Of a stretch of 64,000 nucleotides of DNA, positions 1 through 64,000 are shown piece by piece. Origin of the DNA: Methylobacterium radiodurans (GTDB lineage: Bacteria > Pseudomonadota > Alphaproteobacteria > Rhizobiales > Beijerinckiaceae). Position numbers and translations under genes: made by a program. A model generated the notes under the pieces. That model did not search any database. It was not told the DNA's origin and saw nothing but the letters and a program-made list of their open reading frames with translations. Numbering within the stretch: the stretch's first letter is position 1; each line of letters opens with the position of its first letter. The stretch covers positions 4,913,001 to 4,977,000 of the forward strand of contig NZ_CP029551.1 in the NCBI RefSeq assembly GCF_003173735.1. Direction: 5' to 3'.

Positions 1-486
1 ATGGCAGAACAAGCGACGGATGTGCGGTCCAATCTCGTCGAAGAGGCGGTCGACATCGTATCGGCCTACGTTTCGAACAACTCGGTTCCTGCGGCCGAGC
101 TCGGTGGTCTGATCGCCGGCGTGCACGCCGCGCTGCTGCGGTTGACGCTCGCGGGCGCGAGCAGCGCTCCCGCCGAGGAGCCGGTCGAGAAGCCTTCCGC
201 CGCCCAGATCCGCAAGTCGGTCACCGATGAGGGCCTGATCAGCTTCATCGACGGCAAGACCTACAAGACGCTCAAGCGCCACCTGACCACCCACGGCCTC
301 GATCCGCGCTCCTACCGCCAGCGCTACGGCCTGCCCGACGACTACCCGATGGTCGCTCCCGCCTACGCCGCGCAGCGCTCGGCACTCGCCAAGCAGATCG
401 GTCTCGGACGGCCAGGCGCGATGGCCGAGCGGGCGGCACCCGCCGAGAAGGAGCCGCCGGCCGGAGGCCGGCGCCGGAAGAGCTGA
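1..486 (+). CDS. MucR/Ros family transcriptional regulator lacking the zinc cysteines
   Basis: 161 aa with the MucR layout: an N-terminal helical region (about 1-60), then the Ros-type DNA-binding domain (about 70-135) ending in the family hallmark YGLPDDYPMVAPAYAAQRS. The finger reads SFIDGKTYKTLKRHLTTHG. In classical Ros/MucR a Cys sits where Ser is here, and the second ligand position is Asp, so no zinc cysteine remains although the two His are kept. Family members bind AT-rich sites and act as nucleoid-associated regulators of exopolysaccharide, motility and cell-cycle genes. The start coincides with base 1, so a longer N-terminus cannot be excluded. The family call is firm; loss of metal binding is inferred. 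Confidence 0.9.
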   Translation: MAEQATDVRSNLVEEAVDIVSAYVSNNSVPAAELGGLIAGVHAALLRLTLAGASSAPAEEPVEKPSAAQIRKSVTDEGLISFIDGKTYKTLKRHLTTHGLDPRSYRQRYGLPDDYPMVAPAYAAQRSALAKQIGLGRPGAMAERAAPAEKEPPAGGRRRKS

Positions 487-498
487 GCACCACGCGCG

Positions 499-786
499 TC
501 AGGAAACGGCGAGGAGCTTGTCGGCCATCGACTGCTCCTTGTCCCGCCGGGTCGAGAAGATCAGCGTGAAGAAGGTGCGCTGTACGCCCATCTCGGCGAG
601 ACGCGCCTCGCAACGCTCGGCCAGGCTGCAGATCGCGCTGAGTTCGCCCTCGATGTTGGTGCCGTTGGGATGCATCGTCGCGTCGAGACCGCTCGCCTCG
701 ATCAGTGTCTTGATCTCGCGCACGTAGGGCGAGACCGATGGGCCTACGCCCATCGGAACGATGCAGAAATCGGCCGAAACCTTCAT
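499..786 (-). CDS. MTH1187/YkoF-like thiamine-binding domain protein (DUF77)
   Basis: 95 aa single-domain protein of the DUF77 (MTH1187/YqgV) family: MKVSADFCIVPMGVGPSVSPY at the N-terminus, then MHPNGTNIEGEL, typical of this ferredoxin-like fold. Relatives bind thiamine or hydroxymethylpyrimidine-like ligands as oligomers; the physiological role is uncertain. The ATG at 786 is preferred over the in-frame GTG at 795 because GGAGG lies 8 nt before it. It is convergent with the MucR gene, with only 12 bp between them. Confidence 0.8.
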   Translation of the reverse strand: MKVSADFCIVPMGVGPSVSPYVREIKTLIEASGLDATMHPNGTNIEGELSAICSLAERCEARLAEMGVQRTFFTLIFSTRRDKEQSMADKLLAVS

Positions 787-834
787 CGCGAACACCTCCT
801 CGAAAACCTGTCCCTGCGGGGCGCGGCGCCGACG

Positions 835-1152
835 TCACGCCACGCGTAGCGGCACGGCGTAACCTGTGCGATCACGGCCCTCGTCGAGACCCGCGCGGGC
901 TTGGTCGAGAACCTCCGCGATTCGGCCTCCGACCGCGACGGCGATGGCCGTCGAGTTCGCGCCCTCGGTCTGTTGCGCCGCCATGCGGCCGATCGCGGCC
1001 GTGATCAGCGTCTCGACGCCGAGCAGAAGCGTCCGCGCCGCCTCGGGGTTCGTCTTGCCCATGGCATCCGTCACCGAGCAGCAGATCTCTTTCAACAGCC
1101 GGAAGGTCAACCGGTCGACGGCCTCGCGATCGGCGTGCGAGAGTTCGGGCAT
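835..1152 (-). CDS. Hypothetical alpha-helical protein
   Basis: About 105 aa starting MPELSHADREAVDRLTF. No domain recognised. It is predicted to be mainly helical, with a CC pair near residue 24, no signal peptide and no clear membrane segment. The ATG at 1152 has a GGAG about 8 nt upstream, so it is preferred to the longer frame that opens at 1266. It lies upstream of the thiamine-binding-type gene on the same strand (48 bp gap) and could be co-transcribed with it. No function is proposed. Confidence 0.55.
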   Translation of the reverse strand: MPELSHADREAVDRLTFRLLKEICCSVTDAMGKTNPEAARTLLLGVETLITAAIGRMAAQQTEGANSTAIAVAVGGRIAEVLDQARAGLDEGRDRTGYAVPLRVA

Positions 1153-1429
1153 GTCAGGCTCCGAAGGTTCGGCATGGCGGACGACCGGGCCGTGCGTGTC
1201 CGGTTTACGATGACAGGTCGAACAGATCAGCCTTGCGCCAGGCTTGAAGTTGCGCCGCGCGTTCAATCGATAGCTGTGAAGCCCGGCCCGCTAACGGCGG
1301 GAGCGGGCGCGGCACGGTTCGGGACTGGTCCGATGCTGGTGTTCCTTGATGCGAGCGGAAGCCCGAGTCCTGCCTCCCGTCCGAGGAGGCGATGCCGCGT
1401 GCCAGTCGTCGTGGCCGACCCGGAACCGC

Positions 1430-2908
1430 TCAAGTGCCGCAGAAGGTTCGGTAGCCGACCCCCCCGCCCTCGGGCGCCTCGGCGTATCGGGCGAAGTCCG
1501 GCTGGTCGGCGTAAGGCTGTGCCAGCACGCGCAGCAGCTCCTCGAACGGGCCGAGATCCGCCCGCTCGACCGCGGCCTCGATCACCGCCTCGACCCGGTG
1601 GTTGCGTGGGATGAAGGCCGGGTTCACCGCCCGCATCGCCGCCGCCGTCTCGCCCGGCCCGCGCGCGTCGCGCCCCAGGCGCTCGCGCCAGCGCAGGGCC
1701 CAGGCATCGTAGGCGGTCGGATCGACGAAGAGGTCGCGCACCCGCCCGTCTGCCGCCGGGTCCGCGGCCGCGTCGGCGAGGCGCCGGAAAGTCAGGGTGA
1801 AGTCGGCTTGGTTCTCGGCCATGCGCCGCAGAAGGTCGCCTGCCAGTTCCGCGTCGCCCGCGCCTGGAAGCGGAAGACCGATCTTGCGGGCGAGCCCTCC
1901 ATGATAGGCCGCCTCGAAGCTCGGCGCGAAGCCTCCGAGCGCCGCCTCGGCCACTATTACCGCCGCGTCCTCGGTCTCGGCCAGCAGCGGCAGCAGGGCC
2001 TCGGCCAGCCGGGACAGGTTCCACAGGGCGATGCGCGGCTGGTTGCCGTAGGCGTAGCGCCCGTTCTGGTCGATGGAGCTGAACGTCGTGCGCGCATCGT
2101 AGGCGTCGAGGAAGGCGCAGGGACCGTAATCGATCGTCTCGCCCGCGACCGACATGTTGTCGGTGTTCATCACCCCGTGGACGAAGCCCACCAGCAGCCA
2201 GCGGGCAACGAGGTCGGCCTGCGCCCCGATCACGCCTTCGAGCAACGCCCGGTAGGGCTCGGCGCCCGTCCCGGCCTCGGGGTAGTGCCGCGCTATCACA
2301 TGGTCGGCGAGCGCCCGCAGGCCGTCCGTGTCGCCGCGTGCGGCGAAGAATTGGAAGGTGCCGACCCGGATGTGGCTCGACGCCACGCGGGTGAGCACGG
2401 CGCCGGGCAACACCCGCTCGCGCATGACCGGCTCGCCCGTGGTGACCGCAGCGAGCGCCCGGGTGGTCGGGATGCCGAGCGCCGCCATGCTCTCGCTGAC
2501 GAGGTACTCGCGCAGCACCGGCCCGATCGCCGCCCGGCCGTCGGCGTGGCGGGAGAACGGCGTCGGGCCCGAGCCCTTGAGCTGAATGTCCCGCCGCCGC
2601 CCGTCGCGGTCGGTCACCTCGCCGAGCAGGATGGCGCGCCCGTCGCCGAGCTGCGGCACGAAGTTTCCGAACTGGTGGCCCGCATAGGCCGCGGCGAGCG
2701 GCTCCGCGCCCTCCGGCATCCTGTTGCCGGCGAACATCGCCACCCCCTCCGGACCGGCGAGCCAGTCCAGATCGAGCCCGAGGCTCAGCGCGAGGTCGCG
2801 GTTGAGCTTGATCAGGCGCGGATCCGCGACGGGCGTCGGCGCAAGCCGTCGGAAGAAGCGGTCGGGCAGCCGGGCGTAGCTGTTGTCGAAGGCAAGCGGA
2901 GCCGACAT
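1430..2908 (-). CDS. selO: Protein adenylyltransferase SelO (YdiU/UPF0061)
   Basis: 492 aa, full length for the SelO/YdiU pseudokinase family, which transfers AMP from ATP to Ser/Thr/Tyr of target proteins (AMPylation) and is linked to redox stress. Family landmarks are present: NSYARLPDRFF at the N-terminus, AYAGHQFGNFVPQLGDGRA around residue 75, the core HGVMNTDNMSVAGETIDYGP and FLDAYD, and a C-terminal end in GYRTFCGT. Many SelO proteins carry a Cys or selenocysteine near the C-terminus; here it is the Cys of TFCGT. It stands alone on the minus strand between ureE and the small helical protein. Confidence 0.95.
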   Translation of the reverse strand: MSAPLAFDNSYARLPDRFFRRLAPTPVADPRLIKLNRDLALSLGLDLDWLAGPEGVAMFAGNRMPEGAEPLAAAYAGHQFGNFVPQLGDGRAILLGEVTDRDGRRRDIQLKGSGPTPFSRHADGRAAIGPVLREYLVSESMAALGIPTTRALAAVTTGEPVMRERVLPGAVLTRVASSHIRVGTFQFFAARGDTDGLRALADHVIARHYPEAGTGAEPYRALLEGVIGAQADLVARWLLVGFVHGVMNTDNMSVAGETIDYGPCAFLDAYDARTTFSSIDQNGRYAYGNQPRIALWNLSRLAEALLPLLAETEDAAVIVAEAALGGFAPSFEAAYHGGLARKIGLPLPGAGDAELAGDLLRRMAENQADFTLTFRRLADAAADPAADGRVRDLFVDPTAYDAWALRWRERLGRDARGPGETAAAMRAVNPAFIPRNHRVEAVIEAAVERADLGPFEELLRVLAQPYADQPDFARYAEAPEGGGVGYRTFCGT

Positions 2909-3027
2909 CGGGCGGTCTGGTCCTCTCTGGGCTCGTGAGCGTCCTTCAGACCAATGGGGACGGGCCGCCCGGGTTCAAGGCGCCGCCGGCACGATCCGGC
3001 AGCGCGGATCGGGTGTGCGGATCCCGC

Positions 3028-3645
3028 TCAGTGCCCGTGATTGCAGCCGGGGCCGTGCACGTGGCCGTGCTCATGGGCGTGGTCGTGCCCGTGCGAGTGG
3101 TCGTGCGAGTGGCCATGCGCGTGTCCGTGATCATGCCCATGATCGTGTCCATGATCGTGGGGCTCGTGCGCGTGGCCGTGGTGGTGGTGGCCGTGGTCGT
3201 GCCCGCAGGTGCTGTGGTCGTGGGCCTCGCGTTCCGGGCGAAAGGGACGCGAGACCGCCGCCGCGGCACAGCCCTGGCCCCGGATCAGCTCGGCATTGGC
3301 CGGCGTGTCGGGCACGTAGAGCACGTCGGCCGCGATCTCGGCGGGCACGTGGTTGCCGCCGAGCTGCCACGCGAGGCGCATCAGGCGAGCCGGGTTCTCG
3401 GCGCGGACCTCGAGCAGGGCCTCGGGCGCGGCCCGCACCGCCACGAGCCGCCCGTCCTCCAGCCGCAGCGCGTCGCCGTCCTCGATGCCCGCGGCCTTGG
3501 TGAGCGCGAGATCGAAGGCGAGCCCGCCCTCGGCGTGCAGGTGGCCGCTGGTCCGGCCGCGCGCGGCGTGGTCGAGGACGACGGTGTCGATAACGGCGTC
3601 CGGCCGCACCGCGGGTCTGCGCACCAGGGTCGTGGCTCTGTGCAT
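3028..3645 (-). CDS. ureE: Urease accessory protein UreE with a long His-rich nickel-binding tail
   Basis: 205 aa. Residues 1-140 carry the UreE N- and C-terminal domains, including the [10 protein letters not shown] segment that holds the conserved nickel-site His. The last about 65 residues are mostly His/Asp/Gly (HDHGH repeats) with two Cys, a nickel-buffering tail. UreE delivers Ni to apo-urease through UreG. The ATG at 3645 gives a normal UreE N-terminus ([11 protein letters not shown]). No other ure gene is in the window: the neighbours are selO downstream and a lipoprotein gene divergently upstream, so this copy is detached from a urease operon here. Confidence 0.9.
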
Positions 3646-3756
3646 GGGGTCCTCGCTGTGGAAGCCTGAAGGGATTGCGTCGTCGCGGGCAGCAGCCCGC
3701 ATGTCGGGACGCGGCGGCGCGAAGGGAAGCCGTCGCGCACGGAACCTCGTGCGTAG

Positions 3757-3782
3757 GGAACCTTGGCCGTTCGCTTCGCGTT
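3757..3782 (+). promoter_or_regulatory. Candidate EcfG (general stress sigma factor) promoter
   Basis: GGAAC (3757-3761), a 17-nt spacer, then CGTT (3779-3782). This matches the alphaproteobacterial EcfG/PhyR-regulon consensus GGAAC-N16/17-CGTT exactly. It lies 76 nt upstream of the glycine-zipper lipoprotein start and points toward it. The match is read directly; use by EcfG is inferred. A chance match somewhere in 64 kb is possible at this GC content, so location is the main support. Confidence 0.55.
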
Positions 3783-3858
3783 CATCTGCCATAACGGCTA
3801 AGCTCGATCCGTACCATCGTCGCGGCGGAACGCCGGACCGCACAAGGGAGACACCCCC

Positions 3859-4131
3859 ATGATGAAGAAGCTCGCTGCTGTGGCGCTCGCCGGCACCCTG
3901 GCCCTCTCGCTCGGCGCGTGCAACACGCCGCAGGACCGTGCGCTCGGCGGCGGCGTCCTCGGCGCGGGCCTCGGCGCGGCGGTCGGCGGCCTCGCCACCG
4001 GTCGGGCCGGCGGCGCCCTGGCGGGTGCGGCGATCGGCGGCGCCGGCGGCGCCATCGCGGGTGCCGCCACGGCGCCGCGCTGCCCCTACGGCACCTACCG
4101 CGACGCCTACGGCGACGTTTACTGCCGCTGA
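3859..4131 (+). CDS. Glycine-zipper outer-membrane-type lipoprotein
   Basis: 90 aa. A short charged N-terminus (MMKKLA), a hydrophobic stretch and the lipobox LGAC (Cys 21) indicate a lipoprotein. Residues 28-70 are a repeated Gly/Ala glycine-zipper ([15 protein letters not shown] and similar), seen in small envelope proteins that associate with membranes. The tail [19 protein letters not shown] has two Cys that could form a disulfide. The RBS GGGAG lies upstream of the first ATG. It sits behind a GGAAC-N17-CGTT promoter, which suggests stress induction, and is followed by a strong terminator. Exact function unknown. Confidence 0.8.
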
Positions 4132-4168
4132 GCGATCCTCAACGACCCTGCGGCAACCGCATGGTTCG

Positions 4169-4198
4169 GGGCTGGAGCCTTCGCGCTCCGGCCCTTTT
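4169..4198 (+). terminator. Rho-independent terminator after the glycine-zipper lipoprotein gene
   Basis: A 10-bp stem (GGGCTGGAGC with GCTCCGGCCC, one G-T pair) and a 6-nt loop are followed by TTTT. It begins 37 bp after the stop codon of the lipoprotein gene and ends before the djlA-like gene. Confidence 0.75.
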
Positions 4199-4287
4199 CC
4201 GTTCGGGCTCGAGCGGCTATCGCAGACGGCTCCCATGCCTGCGGCGCCCACGATGATCCTCCCAGCCCCCTCCTTGCGGACGCCGCG

Positions 4288-5013
4288 ATGACCTCCGGTC
4301 TCTGGGGCAAGCTCGGCGGTGCGGGCATCGGCATGGCACTCGGCGGCCCTCTCGGCGCGCTCGCGGGCAGCGTCGCCGGACACTACCTCTTCGACCGCGA
4401 GGGCGCGCCCTTCGGCCGCACGCCCCGCGCGGTGGCCTTTACCACCGGCCTCGTGGCGCTCGCCGCCAAGATGGCGAAGTCGGACGGCGTGGTGGTGCCC
4501 TCCGAGATCGAGGCCTTCGGCCGGGTCGTGCAGGTCGAGGAAGCCGAGCGCGCCGGGATCGAGCGTCTCTTCAACCTCGCCAAGACCACGACCGCCGGCT
4601 TCGAGGCCTACGCAGGGCAGCTCGCCGCGACCTTCCGGGACGAGCCGGCCCTTTTGGAGGACGTGCTCGACGGCCTATTCCACATCGCGACGGCCGACGG
4701 CGCGATCCACGAGGGTGAGGAGCGCTACCTGCACGCGGTGGCGGAGATCTTCGGCCTCGACGAGGCTGCCTTCCGCCGCATAGCCGCCCGCCACGTCCGG
4801 CTTGCCGACGACCCCTATCTCGTGCTCGGCCTGGAGCACGGGGCGGACGATGCCGCGGTCAAGGCGCGGCACCGCCAGCTGGTCGGCGAGAACCACCCCG
4901 ACCGCGCCATCGCCCGCGGCCTGCCCGAGGAGGCGATCGCCATCGCGACGAACCGGCTCGCCGCGATCAACGCGGCCTACGACCGGATCGCGGCCGAGCG
5001 GGGCCTCCGGTGA
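4288..5013 (+). CDS. DjlA-like membrane co-chaperone (TerB domain plus J domain)
   Basis: 241 aa. The N-terminus has a Gly-rich hydrophobic segment (about 4-36, [18 protein letters not shown]) likely to be membrane-embedded. A TerB-like helical domain follows (about 50-165: [17 protein letters not shown], then [14 protein letters not shown]). Residues 172-238 form a DnaJ domain with the HPD motif (ENHPDRA), which stimulates DnaK ATPase. This is the DjlA architecture. The stop overlaps the GTG start of the next gene (GTGA), so the two are probably translationally coupled. Confidence 0.85.
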
Positions 5014-5792
5014 CGGCGGCGGCGAGGCCGGAGAGCCCAGTCGCGCAGGGCGTCCTGCCCTCGCCGAACCACGGCGAGCGCCGCGGCAAGGCGGGAGATG
5101 GCGGGCTTCCCGCGCGGCCGGACATGCTGGTCCTGCACTACACCGGCATGGAGACGGCGGCGGCCGCGATCTCACGGCTCCGCGACCCGCTGGCCGAGGT
5201 CTCGGCCCACTACGTCGTGTTCGAGGACGGGCGCGTCCTGCAGATGGTTCCGGAGGCCCGCCGCGCCTGGCACGCGGGTGCCGCCTGCTGGCGGGGCGAG
5301 CGCGACGTCAATTCCCGCTCGCTCGGCGTCGAGATCGTCCATCCCGGCCATGCCGGCGGCCTGCCGCCCTATCCGGAGGCGCAGGTGGAGGCGGTGGTCG
5401 CGCTGGCGGCCGACCTCTGCGCGCGCTGGCGCATTCCGCCCGAGCGCGTGCTCGGCCATTCCGACGTCGCGCCCGAGCGCAAGGAGGATCCGGGCGAGAA
5501 CTTCCCCTGGGACCGGCTCGCCGCCGCGGGGGTCGGGCATTTCGTGCCCCCCGTCCCGATCCGCGACGGGCGCTTCTTCGCCCGGGGCGATGCCGGCCAG
5601 CCGGTCGAGGCCCTGCAGGCGATGCTCGGCCTCTACGGCTACGACCAGCCGGTGACGGGGATGTTCGAAGACCGTACCCACGCTGTCGTCGCCGCCTTCC
5701 AGCGCCATTTCCGCCCTGCCCGGGTGGACGGCGTTGCCGACGCCTCGACCATCACGACGCTGCGCGACCTGATCGCCGCCCTGCCGGGATGA
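5010..5792 (+). CDS. N-acetylmuramoyl-L-alanine amidase with peptidoglycan-binding domain
   Basis: 260 aa. An Amidase_2 (PGRP-like) zinc hydrolase domain spans about 35-175, with Zn-ligand-type residues at LVLHYTGME (His 43) and the C-terminal VLGHSDVAPERKEDPGE. A PG_binding_1 domain follows (about 190-258, GDAGQPVEALQAMLGLYGYD). Such enzymes cut the MurNAc-L-Ala bond of peptidoglycan fragments (AmiD/AmpD type). There is no obvious signal peptide with the GTG start at 5010, which fits an AmpD-like cytoplasmic recycling role, though export cannot be excluded. The start overlaps the djlA-like stop by 4 bp. Confidence 0.88.
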   Translation: MTAAARPESPVAQGVLPSPNHGERRGKAGDGGLPARPDMLVLHYTGMETAAAAISRLRDPLAEVSAHYVVFEDGRVLQMVPEARRAWHAGAACWRGERDVNSRSLGVEIVHPGHAGGLPPYPEAQVEAVVALAADLCARWRIPPERVLGHSDVAPERKEDPGENFPWDRLAAAGVGHFVPPVPIRDGRFFARGDAGQPVEALQAMLGLYGYDQPVTGMFEDRTHAVVAAFQRHFRPARVDGVADASTITTLRDLIAALPG

Positions 5793-5923
5793 GGTTCGGG
5801 GGCGGGCCCGGTGCAAGGTCCCCTATCAAGGTCTCCTATCAAATGCGGTTGTCGCCCCCGGGGCCCGGGGCGCAAACCTGATCTCCGCCGAACGCGCGGC
5901 GCGAGAACAGGGAGGCGAGACGC

Positions 5924-6286
5924 ATGTTGAAGGCGTTCGAGGACCGCGAGCGCGCGGCCGAGACCCTGTTCGCCCGAACCGAGGAGGCGCGCTTCGCGGC
6001 GCATTGCGGCGGCATCCGGGTGCTCGCCGCCTTCGCCATGGCCAAGCTCGGCGTCGATGGCCGCACGGCCGAGGCCTACGCGCGAGTGCTCATCGCCGCG
6101 ATGATCGAGGGGCAGCGCGACGCCGATCTCGTCGAGCGGGTCCGGGCGGATCTGCGCGCCAACGGCATCGAGGTCGCCCCGGAGGAGCTGCAGAGCGTGA
6201 TGCTGCGCGCCGCCGCGTCGCAGGACGGCCCCGCGCTGGTCCCGCCCACCGGCGGCGCTCCGGGGGCTTCTCTCGGCCGGCGCTGA
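5924..6286 (+). CDS. DUF1476 family protein, ATP synthase zeta-inhibitor-like
   Basis: 120 aa. The N-terminal pattern FEDRERAAETLFARTEEARFAAHC followed by the VDGRTAEAYARVLIAAMIEG and DADLVERVRADL segments matches DUF1476, the family of the alphaproteobacterial F1-ATPase inhibitor zeta subunit. In Paracoccus the N-terminus of zeta blocks reverse rotation of F1. This copy is fairly divergent and has an extra Gly/Pro-rich C-terminal tail (about 105-120), so it may be a paralogue of the housekeeping copy. AGGGAGGCGAG upstream of the ATG is a strong RBS. Confidence 0.7.
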   Translation: MLKAFEDRERAAETLFARTEEARFAAHCGGIRVLAAFAMAKLGVDGRTAEAYARVLIAAMIEGQRDADLVERVRADLRANGIEVAPEELQSVMLRAAASQDGPALVPPTGGAPGASLGRR

Positions 6287-6295
6287 GCGGCCGGC

Positions 6296-6454
6296 TCAGG
6301 CTCGCTGGCGCACGAGGCGGGTTAGACCCGAGCAGGCGATCAGGCAGCCGATCCCCATCAGGCAGAGGCAGCCGATGATCGGGCCCGGCCGTCCGCCCGC
6401 AAGCACGATGGCGGCGACCAGCGGGATCAGAAGGACGACGAGCAGCAGCGTCAT
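6296..6454 (-). CDS. Small two-helix membrane protein, 52 aa
   Basis: Very short gene read from the sequence: MTLLLVVLLIPLVAAIVLAG, a short GGRPGP turn, then a second hydrophobic stretch rich in Cys/Gly (IIGCLCLMGIGCLIACSG) and a basic end LTRLVRQRA. Two membrane-spanning helices with a positive C-terminus are predicted. GGAG lies about 10 nt before the ATG. It is convergent with the zeta-like gene (9 bp apart) and divergent from nnrD. Function unknown; whether it is expressed needs evidence beyond the RBS. Confidence 0.5.
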   Translation of the reverse strand: MTLLLVVLLIPLVAAIVLAGGRPGPIIGCLCLMGIGCLIACSGLTRLVRQRA

Positions 6455-6622
6455 GGTTTACTCCGGCTGAACGGCGCAGAGCCTACCGGGGAAAGTGTTA
6501 ACCCTGTGTCTCCGCCGCGGCCATCGCCGGGCGGCACGTCCCTGGGGACGTTTCGGCCGCAGGCGGGTTCTCCTGAAGGCACCGGACGGCGGGTCCGGGC
6601 GCCCGCCCCAGGAGCCCCGAGC

Positions 6623-7519
6623 GTGGACGCCAGCATCCCGGTCAACCCCGAGCTACTGCGTGCCGTCGGCCTGCCGGAGCCCGGGGGCGACAGCAAGGAC
6701 GCGCGGGGCCGCGTCTTGGTCGCGGCCGGATGCCTGGAGGTGCCCGGCGCGATCCTGCTCTGCGCCGAGGCGGCCCTGCGCGTCGGCGCCGGCAAGGTCC
6801 GGATCGCCACCTGCCGGGATCTCGCGCTGCCGGTGGGCCTCGCCCTGCCGGAGGCACGCGTCCTCGCCCTTCCGCAGACGCCGGAGGGCCGCATCGCCCC
6901 TGAAGCCGCCGGCCTCGTCGCCGGGCAGGCGCGGGGATGCGACGCCTTCCTCGTCGGTCCCGGGATGATGGACGACGCGGACACAAGCGGTCTCGTGCGC
7001 GCCCTCTTGGCAGATCCGCCCGGGGCGGCCCTCGTGCTCGATGCCGGGGCGATGGCGGCGCTCGCCGAGGATCCGGATCTCGTGCGCTGCCTGGAGCCGC
7101 ACGCGGTAATCACGCCGCACGCGGGCGAGATGGCGCGCCTGCTCGGCCGGGAGCGCGACGCGATCGAGACCGACCCGCTGGGCGCGGCCCGGGAGGCGGC
7201 GAGCCGCTTCCGCACCGTCACGGTGATGAAGGGCGCCCGCACCCATGTGGTGCTGCCGGACGGCACGGCTTACCGGCATGAGGCCGGTCATCCGGGCCTC
7301 GCCACGGCGGGTTCGGGCGACGTGCTCGCTGGCCTGATCGCGGGCCTGCTCGCGCGCGGGGCCGAGCCTCGCGACGCGGCGCTCTGGGGCGTCTGGCTGC
7401 ACGGCGCGGCGGGCCGCAGGTGCGCGCGCGACTGCGGCGGCATCGGCTTCCTGGCCCGCGAGCTGTCCCCCGCGGTGCCGTCGATCCTCGCGGGCGTCCT
7501 GGCCGGAACCGAGGCCTGA
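6623..7519 (+). CDS. nnrD: ADP/ATP-dependent NAD(P)H-hydrate dehydratase
   Basis: 298 aa ribokinase-like YjeF C-terminal domain. It repairs the hydrated, inactive forms of NADH and NADPH. Visible motifs are GDSKDARGRVLVAAG (N-terminal nucleotide loop), VGPGM, VLDAGA, ITPHAGEMARLLG and the C-terminal GSGDVLAGLIAGLLARG with the catalytic Asp of the ribokinase fold. The GTG at 6623 has GGAG 8 nt upstream and gives the normal length, so the longer frame from 6506 is not used. The epimerase half (YjeF N-terminal) is not fused to it. Confidence 0.88.
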   Translation: MDASIPVNPELLRAVGLPEPGGDSKDARGRVLVAAGCLEVPGAILLCAEAALRVGAGKVRIATCRDLALPVGLALPEARVLALPQTPEGRIAPEAAGLVAGQARGCDAFLVGPGMMDDADTSGLVRALLADPPGAALVLDAGAMAALAEDPDLVRCLEPHAVITPHAGEMARLLGRERDAIETDPLGAAREAASRFRTVTVMKGARTHVVLPDGTAYRHEAGHPGLATAGSGDVLAGLIAGLLARGAEPRDAALWGVWLHGAAGRRCARDCGGIGFLARELSPAVPSILAGVLAGTEA

Positions 7520-7532
7520 GTGCCGCCCGGCC

Positions 7533-8270
7533 TCAGCCAGCGGCCAACGCGTCGCCGGCGTTCTGCACCGTGGCGTCTCGCAGCGGCTCCGCGATGCGCT
7601 CCAACGCCTCGGGATCGTGGATGCTGACGACCCGGTTGCGGATGCTGACGAGGCCCTCCTCGCGCAGGCGCCGGAGCACGCGGTTGACGTGCACGGAGGT
7701 GAGGCCGAGCACGTTGCCGAGCTGGTCCTGCGTCAGCGGAAAGGGGTATTCGAGGGCCTGGGCCGTGCCGGCCGTGGCCCCCAGCCGGGCGCTGAACTCG
7801 ATCAGCAGGTGGGCGATGCGCTCCTCCGCGCTGCCCTGCCCGAGGCTGACCACCCAGTTGTGCAGCCGCCGCTCCTCCTCGACGATCTGCCACGTGCAGC
7901 GCAGGGCGACCTCCGGATCCGACTCGAAGGCCTCGCGCAGCCGCCGCTGCTCAAGGCGCTCGACGGTGGCGTCGGAGAGGGCGACGACCGCGTCGGGGTG
8001 CGCCGCCACGAAGGCGCTCTTGATGGCGAAGAGGTCGCCGGGCAGGAACACCATGAGGTACTGCGCCCGGCCGTCCGGGAGCTGGCGCACGCGCCCGACC
8101 CAGCCGGTCCGCAGCCGGTAGACGAAGCCGTGCTCCGCCCCTTGCGCGACGATCGTCGTGCCCGCCGCGAAGGCACGGGGGCAAGGCGCCGTGAGGTCGT
8201 CGAGCTTCCGGTCGCCGTTCGCGAGCGCGGTGGTGAGTTCGGGCCTGTGCAGGCAGATGGCAGTCGGCAT
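7533..8270 (-). CDS. Crp/Fnr family transcriptional regulator
   Basis: 245 aa. A cyclic-nucleotide-binding-like sensor domain (about 25-145, FAAGTTIVAQGAEHGFVYRL, FLPGDLFAIKSAF) is joined by the dimer helix to a C-terminal HTH_CRP domain (about 160-230, PLTQDQLGNVLGLTSVHVNR). There is no N-terminal cysteine cluster for a 4Fe-4S centre, so it is not an oxygen-sensing FNR; the ligand is unknown. The ATG at 8270 (MPTAICLH) is chosen over upstream in-frame codons because the domain starts soon after it. It is convergent with nnrD. Confidence 0.88.
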   Translation of the reverse strand: MPTAICLHRPELTTALANGDRKLDDLTAPCPRAFAAGTTIVAQGAEHGFVYRLRTGWVGRVRQLPDGRAQYLMVFLPGDLFAIKSAFVAAHPDAVVALSDATVERLEQRRLREAFESDPEVALRCTWQIVEEERRLHNWVVSLGQGSAEERIAHLLIEFSARLGATAGTAQALEYPFPLTQDQLGNVLGLTSVHVNRVLRRLREEGLVSIRNRVVSIHDPEALERIAEPLRDATVQNAGDALAAG

Positions 8271-8302
8271 CGGGCTCGTCGATCGATCGGGCGCAATCGG
8301 TG

Positions 8303-8929
8303 TCAATCTGCGGCACCGGCCGCGTTTTCCAAGCCCGGGCCGGGAATCCTGTCGCGGCCCTCCGCGGCGTCCGCGCGCCGCGCGTCCCGGGCGAGTTCCT
8401 CGGGCAGGCGGGTCGCAGCCTCCTGCCGGGCGACGATCTCGGGCAGGGCGACCGGCCGGTAGTCCCAGGCATCGACGCCGACGTCGCAGGAGCGGCGCGT
8501 GTCCTCCAGCGTGCCGTGGGTGTGGCCGTAGAGATGGCGGGTGCCCCGCCACAGGCCGGGCCAGGCCCGGTGGGCGTAGTGGGCCAGGAACAGGCGGCAG
8601 ATGCCGCCCGCGCCGTCCTTGAGCGTGATGCGGGCGCTCTCGACGGGCGGGTCCGCCCAGGCGAGTCCGAGCACCCGCTTGCTGTCGTGGTTGCCCCGGA
8701 CCAGCCGCTTCACCCCGTTGAGCCGCTCGAACACGGCGGCGCAGTAGCTCCGGTCCGCGTGCGCGGCGAAGTCGCCGAGGTGCCAGATCGCGTCGCCCGG
8801 CCCGACGACCGCGTTCCAGCGCTCGATCAGCGCCGCGTCGTGCGCCTCGATCGAGGCGAAGCGCGCGCCGCGCTGGCGTAGGATGTGGGTATCCCCGAAA
8901 TGGGTGTCGGCGGTGAAGAAGACGCGCAT
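8303..8929 (-). CDS. Calcineurin-like metallophosphoesterase
   Basis: 208 aa. It has the dinuclear-metal phosphoesterase motifs in order: D-x-H near residue 8 (FFTADTHFGD), GD..WHLGDF about 50, RGNHD about 80, and the late YAHRAW and YGHTHG motifs. Substrate not predictable from sequence. The last about 40 residues are charged and beyond the fold. It lies 32 bp upstream of the Crp/Fnr gene on the same strand, possibly in one transcript. Confidence 0.85.
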   Translation of the reverse strand: MRVFFTADTHFGDTHILRQRGARFASIEAHDAALIERWNAVVGPGDAIWHLGDFAAHADRSYCAAVFERLNGVKRLVRGNHDSKRVLGLAWADPPVESARITLKDGAGGICRLFLAHYAHRAWPGLWRGTRHLYGHTHGTLEDTRRSCDVGVDAWDYRPVALPEIVARQEAATRLPEELARDARRADAAEGRDRIPGPGLENAAGAAD

Positions 8930-9079
8930 GCGGTCCGGCGGGGCCTCGGTCGGGTCCGCCGAAGATGGCGCGGGGCGGTGCCCGGGCCAGGACCGCCGAT
9001 CACGATCGCGTTCGACCCCGTCCGGCTCGCGGCCACACCGCCTGACAAAGCTTCGAAACTTTTGTCGGCGCGCGCGAGG

Positions 9080-9094
9080 TTAAGGCGCGGTTAA
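9080..9094 (-). promoter_or_regulatory. Candidate CtrA-binding site (TTAA-N7-TTAAC on the minus strand)
   Basis: Read on the minus strand the site is TTAA, seven bases, TTAAC. This is the consensus for the alphaproteobacterial cell-cycle regulator CtrA. It lies 75 bp upstream of the hybrid histidine kinase start, in the divergent region shared with the phosphoesterase gene. TTAA pairs at this spacing are rare in such GC-rich DNA. Binding is inferred. Confidence 0.45.
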
Positions 9095-9169
9095 TGCTTT
9101 CCTTCCCACGAGTGATGCCGGTGGCGACGCGAGCGCGCCTCCGGGAACGCCAGCGGAAGGGGCGGTAAG

Positions 9170-11959
<2,790 letters not shown>

Positions 11960-11969
11960 GCCAGCGCGG

Positions 11970-13397
11970 ATGGCGTTGGACCCGGTGCCGGATTCCGGCC
12001 TCGCGCTGGTCCCCCGGCCCCATCAGGCGCAGGCCGCCCGCGCGATCCTCGCGGCGCGCGCGGCGGGCCGGCCCGGCTTCCTCCTCGGCGACATGACGGG
12101 GCTCGGCAAGACCCTCTCGGTCTGGTCGGCGCTCGCCGCGATGCCGGAGCCGGCCGTGCTCGTCGTCTGCCCCAAGGGCGCCATGCCGCAATGGCGCCGC
12201 ACGATCCGCGACGCGGGGCTTGCGCCGAAGGACGTGACGCTCGTCAACTACGAGCGCACCAAGGCGCTGATGGCCCCGCCGCAGGTCAGCACCCGCCGCT
12301 CGACCCGGGCGCGCAACAACGAGCTGGCGAAGCACGGCAGCCTGAAGCGCGTCTGGCCGCTGGTGGTGTTCGACGAGAGCCACCGGCTGCGCAACCCCTA
12401 CGCCCAGCAGACGATGGTCTGCCGCCAACTCGCGGACGCGGCCACCTTCACGGTCTACATGAGCGCCACCGCGGGCCAGGCCCCGCACGAGCTCGGCTAT
12501 CTCGGCCGGTTGCTCGGCCACGCGGTGGGCAGCCCGACCGAGACGCTCGCGGATTTCCGTGCCCTGATGCAGCGCCTCGGCATCGGCCGCGCCAAGGGGC
12601 GCTGGGTGAACTGGTCGTGGAGCGCCAACGCCCGCGACTGTGCGGTGATGGCGGACCTTCTCTACACGGGCCCGCGCGCGATCGGCCTGCGCCGCCGCCC
12701 GGCCGACATCGCGGGCTGGCCGGAGGTGCAGCGGGAACTGGCGCCGACCGCGCTGAGGCCCGACGCGCGCCGCCTCTACGACGCGACCTGGCGGGAGTTT
12801 CGCCGGGAATGGGGGCTGGCCGGGGGCAGCAACCGGCGCCCCGCCGGCTGGGCCGCCGACCTGCGCTTCCGCCAGAAGGCGAGCCTGCTGCGCGTCGCCG
12901 GCACCGCGGATTTCGCCGAGCTTCTGCTGGAGGCGGGCGAGCAGGTGGCGCTCTCGGTGGCCTTTCTGGAGACGGGCGCCTCCCTGATCGAGACCCTGCG
13001 GGGGCGCGGCTGGCGGGTCGACGCGATCGACGGCACGCGCACGGCCGAGGAGAACGAGGCGGCCCGTCTCGCCTTCCAGACCGGTGCCCTCGACGCGGTC
13101 GTCTTCACGGTCACCGAATCGATCTCACTGCATCGGAACGAGTTGCCGGGCGGTGAGAGGACCCGGGCTCTTGTCGTCCACGACATGCGCCACAGCGCGA
13201 TCCAGCTCGCCCAGATCGAGGGCCGCTGCCACCGCGACGGCGAGGCCGCGGTGATCCACTACGCCTACGCGGAGGACACCGTCGAGGAGGCGATCGCCGC
13301 GACGGTGCTGCGCCGGATGGCGGCGATGGACGCGATGGCCGGCGAGGATACGGGGATGATCGACGCGATCGCGGCCTGCATCGCGCGAGCGGCCTGA
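11970..13397 (+). CDS. SNF2-like superfamily II DNA helicase of phage type
   Basis: 475 aa compact helicase core. Motif I is GDMTGLGKT (about 36-44), motif Ia near VLVVCPKGAMPQWRR, motif II is the DEAH-box variant DESH (VVFDESHRLRN), motif III is YMSAT, and the C-terminal RecA-like half has the motif VI-type QIEGRCHRDG. There is no extra domain. Compact SNF2-like helicases of this kind are common in phages, so this may be a domesticated phage gene. No other phage gene surrounds it. The ATG at 11970 lies 10 bp after the kinase stop, so read-through transcription is plausible. Confidence 0.8.
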   Translation: MALDPVPDSGLALVPRPHQAQAARAILAARAAGRPGFLLGDMTGLGKTLSVWSALAAMPEPAVLVVCPKGAMPQWRRTIRDAGLAPKDVTLVNYERTKALMAPPQVSTRRSTRARNNELAKHGSLKRVWPLVVFDESHRLRNPYAQQTMVCRQLADAATFTVYMSATAGQAPHELGYLGRLLGHAVGSPTETLADFRALMQRLGIGRAKGRWVNWSWSANARDCAVMADLLYTGPRAIGLRRRPADIAGWPEVQRELAPTALRPDARRLYDATWREFRREWGLAGGSNRRPAGWAADLRFRQKASLLRVAGTADFAELLLEAGEQVALSVAFLETGASLIETLRGRGWRVDAIDGTRTAEENEAARLAFQTGALDAVVFTVTESISLHRNELPGGERTRALVVHDMRHSAIQLAQIEGRCHRDGEAAVIHYAYAEDTVEEAIAATVLRRMAAMDAMAGEDTGMIDAIAACIARAA

Positions 13398-13439
13398 CGC
13401 GCCCCGCGCGGGACGGAGCGCGCCACGGCGTCAGGCGCG

Positions 13440-13601
13440 TCAGCCGCCCGCGAGGTGCACGAGCAGCAGGGACACCGCCGCGCCCGCGGCCGCGAGGCCC
13501 AGCAGGGTGACACTCGACACTTGGTCCTGGGTATCGACATTCTGGCCCGAGCGGTGGTCGGGCGTGTTGGCCGCGGTGCGGCCGTACTCGGTCTGCTGCA
13601 T
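13440..13601 (-). CDS. Small single-pass membrane protein, 53 aa
   Basis: 53 aa: a polar N-terminal half (MQQTEYGRTAANTPDHRSGQ) and one C-terminal transmembrane helix (VTLLGLAAAGAAVSLLLVHLAGG). A strong RBS (GGAGGG) lies just upstream of the ATG at 13601, which sets the start. Upstream there is a near-match to the EcfG promoter. Function unknown. It is convergent with the helicase gene. Confidence 0.6.
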   Translation of the reverse strand: MQQTEYGRTAANTPDHRSGQNVDTQDQVSSVTLLGLAAAGAAVSLLLVHLAGG

Positions 13602-13626
13602 GGGTTCCCTCCGTCTCTCGGCGGGA

Positions 13627-13651
13627 AACGCGCCGGACTCGCGTCCGTTCA
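13627..13651 (-). promoter_or_regulatory. Possible EcfG-type promoter (one mismatch)
   Basis: Read on the minus strand: TGAAC (13651-13647), 16 bases, CGTT (13630-13627). The consensus -35 is GGAAC, so one base differs. It points toward the 53-aa membrane protein gene whose start is 26 bp downstream. Low confidence because of the mismatch. Confidence 0.3.
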
Positions 13652-13679
13652 CCGGAAGGGTTGCTGCCACCCGCGCGGA

Positions 13680-14471
13680 TCAGGCAGCGACGGGGGTCCG
13701 CACTGGTTCCGCGCCCCGCACCGTCACGGCACCGCCGCGGCGGGCCCTCAGGGTCCCGCCCTTCGGCACCACGGTCCAGCCCTCGCGGCACCCGTCGATC
13801 GGCTCCGAGACCACGATGAGCCCGGTCTCCGTCTCGCGGTAGTACAGGCTCGGCGGGCGCCCGTCGCAGGCCCAGCGGTAGGCGGTGAGGGTCTCGCCGT
13901 CCGTGAGGAGGGCGGTGAAGCGCAGCGGCTCCGAGACGCCCGCCGCCTGCATCAGACCGCGGACCTGCGCCAGCGTCTCGGCCATCGCGCCGACCGGGTC
14001 GTCGGCGAGCCCGTTGGCGAGTGCCAGCAGGAAGATCGCCTCGGAATCCGTGCTGCCGCGGCGGCGGTCGTAGAACTCGTCCGGGATCAGCGCTTCCAGG
14101 CGACGCTTGATCCGGTGATAGCCCCCGATCTGGCCGTTGTGCATGAACAGGTAGGGGCCGTGGGCGAAGGGGTGGCAGTTCGCCCGCGCGGTCGCGGTGC
14201 CGGTCGCGGCCCGCACATGGGCGAAGAAGGTCCTGGCCCGCACCTGCCCGCAGAGGTTCACGAGGTTCTCGTCCGACCAGGCCGGGGAGATGTCCCGGTA
14301 GACCCCGGGCTCGGCCCGCTCGCCGTACCAGCCGATGCCGAAGCCGTCGCCGTTCGTCTCCGTCTTCCCCTCGTCGGCGTGCAGCGACTGGTGCACCAGG
14401 GAGTGCGCGGGCGCGCAGACCAGTTCGGAGAGAAAGACCGGCTCACCGCTGTAGGCGAGAAAGCGGCACAT
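13680..14471 (-). CDS. Class II glutamine amidotransferase (YafJ/EgtC-like)
   Basis: 263 aa N-terminal-nucleophile amidotransferase. The ATG at 14471 places the catalytic Cys at position 2 (MCRFLAYSG), as required after Met removal. Further Ntn features are NGDGFGIGWYG, FFAHVRAAT, HPFAHGPYLFMHNGQIGGY and STDSEAIFLLAL. It releases ammonia from glutamine or hydrolyses gamma-glutamyl amides. EgtC, the hydrolase of ergothioneine biosynthesis, belongs to this family and Methylobacterium makes ergothioneine, but no egtB/egtD is adjacent, so the specific role is open. Confidence 0.85.
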   Translation of the reverse strand: MCRFLAYSGEPVFLSELVCAPAHSLVHQSLHADEGKTETNGDGFGIGWYGERAEPGVYRDISPAWSDENLVNLCGQVRARTFFAHVRAATGTATARANCHPFAHGPYLFMHNGQIGGYHRIKRRLEALIPDEFYDRRRGSTDSEAIFLLALANGLADDPVGAMAETLAQVRGLMQAAGVSEPLRFTALLTDGETLTAYRWACDGRPPSLYYRETETGLIVVSEPIDGCREGWTVVPKGGTLRARRGGAVTVRGAEPVRTPVAA

Positions 14472-14902
14472 GGCTGACGCACACCTCCTGTTCGCGAGAT
14501 CCGGCACAGAGCACGCCATTTGCGCCAACCGCGTGATGCGGATGCGGCGCGATCGCGACGCTCGTCCGGCTCGCAGGTCCGGTCCCATCCTGTCCGACAG
14601 GCAAGGCGCGTACCGTTTCGATACCCGCCGTCATGGAACCGTGATTTACAGGGCGACAGGGTGAACAGGTTCTTAACGTGCCGCAACACCGGCCGGTCTG
14701 ATGCGTTGCCGGCACAGTGGGGCGAGCCGGCATCACGTTCGAGCGCGCGTGCCCGCCCCGCCGCACGCGCATCGACCGCCGCCCGACTCTTGTTCCGGGG
14801 TTCCAGGCGGCGCACCATTGCCGAATCGGGGAATCAGCGGCCCACCAACGAGGCCGTCCGTGAAGGCGTTAGACCGGCATCTCTCAGATCGAAGGAGACC
14901 CC
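14472..14902 (+). other. Intergenic region without a supported gene
   Basis: 431 bp between the divergent amidotransferase and receiver-domain genes. I see no credible coding frame. It contains an 8-bp hairpin (GCGCGTGC at 14745 with GCACGCGC at 14763, 10-nt loop) not followed by a T-run, and a good RBS (AGGAG) just before the receiver gene. Promoters for both genes should lie here but none matches a consensus well. Confidence 0.5.
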
Positions 14903-15298
14903 ATGGGTCAAGCACTGCCAGACTGTCCCGTCGCCCTCGTGGTGGAGGACGACGACGCGGTCCGCAACCTCGCCGCCGCGGTTCTGGAGGAGACCGACCT
15001 CGACGTCATCGCGTGCGCAAGCGCCGAGGACGCGATCTCGATCTTGGAGCGCAGTGACGTCAACGTCGCGCTGCTCTTCGCCGACGTCCGCCTGCCGGGC
15101 GCGATGGACGGGATCTCGCTCGCCCGTACCGTCGAGGACCGCTGGCCGGAGGTCCGGGTGGTAGTGACCTCGGGCGACGACGCCCGCGACGACGCGCGCC
15201 TGCCGAAGGAGGCCGTCTTCATCCGCAAGCCCTGGGGCGCGCTCGACGTGCTGGTCCAGGCCGAGCACGCGACGCTGGCCGCCGCTCGCGCGGCCTGA
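14903..15298 (+). CDS. Single-domain response regulator (CheY-like)
   Basis: 131 aa, a receiver domain alone: the acidic pair EDDD near residue 16, the phospho-acceptor Asp in LFADVRLPGAMDG, a conserved Thr/Ser in VVVTSGDD and the Lys in FIRKPWGALDVLV. There is no output domain. Such stand-alone receivers relay phosphate or act by protein contact. No kinase gene is adjacent; the hybrid kinase lies 3 kb upstream. The end is convergent with the ABC transporter gene. Confidence 0.9.
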   Translation: MGQALPDCPVALVVEDDDAVRNLAAAVLEETDLDVIACASAEDAISILERSDVNVALLFADVRLPGAMDGISLARTVEDRWPEVRVVVTSGDDARDDARLPKEAVFIRKPWGALDVLVQAEHATLAAARAA

Positions 15299-15350
15299 GC
15301 TTCGCCGCCCGCGCATCCCGGGCTCGCCTTCGATGTCCCGGAATGGCGGC

Positions 15351-17114
15351 TCAGGCCGCCGCCTGGGACATCGACAGCGACTCCTTCTTGATCAGCTCGC
15401 GGTAGAAGCCGTCGAGATGCGTCAGCTTCTCGGGCGAGCCGTCCTGCACGATGCGCCCGCCCTCCAGCACGACGATCCGGTCGAAATCCTTCAGCGTCGA
15501 GAGGCGGTGGGCGATCGCGATCACGGTGCGGCCCTCCATTAGGTTAGCGAGCGCGTGCCGGATCGCCTCCTCGGACTCGGCGTCGAGCGCGGAGGTCGCC
15601 TCGTCGAGGAGCAGGATCGGCGAGTTCTTCAGGATCGCGCGGGCGATGGCGATCCGCTGGCGCTGGCCGCCCGAGAGCTTCACGCCGCGGTCGCCCACGA
15701 TCGTGTCGAACCCCTGCGGCAGCGCCTTGATGAAGTCGGTGCAGTGCGCGGCCTCGGCCGCCTTCCAGACATCCTCGTCGCTCGCCTCGGGTCGGCCGTA
15801 CCGGATGTTCTCGCGCAAGCTGCGGTGGAACATCGAGACGTCCTGCGGCACGACGGTGATCGCCTCGCGCAGCGATTCCTGCGTCACCCGGTCAATGTTC
15901 TGGTCGTTAATCAGGATCTGGCCGCCCTTCACGTCGTAGAAGCGCTGGATCAGCGAGAACAGCGTCGACTTGCCGCCGCCCGACTTGCCCACCAGGCCGA
16001 CCTTCTGGCCCGGCTCGATGCCGAGGTCGAAATCGGTGAAGACCGAGCGCCCGTCCGGGTAGTCGAAGGCGACGTGCCGGAAGTCGATCTTGGCGCCCTG
16101 CCCGGTCAGCGCCTTCGCCTCCGGGTGATCGACGAGGTCGTGCGGCTGCAGCAGGGTGTGCAGGGCCTCTGAGAGGCGGGCGGTGTGCTGGGTGGCGTCG
16201 ACCAGCGCCACCGCGAGGTCGCGGGTCGCGGCCAGGATGCGGATGCCGAGCGTGCAGACCAGCACGACCTGGCCGTTCGTGGCCTGGCCAACCTGCCACA
16301 TCGAGATCGCCCAGTAGAGCAGGCCGAAGATCGCCAGCACGGTGAGCACCGCGTGCACGATGCGCAGCTTCTCGAGGTAGAGCAGCGAGGAGCGCCGGGC
16401 GCTCATCTCGGTCTTGATCGTGCCCTCGAAGCGGATGCCCTCGCGCTTGAAGGCCGAGAAGGCGCGCACCAGCGGCATGTTGCCGACGAGATCGACCATC
16501 TCGCCGTCCACGCTCGCGGCCTTGGCGGCGAAGTCGTGGTGGAGCGGTTTGCCGGCCGATGCCATCTTGAACATCAGCACCACGACGGAGGTGAAGACCG
16601 CCGCGAGCACGGCCGCCATCGTGACGTTGACGGTGCTGATGTAGACGAGCGAGCCCACCGCCGCGACGCAGGGCGGCATCACGTTGAACACGAACATGTT
16701 CTCGACCGTGAAGATCGCGTTCGAGGTCGCCGTGATGCGGGAGGCCAGGGTGCCCGGCTGCCGGTCGGAGAAGAAGGTCGGCGAGTGGCCGGTGAGGTGC
16801 CGGAACAGGTCCCGGCGGATGTCGCCCGTCACGCCCACGAAGGTGAAGGCGCCCACGAGCGCGGCCACGCGCCAGAGCAGGTTGTCGGCGGCGATGAAGG
16901 CGATGAGGACGGCGAGCGCCCCCCAGACGAGGTTGGCCTCCGGCCCCTTGCCGAGCGCGTCGACCACGCCCTTCAGCGCGTAGTCGGTGCTCACCGAGAA
17001 GCCCACGGCGCCGAGCACCGAGATCAGGATCACCAGGTGCGGCAGCCAGCGGCGCTTCAGGTAGCGCCCCACGAAGGCGAACGGCCTGTCGGCGTATTGG
17101 CAGAGGTCTTCCAT
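15351..17114 (-). CDS. ABC transporter, fused permease and ATPase (exporter type)
   Basis: 587 aa half-transporter. Residues 1-320 form the six-helix ABC exporter membrane domain (first helices LVILISVLGAVGF, ALAVLIAFIAA). Residues 340-575 are the nucleotide-binding domain with Walker A GKSGGGKST, Q-loop VVPQDVSMF, signature LSGGQRQR, Walker B ILLLDEATSALD and H-loop IAHRLS. It is expected to work as a homodimer in the inner membrane. The exported substrate (lipid, glycan, peptide or drug) cannot be told from sequence. Confidence 0.9.
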   Translation of the reverse strand: MEDLCQYADRPFAFVGRYLKRRWLPHLVILISVLGAVGFSVSTDYALKGVVDALGKGPEANLVWGALAVLIAFIAADNLLWRVAALVGAFTFVGVTGDIRRDLFRHLTGHSPTFFSDRQPGTLASRITATSNAIFTVENMFVFNVMPPCVAAVGSLVYISTVNVTMAAVLAAVFTSVVVLMFKMASAGKPLHHDFAAKAASVDGEMVDLVGNMPLVRAFSAFKREGIRFEGTIKTEMSARRSSLLYLEKLRIVHAVLTVLAIFGLLYWAISMWQVGQATNGQVVLVCTLGIRILAATRDLAVALVDATQHTARLSEALHTLLQPHDLVDHPEAKALTGQGAKIDFRHVAFDYPDGRSVFTDFDLGIEPGQKVGLVGKSGGGKSTLFSLIQRFYDVKGGQILINDQNIDRVTQESLREAITVVPQDVSMFHRSLRENIRYGRPEASDEDVWKAAEAAHCTDFIKALPQGFDTIVGDRGVKLSGGQRQRIAIARAILKNSPILLLDEATSALDAESEEAIRHALANLMEGRTVIAIAHRLSTLKDFDRIVVLEGGRIVQDGSPEKLTHLDGFYRELIKKESLSMSQAAA

Positions 17115-17324
17115 CGCGATGGGATCTCGATTTCAAACGACGCGGATGCGCGGCGGACAGGGTGTTCGGGGCCGGACGAAACGTGAGCGCGGGCGGGCCA
17201 GCCCGCGGCAGCAACGCGACAGCGCCACCATATGTTGCAATGAGCCGCGGCGATCAGCCCCCTAGCTCGTTTTACCTGCAGAATCTGAACGTCGCTTGAC
17301 CGACATGCGATTCCGATGCCGCGG

Positions 17325-18671
17325 TTAGGCCGCCCGCGGCTCCCGGCGGGTCTCCGGCATGGCGAGCGCCACCAGCAGGAAGGCGGCGAGTCCCACCACC
17401 GCGAGACCTAGGAAGGCCGCGTGGCTGCCGAGCCTGTCGGCCATGACGCCGGCCAGCGAGGTCGAGAGCGCCGCGCCGATGCCCATGGCGGTGCCGACCG
17501 CGCCGAGCGCGAGGTTGAACCGGCCGGTTCCCCGGGTCAGGTCAGAGACGACGAGGGGCACCATCACGCCGAGCACCGAGGCGGAGACGCCGTCGAGAAC
17601 TTGGATCGCGACAAGTAGGTAGGGGTCGGTGGTGTAGGCGAAGAGCAGGCCGCGCAGGGGGAGCGCGGCGAAGCCGGCCAGCAGCACGGGATAGCGCCCG
17701 TAACGCTCGGCGGCGCGGCCCACCGCGGGCGCGCAGACCGCCAGCACCGCCTGCGGGACCATGATGCAGGCGGCGACCAGCGCCGTCGCGGTCTCGCTCG
17801 CCCGCAGCGTCAGGGCGCTGCCGACGAGCGGGAGCATCGCGGCGTTCGCCAGAAAGAACAGGGTCATGCAGCCGGCGAAGGCGAGCAGGCCCCGGTTGGT
17901 GAGGAGCGTGCGCAGCCCCCCGCTCTCGGCGGGCGCCACGTCCTGCGTTCGCACGTTCGCGTCGATCTCGTCGGCGCGGATGAAGGAGAGCGCGATGATC
18001 GTCGGCAGCACCAGCGCGGCGGTAAGGTAGAAAACGGCGCCGTTCGACAGGTAGTAGCCGCAGGCGCCCATCACGGCCGCCGCGCAGGCATTGCCCATCG
18101 CCTGGAAGCTCGCGTTGCGCCCGAGGCGCTCCCCCGCGCGGGCGTGACCGACGAGGCCGATGCTGATCGCGGCGATCGCCGGCGTCAGGATGCAGCTCGC
18201 CGCCGAGTGCGCCGCCATGGCGAGCAGCACGATGAGGAAGCTCGGCCAGACGACGAGGGCCAGCGCGCTCGCCGAGATCGCCGCCACCGAGACGCCGGCC
18301 GCGAAGCGCTTCGAGCGCACCGCGTCCACGAAGGCGCCGCCCGGCACCTGACCCAGAAGGCTGACGAGGCTGCCCACCGTCAGGGCGAAGCCGATGTCGG
18401 ACTGCGTCCACTGCGCCTGGGAGAAGTAGACCGCGAGGAACGGGCCGAAGCCGGTTTGCAGATTCGCGACGAAGAACGCGAAGGCGTCGAGGCCCCGCCG
18501 GCTGCCCCGGGAGACCGCGCCGCTCGTCGGCGCGGGCTCGGGCATCGCGGGCACCACCGGATCCGGAGCGGCATCCTTGAGGCGGACCGGTCGCGTCCGT
18601 GCCTCGTGGCGCGGCAACTCGCGCTCGCGGTGGGGGATCACCCGCCGGTTCTTCGTACGCGCCACCGTCAC
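17325..18671 (-). CDS. MFS transporter
   Basis: 448 aa from a GTG at 18671; the ATG at 18545 would give 406 aa and is the alternative. After a polar Arg-rich N-terminus come about 12 hydrophobic segments in two halves separated by a hydrophilic loop near DEIDANVRTQDVAPAESGG. The intracellular motif between helices 2 and 3 is FVDAVRSKR. Substrate unknown. The GTG start overlaps the stop of the upstream PRC-barrel gene (GTGA), which favours the longer form and coupling of the two genes. Confidence 0.82.
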   Translation of the reverse strand: MTVARTKNRRVIPHRERELPRHEARTRPVRLKDAAPDPVVPAMPEPAPTSGAVSRGSRRGLDAFAFFVANLQTGFGPFLAVYFSQAQWTQSDIGFALTVGSLVSLLGQVPGGAFVDAVRSKRFAAGVSVAAISASALALVVWPSFLIVLLAMAAHSAASCILTPAIAAISIGLVGHARAGERLGRNASFQAMGNACAAAVMGACGYYLSNGAVFYLTAALVLPTIIALSFIRADEIDANVRTQDVAPAESGGLRTLLTNRGLLAFAGCMTLFFLANAAMLPLVGSALTLRASETATALVAACIMVPQAVLAVCAPAVGRAAERYGRYPVLLAGFAALPLRGLLFAYTTDPYLLVAIQVLDGVSASVLGVMVPLVVSDLTRGTGRFNLALGAVGTAMGIGAALSTSLAGVMADRLGSHAAFLGLAVVGLAAFLLVALAMPETRREPRAA

Positions 18672-19363
18672 TTATCGGGAGCCTTCTCGGGCGCGGCCGG
18701 CTGTGCCTGCGTGGGCGCGGGCGAGGCCGGCACGGGCGCCGTCTGCGCCGCGGGTGCCGGCACGGGCTGGGAGGCGGAGGGCTGGGCCGCCTGGTCGCCC
18801 TCCGGCCCGGCCGGGCTCGCGGGACCGAGCACCACGATCGGGTCGCCCGCCTTGTACTCGGGCGAGACGCGGACCTGATTGCGGCTCAGCTGGAGCGAGA
18901 TACGGCCCGCCTTGCCGTCGGTGCTGAAGCGCAGCGCCCGCCAATCGACGGCGATCTTGCGCGAGCCGACACCGAGGAAGCCACCGAAATCGATGATCGC
19001 GGCGCGGGGCCGGCCGTCCCGGTCGATCACGACGTCGATGATGCGACCGAACTCGTCGCCGTTGGCACCCCGCACGCCCTTGCCGAGCAGGGTCTCGTAA
19101 TCCTGCGTGTCGAGCACGGTCGCCGGCGTGCCCTGCTGCTGGGTCGGGGCCTGGGCGGGTGCTTGAGCCGGCGCGGGGGATGGCGCCTGCACGGCCGACG
19201 GAGGCTGCGCAGCGGGCGGAGGCGGCGGGGGGACGGCTTGCGCCGGCGGGGCAGCAGGAGGTTGGGCAGTCGGCCCCTCCCCGCTCGGAACGGTCTGCGC
19301 CGCGGCGACGGCCGCCCACAGGGTGATCGTGGCGGTCGCGATCATCCGGTCGAGTCTGAACAC
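18668..19363 (-). CDS. Secreted Pro/Ala-rich PRC-barrel domain protein
   Basis: 231 aa. A GTG at 19363 gives a proper signal peptide (FRLDRMIATATITLWAAVAAAQ, Arg-containing n-region, cleavage after AAA); the ATG at 19345 would remove those charges. A long Pro/Ala/Gln linker (about 25-80) follows, then a PRC-barrel domain (about 85-155, DYETLLGKGVRGANGDEFGRIIDVVIDRDG) and a second low-complexity Pro/Ala tail. PRC-barrel proteins of this periplasmic kind are common in Methylobacterium but unassigned. It overlaps the MFS gene by 4 bp. Confidence 0.75.
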   Translation of the reverse strand: MFRLDRMIATATITLWAAVAAAQTVPSGEGPTAQPPAAPPAQAVPPPPPPAAQPPSAVQAPSPAPAQAPAQAPTQQQGTPATVLDTQDYETLLGKGVRGANGDEFGRIIDVVIDRDGRPRAAIIDFGGFLGVGSRKIAVDWRALRFSTDGKAGRISLQLSRNQVRVSPEYKAGDPIVVLGPASPAGPEGDQAAQPSASQPVPAPAAQTAPVPASPAPTQAQPAAPEKAPDK

Positions 19364-19710
19364 GCGGGGGCCTCGGTTTCTCGGGGTCGTTCGGGCTGCC
19401 GGCACAACCGCGGCCGTTCCGGCGGGTTCCGGCCCGCCGACGGGCACTGTCTGCACGCCGACCTGGGCGAAGTTATGGATCGGCCGGGCTCCGGCCGCGG
19501 ACGGCCAGCAACTGCGCAGGCCGCACCTGAGAGCATGGTCTGCGGGCAAGATCCGGGCCCGCGCGCCACGCCACCCACCGAAACGCGTCGGATGAGGGCC
19601 GTGGCCCCGCCGCGATGTCTTGGTTTTCGCGCAATCTCCGTCATAGACAGGCCGGAGCAACGATGCGAGCCGCGATGAACTCAACGCGGTCGCGATCCCG
19701 AGGACCTGCC

Positions 19711-20124
19711 ATGTCACCGTCGCCTGCCTCTCCGGCGCAGCCGTCCCGTCTCACGCCGACGCGCATCGCGCTGCTGACGGCCTGCCTCGCCGCGCTCGGC
19801 GGCTGCCAGGCGCTCAGCGGCAGCGGCGGCGTGATGCCGGCGGGCGATGTCGGGCCGCCGCCCTCCCTGCGTAGCAGCCTGCCGAACCGTCCGGTGCGCG
19901 GCGCCAATGTCGACGAGGACGGTCGCCCGCTCCAGACTGCCCCGACCCGCTCCCTCGACCTGCCCAAGAATGCCCGCGGCGAGACGCGCGCCGCCGCGCA
20001 GGCCGAGCGCCGCATCCGGCGCGAGGACATCGAGGGCGGGAACGCCGCGGGCGGCACCAGCTCCGGCTCCATGAGCCCTGCCCTGACGCCGAGCGGCGGC
20101 GTGGGCATGGGCGGCCGGTTCTGA
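19711..20124 (+). CDS. Putative lipoprotein
   Basis: 137 aa. The signal sequence LTPTRIALLTACLAALGGC ends in a lipobox (LGGC, Cys 33). The rest is polar and low-complexity: Pro/Gly-rich, an Arg/Glu-rich segment (RGETRAAAQAERRIRREDIEGG) and a Ser/Gly tail. No domain recognised. The ATG at 19711 has GAGGA upstream and is the best start; the frame is open further upstream but lacks an RBS. Confidence 0.65.
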   Translation: MSPSPASPAQPSRLTPTRIALLTACLAALGGCQALSGSGGVMPAGDVGPPPSLRSSLPNRPVRGANVDEDGRPLQTAPTRSLDLPKNARGETRAAAQAERRIRREDIEGGNAAGGTSSGSMSPALTPSGGVGMGGRF

Positions 20125-20422
20125 GCGGGCCGGGCCGGTGCCGGTGAGGCCCCGGCCATTGCCGGTGGACAGCCGCCGCGACCGACCCCGAGCCCTCTTT
20201 TACGACCCTTGCCTCCGCCGCGAGCCCTCTTGTAGGGTCTCCCTGTCGACGGAGGCGAGGCGCCGCCGCCGACCATGACCACCGGCGTGCGTTGAGGATT
20301 TCCGCACCGGTTCACAGCTGCCCCGGCCGCTGTGGAACCTGGGATTGCGGCCCTACGCGCGCTCACCCATGCCGACCGTCCTCGCGGGCGGCGCGCATGC
20401 GCGCAGGGTTGGGAGGGGGACT

Positions 20423-20962
20423 ATGGAAGCGGGCCTGAGCTGGACCGACGAGCGCGTGGCGCTCCTCCGCCGTCTGTGGGAGGACGGCCAGAGCGCGAGC
20501 AAGATCGCGGCTCAGCTCGGCGGCGTCACCCGCAACGCGGTGATCGGCAAGGTGCACCGGCTCGGTCTTGCCGGCCGGGCTAAGCCCGGCGAGGAGGCCC
20601 AGAGCGTGTCGCGCGCAGCCCGCGCGCCGGCTCCGGTCGCCGAGATCGAGACCGCCATCGCCGTGGTGGAGGCCGAGGCTCCCGAGCCCGTGGCCATCGT
20701 CGCGCACCGCCCCGCGCCCGCCTTTCCGCCGCCTCCGTCCCCCGCCGCGCCCACGGCGCTGGCCGTCTCGCAGCGCGTGACGATCATGGACCTGCGGGAC
20801 TCGATGTGCCGCTGGCCGCTCGGCGACCCGACGACACCGGATTTCCGCTTCTGCGGCGCCCGCTCGATCACCGGCTTGCCCTACTGCACCCACCACGCCG
20901 AGATCGCCTACCAGCCCGCCACCGAGCGCAAGCGCGAGCGCCGGGTCGCCGGCTTCCGCTGA
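20423..20962 (+). CDS. gcrA: GcrA cell cycle regulator
   Basis: 179 aa. The N-terminal HTH (MEAGLSWTDERVALLRRLWEDGQSASKIAAQLGGVTRNAVIGKVHRLGL) is the GcrA signature, followed by a Pro/Ala linker and the conserved C-terminal zinc-type region MCRWPLGDPTTPDFRFCGA with YCTHHAEIAY. GcrA is a sigma70-associated activator of promoters with CcrM-methylated GANTC sites and drives S-phase genes in alphaproteobacteria. GGGAGGGGGA lies directly before the ATG at 20423. Confidence 0.95.
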   Translation: MEAGLSWTDERVALLRRLWEDGQSASKIAAQLGGVTRNAVIGKVHRLGLAGRAKPGEEAQSVSRAARAPAPVAEIETAIAVVEAEAPEPVAIVAHRPAPAFPPPPSPAAPTALAVSQRVTIMDLRDSMCRWPLGDPTTPDFRFCGARSITGLPYCTHHAEIAYQPATERKRERRVAGFR

Positions 20963-21067
20963 GGCAAGCGTCCCGGACGCGGCTTCGGACCGCGACATCG
21001 GCGCCGCGCGCATTGTCTCGGCGCCGGCCGGCCACACCTCCCGGGCTCCGGTACGAGGAGACCCGCC

Positions 21068-23335
21068 ATGGCTGGAGCCGTTCACGCCGACGCCGCGCTG
21101 CTCGGGCGCCCGCACATCCGCGTGGATGGCCTGCAGAAGGTCACGGGCGCAACCCGCTACGCCTCGGATCGCCGGTTTCCGAACCTCGCCCACGGGGCGC
21201 TCGTGACCAGCGCGATCCCGCGGGGGCGCATCTTGGGCATCGAGACGGCGGCGGCCGCCGCGATTTCCGGCGTGCTCGGCGTCTTCACCCATCGGGACTT
21301 CGCCGGCGGGATCCGGCCCGTGGCGCACCTGATGGCGGGCGGCTACGCCAACAGCTCGCACCTGCCGCTCGGCTCCGATCGGATCGCCTATGCGGGCCAG
21401 ATCCTGGCGCTGGTGGTGGCCGAGACGGATGAGGCGGCCCGGGCCGCGGCGGCGCTCGTGACGGTCGGCTACGAGCCCGAGGCCTTCGCGGCGAGCCTCG
21501 ACGCGCCGGGTGCCGAGACCGTCCGCCTCGCCGACCTCAAGGAGAAGCACGAGGACCCGCGCCGGGGAGACGCCGACGCGGCGCTCTTCGCAGCGCCCCA
21601 CCGGATCTCGGCGCTCTACCGGACCCCCGTGCAGCACCACAACCCGCTGGAGCTGTTCACCACCACCTGCCTCTGGGAGGGCGAGCGCCTCACCGTACAC
21701 GAGCCGACCCGCTACGTCGGCGCCCTGAAGCACGGCCTCGCCGAGCAGCTCGGGCTCGACCCCGGCAACGTGCGCGTGGTCTCGGGTCCGATCGGCGGCC
21801 ATTTCGGTTCCAAGCTCGCGCTCTCGCAGCACACCGCCCTCGTCGCGCTCGCCGCACGACGCCTGGGACGCCCGGTCGCCCTGGTGCCGACGCGGCGGCA
21901 ATGCTTCACCATCGCCAACCACCGGCCCGAGACGCGCCACGAGATCCACCTGGGCGCCGACCGTGCCGGCCGCTTCACCGCCCTGGTGCACGAGGCCGAA
22001 ATGGGCGCCTCGCGCTTCGATCCCTTCGCGATGGAAGGAACGGACGTTACCGCAAGCCTCTACGCCTGCCCGGCGATCCGCACGGAGGAGCGGGCGGTGC
22101 GCCTCGATCGAAACACGCCGGGGCCGATGCGGGCCCCGCCGGAGGTGCCCTACCTGTTCGCGCTCGAGAGCGCGGTCGACGAGATGGCGGCCGTGCTCGG
22201 TCTCGACCCGATCGAGCTGCGGCGGCGCAACGACACGAGCACCGATCCGGTCTCGGGCAAGCCCTTCACCACCCGACCGCTGATCCGCTGCTTCGAGACG
22301 GGCGCCGAGGCCTTCGGCTGGGGGCGCCGCCGGGCCGGGCCGGAGCGGGACGGAGCCTGGCTCGTCGGGCTCGGCTGCGCGGCCTCGGTGCGCCCGGTGA
22401 AGATCGCGCCTGCGGTGATGCGCGTCGCGATCGCCCCGGACGGGACAGTGGCTGTGGAGAGCGCCCACCACGAGATCGGCAACGGCATCACCACGCTGCT
22501 CGCCATGGGGGCGGCCGACTGGCTCGGCGTGCCGGTGGGCAGCGTGACCGTCCGGCTCGGCGACACCGACCTGCCGCCGGCCGGCCTCTCGGGCGGCTCC
22601 TCGACCACGACGAGCCTGATGAACGCGCTCGATCAGGCCTGCCGGTCGCTGCGGGCGCGGCTCGCGGCCGGGGCCGCCGCCGAGGGCGGCCCGCTCGCGG
22701 GCGCCGAGACCGCCGACATCCGGCTCGCCGGCGGCTCTCTCGCCGCCCGGGACGGTCGCAGCGTCGCGCTGGGCCGCGCGGTCGCCGCGCTCGACTTGCG
22801 CGGCGTGGAGACCGTCGCCGAGTTCGTGCCGGACGGCGTCGGCCCGGAGGGCCTCGCGGCGGTGAAGGCCGGGCACATCGCGCTGAGCGCGGGCGGCGCC
22901 GCCCTGTCCTGGGCCTTCGGCGCTCAGTTCGCCGAGGTGCGGGTGCACGAGGAGACCGGCGAGATCCGCGTCGCCCGGCTCACCGGGGCCTTCGCGGCGG
23001 GCCGCGTGCTCAACCCGCTGGCCGCCCGCAGCCAGCTTGCCGGCGGGATGATCTGGGGCCTGGGCTCGGCGCTCCTGGAGGAGACGGTGGTGGACCGCGG
23101 CACCTACCCGAACGCGGATCTGGCCGAATATCTCGTCGCCACCGCGGCGGACGTGCCGCCCGTGATCGAGGCGATCCTCGTGCGCGACGACGATGCGGGC
23201 GTGAACGCGCTGGGGGTCAAGGGCCTGGGCGAGCTCGGCATCATTGGCGTCAACGCGGCTATCGCCAACGCCCTGCACCACGCCACCGGCCGCCGCCTGC
23301 GCCGCCTGCCGATCCGCTGCGAGGATCTGCTCTGA
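21068..23335 (+). CDS. Xanthine dehydrogenase/aldehyde oxidase family molybdopterin-binding subunit
   Basis: 755 aa large subunit of a molybdenum hydroxylase. An Ald_Xan_dh_C-type domain (about 20-125) leads into the molybdopterin-binding core, with GGHFGSK (residues about 245-251) contacting the cofactor dithiolene, and the C-terminal GVKGLGELG whose Glu is the catalytic base position. These enzymes hydroxylate aldehydes, CO or N-heterocycles. The usual 2Fe-2S and FAD subunit genes are absent on both sides (gcrA upstream, lemA downstream), so the electron-transfer partners must be elsewhere. Substrate unknown. RBS GAGGAG precedes the ATG. Confidence 0.9.
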   Translation: MAGAVHADAALLGRPHIRVDGLQKVTGATRYASDRRFPNLAHGALVTSAIPRGRILGIETAAAAAISGVLGVFTHRDFAGGIRPVAHLMAGGYANSSHLPLGSDRIAYAGQILALVVAETDEAARAAAALVTVGYEPEAFAASLDAPGAETVRLADLKEKHEDPRRGDADAALFAAPHRISALYRTPVQHHNPLELFTTTCLWEGERLTVHEPTRYVGALKHGLAEQLGLDPGNVRVVSGPIGGHFGSKLALSQHTALVALAARRLGRPVALVPTRRQCFTIANHRPETRHEIHLGADRAGRFTALVHEAEMGASRFDPFAMEGTDVTASLYACPAIRTEERAVRLDRNTPGPMRAPPEVPYLFALESAVDEMAAVLGLDPIELRRRNDTSTDPVSGKPFTTRPLIRCFETGAEAFGWGRRRAGPERDGAWLVGLGCAASVRPVKIAPAVMRVAIAPDGTVAVESAHHEIGNGITTLLAMGAADWLGVPVGSVTVRLGDTDLPPAGLSGGSSTTTSLMNALDQACRSLRARLAAGAAAEGGPLAGAETADIRLAGGSLAARDGRSVALGRAVAALDLRGVETVAEFVPDGVGPEGLAAVKAGHIALSAGGAALSWAFGAQFAEVRVHEETGEIRVARLTGAFAAGRVLNPLAARSQLAGGMIWGLGSALLEETVVDRGTYPNADLAEYLVATAADVPPVIEAILVRDDDAGVNALGVKGLGELGIIGVNAAIANALHHATGRRLRRLPIRCEDLL

Positions 23336-23412
23336 GGCGCGCGCCCGGCTCTGGTCCCGGGACCGGCGCGCCTATCTAGAGGGTGCGGCGACGGTGCGGC
23401 CGCGGTTCAGGG

Positions 23413-24051
23413 ATGCGTAGCATGTCGTCGATCCAGGGTGCGGTGGCGCCGACCTCCGTGGCGGCGCGGGTCGCGAGCGCGCTCGTCGCGCTGATGCTGG
23501 CGCTCGGCCTTTCCGGCTGTGGCGCCATCAACCGGGTGCCGACCCTGGAGGAGCAGGCCAAGGCCTCTTGGAGCGAGGTGCAGAACCAGTACCAGCGCCG
23601 TGCCGACCTGATCCCGAACCTCGTCGAGACGGTGAAGGGCTACGCCCAGCAGGAGAAGGACGTGCTGATCGGCGTCACCGAGGCCCGCGCCAAGGCGTCG
23701 AGCGTGAAAGTCGACGCGGGGACGGTGAGCGACCCGCAGAAGCTCAAGGAGTTCCAGGACGCGCAGAACCAGCTCTCCGGCGCCCTCGGCCGGCTGCTCG
23801 TCACCGTCGAGCGCTATCCCGACCTGAAGTCGAACCAGAACTTCCTGGCGCTCCAGTCCCAGCTCGAAGGCACGGAGAACCGGATCGCCGTGGCGCGGCG
23901 CGACTACAACGGCGCGGTCCAGGCCTACAACACCGAGATCCGCACGATTCCGGGACGCTGGATCGCGAGCATCTTCTATCCCGAGGCCAAGCCGATGGAG
24001 ACCTTCGCGGCGACGCCGGGCTCCGAGCGTCCGCCGAACGTGAAGTTCTAG
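23413..24051 (+). CDS. LemA family protein
   Basis: 212 aa. The N-terminal hydrophobic signal ends in LSGCGAIN, a lipobox-like Cys. The LemA core follows: EEQAKASWSEVQNQYQRRADLIPNLVETVKGYA, then ENRIAVARRDYNGAVQAYNTEIRTIPGRWIA, a long antiparallel helical bundle. LemA proteins commonly sit upstream of TPM-domain genes, as here, and are of uncertain envelope function. The start could also be the ATG at 23422. Confidence 0.9.
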   Translation: MRSMSSIQGAVAPTSVAARVASALVALMLALGLSGCGAINRVPTLEEQAKASWSEVQNQYQRRADLIPNLVETVKGYAQQEKDVLIGVTEARAKASSVKVDAGTVSDPQKLKEFQDAQNQLSGALGRLLVTVERYPDLKSNQNFLALQSQLEGTENRIAVARRDYNGAVQAYNTEIRTIPGRWIASIFYPEAKPMETFAATPGSERPPNVKF

Positions 24052-24064
24052 GCCGCTCCCCAGC

Positions 24065-24844
24065 GTGCCGCCCGTCCCGCGCACGATCCGATTCCTCGCG
24101 CCGCTCCTCGGCCTCCTCGCGCTGGCGCTCGCGGTCCTGCCCGCGCTCGCTGCCGAGCTGACCTTCCTGGAGCTGAGCGGCCGGGTAGTCGATGCCGCGA
24201 ACATCCTTCCGGCCGACCGGCGGGCGGCCCTTGAGGCGCGGCTGAAGGCCTACGAGGAGAAGACCTCCGATCAGGTCGTCGTCGCGACCGTGACGAGCCT
24301 GCAGGGCACGACGGTCGAGGATTTCGCCAACCGCCTGTTCCGGCACTGGAAGCTGGGTCAGGCGAAGACCGACAACGGCGTCCTCCTGCTCGTCGCGCCG
24401 ACCGAGCGCAAGGTCCGCATCGAGGTCGGCTACGGACTCGAAGGGTCGCTCACCGACGCGCTCTCCCGGGTGATCATCGCGAGCGCGATCACCCCCCGCT
24501 TCAAGGAGGGCGACTACGCGGGCGGCGTCTCGGCGGGGGTCGAGGGCATCCTGTCGATCCTCTCGAAGGATGCGGAGGAGTGGCAGCGCCGGCCGGAGGT
24601 GCGCGAGGATCAGGTCGATCCCGCGCAGGTCGCGATCTTCGTTGTCCTGTTTCTCGTCGTCCTGTTCGCGGTCTGGCGGATGAACCGGAGCGGGCGCCGC
24701 GGCGGCCTCGTGGTGCTGCCGGGCCCGATCGGCGGCGGCTGGAGCGGCGGCACCTGGGGCGATGGCGGATCGGGCGGGTTCGGCGGCGGGTTCTCCGGCG
24801 GTGGGGGCTCTTCGGGTGGCGGAGGAGCGTCCGGTGACTGGTGA
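24065..24844 (+). CDS. TPM domain membrane protein (YgcG family)
   Basis: 259 aa. A signal peptide (FLAPLLGLLALALAVLPALAA) precedes a periplasmic TPM (formerly DUF477) domain (about 35-160, LSGRVVDAANILPADRRAALEARL, NGVLLLVAPTERKVRIEVGYGLEG). One membrane helix follows (VAIFVVLFLVVLFAVW), then a cytoplasmic Gly/Ser-rich tail with GGGFSGGGG repeats typical of YgcG. A GTG start is used, 14 bp after lemA. The gene overlaps the next TPM gene by 11 bp. Confidence 0.88.
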   Translation: MPPVPRTIRFLAPLLGLLALALAVLPALAAELTFLELSGRVVDAANILPADRRAALEARLKAYEEKTSDQVVVATVTSLQGTTVEDFANRLFRHWKLGQAKTDNGVLLLVAPTERKVRIEVGYGLEGSLTDALSRVIIASAITPRFKEGDYAGGVSAGVEGILSILSKDAEEWQRRPEVREDQVDPAQVAIFVVLFLVVLFAVWRMNRSGRRGGLVVLPGPIGGGWSGGTWGDGGSGGFGGGFSGGGGSSGGGGASGDW

Positions 24845-25460
24845 AATCGGCCTGTCCCGGGCGGCGCGCGCCCGCATCGCCGAGGCGGTGGCCCGCGCGG
24901 AGGCCGGCACCGCGGGCGAGATCGTGGTGATGGTGAGCGCCCGCGCCGGGCTCTACCGCTCGGCGCCCCTCGCGGCCGCGCTCGTGGGCGGCCTCGTCCT
25001 GCCCTGGCTGCTGCTCTGGCTGACGCGTTGGAGCGCGGCGGCGATCCTTCTCGCGCAGGGTGCCCTCGTGGCGACCCTGCTCGCGGCGGGCCTCTCCGAG
25101 CGGCTGCGCCTCGCCCTGGTGCCGCGCCCAGTTCTGCGGGCCCGCGCCCGCGACGCGGCGGTGCGCGCCTTCCACGCACGCGGGCTCGACCGTACCCGCG
25201 CCCGCACGGGCCTTCTCCTCTACGTGGCGCTGGCGGAGCACCACGCCGAGATCGTGGCCGATGCCGGCATCGTGGCGCGCGTCGGCACGGAATCCTGGTG
25301 CGGCACGCTCTCGGAACTGACGGCGGCGCTCGCCCGCGGCGAGACGGAGGCGGGCCTGATCGGCGCCGTGGAGCGCCTCGGCGCCTGCCTCGCGCAGCAC
25401 GTGCCGGCCGGGCCCCACGCGGTGGACGATTTGCCGAACCGGGTCATCGTGGAGGTCTGA
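24834..25460 (+). CDS. Second TPM domain protein
   Basis: 208 aa from a GTG at 24834, with GGAGGAG 7 nt before it. The chain has a TPM-like fold split by two membrane segments (PLAAALVGGLVLPWLLLWL and AILLAQGALVATLLAAGL, about 40-85), then AVRAFHARGLDRTRARTGLLLYVALAEHHAEIVADAGI, the TPM-type core. It forms the third gene of the lemA-TPM-TPM set and overlaps the previous gene by 11 bp, so coupled translation is likely. It is convergent with glmM (6 bp apart). Confidence 0.8.
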   Translation: MTGEIGLSRAARARIAEAVARAEAGTAGEIVVMVSARAGLYRSAPLAAALVGGLVLPWLLLWLTRWSAAAILLAQGALVATLLAAGLSERLRLALVPRPVLRARARDAAVRAFHARGLDRTRARTGLLLYVALAEHHAEIVADAGIVARVGTESWCGTLSELTAALARGETEAGLIGAVERLGACLAQHVPAGPHAVDDLPNRVIVEV

Positions 25461-25466
25461 GGCCGG

Positions 25467-26807
<1,341 letters not shown>

Positions 26808-26927
26808 GTCCCACTCCGCGCAAGCGACCGGATCTCAAACGCGCACGCTACCGGATCCCGGCCGTGCCCGGTCGATGGATTGCGATTACGGTGAATGCCC
26901 GCGGGCGCTCACCGCTCGTTCCAAAGG

Positions 26928-26952
26928 AAAGGGCGCCCGAAGGCGCCCTTTT
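26928..26952 (-). terminator. Rho-independent terminator after ftsH
   Basis: Perfect 10-bp stem AAAGGGCGCC / GGCGCCCTTT with a CGAA loop, flanked by T-rich sequence in both readings. On the minus strand it begins about 32 bp after the ftsH stop and before glmM. Confidence 0.8.
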
Positions 26953-26983
26953 GATGTCGTCGGCCGGGAACGGCCCCGTTTCG

Positions 26984-28906
26984 TCAGCCCTGCGGCTGCG
27001 GCTCCAGTCCGCCGTCGTTCTCCCGCGGCCGGCCGCGGCCGGCGGAGGGGACGGAGGAACCGCGGGCCGGGGTCGGCGGCACGTCGCCGCCGTCGCGGAC
27101 CGGGGGCTGTCCCTTGAGCAGGTTGCGGATCTCCTCACCGCTCAGGGTCTCGTACTCCAAGAGGCCCTGCGCGAGGCATTCGAGGTCGTCCTTGCGCTCG
27201 GCGAGGATCCGGCGCGCCTCCTCGAGGCCCGCCTCGACGAGGCGGCGCACCTCGGCGTCGATCTTCTGGGCGGTCGCCTCCGAGACCGACTGCTGCCGGC
27301 CCATCGACATGCCGAGGAAGACCTCGTCGTTGTTGTCGCCGTAGGCGACGGTACCGAGCTCGGGGCTGAAGCCCCAGCGTGTCACCATCATCTTGGCGAG
27401 CCGTGTCGCCTGCTCGATGTCCGACTGCGCGCCCGAGGTGACCTTCTCGGGACCGAAGATCATCTCCTCGGCGATGCGTCCGCCCATCATGATGGCCAGC
27501 CGCGAGGTCATCTGCTCGTAGCTCATCGAGAGCTTGTCGCGCTCAGGGAGCTGCATAACCATGCCCAGCGCCCGGCCGCGCGGGATGATCGTCGCCTTGT
27601 GGACGGGATCGGTGGCCGGCACGTTGAAGGCGACGATGGCGTGGCCGCCCTCGTGATAGGCGGTGAGCCGCTTCTCGTCCTCGGTCATGACCAAGGTGCG
27701 GCGCTCCGCACCCATCATCACCTTGTCCTTCGCGTCCTCGAACTCGTGCATCGTGACGATACGTTTTCCGCGACGTGCTGCGAGAAGGGCAGATTCGTTC
27801 ACGAGGTTCATCAGGTCTGCACCCGAGAAGCCCGGAGTGCCGCGCGCGATCGTCTTGAGGTCGACGTCAGGCGCCAGCGGCACCTTCCGGACGTGAACGC
27901 GCAGGATGCGCTCGCGGCCGGTCACGTCCGGGTTCGGAACCATGATCTGGCGGTCGAAGCGGCCGGGACGCAGCAGGGCGGGGTCGAGCACGTCGGGGCG
28001 GTTCGTCGCCGCGATGATGATGACGCCCTCGTTAGCCTCGAAACCGTCCATCTCCACGAGGAGCTGGTTCAGGGTCTGCTCGCGCTCGTCGTTGCCGCCG
28101 CCGAGGCCGGCGCCGCGATGGCGGCCGACCGCGTCGATCTCGTCGATGAAGATGATGCAGGGCGCGTTCTTCTTGGCCTGCTCGAACATGTCGCGGACAC
28201 GCGACGCGCCGACGCCTACGAACATCTCGACGAAGTCCGAGCCCGAGATGGTGAAGAACGGCACGTTGGCCTCACCCGCCACCGCGCGGGCGATCAGTGT
28301 CTTACCCGTGCCGGGCGGGCCGACGAGGAGCACGCCGCGCGGGATCCGGCCGCCGAGGCGCTGGAACTTCTGGGGATCGCGCAGGAACTCGACGATCTCC
28401 TGAAGATCCTCCTTGGCCTCCTCGACACCGGCGACGTCGTCGAAGCTGACGCGCCCGTGCGCCTCGTTCAGCAGCTTGGCCTTCGACTTGCCGAAGCCCA
28501 TGGCGCGACCGGCGCCCGACTGCATCTGGCGCGAGAGGAAGATCCAGGCGCCGATGAAGACGAGGATCGGCAGCCAGCTCACGAGAAGCTGGATGAACCA
28601 GGGCGTGTTGTCAGACGGGGGCCGAGCGGTGATCTGCACGCCCTTGCCCTGGAGCTTCGACACGAGGCCGGGATCGTTCGGCGCGTAGCTGGTGAAGTTG
28701 CCGCCGCCCACATAGGTGCCGCTGACATCCTGCCCGGAGATCACCACCGACTGGATCTTGCCGGCATCGGCATCGTTCAGAAGCTGGCTGTAGGCGATCT
28801 CGCTACCGCCGCCGCGATGACCCGGGTTCTGGAACAGGGTCACGAGGGCGAGCACGAGCAGGAAGATGACGACCCACAAGGCAAAATTGCGAAAATTCGG
28901 GTTCAT
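26984..28906 (-). CDS. ftsH: ATP-dependent zinc metalloprotease FtsH
   Basis: 640 aa. N-terminal membrane anchor ([18 protein letters not shown]), a periplasmic domain (about 30-105), a second membrane helix ([18 protein letters not shown]), then an AAA+ domain with Walker A GPPGTGKT (196-203), Walker [13 protein letters not shown] and the second region of homology. The zinc protease motif is HEGGH (His 418, Glu 419, His 422). It degrades membrane and short-lived cytosolic proteins. The ATG at 28906 ([10 protein letters not shown]) is the family start. It lies 81 bp after tilS on the same strand. Confidence 0.98.
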
Positions 28907-28987
28907 CGACCATTCCTTAGCGAGTGCAGGCCCCCTCGCCCGGCGCTGCGGGCGATCCGGCACTCAGCGTCCAATGTAGGCAGAGGC

Positions 28988-29998
28988 CTACCCGTTGCCA
29001 AGTAAGTCGTCGCCGCGGAGAGCCGCCCGCGGCGGTGCCGGAGCGAGACGGATCGTCCCCCCCGGATCGGCCGCGATCAGGAAGCCCCGGAAGGTGCGCC
29101 GCAGCGCCCGGCCCTCCCGCAGCGCCGGCAGGAGCGCGGCGCCCAGACGCTCCAGGCGGTCGAGCCGTCCCGCGGCTGCTCCGGCCCGGTCGAGGGCGCG
29201 GTCGAGCACCCGGAGGGCGACCGCCTCGGGCAGGGCCGCGAGGGCGCGCCCATCGAGGGCCCCCTCCCCCGAGTGCTCGAGGCGCGACAGCGCGTCCTCG
29301 GCGATTCGCCCGAGCGCGTCGTCGTCGCGGGCGGCGCGCTCGGCGAGGCGGGCGAGGCGCTCGGCCGACAGGCCCTCCCCGGCGAGGAGCGGGAGCACCC
29401 GGCGCAAGCGGGCGCGCGCAAAGCGGTCGTCCTGATTCGAGGGATCGCGGTGGTAGGCGACGCCGCGGGCCTCGCACCACGCGACGAGATCGGCCTTCCG
29501 TAGGGCGAGGAAGGGCCGGGCGAGGACCAGCCCGGCGCCGAGCGCGCGGACGGGCCGCATCCCGGCAAGCCCGGCCGGGCCGCTGCCGGCGCAGAGGCGC
29601 ATCAGAACCGTCTCGGCCTGATCGTCGCGGGTATGCGCCGTGAGGAGGCGCGCGGCGCCGGTCTCCGCGGCGTGGGCGGCGAGCAGGCGGTAACGCGCCG
29701 CGCGCGCCGCGGCCTGGATTCCGGTTCGGGGGGGCGGACCGTCCGGTTCCCAGGTGAGGATGCTGTGCGAGATGCCGAGCGCGGCGGCTTGCCGGGCGAC
29801 CGCCTCGGCCTCCGCCCGCGCCTCGGGCCTGAGCGCGTGATCGACCGTCGCGGCGCGCAGTGTCGCCGGGTCGCAGGTTTCGGCCGCGGCGTGCATCAGG
29901 GCGGTGGAATCCGGCCCGCCCGAGACGGCGAGCAGGCAGGGTTCCGTCAGATGCGGCGCGAGCGCCGCCCGGAGGGCGTCGCCCGGCTCGCCGCTCAA
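28988..29998 (-). CDS. tilS: tRNA(Ile)-lysidine synthase
   Basis: 336 aa. The PP-loop motif SGGPDSTAL (about 25-33) and the following VDHALRPEA, TAHTRDDQAET and YHRDPSNQDDRFARARLR define TilS, which attaches lysine to C34 of tRNA-Ile(CAU) so that it reads AUA. The start is a TTG at 29998 that overlaps the cpoB stop (TTGA), so translation is probably coupled. The C-terminal part after 230 is Ala/Arg-rich and less conserved. Confidence 0.93.
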   Translation of the reverse strand: MSGEPGDALRAALAPHLTEPCLLAVSGGPDSTALMHAAAETCDPATLRAATVDHALRPEARAEAEAVARQAAALGISHSILTWEPDGPPPRTGIQAAARAARYRLLAAHAAETGAARLLTAHTRDDQAETVLMRLCAGSGPAGLAGMRPVRALGAGLVLARPFLALRKADLVAWCEARGVAYHRDPSNQDDRFARARLRRVLPLLAGEGLSAERLARLAERAARDDDALGRIAEDALSRLEHSGEGALDGRALAALPEAVALRVLDRALDRAGAAAGRLDRLERLGAALLPALREGRALRRTFRGFLIAADPGGTIRLAPAPPRAALRGDDLLGNG

Positions 29999-30960
29999 GC
30001 GGTGCAGCGGGCGCGCTTCTGCTCGCGCGCCACGCCCTGGCGTACGCCGGGGCCGGCGGAGGGGAACTTGCGCTCGAGTTCGGCCAGGGTGGCGCAGGCC
30101 TGCTCGCGGGCGCCGAGCGCGTTCAGGGAGACGCCGAGCTTCAGCATCGCCTCGGGCGCCTGGGGCGAGCGGGCATAGTCGGTCGAGACCTTCAGGAACT
30201 GCTCCGCGGCCTCGCGGTTGCGGTTGCGCTGCAGGTAGCTCTCGCCCAGCCAGTAGGTCGCGGCCGGCACGTTCGTGTCGCGCGGGTGCGACTGGATGAA
30301 CTGGCGCAGATCCATCTCGGCCTGCTCGTAGCGCCGGGCCTGGATATTCACGAGGGCGGTCTCGTAGTCCGAGCGGGCGTCGCCCGTGCCCGTGGCCGCG
30401 ACGCTGGCGCTCGGGCGGGCCGGCAGGGCGCCGGTGGTGCCGACGCGGGCCGGCGGCGCGAGGTCGACGGGCTCGTCGTAGCCGGGGGCGGCGGCCTCGG
30501 CCTCCTCGGCATCGTCGATCGCGCCCTGGGGCAGGCGGCGCGCGACCGGCGCAGGTGTCTGGGTGACGGGCGGGGCGACGGCGACGGGCGCGGAGGGCGC
30601 CGTGCTGCCGAGCTGGCGCGGGGCGCCGGGCTGACCGGGATTCTGCTCTGGGTCGAAGGCGTCACCGCGCTTCTGCGGCTTGGCCGCGCCCGGATTCGTG
30701 CCGTTGACCGGGCCCGTCCCACCGGAGGGCTTGGCGCCGCTCTTCTCGTTCAGGCGGTACTCGACGTCCTCCTGGAACTTGCGCAGCTGCTCCTTGAGCT
30801 GACGGTTCTCGTACTGGAGGGTCTCGATCTGGCCGGCCATCATCCGCGACTGGTTCTCCAGGCGGCCGAGGCGCACCACGAACTCGGAGGCGTCCTGGGA
30901 CGCGGCCGGCAGCGCGGTGGCGAGGACGAGGGCGGTCGAGAGCAGGAGGCGGCGGAGCAT
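29995..30960 (-). CDS. cpoB: Cell division coordinator CpoB (tol-pal system protein YbgF)
   Basis: 321 aa. Signal peptide (MLRRLLLSTALVLATALPAAS), an N-terminal coiled coil for trimerisation (about 25-70, VRLGRLENQSRMMAGQIETLQYE region), a long Pro/Ala linker and C-terminal TPR repeats (about 205-315, DYETALVNIQARRYEQAEMDL, TYWLGESYLQRN, APEAMLKLGVSL). CpoB links Tol-Pal outer-membrane constriction with peptidoglycan synthesis. The ATG at 30960 is preferred to an in-frame GTG at 30972. Confidence 0.92.
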   Translation of the reverse strand: MLRRLLLSTALVLATALPAASQDASEFVVRLGRLENQSRMMAGQIETLQYENRQLKEQLRKFQEDVEYRLNEKSGAKPSGGTGPVNGTNPGAAKPQKRGDAFDPEQNPGQPGAPRQLGSTAPSAPVAVAPPVTQTPAPVARRLPQGAIDDAEEAEAAAPGYDEPVDLAPPARVGTTGALPARPSASVAATGTGDARSDYETALVNIQARRYEQAEMDLRQFIQSHPRDTNVPAATYWLGESYLQRNRNREAAEQFLKVSTDYARSPQAPEAMLKLGVSLNALGAREQACATLAELERKFPSAGPGVRQGVAREQKRARCTA

Positions 30961-30981
30961 GGATGTCGGCACCGGACGTTG

Positions 30982-31023
30982 CGGCAGGCCGCGCCGGCGA
31001 TCTCGCGCCGGCGCGGCCTGCCG
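30982..31023. repeat. Long perfect hairpin in the pal-cpoB gap
   Basis: An 18-bp perfect inverted repeat (30982-30999 with 31006-31023), GC-rich, loop of 6 nt. It is not followed by a T-run on either strand. It sits between pal and cpoB on the minus strand, 22 bp before the cpoB start, so it could act as an mRNA-processing or stabilising element or a weak terminator that lowers cpoB expression relative to pal. Confidence 0.6.
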
Positions 31024-31034
31024 GTAGCAGATGC

Positions 31035-31069
31035 GCGGCGCCGCGGCAAAAATGCGGCGCCGCGGTAAA
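31035..31069. repeat. Pair of 16-bp direct repeats just downstream of pal
   Basis: Two copies (31035-31050 and 31054-31069) differ at one base. Each contains the self-complementary core GCGGCGCCGC, so the two can also pair with each other around an A/T-rich 9-nt loop. They begin 15 bp after the pal stop on the minus strand. Possibly an intrinsic terminator or attenuator together with the hairpin that follows. Confidence 0.5.
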
Positions 31070-31084
31070 GCTTAAGAGCTTGGC

Positions 31085-31600
31085 TTACGAGCCGGCGCCG
31101 CGGTCGAGCACCGTGACGGCGCGGCGGTTCTGCGACCAGCAGGAGATGTCGTTGCAGACCGCGACCGGGCGCTCCTTGCCGTAGGAGACGGTCCGCATCC
31201 GGCCGGCCGCGATGCCGCGGGAGGCGAGGTAGTCGTTCACCGCCTGGGCGCGGCGGGCGCCGAGCGAGAAGTTGTACTCGCGGGTGCCGCGCTCGTCGGC
31301 GTGGCCCTCGATGAGGAAGCTGTAGCGCGGGTAGCGCTGGAGCCAGGCGGCCTGCTTGTCGAGGGTAGCGGTCGCGGTCGGCGTCAGGTCGGTCGAGTCG
31401 GACTCGAAGAAGACGCGGTCGCCGATGTTCACGACGAAGTCCTGGGCGCTGCCGGGCACGCCCGCACCGCCGGCGCCGCCGCCCGCGCCGAAGCCCGAGG
31501 CGTCGGCGAGGTTCGAGTCCTTCGAGCAGGCGCCGAGGCCGAGCGCCGCGCAGAGCGCGAGGCCGAGGGAGACGGCGCGCAGGCGCGGGGAAACGGTCAT
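31085..31600 (-). CDS. pal: Peptidoglycan-associated lipoprotein Pal
   Basis: 171 aa. Signal and lipobox LGLGACSKDS (Cys about 24), a Gly-rich linker, then an OmpA-like domain (about 55-170) with FFESDSTDLTP, IEGHADERGTREYNFSLGARRA and the end QNRRAVTVLDRG. It anchors the outer membrane to peptidoglycan in the Tol-Pal complex. tolQ-tolR-tolA-tolB usually precede pal, but here the upstream gene is an unrelated divergent response regulator. The ATG at 31600 fixes the signal peptide. Confidence 0.95.
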   Translation of the reverse strand: MTVSPRLRAVSLGLALCAALGLGACSKDSNLADASGFGAGGGAGGAGVPGSAQDFVVNIGDRVFFESDSTDLTPTATATLDKQAAWLQRYPRYSFLIEGHADERGTREYNFSLGARRAQAVNDYLASRGIAAGRMRTVSYGKERPVAVCNDISCWSQNRRAVTVLDRGAGS

Positions 31601-31995
31601 GGCTGGTCTCAACTCCTGGAGGCGGGCACCCGAGGCCGGCAACCGGTCTTCAAGGCGCATCCGCTGCGTGTGTCTTGCGACCCTCATAGGCCGGCCCGGT
31701 TAAGCAGTGGTTCCGTCAACCTTGACAGGAGCTTTCGATCAGGCTTCGCGGCGCTCCGCCGTGTGCCCGCGCACCCCGTCCGGCCCGGGGCGCGGCGCCG
31801 GCCCTTCGGCACCGCACCACGGCCGCGCTTACAGGCCCGGAATGCGGCATCGCGGCGGCGATGCAGGGTTTTCTCGTCTCGATCCGGGTCGAGCGTTGCG
31901 CAGACGCTACAGGACAGGGGCTGGAGAACAGTCCTCGCCGAGGGGTTTAACCCTTCTTCAACCAAGAGGGCCGCGAATTCAGCCGGATCGACGGA
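31601..31995 (+). other. Intergenic region without a supported gene
   Basis: 395 bp between divergent pal and a receiver-domain gene. No credible coding frame. At 31947-31961 there is TTAA-N7-TCAA, one base off the CtrA consensus, 35 bp before the receiver gene start. Otherwise nothing recognised. Confidence 0.45.
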
Positions 31996-32403
31996 ATGGT
32001 TCGAACGATGCGCCCTGTACACAACGTCCTCGTGGTCGAGGACAGCTTCATGCTCCTGGAGATCATCACGCAGCTCTGCGCGTCGCATGGCACGCAGGTC
32101 ATCGAGGCCTCGAGCGGCGAGGCCGCGCTGACGATCCTGCGGGAGCGCGGCGCGACGATCGACTGGCTGTTCACCGACATCAACCTGCCGGGCCTGATCG
32201 ACGGCTGGACCGTGGCGGAGACGTTCCGGGCCGCCCATCCCGACCGGCCGGTGGTCTACACCTCGACGGCCCCGAAGCTGCCACCGCGGGCGGTGCCGGG
32301 CAGCCTCTACCTGCGCAAGCCGTTCCAGATCCGCGAGGTGAACGCCCTGTTCCGGATGATGCGCGACGGCGTGTCGGACCAGGGCCTGCGGGCCGCGGGC
32401 TGA
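31996..32403 (+). CDS. Single-domain response regulator
   Basis: 135 aa receiver domain only: LVVEDSFMLLEII, phospho-acceptor Asp in WLFTDINLPGLIDGW, Thr in VVYTSTAP and Lys in YLRKPFQIREV. No output domain. A start at the ATG at 32008 (MRPVHNVL) is equally possible. A near-CtrA motif lies just upstream. It is convergent with the WcbI-like gene, 3 bp between stops. Confidence 0.88.
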   Translation: MVRTMRPVHNVLVVEDSFMLLEIITQLCASHGTQVIEASSGEAALTILRERGATIDWLFTDINLPGLIDGWTVAETFRAAHPDRPVVYTSTAPKLPPRAVPGSLYLRKPFQIREVNALFRMMRDGVSDQGLRAAG

Positions 32404-32406
32404 GTT

Positions 32407-33432
32407 CTACCCCTTCGCCGCCAGGAAGATCTCGGCGATCCAGGGCGAGGTTGCCCAGGTCTCGACGCGCGGACAGGCGAGGTCGCCTGGCGCGGCATCG
32501 TCGTAGAGCTGGAAGCTTGCCGCAATGAAGCCCTCCAGATCGTAGAGGACCGGGAAGGCCGCCCCGCGGGGCTTGCGCTTGAACAGGTAGGAGCCGGTGA
32601 TGCCGAACTGCTCCGCCACCGGCGGGTAGACCGGCCAGACCACGTCGTGGACCAGCTCGTCGCCGAGGTAGTCCTCGACCGCGACGGGCTCGGGCGTGAA
32701 CCCGCTCTCGGCGAGCAGCCGCCGGGCGATGTCGCCGATGACGTAGGCCTTCGGGTGGTTGATCACGTGCATGAAGGCGCCGCGGCGACTCCAGCGGCCG
32801 ACCTCGCGCTCCAGGCCGAAGCCAATGCCCGCCGAGCTTGTGACCAGCTCGCGCACCGCCGGGTCCCAGTGGTCGAAATATCCGAGGCGCTGGAATACGT
32901 CCTCCCGGAACAGGCTCGCGGTCTGCGCCACGGTGAGGCCGAGGCGGTGGGCGCAGAGCGCGATCGCCGAGTGGTACTGGCCGAGCGGCGAGGCCGCGAG
33001 CTTCTGGTCGGCGAGGTTCTGGGTGCGCCCGGCATAGACCATGTCCGGGTGGAAGGCCGAGAACACGATCGTCGGGAACATCTTCAGGCGCTTCTCGCGC
33101 GCGAACAGCGTGCCGCTGTCGCCGCCCGGCAGCAAACCGCCCGGAAAGGCCTGGGAATAGACGTGGTCGAAGCCCGCGAGCGTCGCCGCGAGCCCGTCGA
33201 GCGTGCCGTGGTCGCGCCGGAGCGTGCCCATCGAGAGATAGCGGACCGGGCTCTCGGGAGCGAAGAGCCGCATCGCCTGCGCCACGCCGCGCCCTTGGCA
33301 GTTGCCCAGCACTGCGATGCTCGGACCCTTGCGCCCGTCATCGACCGCCTTCGCGCGCCACGGTCTTGCCCAGGATGGCGCCGACAAGGAGAACGCGCTG
33401 CGGGCGCGCCGGGGCAGATCGCTGATGGCCAA
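32407..33432 (-). CDS. WcbI-like polysaccharide biosynthesis/modification protein
   Basis: 341 aa. The N-terminal SIAVLGNCQGRGVAQAMRLF carries the GNCQ motif of the WcbI family, SGNH-like proteins of capsule loci thought to be acetyltransferases or hydrolases. FPTIVFSAFHPDM and the late FMHVINHPKAYVIGDIA fit the family. The only in-frame starts upstream of the motif are TTG codons (33432 or 33387), so the start is uncertain. It is divergent from the GSCFA gene, which may act on the same glycan. Confidence 0.72.
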   Translation of the reverse strand: MAISDLPRRARSAFSLSAPSWARPWRAKAVDDGRKGPSIAVLGNCQGRGVAQAMRLFAPESPVRYLSMGTLRRDHGTLDGLAATLAGFDHVYSQAFPGGLLPGGDSGTLFAREKRLKMFPTIVFSAFHPDMVYAGRTQNLADQKLAASPLGQYHSAIALCAHRLGLTVAQTASLFREDVFQRLGYFDHWDPAVRELVTSSAGIGFGLEREVGRWSRRGAFMHVINHPKAYVIGDIARRLLAESGFTPEPVAVEDYLGDELVHDVVWPVYPPVAEQFGITGSYLFKRKPRGAAFPVLYDLEGFIAASFQLYDDAAPGDLACPRVETWATSPWIAEIFLAAKG

Positions 33433-33513
33433 GGCTGTGCCGGGGGTCTCGCGGGAGCGGGGTTCGCGGTCTATGCGAGACGCTCTTACCGCATCGGACG
33501 AAGGATCGGGAAG

Positions 33514-34578
33514 TTGGCTTCAAATCCGTATACGGGTCTACCGGCCGAGCGATTCTGGCGCAAGGTCGTCACCAACGTGCCGCCCTTCGCGGTCAACCCG
33601 CACCCCAAGGAGACCTTCGCGATCGCCCGGACCGACAAGGTCGCGACCGGCGGCTCCTGCTTCGCCCAGCGCGTCGCCGAGGCCCTGCGGGAGGCCGGGT
33701 TCAACTACTACCTCACCGAGGCGCCCGCGCCCGGCATGAGCGGCAACGAGGCCAATGCCCGCCAGTTCGGCACCTTCTCGGCCCGCTACGGCAACCTCTA
33801 CTACACGCGCCAGTTCGTGCAGCTCTTCGACCGGGCCTACGGCCGGTTCGAGCCCGAGCTGACGGCGTGGCTGCGCGAGGACGGGCGCTACGTCGATCCG
33901 TTCCGGCCGACCGTCGAGCCTGACGGCTTCGCCAGCGAGGCGGAGGTGATCGCCGCCCGCGACGCGCACCTCGCCGAGGTGCGCCGCCTGTTCGAGACCC
34001 TGGACGTCTTCGTGCTGACGCTCGGCCTCACCGAGGGCTGGCGCTGGCGCGCCGACGGGGCCGCGCTGCCGCTGGCGCCGGGGGTCGCGGGCGGCACCTT
34101 CGACCCGGACCTCTACGAGTGCGTCAATGCGGGCGCGGCGGAGGTGCTGGGGGATCTACGCGGCTTCCTCGACCGGCTCTGGAGCGTGAACCCGGCCGCG
34201 CGGGTGATCTTCACGGTCTCGCCCGTGCCGATGATCGCGACCTACATGGACCGACACGTGATGGAGTCGAACAGCTACTCCAAGTCGGTGCTGCGCGTGG
34301 CGGCCGGCGAGGTCTGCACCGGCGACCCGCGGGCCGTGTACTTCCCCGCCTACGACATCGTCACCAGCAACGTGAACGCGGGCCGCTACTACAACGACGA
34401 CCAGCGCACCATCAACGACGCGGGCGTGCGCCACGTGATGCGCCTGTTCCTGCAGACCTTCGCGAAGGACCGCGCCGTCCCGGCCCCGGTCCAGGCCGCG
34501 GCCGACATCACCGCGGAGTTCGAGGGCAGCGCGGGCGTGATCTGCGACGAGGAGCAGATCGAGCGCAGCGTGGCGTGA
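33514..34578 (+). CDS. GSCFA domain protein
   Basis: 354 aa. The motif TGGSCFAQRVAEAL (Cys about 49) names the GSCFA family, related to SGNH/GDSL hydrolases. Later blocks VLTLGLTEGWRW, FTVSPVPMIATY and YFPAYDIV are typical of it. Family members modify surface polysaccharides or act as lipases/esterases; the substrate is unknown. The TTG at 33514 gives the family-like N-terminus ASNPYTGLPAERFWRKVV, and no ATG is available before the conserved region. Divergent from a WcbI-like gene, with kdsA (KDO synthesis) next. Confidence 0.8.
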   Translation: MASNPYTGLPAERFWRKVVTNVPPFAVNPHPKETFAIARTDKVATGGSCFAQRVAEALREAGFNYYLTEAPAPGMSGNEANARQFGTFSARYGNLYYTRQFVQLFDRAYGRFEPELTAWLREDGRYVDPFRPTVEPDGFASEAEVIAARDAHLAEVRRLFETLDVFVLTLGLTEGWRWRADGAALPLAPGVAGGTFDPDLYECVNAGAAEVLGDLRGFLDRLWSVNPAARVIFTVSPVPMIATYMDRHVMESNSYSKSVLRVAAGEVCTGDPRAVYFPAYDIVTSNVNAGRYYNDDQRTINDAGVRHVMRLFLQTFAKDRAVPAPVQAAADITAEFEGSAGVICDEEQIERSVA

Positions 34579-34708
34579 TCCCGTTCCCGGCCGACCGGAT
34601 CGGTCAGGATCCCTCCATCGTCAGTCCGGGGCGCCGCGGGCGAACCCGGACGATGGCTTGGGCTCGACGGCTCGGACGCGACGACGAAGGGGGCGCCCGG
34701 ACGCCGGC

Positions 34709-35581
34709 TCAGGCGGCGGGCCGCGCCTTCGCCAGCCGGTCGAAGGCGACGAGTTCGTCGAGCAGGGCCGGCATGTCCGGCAGCGCCACCATGTTCGGGC
34801 CGTCCGAAGGGGCCCGGTCGGGATCAGGATGGGTCTCGATGAAGACGCCCGCCACGCCGACCGCGACCGCGGCGCGGGCGAGAACGGCGACGAACTCGCG
34901 CTGGCCGCCGGAGCTTGCCCCCTGCCCGCCCGGCTGCTGCACCGAGTGGGTCGCGTCGAACACCACGGGCGCGCCGCCGGTGACGCGGGCCATGATCGGC
35001 AGGCTGCGCATGTCGGAGACGAGCGTGTTGTAGCCGAAGGAGGCGCCGCGCTCGGTGACCAAGACGTTCGGGTTGCCGGCCTGCGTCACCTTGGCGGCAA
35101 CGTGCTGCATGTCCCAAGGCGCGAGGAACTGGCCCTTCTTGACGTTGACCGCCCGGCCGGTGCGCGCGGCGGCGAGCAGCAGGTCGGTCTGGCGGCAGAG
35201 GAAGGCCGGGATCTGCAGCACGTCCACCACCTCGGCGACCGGCGCGCACTGCTCGGCCGCGTGCACGTCGGTCAGCACCGGCAGCCCCAGCGTCTCGCGG
35301 ATCTCGGCAAAGATCGGCAGCGCGCCCTCCAGGCCGAGGCCGCGGGCGGCGATGCCGGAGGTGCGGTTGGCCTTGTCGAAGGAGGCCTTGAAGACGAGGC
35401 CGATCCCGCGCGCCTCGGCCATCGCCTTCAGGGCGGCGGCGATCTCCAGGGCGTGGGCGCGTCCCTCGAGCTGGCAGGGGCCGGCGATGAGGGCGAGCGG
35501 CAGGTGGTTGCCGAAGGCGGCGCCGCCGACCTTCACGGTGGCGGGCGCGGTGGCTGGGATAGGCGAGACTGAGTCCGACAT
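34709..35581 (-). CDS. kdsA: 3-deoxy-8-phosphooctulonate synthase (KDO-8-phosphate synthase)
   Basis: 290 aa. It condenses phosphoenolpyruvate with arabinose-5-phosphate to give KDO-8-phosphate for the LPS inner core. Landmarks: [82 protein letters not shown] and [17 protein letters not shown]. Standard length. Cys in GPCQ and the downstream pattern resemble metal-dependent members, but I did not settle the class. Confidence 0.97.
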
Positions 35582-35590
35582 GGCGCCGGT

Positions 35591-36106
35591 CTAACCGGCC
35601 GGGCGCGCCTGCGGAAGGGCGGCCTTGCGCACGAGGGCGCCCCGCCGTCCCGGCCGCTCGCGCCGCCGCTCCACCACGCAGAGGCTGGCCCAGCCGGAGA
35701 GGGCCACAGCGCCGGGGCCGGCCTCGCAGCGGATCGCCACGTCGTCGACCTGGGCCAGCATCGGCGCCCCGGCGAGCAGCGCGTCCTGGTGCAGGTTGAG
35801 CGCCGCCACCTGCGCGTCCCGGAGCCGAGCCCTGCCCAGCGACTCGGCCGCGAGCCCCACCAGCGTGAACCAGCCGACCGGCGGCCGGCGCTCGGCCGAA
35901 CCGATCACGATCCGGGCGGGCGCCCGGCAATCGAGGCTCATCCGGTCGGCGTCCGCTGCCCGGAACACCGCGCCGGGCTCCGCCCGGCCCGCGAGCGAGG
36001 CGCCCGTCACGCGGATCACCCGCGCGGTGAGCGCGTCGCAGGAATCCGCGCGCGCCGGGGTGGCGGACAGGCAGGCGAGAGCGAGAAGGAGCGGGGCGGC
36101 GCGCAT
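35591..36106 (-). CDS. Hypothetical secreted protein
   Basis: 171 aa. Signal peptide MRAAPLLLALACLSATPARA, then a mature domain with four Cys (DSCDAL, LDCRAP, IRCEAG, LCVVER) that could pair as disulfides. Mostly beta-type composition, ending in an Arg-rich tail. No family recognised. The ATG at 36106 is chosen because the signal peptide starts there. It lies upstream of kdsA (9 bp gap), so it may share its transcript. Confidence 0.6.
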   Translation of the reverse strand: MRAAPLLLALACLSATPARADSCDALTARVIRVTGASLAGRAEPGAVFRAADADRMSLDCRAPARIVIGSAERRPPVGWFTLVGLAAESLGRARLRDAQVAALNLHQDALLAGAPMLAQVDDVAIRCEAGPGAVALSGWASLCVVERRRERPGRRGALVRKAALPQARPAG

Positions 36107-36157
36107 GGCATCGATGTAGCCCGCGTCCGGCATCGGTGAACAGGGGCGCGGAAGCCA

Positions 36158-36191
36158 GGAAGGCGCCGCCCGCTGCCGGACGGCGCCTTCC
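36158..36191 (-). terminator. Terminator downstream of the HtrA protease gene
   Basis: Perfect 11-bp stem (GGAAGGCGCCG with CGGCGCCTTCC), 12-nt loop, weak T content after it on the minus strand. It lies 26 bp after the protease stop codon. Confidence 0.6.
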
Positions 36192-36216
36192 CGTTGATCG
36201 TCGGGCGAACCTGCGG

Positions 36217-37731
36217 TCAGCCCGCCTTGTTGAGCTGCACCGCGACGAATCGGGTGACGCCCTTGCCGTTCTTGACCCGCATCAGCACCGCCCTGCGGCC
36301 GGCGCTCTCGGCGGAGCGGATCTGCGCGGCGACCTCCGAGGGCTTGCTGACGCTCTGGCCGCCCACATCGAGGATCAGGTCGCCCTGCTCGATGCCCTTG
36401 GCGGCGGCCGGCCCGTCGGGGTCGACCTCGACCACCGCGACGCCCTGGTCGGCGAGGCCGACCTCGGAGGCGGGAGCGAGGCTCAGGCCGAGCCGCGGCT
36501 GGCCGTTCGACTCCTCGCCGCTGCCCCGGCTCGCCACCTTGCCGTCGGTCGGGAGCGATCCGAGCGTCACCGTCGCGGTGTCGCTCTTGCTGCCGCGCAG
36601 GTAGGCGAGTTCGACCTTGGAACCCGGCTTGAGGCCGGCGATCTTGCGCGACAGCTCCTTGGCGTCGTTGATCGGCTCGCCGTTGACCTTCTCGATCACG
36701 TCGCCGGACTTGAGGCCGGCCTTCGCGGCGGGCGTTCCGTCCTCGGCGTGATCGACCAGAGCGCCCTTGGGCTTGGCCAGGCCCAGGCCCTCGGCGATGT
36801 CCTGCGTCACCGGCTGGACCTGCACGCCGAGATAGCCGCGGGCGACCTTGCCGTCGGTGCGCAACTGCTCGACCACGGCCTGGACGGTCTCGGCCGGGAT
36901 CGCGAAGGCGAGGCCGACGCTGCCGCCGGACGGCGAGGCGATCGCGGTGTTCACGCCCACCACCTCGCCGTTGACGTTGAAGGTGGGACCACCCGAGTTG
37001 CCCTTGTTGATCGGGGCGTCGATCTGCAGGAAGTCGTCGTAGGGGCCGGCGCCGATGTCGCGACCGCGGGCCGAGACGATGCCGGCCGTGACCGTGCCGC
37101 CGAGGCCGAACGGGTTGCCGATCGCCACCACCCAGTCGCCGACGCGGGGCGCGCCCTTGCCGAACTGGACGTAGGGGTAGCTGCCGGCCTCCTTGATCTT
37201 CAGGAGGGCGATGTCGGTCTTGGAATCCTTTCCGATGACCTTGGCGTCGAGCGTGCGGCCGTCGTCGAGGGTCACCTGCACGGTCTTGCTGTGATCGACC
37301 ACGTGGTTGTTCGTCACCACGTAGCCGTCGGCCGAGATGATGAAGCCCGAGCCCACGGCGCCGCGGCTGCCGCCGCGCTGCTGCGGGCCGCCCGGAGCCC
37401 CATTCTGGCCGAAGCGGCGGAAGAACTCGCGCAGCTGCGGCGGCACGTTCTGCATGTTGCGGCCGCTCTGGCCGGGGCCGTCGTCGTCGTCCGCGCTCGC
37501 CGTGTCGTCGAGCTTGACCTTCACCGAGACGACACCGGGCTTCACCTTGTCGACGATGTTGGCGAACGAGCCCGGCGGGTGCTCGGGCGCCTCGATCGGG
37601 GTCTTGGGCAGGGCCTGGGCATAGGCCGGGGTGGCGGCGGGCAGGTAGGCGCCGCCGATCGCCCCGGTCGTCACGAGGGCGGCTGCGGCCACGGAAGCGA
37701 GGGCGCGGCGCTGGGTACGGGTCTCGGGCAT
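36217..37731 (-). CDS. Periplasmic Do-family serine protease (DegP/HtrA-like)
   Basis: 504 aa. Signal peptide ([20 protein letters not shown] to AYAQA), a linker with a Gln/Gly-rich loop, trypsin-like protease with His 143 (TNNHVVDHS), Asp 173 (KTDIALLKI) and Ser 246 (GNSGGPTFN), then two PDZ domains (about 290-380, [12 protein letters not shown], and 400-500). It degrades or refolds misfolded envelope proteins. The ATG at 37731 is set by the signal peptide. Divergent from sugE. Names degP, degQ or mucD are equally possible. Confidence 0.93.
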
Positions 37732-37907
37732 CGGGATCTCCGGTCGGGAAGCTCTGCGCCGCGCGAGCGGCGATGAGACCGTCCTACCGGGGCGCCCCTG
37801 ACCCGCCCGTGGCTGGCGGATTACGCTTTGGTCAGGTTCGGCCCCGGGGTTGGTTCGCGCGCGCCGATCGCGCACAGAGCGCGGGCAACCTCGGGAGATG
37901 CGGAACC

Positions 37908-38222
37908 GTGGCCTGGATCATCCTCTTCCTCGCCGGCCTGCTGGAGACCGGCTGGGCGATCGGCCTGAAATATACGGAGGGCTTCACGAAGCTCGTGCCC
38001 TCGGTGCTGACGCTCGCCACGATGGCGGCGAGCGTGGTGCTGCTCTCGATCGCGCTGCGCACCCTGCCGGTCGGGACCGGCTACGCGGTCTGGACCGGCA
38101 TCGGCGCGGTGGGCACGGCGATCCTCGGCATCGTGCTGTTCGGCGAGCCCGCGACCGCCGCCCGGATCGCCTGCATCGGGCTGATCGTGGCCGGGATCGC
38201 GGGGCTGAAGTTCGCGAGCTGA
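37908..38222 (+). CDS. sugE: Small multidrug resistance family transporter (SugE/Gdx-like)
   Basis: 104 aa with four membrane helices and the SMR signature: [25 protein letters not shown], with the essential Glu about residue 13, and [22 protein letters not shown]. The WAIGLK and GTAILGI pattern fits the SugE/Gdx subgroup, which exports guanidinium or quaternary ammonium compounds by proton exchange as an antiparallel dimer. Start is GTG at 37908. No clear guanidine riboswitch was seen upstream. The stop is 4 bp from the valS stop (convergent). Confidence 0.9.
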
Positions 38223-38226
38223 GGCC

Positions 38227-40941
38227 TCACGTCTCCAGCCGGCTCAGCGCCTCGCGGATCCTGGCCAGCCGCTCGCTCTCCGCGTCGCGGCGCTCGCGGT
38301 TCTCCTCCACGATCTCCTCGGGCGCGCGGGCGATGAAGTCCGCGTTGCCGAGCTTGCCGTCGATCTTGCGGATCTCGCCCTCGGCCTTGGCGGCCTCCTT
38401 GTGCAGGCGGGCGACCTCGGCGGCGAGGTCCACGATGCCCTCCAGCGGCAGGGCCGCGACGCTGCCGCGCACGAGGAGCTGCACGGCGTTCTTCGGTGCG
38501 GTCTCGGCGAAGGTGATGTCGGAGAGCCGGGCGAGGCGCACCAGCGTGTCGCGCCACGCCTCGATCCGGGCGCGCACCTCCGGGCTCGCGCCGACGATCA
38601 CCAGCGGCACCTGGGCGGCGGCCGGCACACTCGTCTCGGAGCGGGCGGAGCGGACCTCGGTCACCAGATCGACTACATAGCCGACCTCCGCCTCCGCCCG
38701 GGGATCGGCGAGGCCGGCGAGCGCCGGCCAGGGGGCGAGCGCAAGCAGGCCGCGCCCGGGCAGCCCCGCGCCCTTGATCGCCCAGAGCTCCTCCGTGAGG
38801 AAGGGCATGAAGGGGTGCAGGAGCTTGGCGATCTGGTCGATCAGGAAGGCGATGCTGGCCTGCGTCTCGGCCTTCAGGCCCGCATCGACGCCCTCGCCCT
38901 GCAGTACGGGCTTGGCCAGTTCGAGATACCAGTCGCAGAAGATGTTCCAGACGAAGCGGTAGGCGGCGGTGGCCGCGTCGTTGAAGCGGTAGGCGTCGAG
39001 CGCGGCCTCGACTTCCGCGACCGCGCGGGCCGCCTCGCCGAGCGCCCAGCGGTTGACGGGCTGGCGCGCATCCTCCGGCTGGAAGGCCGGATCGAGCCGG
39101 CAGCCGTTGAGCTCCGCAAAGCGGGCGGCGTTCCAGAGCTTCGTCGCGAAGTTGCGGTAGCCCTCGACGCGGTTGACCGCGAGCTTGATGTCGCGGCCCT
39201 GCGCCGCCATCGCGGCGAGGGTGAAGCGCAGCGCGTCGGCGCCGTACTGGTCGATCAGCCCGAGCGGATCGACGACGTTGCCCTTCGACTTCGACATCTT
39301 GGCACCCGACGCATCGCGCACCAGCGTGTGCAGGTAGACGGTCGCGAACGGCACCCGGTCGGTGACGTGGAGCCCCAGCATCATCATGCGGGCGACCCAG
39401 AAGAACAGGATGTCCTTGCCGGTCACCAGCGTGCTGGTCGGGTAGAAGCGGGCGAGTTCCGTGGTGTTCTCCGGCCAGCCGAGCGTGGAGAAGGGCCAGA
39501 GGCCGGAGGAGAACCACGTGTCGAGGACGTCCGGGTCGCGGGTGAGCGCGACCGGCCGGCCGCGCGCGGCCTCGGCCTTCTCCAGCGCCCCGGCCTCGTC
39601 CGGCGCGACGTAGATGCCGCCCTCGTCGTCGTACCAGACAGGGATCTGGTGGCCCCACCAGAGCTGGCGCGAGATGCACCAGGGCTCGATGTTCTCCAGC
39701 CACTGGAAGAAGATCTTCTCGTAGTTGTCCGGCACGAAGCGGGTCTGCCCGTCGCGCACCGCCTGGAGCGCGCGCTCGGCCAGCGGCTTGACGTTCACGT
39801 ACCACTGGTCGGTGAGGTAGGGCTCGATCACGACGCCCGAACGGTCGCCGTGCGGCACCGCGTGGATGTTCAGCTCGATCTGGCGCAGGCGGCCGCGCTC
39901 CTCCATCAGGGCGACGACGCGCTTCCTCGCCTCGGCCCGGTCGAGGCCGTGGAGCGCCAGCGTCTCGGCCTCGGGCGCGGCATCCGCCAGGAAGGCGGCG
40001 TTGCCGTCGATGAGAATGCGGGCCTCGGGATCGAGCACGTTGATCAGCGCGCAGCCGTGGCGCTTGCCCACCTCGAAGTCGTTGAAGTCGTGCGCGGGCG
40101 TGATCTTCACCGCGCCGGTGCCCTTCTCGGGGTCGGAATAGGCGTCCGCCACGATCGGGATCAGGCGACCGACGAGGGGCAGGCGCACCCGCTTGCCGAC
40201 CAGCGCGGTATAGCGCTCGTCCTCCGGGTGGACCGCGACCGCCGTGTCGCCGAGCATCGTCTCCGGGCGGGTCGTGGCGACCGTGATGACCGCGCCGGTC
40301 TCGGCGCCATTTTCGTCCACGACCGGATAGTCGAAGTGCCAGAGATGGCCCTTGGTCTCGATCTGCTGGACCTCGAGGTCGGAGATCGCGGTCTGGAACT
40401 TCGGGTCCCAGTTCACGAGGCGCTTGTCGCGGTAGATCAGCCCCTGCGCGTGCAGGTCCACGAACACCTTGAGGACGGCGGCCGAGAGCCCCTCGTCCAT
40501 GGTGAAGCGCTCGCGCGACCAGTCGCAGGAGGCGCCGAGCCGCTTGAGCTGGTTGACGATCGCGCCGCCCGACTCCGCCTTCCAGGCCCAGACCCGCTCC
40601 AGGAAGGCCTCGCGGCCGAGGCTGCGGCGGTCCGGCTCGCCGTCGGCGGCGAGCTTGCGCTCCACCACCATCTGGGTGGCGATGCCGGCATGGTCGGTGC
40701 CGGGCTGCCAGAGCACGTCCTTGCCCCGCATCCGCTCGAAGCGGCAGAGCACGTCCTGCAGGGTGTTGTTGAGGGCGTGCCCCATATGGAGCGTGCCCGT
40801 CACGTTTGGCGGCGGGATGACGATGCAGTAGGGCTCGGCCCCGGCGCGCTCGGGCCGGCCGGCGCGGAAGGCGCCCTCCGCCTCCCAGGCGCCGGAGACG
40901 CGCGCCTCGACGGCGGCGGGGTCGAAGGTCTTGTCCATCAT
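38227..40941 (-). CDS. valS: Valine--tRNA ligase
   Basis: 904 aa class I synthetase. HIGH-type motif is [17 protein letters not shown], with the KMSKSKGN loop near residue 550. The editing (CP1) domain, the tRNA-binding anticodon domain and a C-terminal coiled-coil arm (about 845-904, [20 protein letters not shown], with ValS-type [13 protein letters not shown]) are all present. Full length for ValS. It is the last gene of the pcm-tolC-popZ-valS series on the minus strand, 96 bp after popZ. Confidence 0.98.
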
Positions 40942-41037
40942 GGGATGTTCGGGCCGATCGCGGGCGTGTCTGGAAGCTGCCCGCTTTCAACCCGTCGCGG
41001 GCGTCCCGTCAACACGGCACGCCCATCCGAGGCGGGA

Positions 41038-41622
41038 TCAGCGCCCGCGCGAGACCCGTTCGATCTCGGCGCGGACCAGCCGTTCCACCATCACCGGCAG
41101 GTTGTCGTCGAGCCACGCCTTGAGCATCGGCCGCAGCATCTCGGCGACGAGGTCGTCCAGCGTCCGGGCGTTGCGCGACAGAACCGTGTGGGCGAGCGCG
41201 TTGAAGGCGCTGTTCACGCTGGCATCGGTCGCGGCCGAGATCAGGGGCTCGGCCGTCGTCGGTTCGGCGAAAGCCGGCTCGGGCGCGCGGGCCTGGGGCA
41301 GCGGCGGCGGAGGCGCGGGCGGCTCCGGTACGGGGTCCGGCTCGACGCTGATCGCGTCGAAGTCGAGTTCGTCGACACCGAAGTCGAGCGGGTCGGGATC
41401 GAGCGGGGCGGGCTTCGGCGCAGGAGCCGGCTCGGCGAACTCGGCGAGGTCGAGCACGTCGTCGGGCTCCGGGACCGCGGCGAGCTTGGGAGCGGGCTCC
41501 GCGGGCTTGGCCGCCTGATCGTCGGCGATGATCCGGCGGATCGAGGCGAGGATCTCCTCCATCGAAGGCTCGTGCGCCTTCTCCGCCGACTTGTCCTGAA
41601 TCTTTGGGCTCGCTGCACTCAT
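41038..41622 (-). CDS. popZ: Polar organizing protein PopZ (DUF2497)
   Basis: 194 aa. N-terminal conserved helix EPSMEEILASIRRIIADD, a long Pro/Glu/Asp-rich disordered linker (about 40-130), and the C-terminal oligomerisation helices (LDDLVAEMLRPMLKAWLDDNLPVMVERLVRAEIERVSRG) typical of PopZ. It forms condensates at the cell pole and anchors ParB-parS. Position between tolC and valS is the usual alphaproteobacterial order. Linker length and charge fit PopZ. Confidence 0.93.
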   Translation of the reverse strand: MSAASPKIQDKSAEKAHEPSMEEILASIRRIIADDQAAKPAEPAPKLAAVPEPDDVLDLAEFAEPAPAPKPAPLDPDPLDFGVDELDFDAISVEPDPVPEPPAPPPPLPQARAPEPAFAEPTTAEPLISAATDASVNSAFNALAHTVLSRNARTLDDLVAEMLRPMLKAWLDDNLPVMVERLVRAEIERVSRGR

Positions 41623-41784
41623 CCGGACGGCGCTCGGGCGGGGGTGTTCTGACGCCGATCCGCATCGGCTAGCGCCAGTATTTCACGCTTGGCTAACCGT
41701 ACAAGCGCGTCCGGAGCACAGTCCCGGGGAAATCCACTCTGGATAATCCGCTCGGGAGAGATGCGATCCGCCGGGCCGGCCGCG

Positions 41785-43209
41785 TCAGCGACCGTCCGGC
41801 GTGCCGACGCCGAACCACAGATCCTTGACCTGATCGAAGTGCGTCTTGGGGCTGTAGAGCGCCACCGGCACGGCCGTGAAGCGAGCTGTCAGGCGGCCGA
41901 TCGACTGCACCACGCCGTAGGAGAAGATCACCCGATCGCGCTGGGCCACGATCAGGTTCACGCGGGCGTTGAGCAGCTCCTGCTGTGCGTTCAGCACGTC
42001 GAGCGTGGTGCGCTGGCCGACGCGGGCCTCCTCGCGCACGCCGTTCAGCGCCACCTCGTTGGCCTGGACCTGGGCCTGCGAGGCGATCACGCGGGCCTTG
42101 GCTGCCTCCAGGTTGCCCCAGAAGCTGACGATCTGCGCGCGCACCTGATCGCGCACGAACTCGGCCTGGATGCGGGTCTGGCCGACCGTCTCCTTTGCCT
42201 GGCGGATCTGGGCGTATTCCTGGCCGCCCTGGTAGATCGGGATGGTCAGGCGGCCGAGGATCGAGGCAGCGACGCCCTGCGTGTTCGGAAGCTGCTGGTC
42301 GTAGAACTGCTGCACCGCGCCCTGAACGCTGAGCTGCGGCGCGAGCGCACCTTCCAGGACCTTCACCTGCGCCTCGGAGGCGTCGACCGCGTGGAGCGCT
42401 GAGAGGATCTGAGGGTGCTCCTTCAGGCCGATCGCGATGGCCGCATCGAGGCTCGCCGGCACGTAGCGGTCGAGGGGCCGGCCGGGGGCGAGCTGACGCG
42501 GATCGACCCCGATGATCTGGCGGTAGACGCCGATGCTGGTGCGCAGCTGCGACTCGGCCGCGCTCACCTCGGCGCGCGCGCCGGCGAGGCGCGCCTCGGC
42601 CTGGGCGACGTCGGTGCGGGTGACCTCGCCGACGTTGAAGCGGTCGCGCGTTTGGCGCAGCTGCTCCTCCAGCACCTCGACGTTGTTGCGGCGCAGTTCC
42701 AGCGTGGCGGTGTCCGAGAGCACGTTCATGTAGGCCTGAACGGCGCTGTACAGGGTGCTCAGCTCGGTGAAGCGCAGGGTTTCGCGCTGGCTGTAGACGC
42801 CGGATTCGGCGCGGCGCGTGTTGTTGTCGGTCTGGAACCCGTTGAACAGGTTCTGGTTGATGGTGATGCCGGCCGTGGCGGGCTTCGTCAGGATGGCGAT
42901 GCTACGGCCCGCTCCACCGGTGATGGATTGGGCGGAGAGCGTGTTGCCCTCCGTCTGGGTCACACCGGCCTGGACGTTGATGCCGACCGTCGGACGGTAG
43001 CCAGACTGGGCGATGGCGACGTCCTCGTCGCGCACGCGGGTCAGCGCGCGGCTCGCGTTGAGCTGCGGGTTGCCGGCATAGGCCTTGGCGAGCGCGCTCT
43101 CCAGCGACTCGGCCGCGGCTTGCCCGGGGAGTCCGGCCGTGAGACCGGCGGTGACGGCAAGGCCGGCCAGCCGGAACGCGGCACGCGTCGCAGGTGTACG
43201 TCTTCTCAC
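41785..43209 (-). CDS. tolC: TolC family outer membrane efflux/secretion channel
   Basis: 474 aa. Signal peptide, then the two OEP repeats: SLESALAKAYAGNPQLNASRA about 35, QTRDRFNVGEVTRTDVAQAEARLAGARAEV about 190, and the second-half counterpart GVREEARVGQRTTLDVLNAQQELLNARVNLIVAQRDRVI. It forms the trimeric outer-membrane channel of type I secretion and drug efflux systems. No inner-membrane partner is adjacent. Upstream pcm is on the same strand, 199 bp away. Confidence 0.94.
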   Translation of the reverse strand: MRRRTPATRAAFRLAGLAVTAGLTAGLPGQAAAESLESALAKAYAGNPQLNASRALTRVRDEDVAIAQSGYRPTVGINVQAGVTQTEGNTLSAQSITGGAGRSIAILTKPATAGITINQNLFNGFQTDNNTRRAESGVYSQRETLRFTELSTLYSAVQAYMNVLSDTATLELRRNNVEVLEEQLRQTRDRFNVGEVTRTDVAQAEARLAGARAEVSAAESQLRTSIGVYRQIIGVDPRQLAPGRPLDRYVPASLDAAIAIGLKEHPQILSALHAVDASEAQVKVLEGALAPQLSVQGAVQQFYDQQLPNTQGVAASILGRLTIPIYQGGQEYAQIRQAKETVGQTRIQAEFVRDQVRAQIVSFWGNLEAAKARVIASQAQVQANEVALNGVREEARVGQRTTLDVLNAQQELLNARVNLIVAQRDRVIFSYGVVQSIGRLTARFTAVPVALYSPKTHFDQVKDLWFGVGTPDGR

Positions 43210-43408
43210 GTCGAACAGCCCTTGCGGTTTCTCGATTGTCTCGGATGGCCGCCGAAACGCGACGGCTGCGCGTTACGCTGCGCTTACCCGATCAAGCCCG
43301 CCCTGGCCTGACCTTAACCGATGCTAGGCCGCGGCGCCCAGGCTGTCCGCGGCGCTGCACCTGAATCTTGTCCGGGTGGCGTATAAAGGCGACAGTCGCG
43401 TCGCCGGG

Positions 43409-44062
43409 TCAGAAGGCGAAGCCCGCCTCCGCGGCGAAGGCCGCGAGCGCGGGAAGCGCCGCGTCGAAGATCGGCCGCGATCCGAAGGCGTCGCCGGCCC
43501 GGACGAACAGCGTCGCCTTGGCGGCCCGATCCGGACCGAGCACGCAGACGAGGCGGCCGCCGTCCGCGAGCTGGTCGAGCAGGCTCTGAGGCCGCACCTC
43601 CACCCGACCGTTGACCAGAATGGCGTTGAAGGGCGCGCCCGCCGGCGCGCCGGCCGCGAGCGCACCGTCCACGACCTCGACCTCTCCGGCCAGGCGCTCG
43701 CGCGCGCCGGCAGCGAGGTCGGCGGCCGGTTCCAGCAGGGTCGTGGCGGCGCCGAGTCGCGCCATGATCGCCGCCGCGTAGCCGTAGGCGCCGGCGACGT
43801 CGAGCGCCCGATCGCCCGGCCGGATGGCGAGCGCCTGGATCATCCGGGCCAGCACCATCGGGGCCGGCAGGCAGCGTGCCTCTGCGTCGGTCCCGGCGAA
43901 GCGGAGCGTCTGATCGATGTAGGCGAAGGTCTCGCGGCCCGGTGGGACGAAGCGCTCGCGCGGGACGGAATCGAAGGCGTCCAGCACCGCGTTGTCGTTC
44001 ACGTCGAACGTCCGCAGCTGGCAATCGACCATCAGGCGTCGCGCCTGCGCGTAATCGAGCAT
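43409..44062 (-). CDS. Protein-L-isoaspartate O-methyltransferase family protein
   Basis: 217 aa. N-terminal MLDYAQARRLMVDCQLRTFDVND and VPRERFVPPG belong to the PCMT family; the SAM motif I is RALDVAGAYGYAAAIMA, with ALDVAGA where many have LDIGTGSG, and FNAILVNGRVE replaces the usual acidic motif II. The catalytic pattern is therefore degenerate compared with true Pcm, as is common for the copy upstream of tolC in Rhizobiales. Activity as a repair enzyme is uncertain. ATG at 44062 is used. Confidence 0.82.
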   Translation of the reverse strand: MLDYAQARRLMVDCQLRTFDVNDNAVLDAFDSVPRERFVPPGRETFAYIDQTLRFAGTDAEARCLPAPMVLARMIQALAIRPGDRALDVAGAYGYAAAIMARLGAATTLLEPAADLAAGARERLAGEVEVVDGALAAGAPAGAPFNAILVNGRVEVRPQSLLDQLADGGRLVCVLGPDRAAKATLFVRAGDAFGSRPIFDAALPALAAFAAEAGFAF

Positions 44063-44164
44063 GGGATCGTCTTTCCTCGACCCGGGACGGTGGCCTTGCA
44101 CCGGCGCCGCACGGCGCAGCTTCCGGAGCACCGGGCTTTTCATGGATCAGCCGCCGAAACGCAA

Positions 44165-44183
44165 GGTTAACCGCTATGGTTAA
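44165..44183. repeat. GGTTAA-N7-GGTTAA direct repeat
   Basis: Two identical hexamers separated by seven bases in the divergent pcm/binding-protein intergenic region. TTAACC half-sites resemble CtrA half-sites, but here TTAA-to-TTAA spacing is nine, not seven, so a CtrA site is doubtful. Confidence 0.35.
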
Positions 44184-44353
44184 GCGAGAGGTCCACCACT
44201 TCCCGCGCCTTACTGCGGGCCGGCCGCATTCAACCGATCGTTGTTGTCGCCTCTGCGGCTGGCGCTGCGCCCGGGCGGCAGCCTACGCTGTCATGACGGC
44301 CCGATTCGCCACGCGTGGCCGTCCCAGAGAAGACGATCCTTCGGGAGGAACGC

Positions 44354-45616
44354 ATGACAACGACACGGCCGGGTCTCGGCCGGGCGCTCGCCGCCGCACT
44401 GTCCACCGCTTTGTCCACCGCGCTGCCCGCAACAGCGCTCCTCGCGAGCCCAGTCGCCGCGCAAGGCATCTCGGATGGCGCCGTGCGCATCGGCATCCTC
44501 AACGACCAGTCCGGAGTCTACGCCGAGTTCGGCGGCCGCTCCTCGATCGAGGCGGCCCGCATGGCGGTCGAGGATTTCGGCGGCAGCGTGAACGGCGCGC
44601 CGATCGAGATCGTCTCGGCCGACCACCAGAACAAGGCCGACATCGCGTCCGGCATCGCGCGGCAATGGTACGATCGGGACAAGGTCGACGCCATCATGGA
44701 GCTGACCACCTCCTCGGTGGCGCTGGCCGTACAAGGGCTCTCCAAGGAGAAGAAGCGGATCACCATCACCACGGGGGCGGCCACCAGCGACCTCACCGGC
44801 AAGCAGTGCTCGACCTACGGCTACCACTGGGCCTACGACACCCGGGCGCTCGCTGTCGGCACCGGCGGCGCGCTGGTGCAACAGGGCGGCAATACCTGGT
44901 TCATGCTGACGGCCGACTACGCCTTCGGCCACTCGCTGGAGGCCGAGGTCACCCGCTACGTCACCTCGAAGGGCGGCAAGGTCGTGGGCGGGGTTCGTCA
45001 CCCGCTGGCGGCGCAGGACTACTCTTCGTTCCTGCTCCAGGCGCAGGGATCGGGCGCCAAGGTGATCGGGCTGGCCAATGCCGGCCTCGACACCTCGAAC
45101 GCCATCAAGCAGGCGGCGGAGTACGGTATCACGCAAGGAGGGCAGCGGCTGGCCGCGCTGCTCTTCACCCTGGCCGAGGTGCACGGTCTCGGGCTCCAGG
45201 TCGCGCAGGGGCTGACGCTCACCGAGGGCTGGTACTGGGACCTCAACGACGAGACCCGGGCCTTCGGGCAGCGCTTCATGAAGCGCACCGGCAAGATGCC
45301 CAACATGGTCCATACCGGCACCTACTCGGCGGTGCTGCAATACCTCAAGGCCGTGAAGGCGGCCGGCACCGACGAGACCGATGCGGTCAACGCCAAGCTG
45401 CGGACGATGCCGGTCGATGATGTCTTCGCCAAGGGCGGCACGGTGCTGCCGAACGGCCGCATGGTGCACGACATGTACCTGTTCGAGGTGAAGAAGCCCG
45501 CCGAATCGAAGGGGCCGTGGGACCTCTACCGCCTGCTCGCGACGATCCCGGGACCCGAGGCGTACGCCAAGCTGGAGGAGAGCGGCTGCACGCTGACCAC
45601 CGCGCGGGCGCCCTGA
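44354..45616 (+). CDS. ABC transporter substrate-binding protein, branched-chain amino acid type
   Basis: 420 aa. Signal peptide cleaved near SPVAAQG, then a type I periplasmic binding fold (Peripla_BP_6): AVRIGILNDQSGVYAEFGGRSS, DAIMELTTSSVALAVQ, NTWFMLTADYAFGH, SSFLLQAQGSGAKVIGLANAG. GGAGG lies 7 nt before the ATG. No permease or ATPase gene is adjacent, so it is an orphan binding protein here; Methylobacterium relatives often bind alcohol-catabolism-related or amino-acid-like ligands, but the ligand is not predictable. Confidence 0.9.
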   Translation: MTTTRPGLGRALAAALSTALSTALPATALLASPVAAQGISDGAVRIGILNDQSGVYAEFGGRSSIEAARMAVEDFGGSVNGAPIEIVSADHQNKADIASGIARQWYDRDKVDAIMELTTSSVALAVQGLSKEKKRITITTGAATSDLTGKQCSTYGYHWAYDTRALAVGTGGALVQQGGNTWFMLTADYAFGHSLEAEVTRYVTSKGGKVVGGVRHPLAAQDYSSFLLQAQGSGAKVIGLANAGLDTSNAIKQAAEYGITQGGQRLAALLFTLAEVHGLGLQVAQGLTLTEGWYWDLNDETRAFGQRFMKRTGKMPNMVHTGTYSAVLQYLKAVKAAGTDETDAVNAKLRTMPVDDVFAKGGTVLPNGRMVHDMYLFEVKKPAESKGPWDLYRLLATIPGPEAYAKLEESGCTLTTARAP

Positions 45617-45635
45617 CCCTGCCGCTCGAAGTTGT

Positions 45636-45665
45636 GCAAGGCTCGATTTTTCAACCGAGCCTTGC
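45636..45665. terminator. Hairpin in the convergent gap, probable bidirectional terminator
   Basis: Perfect 10-bp stem GCAAGGCTCG / CGAGCCTTGC with a 10-nt loop that itself holds a T-run. It starts 19 bp after the binding-protein stop and faces the SMC-like gene ending at 45824. No T-run follows the stem, so termination is inferred from position. Confidence 0.5.
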
Positions 45666-45823
45666 CATATGTGAATGCGGCCGGTTGCAGCGCACCTAGT
45701 CTGGCAGCCAGTCGGATGAGTTATCCCCCCTCTCGTCCGGCCGGCGTCGCCGACCGAATCTTTCCTCCCGATCGCTTTCGTGTCGGCGGCGCCCCCCTTC
45801 CGGGCCCGCATCACCGGGCCGCT

Positions 45824-48800
45824 TCAGGCCTCGGTCGCCGCGCCGTCGATCCCGTGCCGCTCCGGATTGATCTGGGCGAGCGCGCGCTTGGCCGCCTCCA
45901 GGGGATGCTCCGACTCGATCCGCACCGCCTTCAGGTCCGGGCTCTTGTAGACGGTCACGATGGTGTCCATCACCTCGGTGAGCGTGGTGCGCTTGTCCTC
46001 CGGAGCGGCGATCAGGAGCTGCAGGCCCCAGGCGCCGTAGAGATCGACCAGCGCCTGGCTGTTGCGCACGTCGAGCTTTGAGAAGGCCTCGTCGAGGAGG
46101 CAGAGGCCGAGGCCCGGATTCTCGTCGCCCGGCCGGTCGCCCGGATAGTAGGCGCTGGCGAGGGACGCCGCGATCGCCACGTAGAAGGGCGCCTGCGCCT
46201 CGCCGCCGGAGCCGCGCAGCGCCCGGCTCGACATGGTGGTGCGCGAGCCGTCCCGGCCGCGCATACCGATCTCGTACACGAAGTAGTTGCGGTAGTCGGC
46301 GAGCCGCGCCGCGTCCTCGGCTCCCCCGATCAGCGCCTGGATCTCCTCCAGCGCCGCCGCCATCGCACCGCCCTCCTCCGAGACGAGGAGCGCCTGCGCG
46401 GCGTCGGCCGAGCGCGCGACCTCGGTCGCCAGCGCGTGCACCGCGGCGTAGCGCCGGTCGACCGCCGCCTCGAAGGCGTAGGTCTGCCCGGTGAAGCTGC
46501 GCGACGACAGGCGCTCGTTCAACGCGTCGAGCCGGGCCTGGACGCGCTCGAACTTGTCGGCCAGCCGCGTCAGCAGGTCCTCGGTCATCAGGCGGCGCAT
46601 CTCGCCCTCGGCCCGCTCGGCCTGGGCGCGGTAGCGGCGCAGCTCGTGGCCCGCCACCGCGTCGTGCTCGCGCTTGGCGAAGTCGTAGCCGAGGCTCGCC
46701 GGGGCCTCGCCTTGCCCCAGCGGGTTCGCGATGCGCCACTGCGCGCAGTACTCGGTGAGGTCGCGCTCGGCGGCGCGTCCCTGCGCGCGCGCGGTCTCGG
46801 CGGCCTCGCGGGCGAGCGTGCGCTCGGTCGCCGCCCGCGCGCTCATCCCCTTGCCGTCGAGCCCGGCGAGGTCCCGCCGCACGGAGGCGACGCCCGAGAA
46901 GTCCGGCGGGGTCTCGCGCAGCAGGCGCACCCGCATGGCGTCGCCCGTGCCGAGCCGGTTGATCGCGCCGCGGCGGGCGCTGAGCGCCGCGCGGGCCGCC
47001 TCGCGGGCCGAGCCCTGGCGCGCCTTCAGCGCCGCCTCGTCGGCGAGCAGGCGGTCGAGCTTGGGCTCCAGCTCCTCTGAAAGTTCGCGCAGATAGGCGA
47101 CGCGCTCGCCGTTGAGTGCCTTGATCTCGGCCTCGATCCCGCCCGCATCCTGCTTCGAGAGGTTTTCGCGCTCGGTAGCCAGGGTCTTGCGCCGCCCCTC
47201 CAGCCCGTCGACCTCGGCGCGGAGCGTGTCGACGTCCTCCAGGCCGCGCTCGATCCGGACGCGGATCGCGGCGGCCGTGCGGGCGGCCTCGCGCAGGACC
47301 ACGGCCTCGTTGCGCAGGCGCCGCGCCTCGGCCACGGCCGCCTCGTGCTGGCGCCGGCTGTCGGCGGTGGGGCCGCGCTGGCCGCGGGTCATCAGGAGGT
47401 CGACCGAGCGCGTAACCGTGTAGGCCATGCCCGCGGTGGTGCGGCCGGAGGGCGCCACGGCGCGGGCGAGATGCTTCAGCTCGGCGTCGTTCTTGGCGAG
47501 GTCGTAGCCGCCGAGCCGGACGCCGAGGAACGCCTCCGCGTGCGGGTCCTGCGTCTCGATCACCGCCATCGGCCCGTCGTCGTAGCGGCGGGGCCTCTGG
47601 CGGGCGGTGTCCGTGGTCTTGACCAGGATGCAGCGGCTGAAGCGGTCGCGGTTCTGCTGGAGCACCCCGAAGGCGTCGTCGAGATGGTGCGGCTCGACCA
47701 CCAGGGCCTCGCGGGCGCGGCCGAGCAGGCCCTCGAGCGCCTGACCCCAGACCGGATCGACGATCTCGGCGAGCTCGCAGATCGGCGTCGCGTCGATGCC
47801 GCGCCGCGCCAGCTCGTTGCGGAACGCCACCGTGTCGGAGGAGAGGCGCGCGGCGGATCCCGAGACCGGCGCCGGGGCGGTGCGCTCGGCCTCTGCCTCC
47901 TTGGCGCGGGCGCGCAGGCCCGTATCCTCGGCGGCGCGCTCCAGCACCTCCTCGAAGGGCCCGAGGCGGCCGAGCCGCTCGACCAGCGTCGCGAGCTGGC
48001 CATCGCCCCGCAAGAGGTCCGCCAGCGGCGCCTCCTTGCGCAGGCCGGAGCGGGCGCAGGCCTCGGCGAGGGAGGCCGCGTCCGGCGCCTCCGGGCGCAG
48101 CAGGGACGCGACGGGCTGGAGCTTGCCCATCTGCAGAACGAGGCCGACGAGGTCGGTGACGCGCAGCGTCAGGTCGCGCCGGTCGCGGTCCAGCATGGAG
48201 AGGCCGAGATTCGAGGCGGCGAGCCGCCCTTCCGCGGCTTGCGCTGCCACCAGCGCCTTCTTCTCGGCGATCTCGGCGTCGATGTCGCGGACGTAGCCGC
48301 GGCTCGACGCGACGCTCTCGCGGGCGATGCGCAGCGCGTCGGCGCCCTCCGAGAGGCGGGTGCGGATCGCCAGCAGATCGACGCAGCGGCGGCGCAGCTC
48401 GATGCTGGCCGCCCGCGCCTCGTGGATCACGGCCGCCAGCACCGCGTCGCCCCAAGCCTCGTAGCGGCCGAGCAGGCGGCGCAGGCGGCCGAGCTTCAGC
48501 TCCAGCTCGGCGATGGTGTCGAGGAGCGCCCGCCAGTTCTCGACGGACTGGCGCACCCGCGCGACGTCGAGGGGCTCGGCGTCGAGCACGAAGGCGCGCA
48601 CGAAGGCGCTGGTGTCGAAGATCGGCTTGAAGGCGACCGCGTTGGCGAAGCTGCGCAGGAAATGGCGCGGGTCCGGCACCGGCGCGCCCTCGCGCAGCGT
48701 CGCCAGGAGCTCCGCGGTGAAGCGCTCGCCCGAGGAGCGGAACTCCTCGAAGCTCTCGGAGCGTCGGCGCAGGTCAGCGGCGATCTCGCTCCAGGGTGCG

Positions 48801-49342
48801 GTGTAGCTGCCCTCCCCGTTCTGGCGGGCGTAGTCGCCGATCTCGAAGCGGTGGCCGGTCGCGATGAAGCGCGACAGCACGGTCTCGCGGCTCTCGCCGG
48901 CACGCGCGGCGAGCGCCAGCCCGACCGAGACGACCCGGCCCGTGTGCTCGTTCTCGAAGACGAGGACCAGCACCGTCTCGCAGGCCTCGCGGGTCGGGCG
49001 CCCGCCCTCGGCAGGGTCGCTGATCCAGCCGAGGCAGTAGTCGCGCACCGTCCGGGCGCTGCGGCCGGACGCGGAGGCGTTGAGGGCGAGCCGGCTCGCG
49101 TTGTTGCCGGCCAGCACCGTGCCGACCGCGTCGAAGATCGTGGACTTGCCGGCCCCTGTCGGGCCGACGAGCGCCGTCGCGCCGCGCACGCGGATCTGCT
49201 CGCGGCGGATGAGGTACCAGTTCGAGATCGCGATGTCGGTGAGACGGTACACCCTGTCTTGCCATAGCGGGGGTTGCGGAAGCGTGGCGCCCTGTGCGGG
49301 CAGATCGCGGCGGATGCAAGCCGCCGGGGTCTCACTCTCCAC
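45824..49342 (-). CDS. SMC-like ATPase related to JetC/MksB (Wadjet-type condensin)
   Basis: About 1172 aa from a GTG at 49342 that overlaps the upstream DUF4194 gene by 11 bp. The head begins YRLTDIAISNWYLIRREQIRV with Walker A GPTGAGKST (about 60-68). Long coiled-coil arms surround a hinge-like centre (about 505-620, VWGQALEGLLGRAREALVVEPHHL region). The C-terminal head has the signature RGSGGEAQAPFYVA (about 1044), Walker B LGLCLLDEAFSKLD (about 1078-1091) and the switch LLIAAPEDK. This is JetC/MksB-like rather than chromosomal Smc. The partners JetA (kleisin) and JetD are not next to it. Confidence 0.82.
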   Translation of the reverse strand: MESETPAACIRRDLPAQGATLPQPPLWQDRVYRLTDIAISNWYLIRREQIRVRGATALVGPTGAGKSTIFDAVGTVLAGNNASRLALNASASGRSARTVRDYCLGWISDPAEGGRPTREACETVLVLVFENEHTGRVVSVGLALAARAGESRETVLSRFIATGHRFEIGDYARQNGEGSYTAPWSEIAADLRRRSESFEEFRSSGERFTAELLATLREGAPVPDPRHFLRSFANAVAFKPIFDTSAFVRAFVLDAEPLDVARVRQSVENWRALLDTIAELELKLGRLRRLLGRYEAWGDAVLAAVIHEARAASIELRRRCVDLLAIRTRLSEGADALRIARESVASSRGYVRDIDAEIAEKKALVAAQAAEGRLAASNLGLSMLDRDRRDLTLRVTDLVGLVLQMGKLQPVASLLRPEAPDAASLAEACARSGLRKEAPLADLLRGDGQLATLVERLGRLGPFEEVLERAAEDTGLRARAKEAEAERTAPAPVSGSAARLSSDTVAFRNELARRGIDATPICELAEIVDPVWGQALEGLLGRAREALVVEPHHLDDAFGVLQQNRDRFSRCILVKTTDTARQRPRRYDDGPMAVIETQDPHAEAFLGVRLGGYDLAKNDAELKHLARAVAPSGRTTAGMAYTVTRSVDLLMTRGQRGPTADSRRQHEAAVAEARRLRNEAVVLREAARTAAAIRVRIERGLEDVDTLRAEVDGLEGRRKTLATERENLSKQDAGGIEAEIKALNGERVAYLRELSEELEPKLDRLLADEAALKARQGSAREAARAALSARRGAINRLGTGDAMRVRLLRETPPDFSGVASVRRDLAGLDGKGMSARAATERTLAREAAETARAQGRAAERDLTEYCAQWRIANPLGQGEAPASLGYDFAKREHDAVAGHELRRYRAQAERAEGEMRRLMTEDLLTRLADKFERVQARLDALNERLSSRSFTGQTYAFEAAVDRRYAAVHALATEVARSADAAQALLVSEEGGAMAAALEEIQALIGGAEDAARLADYRNYFVYEIGMRGRDGSRTTMSSRALRGSGGEAQAPFYVAIAASLASAYYPGDRPGDENPGLGLCLLDEAFSKLDVRNSQALVDLYGAWGLQLLIAAPEDKRTTLTEVMDTIVTVYKSPDLKAVRIESEHPLEAAKRALAQINPERHGIDGAATEA

Positions 49343-50000
49343 CGTCGCCCGCACTCTCGCCCGTACTCTCGCCTGCACCGTCCGCCGCGCCGGCCCAGGC
49401 CTCGATCCGCTCCAGCCAGCCATCCGAGGCCAGCACGAGGATGCCGGGCAGGACCATGACGGGCGTCACCCGCTCGGACCGGTCGCGCTCCCCGAGCCGG
49501 ACGCCGCCGCGGCGAGCGAACAGGCGCAGGGTCTCGATCAGCCGGGCCTCGTCTGGCGGCTCGGAGCGGGCGGCGGTGCGGATCGACTCGACGAGATCGT
49601 CGGTGGTGATCTCCACGATGCCGTCCGTCGAGATGCGGTGGTCGCGCACCCCCTCCTCGTAGGCCAGCCGCAGAGCCAGCAGCACCAGCGTCTCGTCCTT
49701 GCGCAGGCGCTCGGAGACGATGTCGTGGCGCGCCGCGTCGATCGGCAGGGTCAGCGAGACCATCTGGTCCCGGTGCGAGACCGCCATCTGGTAGCCGAGG
49801 CAGGCGAAGTAGTCGGTGAAGAAGGGCTGATAGTGCCGCGCCAGCTCGTAGGAGCGGCCGATGCCGGGCGTGCTCGAGTAGATCACCTGCGCCTTCAGGA
49901 GCACCTGGAGCGCGCGCGACAGCTCCTCGGCGTCCGGAGCGCGGCTTCCCGGCGGTGGCGGCTCGTCGCCGTCGATGATGGCGCGGAAGGGCTCGAACAT
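49332..50000 (-). CDS. DUF4194 protein, JetB/MksE-like condensin subunit
   Basis: 222 aa. ELSRALQVLLKAQVIYSSTPG, RHYQPFFTDYFACLGYQMAVSH and RLRKDETLVLLALRLAYEEG match the winged-helix DUF4194 family (JetB of Wadjet, MksE of Mks condensins). These proteins bind the kleisin subunit and DNA. The ATG at 50000 starts the conserved MFEPFRAII. A C-terminal low-complexity tail (SAGDGGE) runs into the SMC-like gene, which starts in its last codons. A divergent LRR-kinase gene begins 137 bp away. No JetA gene lies upstream. Confidence 0.75.
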   Translation of the reverse strand: MFEPFRAIIDGDEPPPPGSRAPDAEELSRALQVLLKAQVIYSSTPGIGRSYELARHYQPFFTDYFACLGYQMAVSHRDQMVSLTLPIDAARHDIVSERLRKDETLVLLALRLAYEEGVRDHRISTDGIVEITTDDLVESIRTAARSEPPDEARLIETLRLFARRGGVRLGERDRSERVTPVMVLPGILVLASDGWLERIEAWAGAADGAGESTGESAGDGGE

Positions 50001-50136
50001 GGTCAGCTGGCGGTGGTTCGCGGGGCGCGTCGATGGGCGCGCTCCCTCTCCCACAGGCCGAGCCTCAGGGATACCCAGCGGATACCCGGCGGGAGGATGC
50101 GGCGCGGCGTGCCCGAACCTGCTAGGCCCCTCCCCC

Positions 50137-51456
50137 ATGACAGAACCGGCCGACACCCTCAGGGCCCTCCGCCGCGGCGATCTCGCGGGCGCGCGCGTCC
50201 TGCGGCTGCCGCCGGGCCTCGCCGAATTCCCAACCGAGATCTTCGGGCTCGCCGACACGCTCGAACTCCTCGACATCGGCGGCAGCCCGCTCTGCGACCT
50301 GCCGCCGGATCTCTCGCGGCTGCGGCACCTGCGGGTGCTGTTCTGCTCCGGCGGTCGGTTCGCCTGCCTGCCGCCGGTGCTGGGCGATTGCCCGGCGCTG
50401 GAGCAGATCGGCTGCCGCGGCGCGGGTGTGGAGGCGGTGCCGGCCGAGGCCCTGCCGCCGCGCCTGCGCTGGCTCACGCTCACGGACAACCGGATCGCGG
50501 CCCTGCCGGCCGCGCTCGGCGAACGGCCGATGCTCCAGAAGCTGATGCTCTCCGGCAACCGGCTCTCCGCCCTGCCCGACAGCCTCGCGGGCGCGCCGAA
50601 TCTCGAACTCCTGCGCATTGCGGCGAACCGCTTCGCCGCACCCCCGGTCTGGCTCGCCGGCCTGCCGCGGCTCGCCTGGCTCGCCTGCGCGGGCAACCCG
50701 TTCGAGCCGCTGCTGCCGCTCGCGCCGATGCCCGACGTGCCCTGGGACGACCTCGAACCCGGCGCGCTTCTGGGTGAGGGCGCGTCGGGCCGGATCCACG
50801 CGGCCCGCTGGCGCCGCGCCGACGGGGCGCACGACGTCGCCTTGAAGCTGTTCAAGGGCACGATGACGAGCGACGGCCTGCCCGAGCGCGAGATGGCGGC
50901 CTGTCTCGCGGCCGGCGCCCACCCGAACCTCTCCGGCGGCCTCGGCCGGCTCGTCGGCCATCCCGAGAGCGCGGACGGGCTGCTGATGCCGCTCCTGCCG
51001 GCGGAATGGCGGGCGCTCGCCGGCCCGCCGAGCCTCGCGAGTTGCAGCCGGGACGTCTACGACGACAGCCTGCGCTTCGCGCCCGCGGTGGGCCTTCGCC
51101 TCGCGCGCGCCGCTGCCCTGGGGGCAGCGCATCTCCACGCCCGCGGGTTGATGCACGGCGATCTCTACGCCCACAACTTGCTCTGGGACGGGTCGGCCGG
51201 CGCGGCCGTGCTGAGCGATTTCGGCGCGGCCTGCGCCCTGCCAGAGGAGTCCGGCTTCGCATTCCAGCGGGTCGAGGTGCGGGCCTGGGGGCTGCTGCTC
51301 GGCGAGATTCTCGACCGCTGCGATCCGGTGCCCGCGGAGATGGCGGCCCTGCGCGCACTGGAGCGGGCCTGCGTTCAGCCGGACGTCGGCGCGCGGCCGC
51401 TGATGGCGGAGGTGGTGGATGCGCTAGACCAGGTCGGGACACCGGAGGCCGGCTGA
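50137..51456 (+). CDS. Leucine-rich repeat protein kinase
   Basis: 439 aa. Residues about 15-195 are bacterial leucine-rich repeats (RLRWLTLTDNRIAALPAALGE, LQKLMLSGNRLSALPDSLAG, LELLRIAANRFAAPP). Residues about 205-430 form a Hanks-type kinase: Gly loop LLGEGASGRIHAARW, ATP Lys 237 (VALKLFK), catalytic loop MHGDLYAHNLL (HGD instead of HRD, Asp 342) and SDFGAA (Asp 361). No membrane helix, so a cytosolic kinase sensing protein partners is likely. Divergent from the JetB/JetC-like operon; a functional tie is only a hypothesis. Confidence 0.88.
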   Translation: MTEPADTLRALRRGDLAGARVLRLPPGLAEFPTEIFGLADTLELLDIGGSPLCDLPPDLSRLRHLRVLFCSGGRFACLPPVLGDCPALEQIGCRGAGVEAVPAEALPPRLRWLTLTDNRIAALPAALGERPMLQKLMLSGNRLSALPDSLAGAPNLELLRIAANRFAAPPVWLAGLPRLAWLACAGNPFEPLLPLAPMPDVPWDDLEPGALLGEGASGRIHAARWRRADGAHDVALKLFKGTMTSDGLPEREMAACLAAGAHPNLSGGLGRLVGHPESADGLLMPLLPAEWRALAGPPSLASCSRDVYDDSLRFAPAVGLRLARAAALGAAHLHARGLMHGDLYAHNLLWDGSAGAAVLSDFGAACALPEESGFAFQRVEVRAWGLLLGEILDRCDPVPAEMAALRALERACVQPDVGARPLMAEVVDALDQVGTPEAG

Positions 51457-51476
51457 TCGGTCCGGGACGGCGGACC

Positions 51477-51716
51477 CCTCTCCCCGCGCGCGGGGAGAGG
51501 CCTGTCTGCACCTCGTCGTGCAGACCGGAAGCGAAGGCGAAGCCGGAGTGGCGGTGAGGGGGCTTCGACGAAGGAGGCTCTTACGGACAAGCCCCCTCAC
51601 CATCGGGCCGATACCTTTGGGATCGATGCGCCGCCTCGCCGCGCCGACGACAGGATCGTCGCGGCCCTCTCCCCGCAGGCGGGGAGAGGGCATGTCTGAA
51701 TTCCTGCGGCCAGACC
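51477..51716. repeat. Structured intergenic repeat element with three hairpins
   Basis: A 24-bp perfect palindrome at 51477-51500 and a related palindrome at 51664-51691 (13-bp arms, 2-nt loop) each start a repeated unit of about 52 bp; the units are direct repeats, mostly identical, and each continues into a second small stem (GTCTG...CAGAC). Between them GGTGAGGGGGCTT (51553) pairs perfectly with AAGCCCCCTCACC (51589). The element fills the gap between two convergent genes. It looks like a dispersed palindromic repeat or mini-transposon relic. Confidence 0.7.
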
Positions 51717-51720
51717 TTCT

Positions 51721-52482
51721 TCAGCGCCGCGCGCAGAGCGCCAGCGCCGGCCCGTTCACGTGGTCGGGTTCGTCGAAGTCGATCGTCACGGTGAAGCCGC
51801 GATCGCGGAAATAGGCGAGCAGGCTATCGCGCTCCAGCCAGACCGCGTGGCTCTCACCGCCGCCGCTGAAGCCCTGCCAGGACTTTGCGACGTCCGGGTA
51901 GAGCCGGCGCGCGCCGCGATAGGGCGTGCCGCCGATCGGCAGTGGCGGCCAGAACAGGGCGCGATCGGCGCGGGTTGCAACGATGTCGCCCTGGTGGACG
52001 TGCGTCCACAGGAAGACCCGGTCGGTGCGCGCCGTGATCAGGTCGAGCAGGCGCAGCGGCTCGGCCATGTGGTAGAGCACGCCGCAGGCGATTACCGCGT
52101 CGAAGCGCCCGCAGGTCTCCAGGAAGGGCAGGAAGCTGCCGAGCTTGAATCGGGTCCGGGTGAGGCCGAACAGCTCCTTCACGCACAGGCACTTGAGGAA
52201 GGCGCGTGGGTTCGCCTCGATCGAGGTGACCGAGCGGGCGCCGAGGCCCTCCAGCAGCGTCGCGTGCGCGCCCTCCAGGGGGCCCAGTTCCAGCACGTCG
52301 AGATCCGCGAAGGGGCCGATCTGCGCGTTCGCCCAGTGCAGGCGATGGTCGGCGAACAGCTCGGCGTGGCCGGGCTCGGCCACGAGATCGCCGGGCATCC
52401 GCGAGGACCACTCCCCCTGGAACAGATCGACGATGTTCTGATCGGACGGGCCGACGTCCAGAAGCTTCGATTCAATGGCCAT
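51721..52482 (-). CDS. Class I SAM-dependent methyltransferase
   Basis: 253 aa. SAM-binding motif region DLDVLELGPLEGAHATLLEGLGARSVTSIEAN, with ELGPLEG in place of the classical GxGxG, then FDAVIACGVLYHMAEPLRLLDLI and late DHVNGPALALC. The pattern resembles methyltransferases associated with glycan or small-molecule modification. Substrate unknown. The ATG at 52482 follows a weak RBS. The gene end lies 4 bp from the structured repeat. Confidence 0.8.
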   Translation of the reverse strand: MAIESKLLDVGPSDQNIVDLFQGEWSSRMPGDLVAEPGHAELFADHRLHWANAQIGPFADLDVLELGPLEGAHATLLEGLGARSVTSIEANPRAFLKCLCVKELFGLTRTRFKLGSFLPFLETCGRFDAVIACGVLYHMAEPLRLLDLITARTDRVFLWTHVHQGDIVATRADRALFWPPLPIGGTPYRGARRLYPDVAKSWQGFSGGGESHAVWLERDSLLAYFRDRGFTVTIDFDEPDHVNGPALALCARR

Positions 52483-52579
52483 CGTGGTTCCCGCGGAGAG
52501 CCGGCGCGCCGGCTGCCCGTCGTCTAGAGACGAACGCGGCCGAGGACCAGTCGATGGCCAGCCGAGGGGCCTCTCCGGC

Positions 52580-52873
52580 TCAGGAGGCCGTGGAGTGCCG
52601 GCCGCCGAGATCGCAGCGCTGCGGGCCGCTGCCGTCGAGATAGGTCGGCCGCACCAGCCCACCCCGGGCCTCGCAGTGCCGGCGGAAATCGCCCTCCGGC
52701 CGGTGGAAGCTCCAGATCATCACCATCGGCAGGATCATCACGAGGCAGATGCTGCCGATCACCAGGGCCGCCGCCAGCGCGCTGCCGCGCATCGGCTCCG
52801 GCGGTATGGGCCGTTCCGGAGGCAGCGGCGCCAGGAAGGCCAGGGTCAGCCCGAACCAGTCGAGGGCGCTCAT
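52580..52873 (-). CDS. Small membrane protein, hypothetical
   Basis: 97 aa. One strong transmembrane helix (ALAAALVIGSICLVMILPMVMIWSF, about 38-62), a Pro-rich N-terminal part and a C-terminal domain with CEARGGLVRPTYLDGSGPQRCDLG, two Cys and a conserved-looking Arg/Gly pattern. No family recognised. The ATG at 52873 (MSALDWFG) is preferred to one six codons upstream. Confidence 0.6.
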   Translation of the reverse strand: MSALDWFGLTLAFLAPLPPERPIPPEPMRGSALAAALVIGSICLVMILPMVMIWSFHRPEGDFRRHCEARGGLVRPTYLDGSGPQRCDLGGRHSTAS

Positions 52874-52890
52874 CCGCCGCTCCGCTCGCA

Positions 52891-52922
52891 AGAGGCGCCC
52901 GCGGATCGGCCCGGGCGCCTCT
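52891..52922 (-). terminator. Terminator between terC and the small membrane protein gene
   Basis: Perfect 11-bp stem (AGAGGCGCCCG with CGGGCGCCTCT), 10-nt loop. On the minus strand it lies 62 bp after the terC stop. The T-run is short. Confidence 0.55.
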
Positions 52923-52983
52923 TCATTCTAGGGCCGGGCAGGCCGCCTTGCGAGGCGCGCCCGGCGCGCGGGATGGTCGCGCC

Positions 52984-54018
52984 TCACGCGCGGCCGCCGG
53001 CCTCCGCCCTGTGCTCGCCGGCCCCGTGCTCCGAGGCGTGGGCGATGGCACCCCGGGTGCGCCAGAGGCTGTAGGCGACGCCGCCCGCGAGCAGCACCAG
53101 CGTGACCACGAGCGAGACCCAGGCCGGGACGTGGACCAGCTCGAAGGTGTCGGCAACCACGATCTTGGCGCCGATGAAGATCAGGATCAGCGCGAGCGCC
53201 GTCTTGAGGTAGGCGAAGCGGTCCACCATCGCGGCGAGCGCGAAGTAGAGCGCGCGCAGCCCCAGGATGGCGAAGATGTTCGAGGTGTAGACGATGTAGG
53301 TGTCGGTGGTGATCGCGAAGATCGCCGGCACGCTGTCGACGGCGAAGAGCACGTCGGCGGCGTTCACCAGCACCAGCGCGAAGGCCATCGGCGTCAGGAA
53401 GGTGGCGAGCTTGCCCGTCTTCGGGTCGGTCTTGCGCACGAGGAAGCGCTGGCCGTGCAGCTCCGGCGTCACCCGCAGCCGGCGCTGCAGGAAGCGCACC
53501 ATGGCGCTGTCGCGGATGTCGCCCTCCTCCTGTTCGCGGGAGAACAGCATCTTGGCGCCGGCATAGATCAGGAAGGCGGCGAAGATCGACAGGACCCAGT
53601 GGGCCTGGTTCACCAGGGCGGCGCCGAGGCCGATCATCAGGCCGCGCAGCAGCACCGCGGCGAGGATGCCCCAGACCAGAACCCGGTGCTGCGCCGCCCG
53701 GGGGATGCCGAGAGACGTCAGGATCACCGCGATCACGAAGACGTTGTCCATCGACAGCGACTTCTCGATCACGAGGCCGGTCACGTATTCCTGGGCCGGC
53801 TGGGGGCCCATGTACCACCAGATCCAGCCGCCGAAGGCGAGGCCGAGGCCGAAGTAGAAGGCGGTGAGGAGGAGGCTCTCCTTTACGCCGATCTCGTGGT
53901 TCTTGTCCCGGTGCAGCAGACCGAGATCGAAGGCGAGAAGGCCGATGACGAGGGCGTGGAAGCCGATCCACATCCAGATCGGCTTGCCGAGCCACGCGTA
54001 GGTGAGAATGTCCATCAT
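52984..54018 (-). CDS. TerC family integral membrane protein
   Basis: 344 aa with about nine membrane helices and the TerC/Alx signatures: LSMDNVFVIAVILTSLGIP, with the family Asp-Asn, and DVLFAVDSVPAIFAITTDTYIVYTSNIFAILGLRALYF. Members are implicated in metal (manganese) export or tellurite resistance. The His/Glu-rich C-terminal end (HASEHGAGEHRAE) could bind metal. I could not find a convincing yybP-ykoY manganese riboswitch in the 188-bp leader. The start may be 54018 or the next codon. Confidence 0.9.
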   Translation of the reverse strand: MMDILTYAWLGKPIWMWIGFHALVIGLLAFDLGLLHRDKNHEIGVKESLLLTAFYFGLGLAFGGWIWWYMGPQPAQEYVTGLVIEKSLSMDNVFVIAVILTSLGIPRAAQHRVLVWGILAAVLLRGLMIGLGAALVNQAHWVLSIFAAFLIYAGAKMLFSREQEEGDIRDSAMVRFLQRRLRVTPELHGQRFLVRKTDPKTGKLATFLTPMAFALVLVNAADVLFAVDSVPAIFAITTDTYIVYTSNIFAILGLRALYFALAAMVDRFAYLKTALALILIFIGAKIVVADTFELVHVPAWVSLVVTLVLLAGGVAYSLWRTRGAIAHASEHGAGEHRAEAGGRA

Positions 54019-54206
54019 GGGGGCGCGATGCTCCTGACGAGGGGGCATCGGCTCCGACATCACGGGAGCATGAGGACGCATCCCGCCAGAGGGGCCCGCA
54101 GCCGACCGGCGCGAGGTGGGGCGCCATGCGGCGCGATTCAAGGACACAGATTAAAGGATACACCTACGCTTGACAGGCCGGCGCCCGGCCGCCTCATGCC
54201 GGGCGC

Positions 54207-55445
54207 ATGCCGTTGGAGACACAGAACCAGGATCTCGCCGTGGTTGGCGGCGGCCCCGCCGGTCTCGCCGCGGCCGAGCGTCTGGCCGAGGCCGGCCACA
54301 CCGTCACGGTCTACGAGCGCATGCCGTCCGTGGCGCGCCGCCTGCTGATCGCGGGCCGGGGCGGGCTCAATCTTACCCACAGCGAGGCGCTGCCGGACTT
54401 CCTCGCCCGCTACCACCCGGCCGGCAGCCTGGAGCCCGCCATCCGGGCCTTCCCGCCCGAGGCGCTGCGCGCCTGGTGCGAGGGGCTCGGGCAGCCGACC
54501 TTCGTCGGGTCGAGCGGGCGCGTCTTCCCGCGCGCCTTCAAGGCCTCGCCGCTGCTGCGGGCCTGGCTCGGGCGGCTCGACGGGCTCGGTGTCCGCATCC
54601 GCACCCGGCACAGGCTTGCGGCGATCGACGGCCGGACGCTCGTCCTCGACGCGCCGGACGGTCCGCTTCGCCACGCGCCCAGGGCAGCGCTCCTGGCGCT
54701 CGGCGGCGCGAGCTGGCCGCGGCTCGGCTCGGACGGCTCCTGGGTCGGGCTCGTCGAAGGGCTCGGCGTCCCGGTCGCGCCGCTGCGGCCGGCCAATGTC
54801 GGCTTCCGGGTGGCGTGGTCCGAGGTGTTCCGGGCGCGCTTCGCGGGCGAGCCGGTGAAGCGCGTGGCACTCAGCGCCGGCGGGCGGCAGGTGCGCGGCG
54901 AGATGGTGGTGACGCGCACCGGCCTCGAAGGCGGCGCGGTCTACGCGCTCGGGCGCGTCCTGCGGGAGGCGGCGGAGGCGGAAGGGTCGGCCGTCCTGAC
55001 CCTCGACCTGCGGCCGGACCTCCCGGAGGCGGATCTGGCAACGCGCCTCGCGCGAGCCCGGCCCGGCGAATCCACGGCGAGCCGCCTGCGCAAGGCGGCC
55101 GGGCTCGCGCCCGTCGCGGCGGGGCTGCTGCGCGAGTCTCTCGGCGGCCCGCTGCCCGCCGAGCCGCGCGCCCTCGCCGCCCGGATCAAGGCCGCGCGCC
55201 TCACCCTCGACGGGCCGGAGGCGATCGCGCGCGCGATCTCGACCGCGGGCGGCCTGCGGGGCGTCGACGCGCGCTTCATGCTGCCGGAGCGGCCCGGCCT
55301 GTTCGCGGCGGGCGAGATGCTCGATTGGGAGGCGCCTACCGGCGGCTACCTGCTGCAGGGCGCCTTCGCCTCCGGCCGGGCGGCGGCGGCTGGCATGCTC
55401 GCATGGCTCCGGGACCTTCCGGCGGAGCGAGGAGACGCGGCATGA
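54207..55445 (+). CDS. HI0933-type FAD-dependent oxidoreductase (TIGR03862-like flavoprotein)
   Basis: 412 aa. N-terminal dinucleotide-binding fold LAVVGGGPAGLAAAERLAEAGHTVTVYE, then RRLLIAGRGGLNLTHSE (the HI0933 RKxxxSGxGxCNxTN-like region), FVGSSGRVFPRAFKASPLLRAWL, and the C-terminal LFAAGEMLDWEAPTGGYLLQGAFASGRAAA. These motifs define the HI0933/TIGR03862 family, predicted flavoproteins without assigned reaction. Its stop overlaps the next start (ATGA), indicating coupling to the spermidine-synthase-like gene. Confidence 0.88.
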   Translation: MPLETQNQDLAVVGGGPAGLAAAERLAEAGHTVTVYERMPSVARRLLIAGRGGLNLTHSEALPDFLARYHPAGSLEPAIRAFPPEALRAWCEGLGQPTFVGSSGRVFPRAFKASPLLRAWLGRLDGLGVRIRTRHRLAAIDGRTLVLDAPDGPLRHAPRAALLALGGASWPRLGSDGSWVGLVEGLGVPVAPLRPANVGFRVAWSEVFRARFAGEPVKRVALSAGGRQVRGEMVVTRTGLEGGAVYALGRVLREAAEAEGSAVLTLDLRPDLPEADLATRLARARPGESTASRLRKAAGLAPVAAGLLRESLGGPLPAEPRALAARIKAARLTLDGPEAIARAISTAGGLRGVDARFMLPERPGLFAAGEMLDWEAPTGGYLLQGAFASGRAAAAGMLAWLRDLPAERGDAA

Positions 55446-56128
55446 TCCCTTGGGTCCACATCGACACGGGCACGATCCCGAACGGCGGCGGCACCCTGCG
55501 GCTGATGCGGCGGGGGCAAGAATTCTCGATCCAGCTCGGCCAGAACGAGCTGATGAACAGCCGCCTCAGCGGCTCCGAGGTGGCGCTGGCCGAACTTGCC
55601 TGCGGCCGGATCGCCGCGCGCTCGGGTGCACGCGTCCTGATCGGCGGGCTCGGCATGGGCTTCACCCTGCGGGCCGCGCTCCAGACGCTCCCGGAGCGGG
55701 CCCTGGTGGAGGTGGCCGAACTCGTGCCCTCCGTCGCAGCCTGGGCGCGGGGGCCCCTCGCCGAGGTGTTCGGCGGCATCCTCGACGACCCCCGGGTGCG
55801 GCTCCTCCAGACGGATGTGGCTGCCCCGATCGGCGCCGCGCGGGCGGTCTACGACGCGATCCTGCTCGACGTGGACAACGGGCCGGACGGCCTGACCCAT
55901 CCGGGCAATGACCGCCTCTACGACCACGGCGGCCTCGGTCTCGCCCGAAGAGCCCTGCGGCCGGGGGGCGTGCTCGCCGTCTGGTCGGCCCATCCGGACG
56001 CAGCCTTCACCCGGCGGCTGCGAGACGCCGGCTTCACGGTCGAGGAGGTGCCGGTGCGGGCCAACGGCCGGCGCGGCGGGGCGCGCCACAGGATCTGGCT
56101 GGCGGCGCGGCCGGACGGCGCGCGCTGA
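55442..56128 (+). CDS. Spermidine-synthase-like methyltransferase-fold protein
   Basis: 228 aa. Rossmann-type fold with RVLIGGLGMGFTLRAALQTLPERALVEVAELVP, then YDAILLDVDNGPDGLTHPGNDRLYD and LRPGGVLAVWSAHPDAAFTRRL, characteristic of spermidine synthase-like proteins. The N-terminal tetramerisation strand of true SpeE is short here. The substrate is unknown; decarboxylated SAM cannot be assumed. It overlaps the flavoprotein gene by 4 bp. Confidence 0.8.
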   Translation: MIPWVHIDTGTIPNGGGTLRLMRRGQEFSIQLGQNELMNSRLSGSEVALAELACGRIAARSGARVLIGGLGMGFTLRAALQTLPERALVEVAELVPSVAAWARGPLAEVFGGILDDPRVRLLQTDVAAPIGAARAVYDAILLDVDNGPDGLTHPGNDRLYDHGGLGLARRALRPGGVLAVWSAHPDAAFTRRLRDAGFTVEEVPVRANGRRGGARHRIWLAARPDGAR

Positions 56129-56189
56129 AGCCCTCGCCGCCGCCCGGATGGATCGCGCGCTCTTAGCGATGAGCTGTTCGGGAACCGAG

Positions 56190-57098
<909 letters not shown>

Positions 57099-57140
57099 TC
57101 AGCCTCCGGTCAACCCGGAATGGCGACACCGTCCGTCCCC

Positions 57141-57170
57141 GCAATCCACAGCTGTCCACAGCAACCCACA
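57141..57170. repeat. Three 10-bp phased DnaA-box-like repeats
   Basis: Tandem ten-mers GCAATCCACA, GCTGTCCACA, GCAACCCACA. Each ends in the CCACA half of the TTATCCACA DnaA box, spaced one helical turn apart. They lie about 60 bp upstream of the SOS box of imuA. DnaA binding is conjecture. Confidence 0.4.
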
Positions 57171-57226
57171 GGCTAAGTGTCTGAATGAAGGGCCTCACTG
57201 GCCTCCGGGACGCACGATGCCTTTAT

Positions 57227-57241
57227 GTTCTTGCTTTGTTC
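57227..57241 (+). promoter_or_regulatory. LexA SOS box of the imuA-imuB operon
   Basis: GTTC (57227-57230), seven bases, GTTC (57238-57241): an exact match to the alphaproteobacterial LexA operator GTTC-N7-GTTC, 40 bp upstream of imuA. The overlapping ATG at 57225 is therefore unlikely to be the start of translation. Confidence 0.8.
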
Positions 57242-57281
57242 TTTGCATCGAGGATTCCTGGGCCGGGTCGGAGCCGACAGG

Positions 57282-58052
57282 ATGGAGCCTCAACGTGATG
57301 GATCGGACGAAGACCTGCTCCCCTCGACCAGTCCGGCCGCGCGGGCCGAGCGGATCGAGGCGTTGCGCGCCCGGATCGTGCTGCCGGATGCCGCGTCCTG
57401 CCCGCTCCTACCCCTCGGTGTCCCCCTCATCGACTGGTGTCTCCCCGGCGGGCTCGGGCTCGGCCTGCCGCACGAGGTCGTGCCGGACGGGCCGGGCGAC
57501 GAGGCCGCCTCTCTCGGCTTCGCGCTCGCGCTGGTGGCGCGCCGGCTGGCGGAGGCGACCGGGGAGGCGCTCCTCGTCCTCGCCCCAGGCCACCCCCTCC
57601 CCTACGGCCACGGCCTTGCCGGGCTCGGGCTCGATCCGGAGCGCCTGCTCATCCTGGAGGTCGGCAGCGAGGCGGATGTGTTCCGCGCGCTCGAGGCGGC
57701 GCTGCAGTCCCGTGCCCTGCGGGCCGTCGCGGGGCTGGTGAGCGAGGGGCTGCCGCTCATCGCTGGCCGCCGTCTCCGGATCGTCGGCGGCGACGCGCTG
57801 CTGCTGGTCCTGCGCCCGACCGGCGCCGAGCAGCCGAACGGCGCCGCGACGCGCTGGCGGATCGCCGCGGCGCCGGCGGCCCGCGACTGCTTCGGCCATC
57901 CGGTCGCGCCCCGCTGGCGCCTCCGGCTCGACCGCTGCCGCAACGGCCGCACCGGCACCTGGATCGTGGAGTGGGACCGTGCCGCGCGTCGTTTCGGTCT
58001 GGCTGAGAGACTGGCCGGTCACGCGTCTGCGGCGGGCGGGCGGCGTTCCTGA
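57282..58052 (+). CDS. imuA: SOS mutasome protein ImuA
   Basis: 256 aa. RecA-like NTPase-related fold without a canonical Walker A: PLGVPLIDWCLPGGLGLGLPHEVV, then ALLVLAPGHPLPYGHGLAGLGLDPERLLILEVG and RDCFGHPVAPRWRLRLDRCRNGRTGTWIVEWD, the typical ImuA C-terminus. It works with ImuB and the error-prone polymerase DnaE2 in damage-induced mutagenesis. The ATG at 57282 has GGAG 8 nt upstream and lies after the LexA box. It overlaps imuB by 74 bp in another frame. Confidence 0.88.
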   Translation: MEPQRDGSDEDLLPSTSPAARAERIEALRARIVLPDAASCPLLPLGVPLIDWCLPGGLGLGLPHEVVPDGPGDEAASLGFALALVARRLAEATGEALLVLAPGHPLPYGHGLAGLGLDPERLLILEVGSEADVFRALEAALQSRALRAVAGLVSEGLPLIAGRRLRIVGGDALLLVLRPTGAEQPNGAATRWRIAAAPAARDCFGHPVAPRWRLRLDRCRNGRTGTWIVEWDRAARRFGLAERLAGHASAAGGRRS

Positions 58053-59523
58053 CGACGGCCTGCCGCTGGCGTTCGCCACCGCCGGCTCCGGAGGCCTGCG
58101 CCTCACCGCCCTCGACCCGGCTGCGCGGGCGCTGGGACTCGCCCCGGGGGAACCCCTCGGCCGGGTGCGGGCGCGAGTCGGCGTGCCTCTGCGGGTGATG
58201 CCGGACGATCCCGAGGCGGACGCCGACGCGCTCGCGCGCCTCTGCGCCTGGGCGCAGCGCTACACGCCGCGGCTCGCGCCCTTCGGCCCGGCGGAGGGCT
58301 GCCACGGCCTGCATCTCGACGTGACCGGCGCCTGCCATCTGCACGGCGGCGAGGCCGGCCTTCTCGCCGACCTCGCCCGGCGGCTCGCCGCGGCGGGCAT
58401 CCCGGCGCGGCTGGCGCTCGCCGATAGCCCCGGCGCGGGTTTCGCGCTCGCCCGCCACGGGTCTGAGGATGCGATCCACATATCCCCGGGCGCCGCCGCC
58501 GCGGCGCTCGCCCCCCTGCCGGTCGAGGCCCTGCGCTGCGCGCCCGCGAACGTGATCGCCCTGAAGCGGCTCGGCCTGAAGCGCGTCGGCGCGCTGATCG
58601 GAGCACCGCGGGCGCCGCTCGCCCGCCGCTTCGGGCTGGACCTGATCCACCGGCTCGACCAGGCGCTCGGCGACAGGCCCGAGCCCCTGGCGGACCTGGC
58701 CGAACCCGCCCGCTACGGGGCGCGCCGCGGCTTCCTCGACCCGATCCTGCATCAGGAGGCGGTCGTGGCGGCCGCCAGCGCCCTGATGGCGCGGATCGCC
58801 CCGGCGCTGGAGGCCGACGGGCTCGGGGCCCGCCTCGTCCGCCTGACGCTGCACCGGGTCGATGGGGTGATGCGGGCGCTCGATCTCGCCCTGTCGCGCC
58901 CGAGCCGCTGCCCGGACGCCCTCGCCGCGCTGCTGCGCCTGCGCCTCGACCGGTTGGGCCCCGGCCTCGATGCCGGCTTCGGCTTCGAGAGCGTGGGCCT
59001 CGACGTCGTCGCGGCTGAGCGGATGCCGGACCGGCAGCCGGATCTCGGCGCCGCCGGCTCACCCGGTGATGACGTCGCCGATCTCGCCGACCGCCTGCGC
59101 CAGCGCCTCGGCCGTTCCCTGGTCCGTCTGATCCCGCGGGCGAGCCACCTGCCCGAGCGGGCCGATCGGCTCGCGCCCTGGTCGCCGGGCGCGCCGGAGG
59201 CCGGCCTGTGGGCGGCGGCCCCCCTGCCCCCGCGCCCGCTGGTGCTGCTCGCCCGCAGCGAGCCGGCCGAGGACGTGCTCGCCCTTGTCCCGGACGGGCC
59301 GCCCCGCCGCTTCCGCTGGCGCGCCCGCCGCTACCTGGTCGCCCACGCCGAGGGACCGGAGCGGATCGGCCCCGAATGGTGGCGGGCCGATGCGGAGGAT
59401 TTGCCGGAGCGCGACTACTACGTGATCGAGTGCGAGGCCGGGCGGCGGCTCTGGCTCTACCGCAGCGGCCCGCACGCCCCCGGCCAGCCTGCGGCCTGGT
59501 TCGTGCACGGGCTGTTCGCCTGA
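57979..59523 (+). CDS. imuB: Y-family polymerase-like protein ImuB
   Basis: 514 aa. The N-terminal half resembles the Y-family (ImuB/UmuC-like) palm-fingers region (ALARLCAWAQRYTPRLAPFGPAEGCHGLHLDVTGACHLHGGEAGLLADLARRLAAAGI), with no evident catalytic acidic triad, consistent with ImuB being an inactive polymerase that recruits DnaE2 to the clamp. The little-finger region follows, and the C-terminal part (YYVIECEAGRRLWLYR) is typical of ImuB. GTG start inside imuA. dnaE2 normally follows imuB but the next gene here is the ArsR-methyltransferase. Confidence 0.88.
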   Translation: MPRVVSVWLRDWPVTRLRRAGGVPDDGLPLAFATAGSGGLRLTALDPAARALGLAPGEPLGRVRARVGVPLRVMPDDPEADADALARLCAWAQRYTPRLAPFGPAEGCHGLHLDVTGACHLHGGEAGLLADLARRLAAAGIPARLALADSPGAGFALARHGSEDAIHISPGAAAAALAPLPVEALRCAPANVIALKRLGLKRVGALIGAPRAPLARRFGLDLIHRLDQALGDRPEPLADLAEPARYGARRGFLDPILHQEAVVAAASALMARIAPALEADGLGARLVRLTLHRVDGVMRALDLALSRPSRCPDALAALLRLRLDRLGPGLDAGFGFESVGLDVVAAERMPDRQPDLGAAGSPGDDVADLADRLRQRLGRSLVRLIPRASHLPERADRLAPWSPGAPEAGLWAAAPLPPRPLVLLARSEPAEDVLALVPDGPPRRFRWRARRYLVAHAEGPERIGPEWWRADAEDLPERDYYVIECEAGRRLWLYRSGPHAPGQPAAWFVHGLFA

Positions 59524-59580
59524 GAGAGGAGCCGACGGACGCGCACCCGCGAAAAGGCGCTTGCGCCGCCCTCGAAACGA

Positions 59581-59600
59581 ACATAAAGATATCTTTATGT
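59581..59600 (+). promoter_or_regulatory. Perfect 20-bp palindromic operator overlapping the ArsR-methyltransferase start
   Basis: ACATAAAGAT followed by its exact reverse complement ATCTTTATGT. It is AT-rich in very GC-rich DNA and contains the ATG of the next gene (59597). TTGCGC at 59561 with a 17-nt spacer to TAAAGA (59584) could form a promoter that overlaps it, giving a nearly leaderless mRNA. The natural candidate to bind is the ArsR-type protein encoded immediately downstream (autoregulation). Confidence 0.75.
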
Positions 59601-60613
59601 CTCTCGAAAGCGCTCGGGCGCCTGTCGCAGTCTCGTTTCCCCACGCGCTCGGCGTGCTCCGCGCCGCGGCCGAGGAGACGCGCCTGCGCATCCTGGCCCT
59701 GCTGGCCGAGGGCGAGCTGTCGGTCTCGGACCTTACCGACATCCTGGGCCAGTCGCAGCCGCGCATCTCCCGCCACCTCAAGCTCCTGGTCGAGGCAGGC
59801 TTGGTCGAGCGCCACCGCGAGGGGGCCTGGGCCTTCTTCCGGCTCTGCGACACCCGCGCCGGCCTCGTCGATCCGCTGATCGCCGGGCTGGAGCGCGCAG
59901 GCCCGCCGCTTTCCGAGGACCGCGCCCGGCTCGACGCCGTGCGGGCCCAGCGCGCGGACGCCGCCCAGACCTTCTTCGCCCGGCTCGCACCGAAATGGGA
60001 CCAGCTGCGCTCGCTCCACGTGCCGGAGGCGACCGTCGAGGCGGCGGTGCTCGACACGCTGGGCCCGCGCCCGATCCGCAACCTGATCGATCTCGGCACC
60101 GGCACCGGCCGGATGCTCGGCCTGCTCGCGCCCCGGGCCGAGCGCGCCACGGGGCTCGATTCGAGCCACGCCATGCTGTCGGTCGCCCGCGCCAACCTGG
60201 AGCGCCTGGGGCTGGCCAGAGTCGACCTGCGCCAGGGCGACATCCACGCGCCGCCCTTCGCCCGCGCCAGCTTCGACCTCGTGGTGGTGCATCAGGTGCT
60301 GCACTACCTCGACGATCCGGCCCGCGCCCTCCGCGAGGCCGCCCGCCTCGTGGCACCGGGCGGCCGCCTGCTCGTCGTCGATTTCGCGCCGCACGACCTC
60401 GAATTCCTCCGCGAGTCGCAGGCTCACCGCCGCCTCGGTTTCGCGGCCGATCAGGTCGCCGGATGGCTCGCCGAGGCGGGCTTGAGCGGGATCGCGACCC
60501 GCGATCTCGCACCGGCAGAGCAGGGCCAGCTCACCGTCACGCTCTGGCTCGCCCAGGACGATGCGCGCGAGCCGGCGGGAGCGGCGCCCGCCCTCACCCG
60601 CGCCGTCGCCTGA
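59597..60613 (+). CDS. ArsR-family regulator fused to a SAM-dependent methyltransferase
   Basis: 338 aa. An N-terminal ArsR winged helix (about 12-95: LRAAAEETRLRILALLAEGELSVSDLTDILGQSQPRISRHLKLLVEAGLVERH) lacks the CxC metal motif of arsenic sensors. A class I methyltransferase follows (about 125-320) with IDLGTGTGRMLGLLAPRAERATGLDSS and FDLVVVHQVLHYLDDPARAL. In proteobacteria such ArsR proteins next to metF/metH (SahR-type) respond to S-adenosylhomocysteine and control SAM-cycle genes; the methyltransferase domain may be the ligand sensor. The start lies within the palindrome. metF follows 47 bp later. Confidence 0.88.
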   Translation: MSLESARAPVAVSFPHALGVLRAAAEETRLRILALLAEGELSVSDLTDILGQSQPRISRHLKLLVEAGLVERHREGAWAFFRLCDTRAGLVDPLIAGLERAGPPLSEDRARLDAVRAQRADAAQTFFARLAPKWDQLRSLHVPEATVEAAVLDTLGPRPIRNLIDLGTGTGRMLGLLAPRAERATGLDSSHAMLSVARANLERLGLARVDLRQGDIHAPPFARASFDLVVVHQVLHYLDDPARALREAARLVAPGGRLLVVDFAPHDLEFLRESQAHRRLGFAADQVAGWLAEAGLSGIATRDLAPAEQGQLTVTLWLAQDDAREPAGAAPALTRAVA

Positions 60614-60660
60614 ACCCCTTTCCCACACACGTCCGAACCGACGACCTAGAGGACGCCCCG

Positions 60661-61581
60661 ATGCCCACCGCCTCTCATCACCGCGCCAGCCGCGACGGCT
60701 ACCGCCCGATCCGCGTCTCGATCGAGTTCTTCCCCCCGAAGACCGAGGAGATGGAGAAGATCCTCTGGACCTCGATCGAGCGGCTCGCGCCGCTCCAGCC
60801 AAAATTCGTCTCGGTGACCTACGGGGCCGGCGGCTCGACCCGCGAGCGCACCCACAACACGGTCGCCCGCATGGTGCGCGAGACCAGCCTGAAGCCCGCC
60901 GCCCACCTCACCTGCGTCGACGCGACGAAGGAGGAGGTCGACGCGGTCGTGCAATCCTACTGGGACGCGGGCGTGCGCCACATCGTGGCGCTGCGCGGCG
61001 ATCCGGCCGAGGGCGTCGGCCACGCCTACCGGCCGCATCCCGGCGGCTACGCCACGACCGCGGAGCTCGTCGCCGGCATCAAGCGCATCGGCGACTTCCA
61101 GGTCTCGGTCTCGGCTTATCCGGAGAAGCACCCCGAGGCCGCGAGCCTGGACGCCGACATCGACGCCCTGAAGGCCAAGGTCGATGCCGGCGCCGACCAG
61201 GCGATCACCCAGTTCTTCTTCGAGAACGAGATCTACCTGCGCTATCGCGACAAGGTGCGGGCGGCCGGGATCGAGATCCCGATCCTGCCGGGCATCCTGC
61301 CGGTGCAGAACTTCAAGGCGGCGGCGAACTTCGCCCGCCGGGCCGGCGCCTCGGTGCCTTACTGGCTCGCCGCCCGCTTCGAGGGCCTTGAGAACGATGT
61401 CGAGACCCGCCGCCTCGTCGCGGCGGCGGTGGCGGCCGAGCAGGTCATCGACCTCGTGGACGAGGGCGTGCAGGACTTCCACTTCTACTCGATGAACCGC
61501 TCCGACCTCGTCTACGCGATCTGCCACCTGCTGGGACTGCGGGCGCAGGCCCCGAAGGTGGCGCCCGCCAAGGCGGCCTGA
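60661..61581 (+). CDS. metF: 5,10-methylenetetrahydrofolate reductase
   Basis: 306 aa TIM-barrel flavoprotein. It reduces methylene-THF to methyl-THF, the methyl donor for MetH. Landmarks: VSIEFFPPKTEEMEKILW with the catalytic Glu, FVSVTYGAGGSTRERT, HLTCVDATKEE, IVALRGDPAEG, FQVSVSAYPEKHPEA, and QAITQFFFENEIYLRY with IPILPGILPVQNF. Standard length for bacterial MetF. It is the middle gene of the regulator-metF-metH operon. Confidence 0.96.
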   Translation: MPTASHHRASRDGYRPIRVSIEFFPPKTEEMEKILWTSIERLAPLQPKFVSVTYGAGGSTRERTHNTVARMVRETSLKPAAHLTCVDATKEEVDAVVQSYWDAGVRHIVALRGDPAEGVGHAYRPHPGGYATTAELVAGIKRIGDFQVSVSAYPEKHPEAASLDADIDALKAKVDAGADQAITQFFFENEIYLRYRDKVRAAGIEIPILPGILPVQNFKAAANFARRAGASVPYWLAARFEGLENDVETRRLVAAAVAAEQVIDLVDEGVQDFHFYSMNRSDLVYAICHLLGLRAQAPKVAPAKAA

Positions 61582-61655
61582 CCGGCCCCGATCCCCGCTC
61601 CTGACTTCATCCTCGGTTCGGTGCATATCCGCGCCGGACGATCGAGAAAGCTGAC

Positions 61656-64000
<2,345 letters not shown>

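Follow-up and report, generated by a model that had tools for sequence, protein, structure and literature searches.

Wadjet type I systems, such as those of E. coli GF4-3 and P. aeruginosa PA14, belong to a wider group of SMC complexes, several members of which lack JetD (PMC7617805). One of these, MukBEF of enterobacteria, has by published account replaced Smc-ScpAB (PMC10586767; PMC7617805), and MksBEF of Pseudomonas aeruginosa acts alongside SMC (PMC7485682). A review calls an origin of MukBEF and MksBEF from Wadjet 'tempting to speculate' (PMC10586767, section 7). How a defence machine comes to do housekeeping work has yet to be settled.

The window analysed here, a 64,000-nucleotide stretch of the Methylobacterium radiodurans genome, encodes two subunits of such a complex. 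Judged by PADLOC model matches, the JetA, JetB and JetC of this bacterium are predicted to be of Wadjet type I, like those of GF4-3 and PA14. In contrast to those systems, the nuclease domain JetD_C was found in 0/111 genus genomes, the jet genes are dispersed in the window's clade, and their presence is not patchy, JetC being present in 90/91 genus genomes with no detected Smc. MukBEF is likewise a Wadjet-group SMC complex without JetD, but it is of a different subfamily: the JetB studied here matches DUF4194, whereas the MksE profile (PF21980) gives just 14 bits against a cut-off of 27. Unlike in P. aeruginosa, Smc was not found here alongside the complex. The role proposed for the Methylobacterium complex is the one it would share with Smc-ScpAB, that of chromosome condensin, although the protein families differ and the two have a nearly complementary distribution in the genus. 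We think it likely that this JetABC, which descends from Wadjet type I and has no nuclease, does the work of Smc-ScpAB as the cell's resident chromosome condensin.

The jetB-jetC pair and a distant jetA

The gene jetB (49332..50000, minus strand) encodes a 222-aa DUF4194/KITE subunit (PF13835, 1.4e-18; PADLOC PDLC00475 JetB1, 1.4e-108), and jetC (45824..49342, minus strand) encodes an SMC-type ATPase (PADLOC PDLC00506 JetC1, 1844 bits; PF13558, 3e-19; PF13555, 2.8e-13), in agreement with the identities given in the original prediction. The ATPase motifs that it had called intact were located on the same strand: Walker A (GPTGAGKST, 49139..49165), the signature (GSGGE, 46199..46213) and Walker B (LCLLDEAF, 46082..46105). 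The signature and Walker B are kept in 73/73 JetC ORFs longer than 1050 aa, a set that the window's own genome enters twice and in which the Walker A count is not independent, because a string including Walker A served to select the ORFs. JetC measures 1172 aa with GTG 49342 as its start and 1142 aa with GTG 49252. An 11-bp overlap with jetB, claimed previously, assumes the former and is thus possible, not established, since in 3/7 relatives compared similarity starts only at residue 31-32, close to GTG 49252, which lies 79 bp past the jetB stop. The accompanying claim of a single operon fares better, as jetB and jetC probably form one transcription unit. The convergent neighbour, a periplasmic ligand-binding protein (Peripla_BP_6, 44315..45616, plus strand; PF13458, 7.5e-106), lies outside the system.

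The pair had been described as lacking JetA, which is true of its immediate neighbourhood and not of the genome, a single contig of 5.54 Mb (any plasmids fall outside the searched sequence). Using a query made from M. planeticum JetA, we located jetA at G000:C1:2463642-2465030(+) (PDLC00466, 1.8e-207), 2.5 Mb from jetB-jetC on the same chromosome. A true loss of JetA was thereby rejected, and the suggestion that partners might lie elsewhere proved correct for JetA. The search of this genome with the PF11855 (DUF3375) profile gave no match, a blank that does not mean JetA is absent because JetA here belongs to PF18982, which matches JetA of two relatives (1.1e-69 and 2.5e-67). Structural comparison lends JetB and JetA weak support only, as their AlphaFold models are poor: the top three PDB matches of JetB (pLDDT 58) are JetABC entries from E. 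coli and P. aeruginosa, and JetABC entries still come first for M. dankookense JetA (pLDDT 54). Sequence searches of the PDB found nothing with JetA or JetB, and with JetC they matched JetC chains over about 115-125 residues.

JetD, JetABC and Smc across the genus

As originally predicted, JetD is absent beside the pair, and JetD_C (PF09983) was not found anywhere in the 5.54-Mb contig; in a positive control, the same profile detected JetD of a type I operon (5.4e-20). Sets of JetABC without a recognisable adjoining JetD also occur on plasmids, one from Rhizobium leguminosarum and one from Salipiger, and their JetC proteins have PDLC00506 as best match, which puts them in one PADLOC subfamily with the JetC of the window. 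The nuclease-free state may therefore predate the take-over of condensin work. To look beyond these genes, we clustered the genes around JetC over about 10 kb per side of 73 loci, namely the window plus L001-L072 (JetC position resolved in 68). JetB is present in 60 loci and JetA in 55, and the next family reaches 30, at variable positions. The idea that the jet genes have a further conserved partner, or a replacement nuclease, close by was consequently rejected, no other family exceeding 30/73 loci within about 10 kb. In 12 loci jetC lies directly upstream of an rpsL-like gene, a site not known to be typical of defence genes. Phage records yielded one weak partial JetC match.

The meaning of the JetB-JetC pair changes with the absence of Smc and ScpA from its own genome, where the best Smc (TIGR02168) score reached 24.9 bits, the cut-off being 567 (47/81 candidates scored), and ScpA (PF02616) gave no match. 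By its sequence, the other long SMC-like ORF read in this genome looks like SbcC, beside SbcD. Counting Smc, JetA and JetC in 111 genus genomes, and ScpA in 7, we found Smc in 20/111, with 19 of those among the 20 genomes without JetABC. One genome, taken as M. hispanicum (contamination rated 4%), has JetABC and a divergent Smc together. The smc locus retains smc in M. aquaticum and in a second genome (G213); in M. bullatum, the one JetABC-bearing species for which this was seen, the flanking genes are present without smc.

The JetC tree matches the known Methylobacterium groups, and the swap between Smc and JetABC maps to about one branch, separating basal group C from A+B+D (PMC9364378). The mutual exclusion thus amounts to roughly one evolutionary event, so the correlation cannot prove replacement. 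Smc and ScpA are also absent, and JetC was not found, in 5/5 sampled genomes of g13, a second genus in this family, and in one Methylobacterium genome (G108). Loss of Smc thus appears possible where there is no JetABC, unless these genomes have a condensin that was overlooked.

JetABC as a candidate chromosome condensin

Drawing on solved JetABC and MukBEF, we infer how the complex would form, extrude loops and serve the chromosome in Methylobacterium. Two JetC ATPases would dimerise via the hinge, JetA would close the ring across the JetC heads, and JetB dimers would bind JetA. Two such motors, joined via JetA, would extrude loops of chromosomal DNA with ATP, which would help in the compaction and separation of sister chromosomes. 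No JetD means no cutting, so JetABC could be at work on the chromosome continuously. This role would most likely hold for Methylobacterium groups A, B and D. As for its history, we lean towards a scenario in which a JetABC from plasmid defence, having lost its nuclease, took over as the only chromosome condensin in some 90 Methylobacterium species. Smc-ScpAB would have been displaced along the A/B/D stem, while basal group C still carries Smc where it ancestrally lay. Such an event would be a second replacement of the MukBEF kind, phylogenetically young, apparently independent of and younger than that of MukBEF and contained within one genus. Searches of the open PMC literature turned up no mention of Methylobacterium being without Smc or relying on JetABC for condensin work, and no published phenotype of these jet genes; the operon list of PMC7617805 may include Methylobacterium. 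Since the defence and housekeeping states both seem to occur in one genus, with the tractable M. extorquens at hand and an Smc-bearing sister group as control, the transition would be directly testable. If the proposal is true, annotation tools that call JetA, JetB and JetC anti-plasmid defence give the wrong name to what is, across a large genus, the principal condensin.

Nuclease-free JetABC could instead still act against plasmids or phages, either trapping or compacting small circular DNA uncut or using an unrelated, distant nuclease, with the loss of Smc a coincidence. We regard this as unlikely. Its Wadjet type I descent, the Rhizobium leguminosarum and Salipiger plasmid sets and the dependence of the replacement on about one correlated event would all suit such a function, but the near-universal presence of JetC in Smc-less genomes of the genus, a JetC tree that follows known groups and the 12 loci with jetC next to the rpsL-like gene argue against it, as do the want, within 10 kb of JetC, of any common neighbour besides JetB and JetA and the joint absence of Smc and ScpA from the M. 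radiodurans genome. Quite improbable is an accessory chromosomal role for JetABC, for example in DNA repair, with condensin work done by a divergent Smc or another SMC-like protein, or simply not needed. The g13 genomes and G108, which manage with neither Smc, ScpA nor a detected JetC, are in keeping with it, as is the report that smc of C. glutamicum can be deleted with no apparent growth phenotype (PMC11898615); against it, no Smc match rises above noise in the window's own genome, and its other long SMC-like ORF has the SbcC appearance already described.

Retention of the split gene set and the divergent LRR kinase

JetA and JetC co-occur in the identical 91/111 genus genomes, and no genome has JetA alone or JetC alone (n=111). 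Their starts lie no more than 15 kb apart on one contig in 76/91 genomes. JetA distances correlate with JetC distances (r 0.96 over 55 rows). The three genes adjoin in most of the genus, whereas in the window's clade jetABC is not in one operon; the set has been split at two different points within the genus, and other genes often sit between JetB and JetC. JetA, JetB and JetC were all recovered in 10/10 of the split or contig-divided genomes examined (of 14), as well as in the window's own genome, and their dN/dS values are 0.05-0.10, compared with 0.06-0.08 for ValS. After the set came apart, all three jet genes were kept, and purifying selection acts on them. A decaying relic of a scattered Wadjet system, another option raised originally, would account for the divided set, the missing JetD and the far-off JetA, but is very hard to reconcile with three intact genes under such constraint, retained ATPase motifs and the strict pairing of JetA with JetC.

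We give almost no weight to a new two-gene JetBC system, working without a kleisin and with the neighbouring LRR protein kinase (50137..51456, plus strand; 439 aa) as its sensor or switch. The divergent kinase gene starts 136 bp from the JetB start, an arrangement shared with M. hispanicum and M. gregans, and carries LRR_8 (1.5e-10) and PK_Tyr_Ser-Thr (4.7e-7) domains, scored on a longer ORF (49975-51456). However, JetA is encoded in the genome and accompanies JetC throughout the genus, and the kinase is in no locus of the other species examined; by the original prediction's own account, a JetA elsewhere and a kinase not conserved beside the pair are both grounds for refuting it. We therefore rejected the kinase as a JetBC partner and place it outside the system: it is restricted to the window and the two nearest species, and it evolves faster than JetA, JetB and JetC (dN/dS 0.30 and 0.23).

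A dispersed JetABC without JetD

In the window, jetB (49332-50000, minus strand) encodes a 222-aa DUF4194 protein of the JetB1 family (PF13835, 1.4e-18; PDLC00475, 1.4e-108), and jetC (minus strand, stop ending at 45824) encodes a JetC1 protein that matches PDLC00506 at 1844 bits and has its Walker A, GSGGE and Walker B motifs all present. This agrees with the original prediction of a JetB-like protein and an SMC-type ATPase with intact motifs. The proposed 11-bp overlap of the two genes holds if JetC starts at the GTG at 49342 and gives way to a 79-bp gap if it starts at the GTG at 49252. Of seven relatives compared, M. hispanicum and M. gregans match JetC from residue 1 onward, two more from residues 7 and 10, and three from residue 31-32.

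The pair was first described as lacking a kleisin. The DUF3375 profile (PF11855) finds no match in the genome, which is a single 5.54-Mb contig rated 100% complete. JetA and JetB lie upstream of JetC in 55 of 72 named JetC loci, drawn from the best 80 of 91 matches; several of the remaining loci end at contig edges. With the JetA of M. planeticum (PF18982, 1.1e-69; PDLC00466, 1.3e-214) as the query, a JetA of 74% identity (E 5.6e-219) was found in the window’s own genome at G000:C1:2463642-2465030 (plus strand), 2.5 Mb from jetBC. A kleisin-less pair with a kinase, as first written, is wrong. This jetA sits behind an FKBP-like gene (named by reading of the sequence). The same gene comes before JetA in M. 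planeticum as well, and in five of ten genomes with JetA and JetC on different contigs, so JetA probably stayed in place while jetBC moved.

In 76 of 91 genomes, JetA and JetC share a contig with their starts less than 15 kb apart. The distance in the window’s own genome is 2.495 Mb, and 14 others have the two genes on different contigs, in some cases perhaps just an effect of contig ends. Ten of these 14 were inspected and JetB was found in every one. JetA is apart from a joined JetB-JetC in G167, G168 and the window, and a joined JetA-JetB has JetC on another contig in G049, G130, G164, G170, G188, G190, G218 and G237; the JetA of G190 reads as two pieces. Two distinct break points with all three genes retained are consistent with a complex working in trans.

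JetD, the nuclease of Wadjet type I, was not found: JetD_C (PF09983) has no match in the window’s own genome (0/1) or in the genus genomes (0/111). The model does detect a known case, giving 5.4e-20 for the JetD annotated in the JetABCD operon of Erythrobacter aureus. In a PADLOC scan of three plasmid-borne JetC, PDLC00506 is the best match for those of Rhizobium leguminosarum and Salipiger, as it is in the window. Both are adjoined by JetA and JetB, with no recognizable JetD among the next genes tested in these two cases. The JetC of the JetD-bearing Erythrobacter operon is matched better by other models than by PDLC00506.

Distribution of Smc and JetABC

With the Smc profile TIGR02168, the best score in the window’s own genome is 24.9 bits against a cut-off of 567 (47 of 81 candidates scored). 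In a sample of 149 genomes from the GTDB family, 126 have an Smc match (E <= 1e-20; four best candidates scored per genome) and 129 an ScpA match, and neither was found in any of the seven sampled genomes of this genus (0/7 for each), six of which have JetC. JetC outside the genus amounts to four weak matches in this sample, of ~65-80 residues each. Outside the genus, 16 genomes have no Smc, and 10 of these lack ScpA as well.

We searched an identical set of 111 genus genomes for Smc (five best candidates scored each), JetC and JetA. JetC occurs in 91, and JetA in exactly those 91. Smc matches at E <= 1e-10 occur in 32 genomes, of which 20 were counted as Smc (E <= 1.2e-19); 14 of these exceed the curated cut-off and the others are split or at contig ends. 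The other 12 (E about 1e-10 to 2e-14) were dropped because the aligned part spans just 230 to 300 or so profile positions, all away from the ends, and JetC is present in all 12 genomes. Smc is found in 19 of the 20 genomes without JetC and in one of the 91 with it, a distribution with a Fisher value of 3e-19 that treats related genomes as independent and is not readable as a probability. The JetC-bearing exception, G168, is rated 4% contaminated, and its assembly contains JetABC along with a divergent Smc-like protein of 580 bits. Its gene (G168:C20, L182:4848-8288) adjoins a DSBA-domain gene among mostly unrecognized genes and is not at the smc locus type of G213, with whose Smc the protein is 45% identical in an alignment of the last 265 residues. 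Behind it on contig C20 (loci L182 and L192) come about ten ORFs on the same strand, 350-380 aa long and alike at the N-terminus; one of them was run against Pfam with no match. The remaining genome, G108 (6.3 Mb, rated 100% complete), has no Smc, ScpA, JetA or JetC found and is the only one of the 111 with neither Smc nor JetABC. G247 has no JetC and is assembled into one contig; its smc match (G247:C1:2321459-2324868) is divided between two open frames, owing to a frameshift, an insertion or an assembly error.

According to published phylogenomics (PMC9364378), group C (19 species, among them M. aquaticum and M. nodulans) is basal in the genus and A, B and D fall together. M. aquaticum has smc. 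None of the group C species named there is among the 72 JetC loci described above (taken from the best 80 of 91 matches, many without a species name), where species of A, B and D abound. We infer that the 19-20 Smc-bearing genomes are group C, which would put the loss of Smc and the gain of JetABC on roughly one branch; however tidy, the pattern then counts as a single event. In a FastTree JetC tree of 71 rows, with three long plasmid rows as the root (an outgroup that drew a long-branch warning), all Methylorubrum-labeled rows form part of one clade of 12, and the window groups with M. gregans and M. hispanicum.

In G213 and M. aquaticum, the smc locus reads mutY, DUF721, dsbA, smc, ATP synthase genes (the name mutY comes from annotated records, the other names from reading the sequence). 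One JetABC-bearing species, M. bullatum (L174), has the same flanking genes in the same order without smc. The 682 bp between its dsbA and atpB contain the AtpI-like ORF that comes after smc in M. aquaticum. No trace of Smc can be detected in this gap (best E 0.11).

JetABC as a probable chromosome condensin

Of the 91 genus genomes where Smc was not found, 90 retain a complete, nuclease-free JetABC, which is most likely their chromosome condensin. By homology to solved JetABC and MukBEF, it would use ATP to extrude DNA loops as a dimer of SMC rings, with JetA as the kleisin and JetB as the KITE subunit; with JetD gone there would be no cutting, which could make activity on the chromosome tolerable. 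MukBEF is reported to have apparently replaced Smc-ScpAB (PMC10586767), and several Wadjet-group members are reported to be without JetD (PMC7617805), so the kind is already known. In searches of an open-access library we found no report of a type I JetABC as the sole condensin of a genus.

The pattern in g13, another genus of the family, speaks against JetABC as a Smc replacement. All five sampled genomes (G013, G054, G086, G111, G133) have no Smc (G133 by elimination from a list) and no ScpA, and a single-protein search found no JetC in them. Smc loss may therefore be tolerated, or other condensins may have been missed. A P-loop profile search of g13 and G108 scored 150 of 203-318 and 150 of 257 candidates, respectively, and ranked JetC first in both JetABC genomes included. 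Part of the matches was inspected, namely long ORFs for ATPases of G013, G054 and G111; by reading of the sequence, three look like SbcC beside SbcD and others like ABC transporters.

Selection and neighboring genes

Against M. hispanicum and M. gregans, respectively, dN/dS is 0.071 and 0.060 for JetC, 0.050 and 0.067 for JetB, and 0.062 and 0.084 for ValS; it is 0.098 for JetA (M. hispanicum only) and 0.04-0.21 for six other neighbor genes. Pairwise distances of JetA and JetC correlate with r 0.964 (55 rows), as those of linked genes would too. In 12 loci (L021, L028 and ten more), jetC is directly upstream of an rpsL-like gene, with rpsG- and fusA-like genes next (named by reading).

The LRR kinase (50137-51456, plus strand) starts 136 bp from jetB. 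Its dN/dS values of 0.30 and 0.23 are above those of all ten other genes compared, and its LRR part matches XopAC-type models far under their cut-off, probably through the repeats alone.
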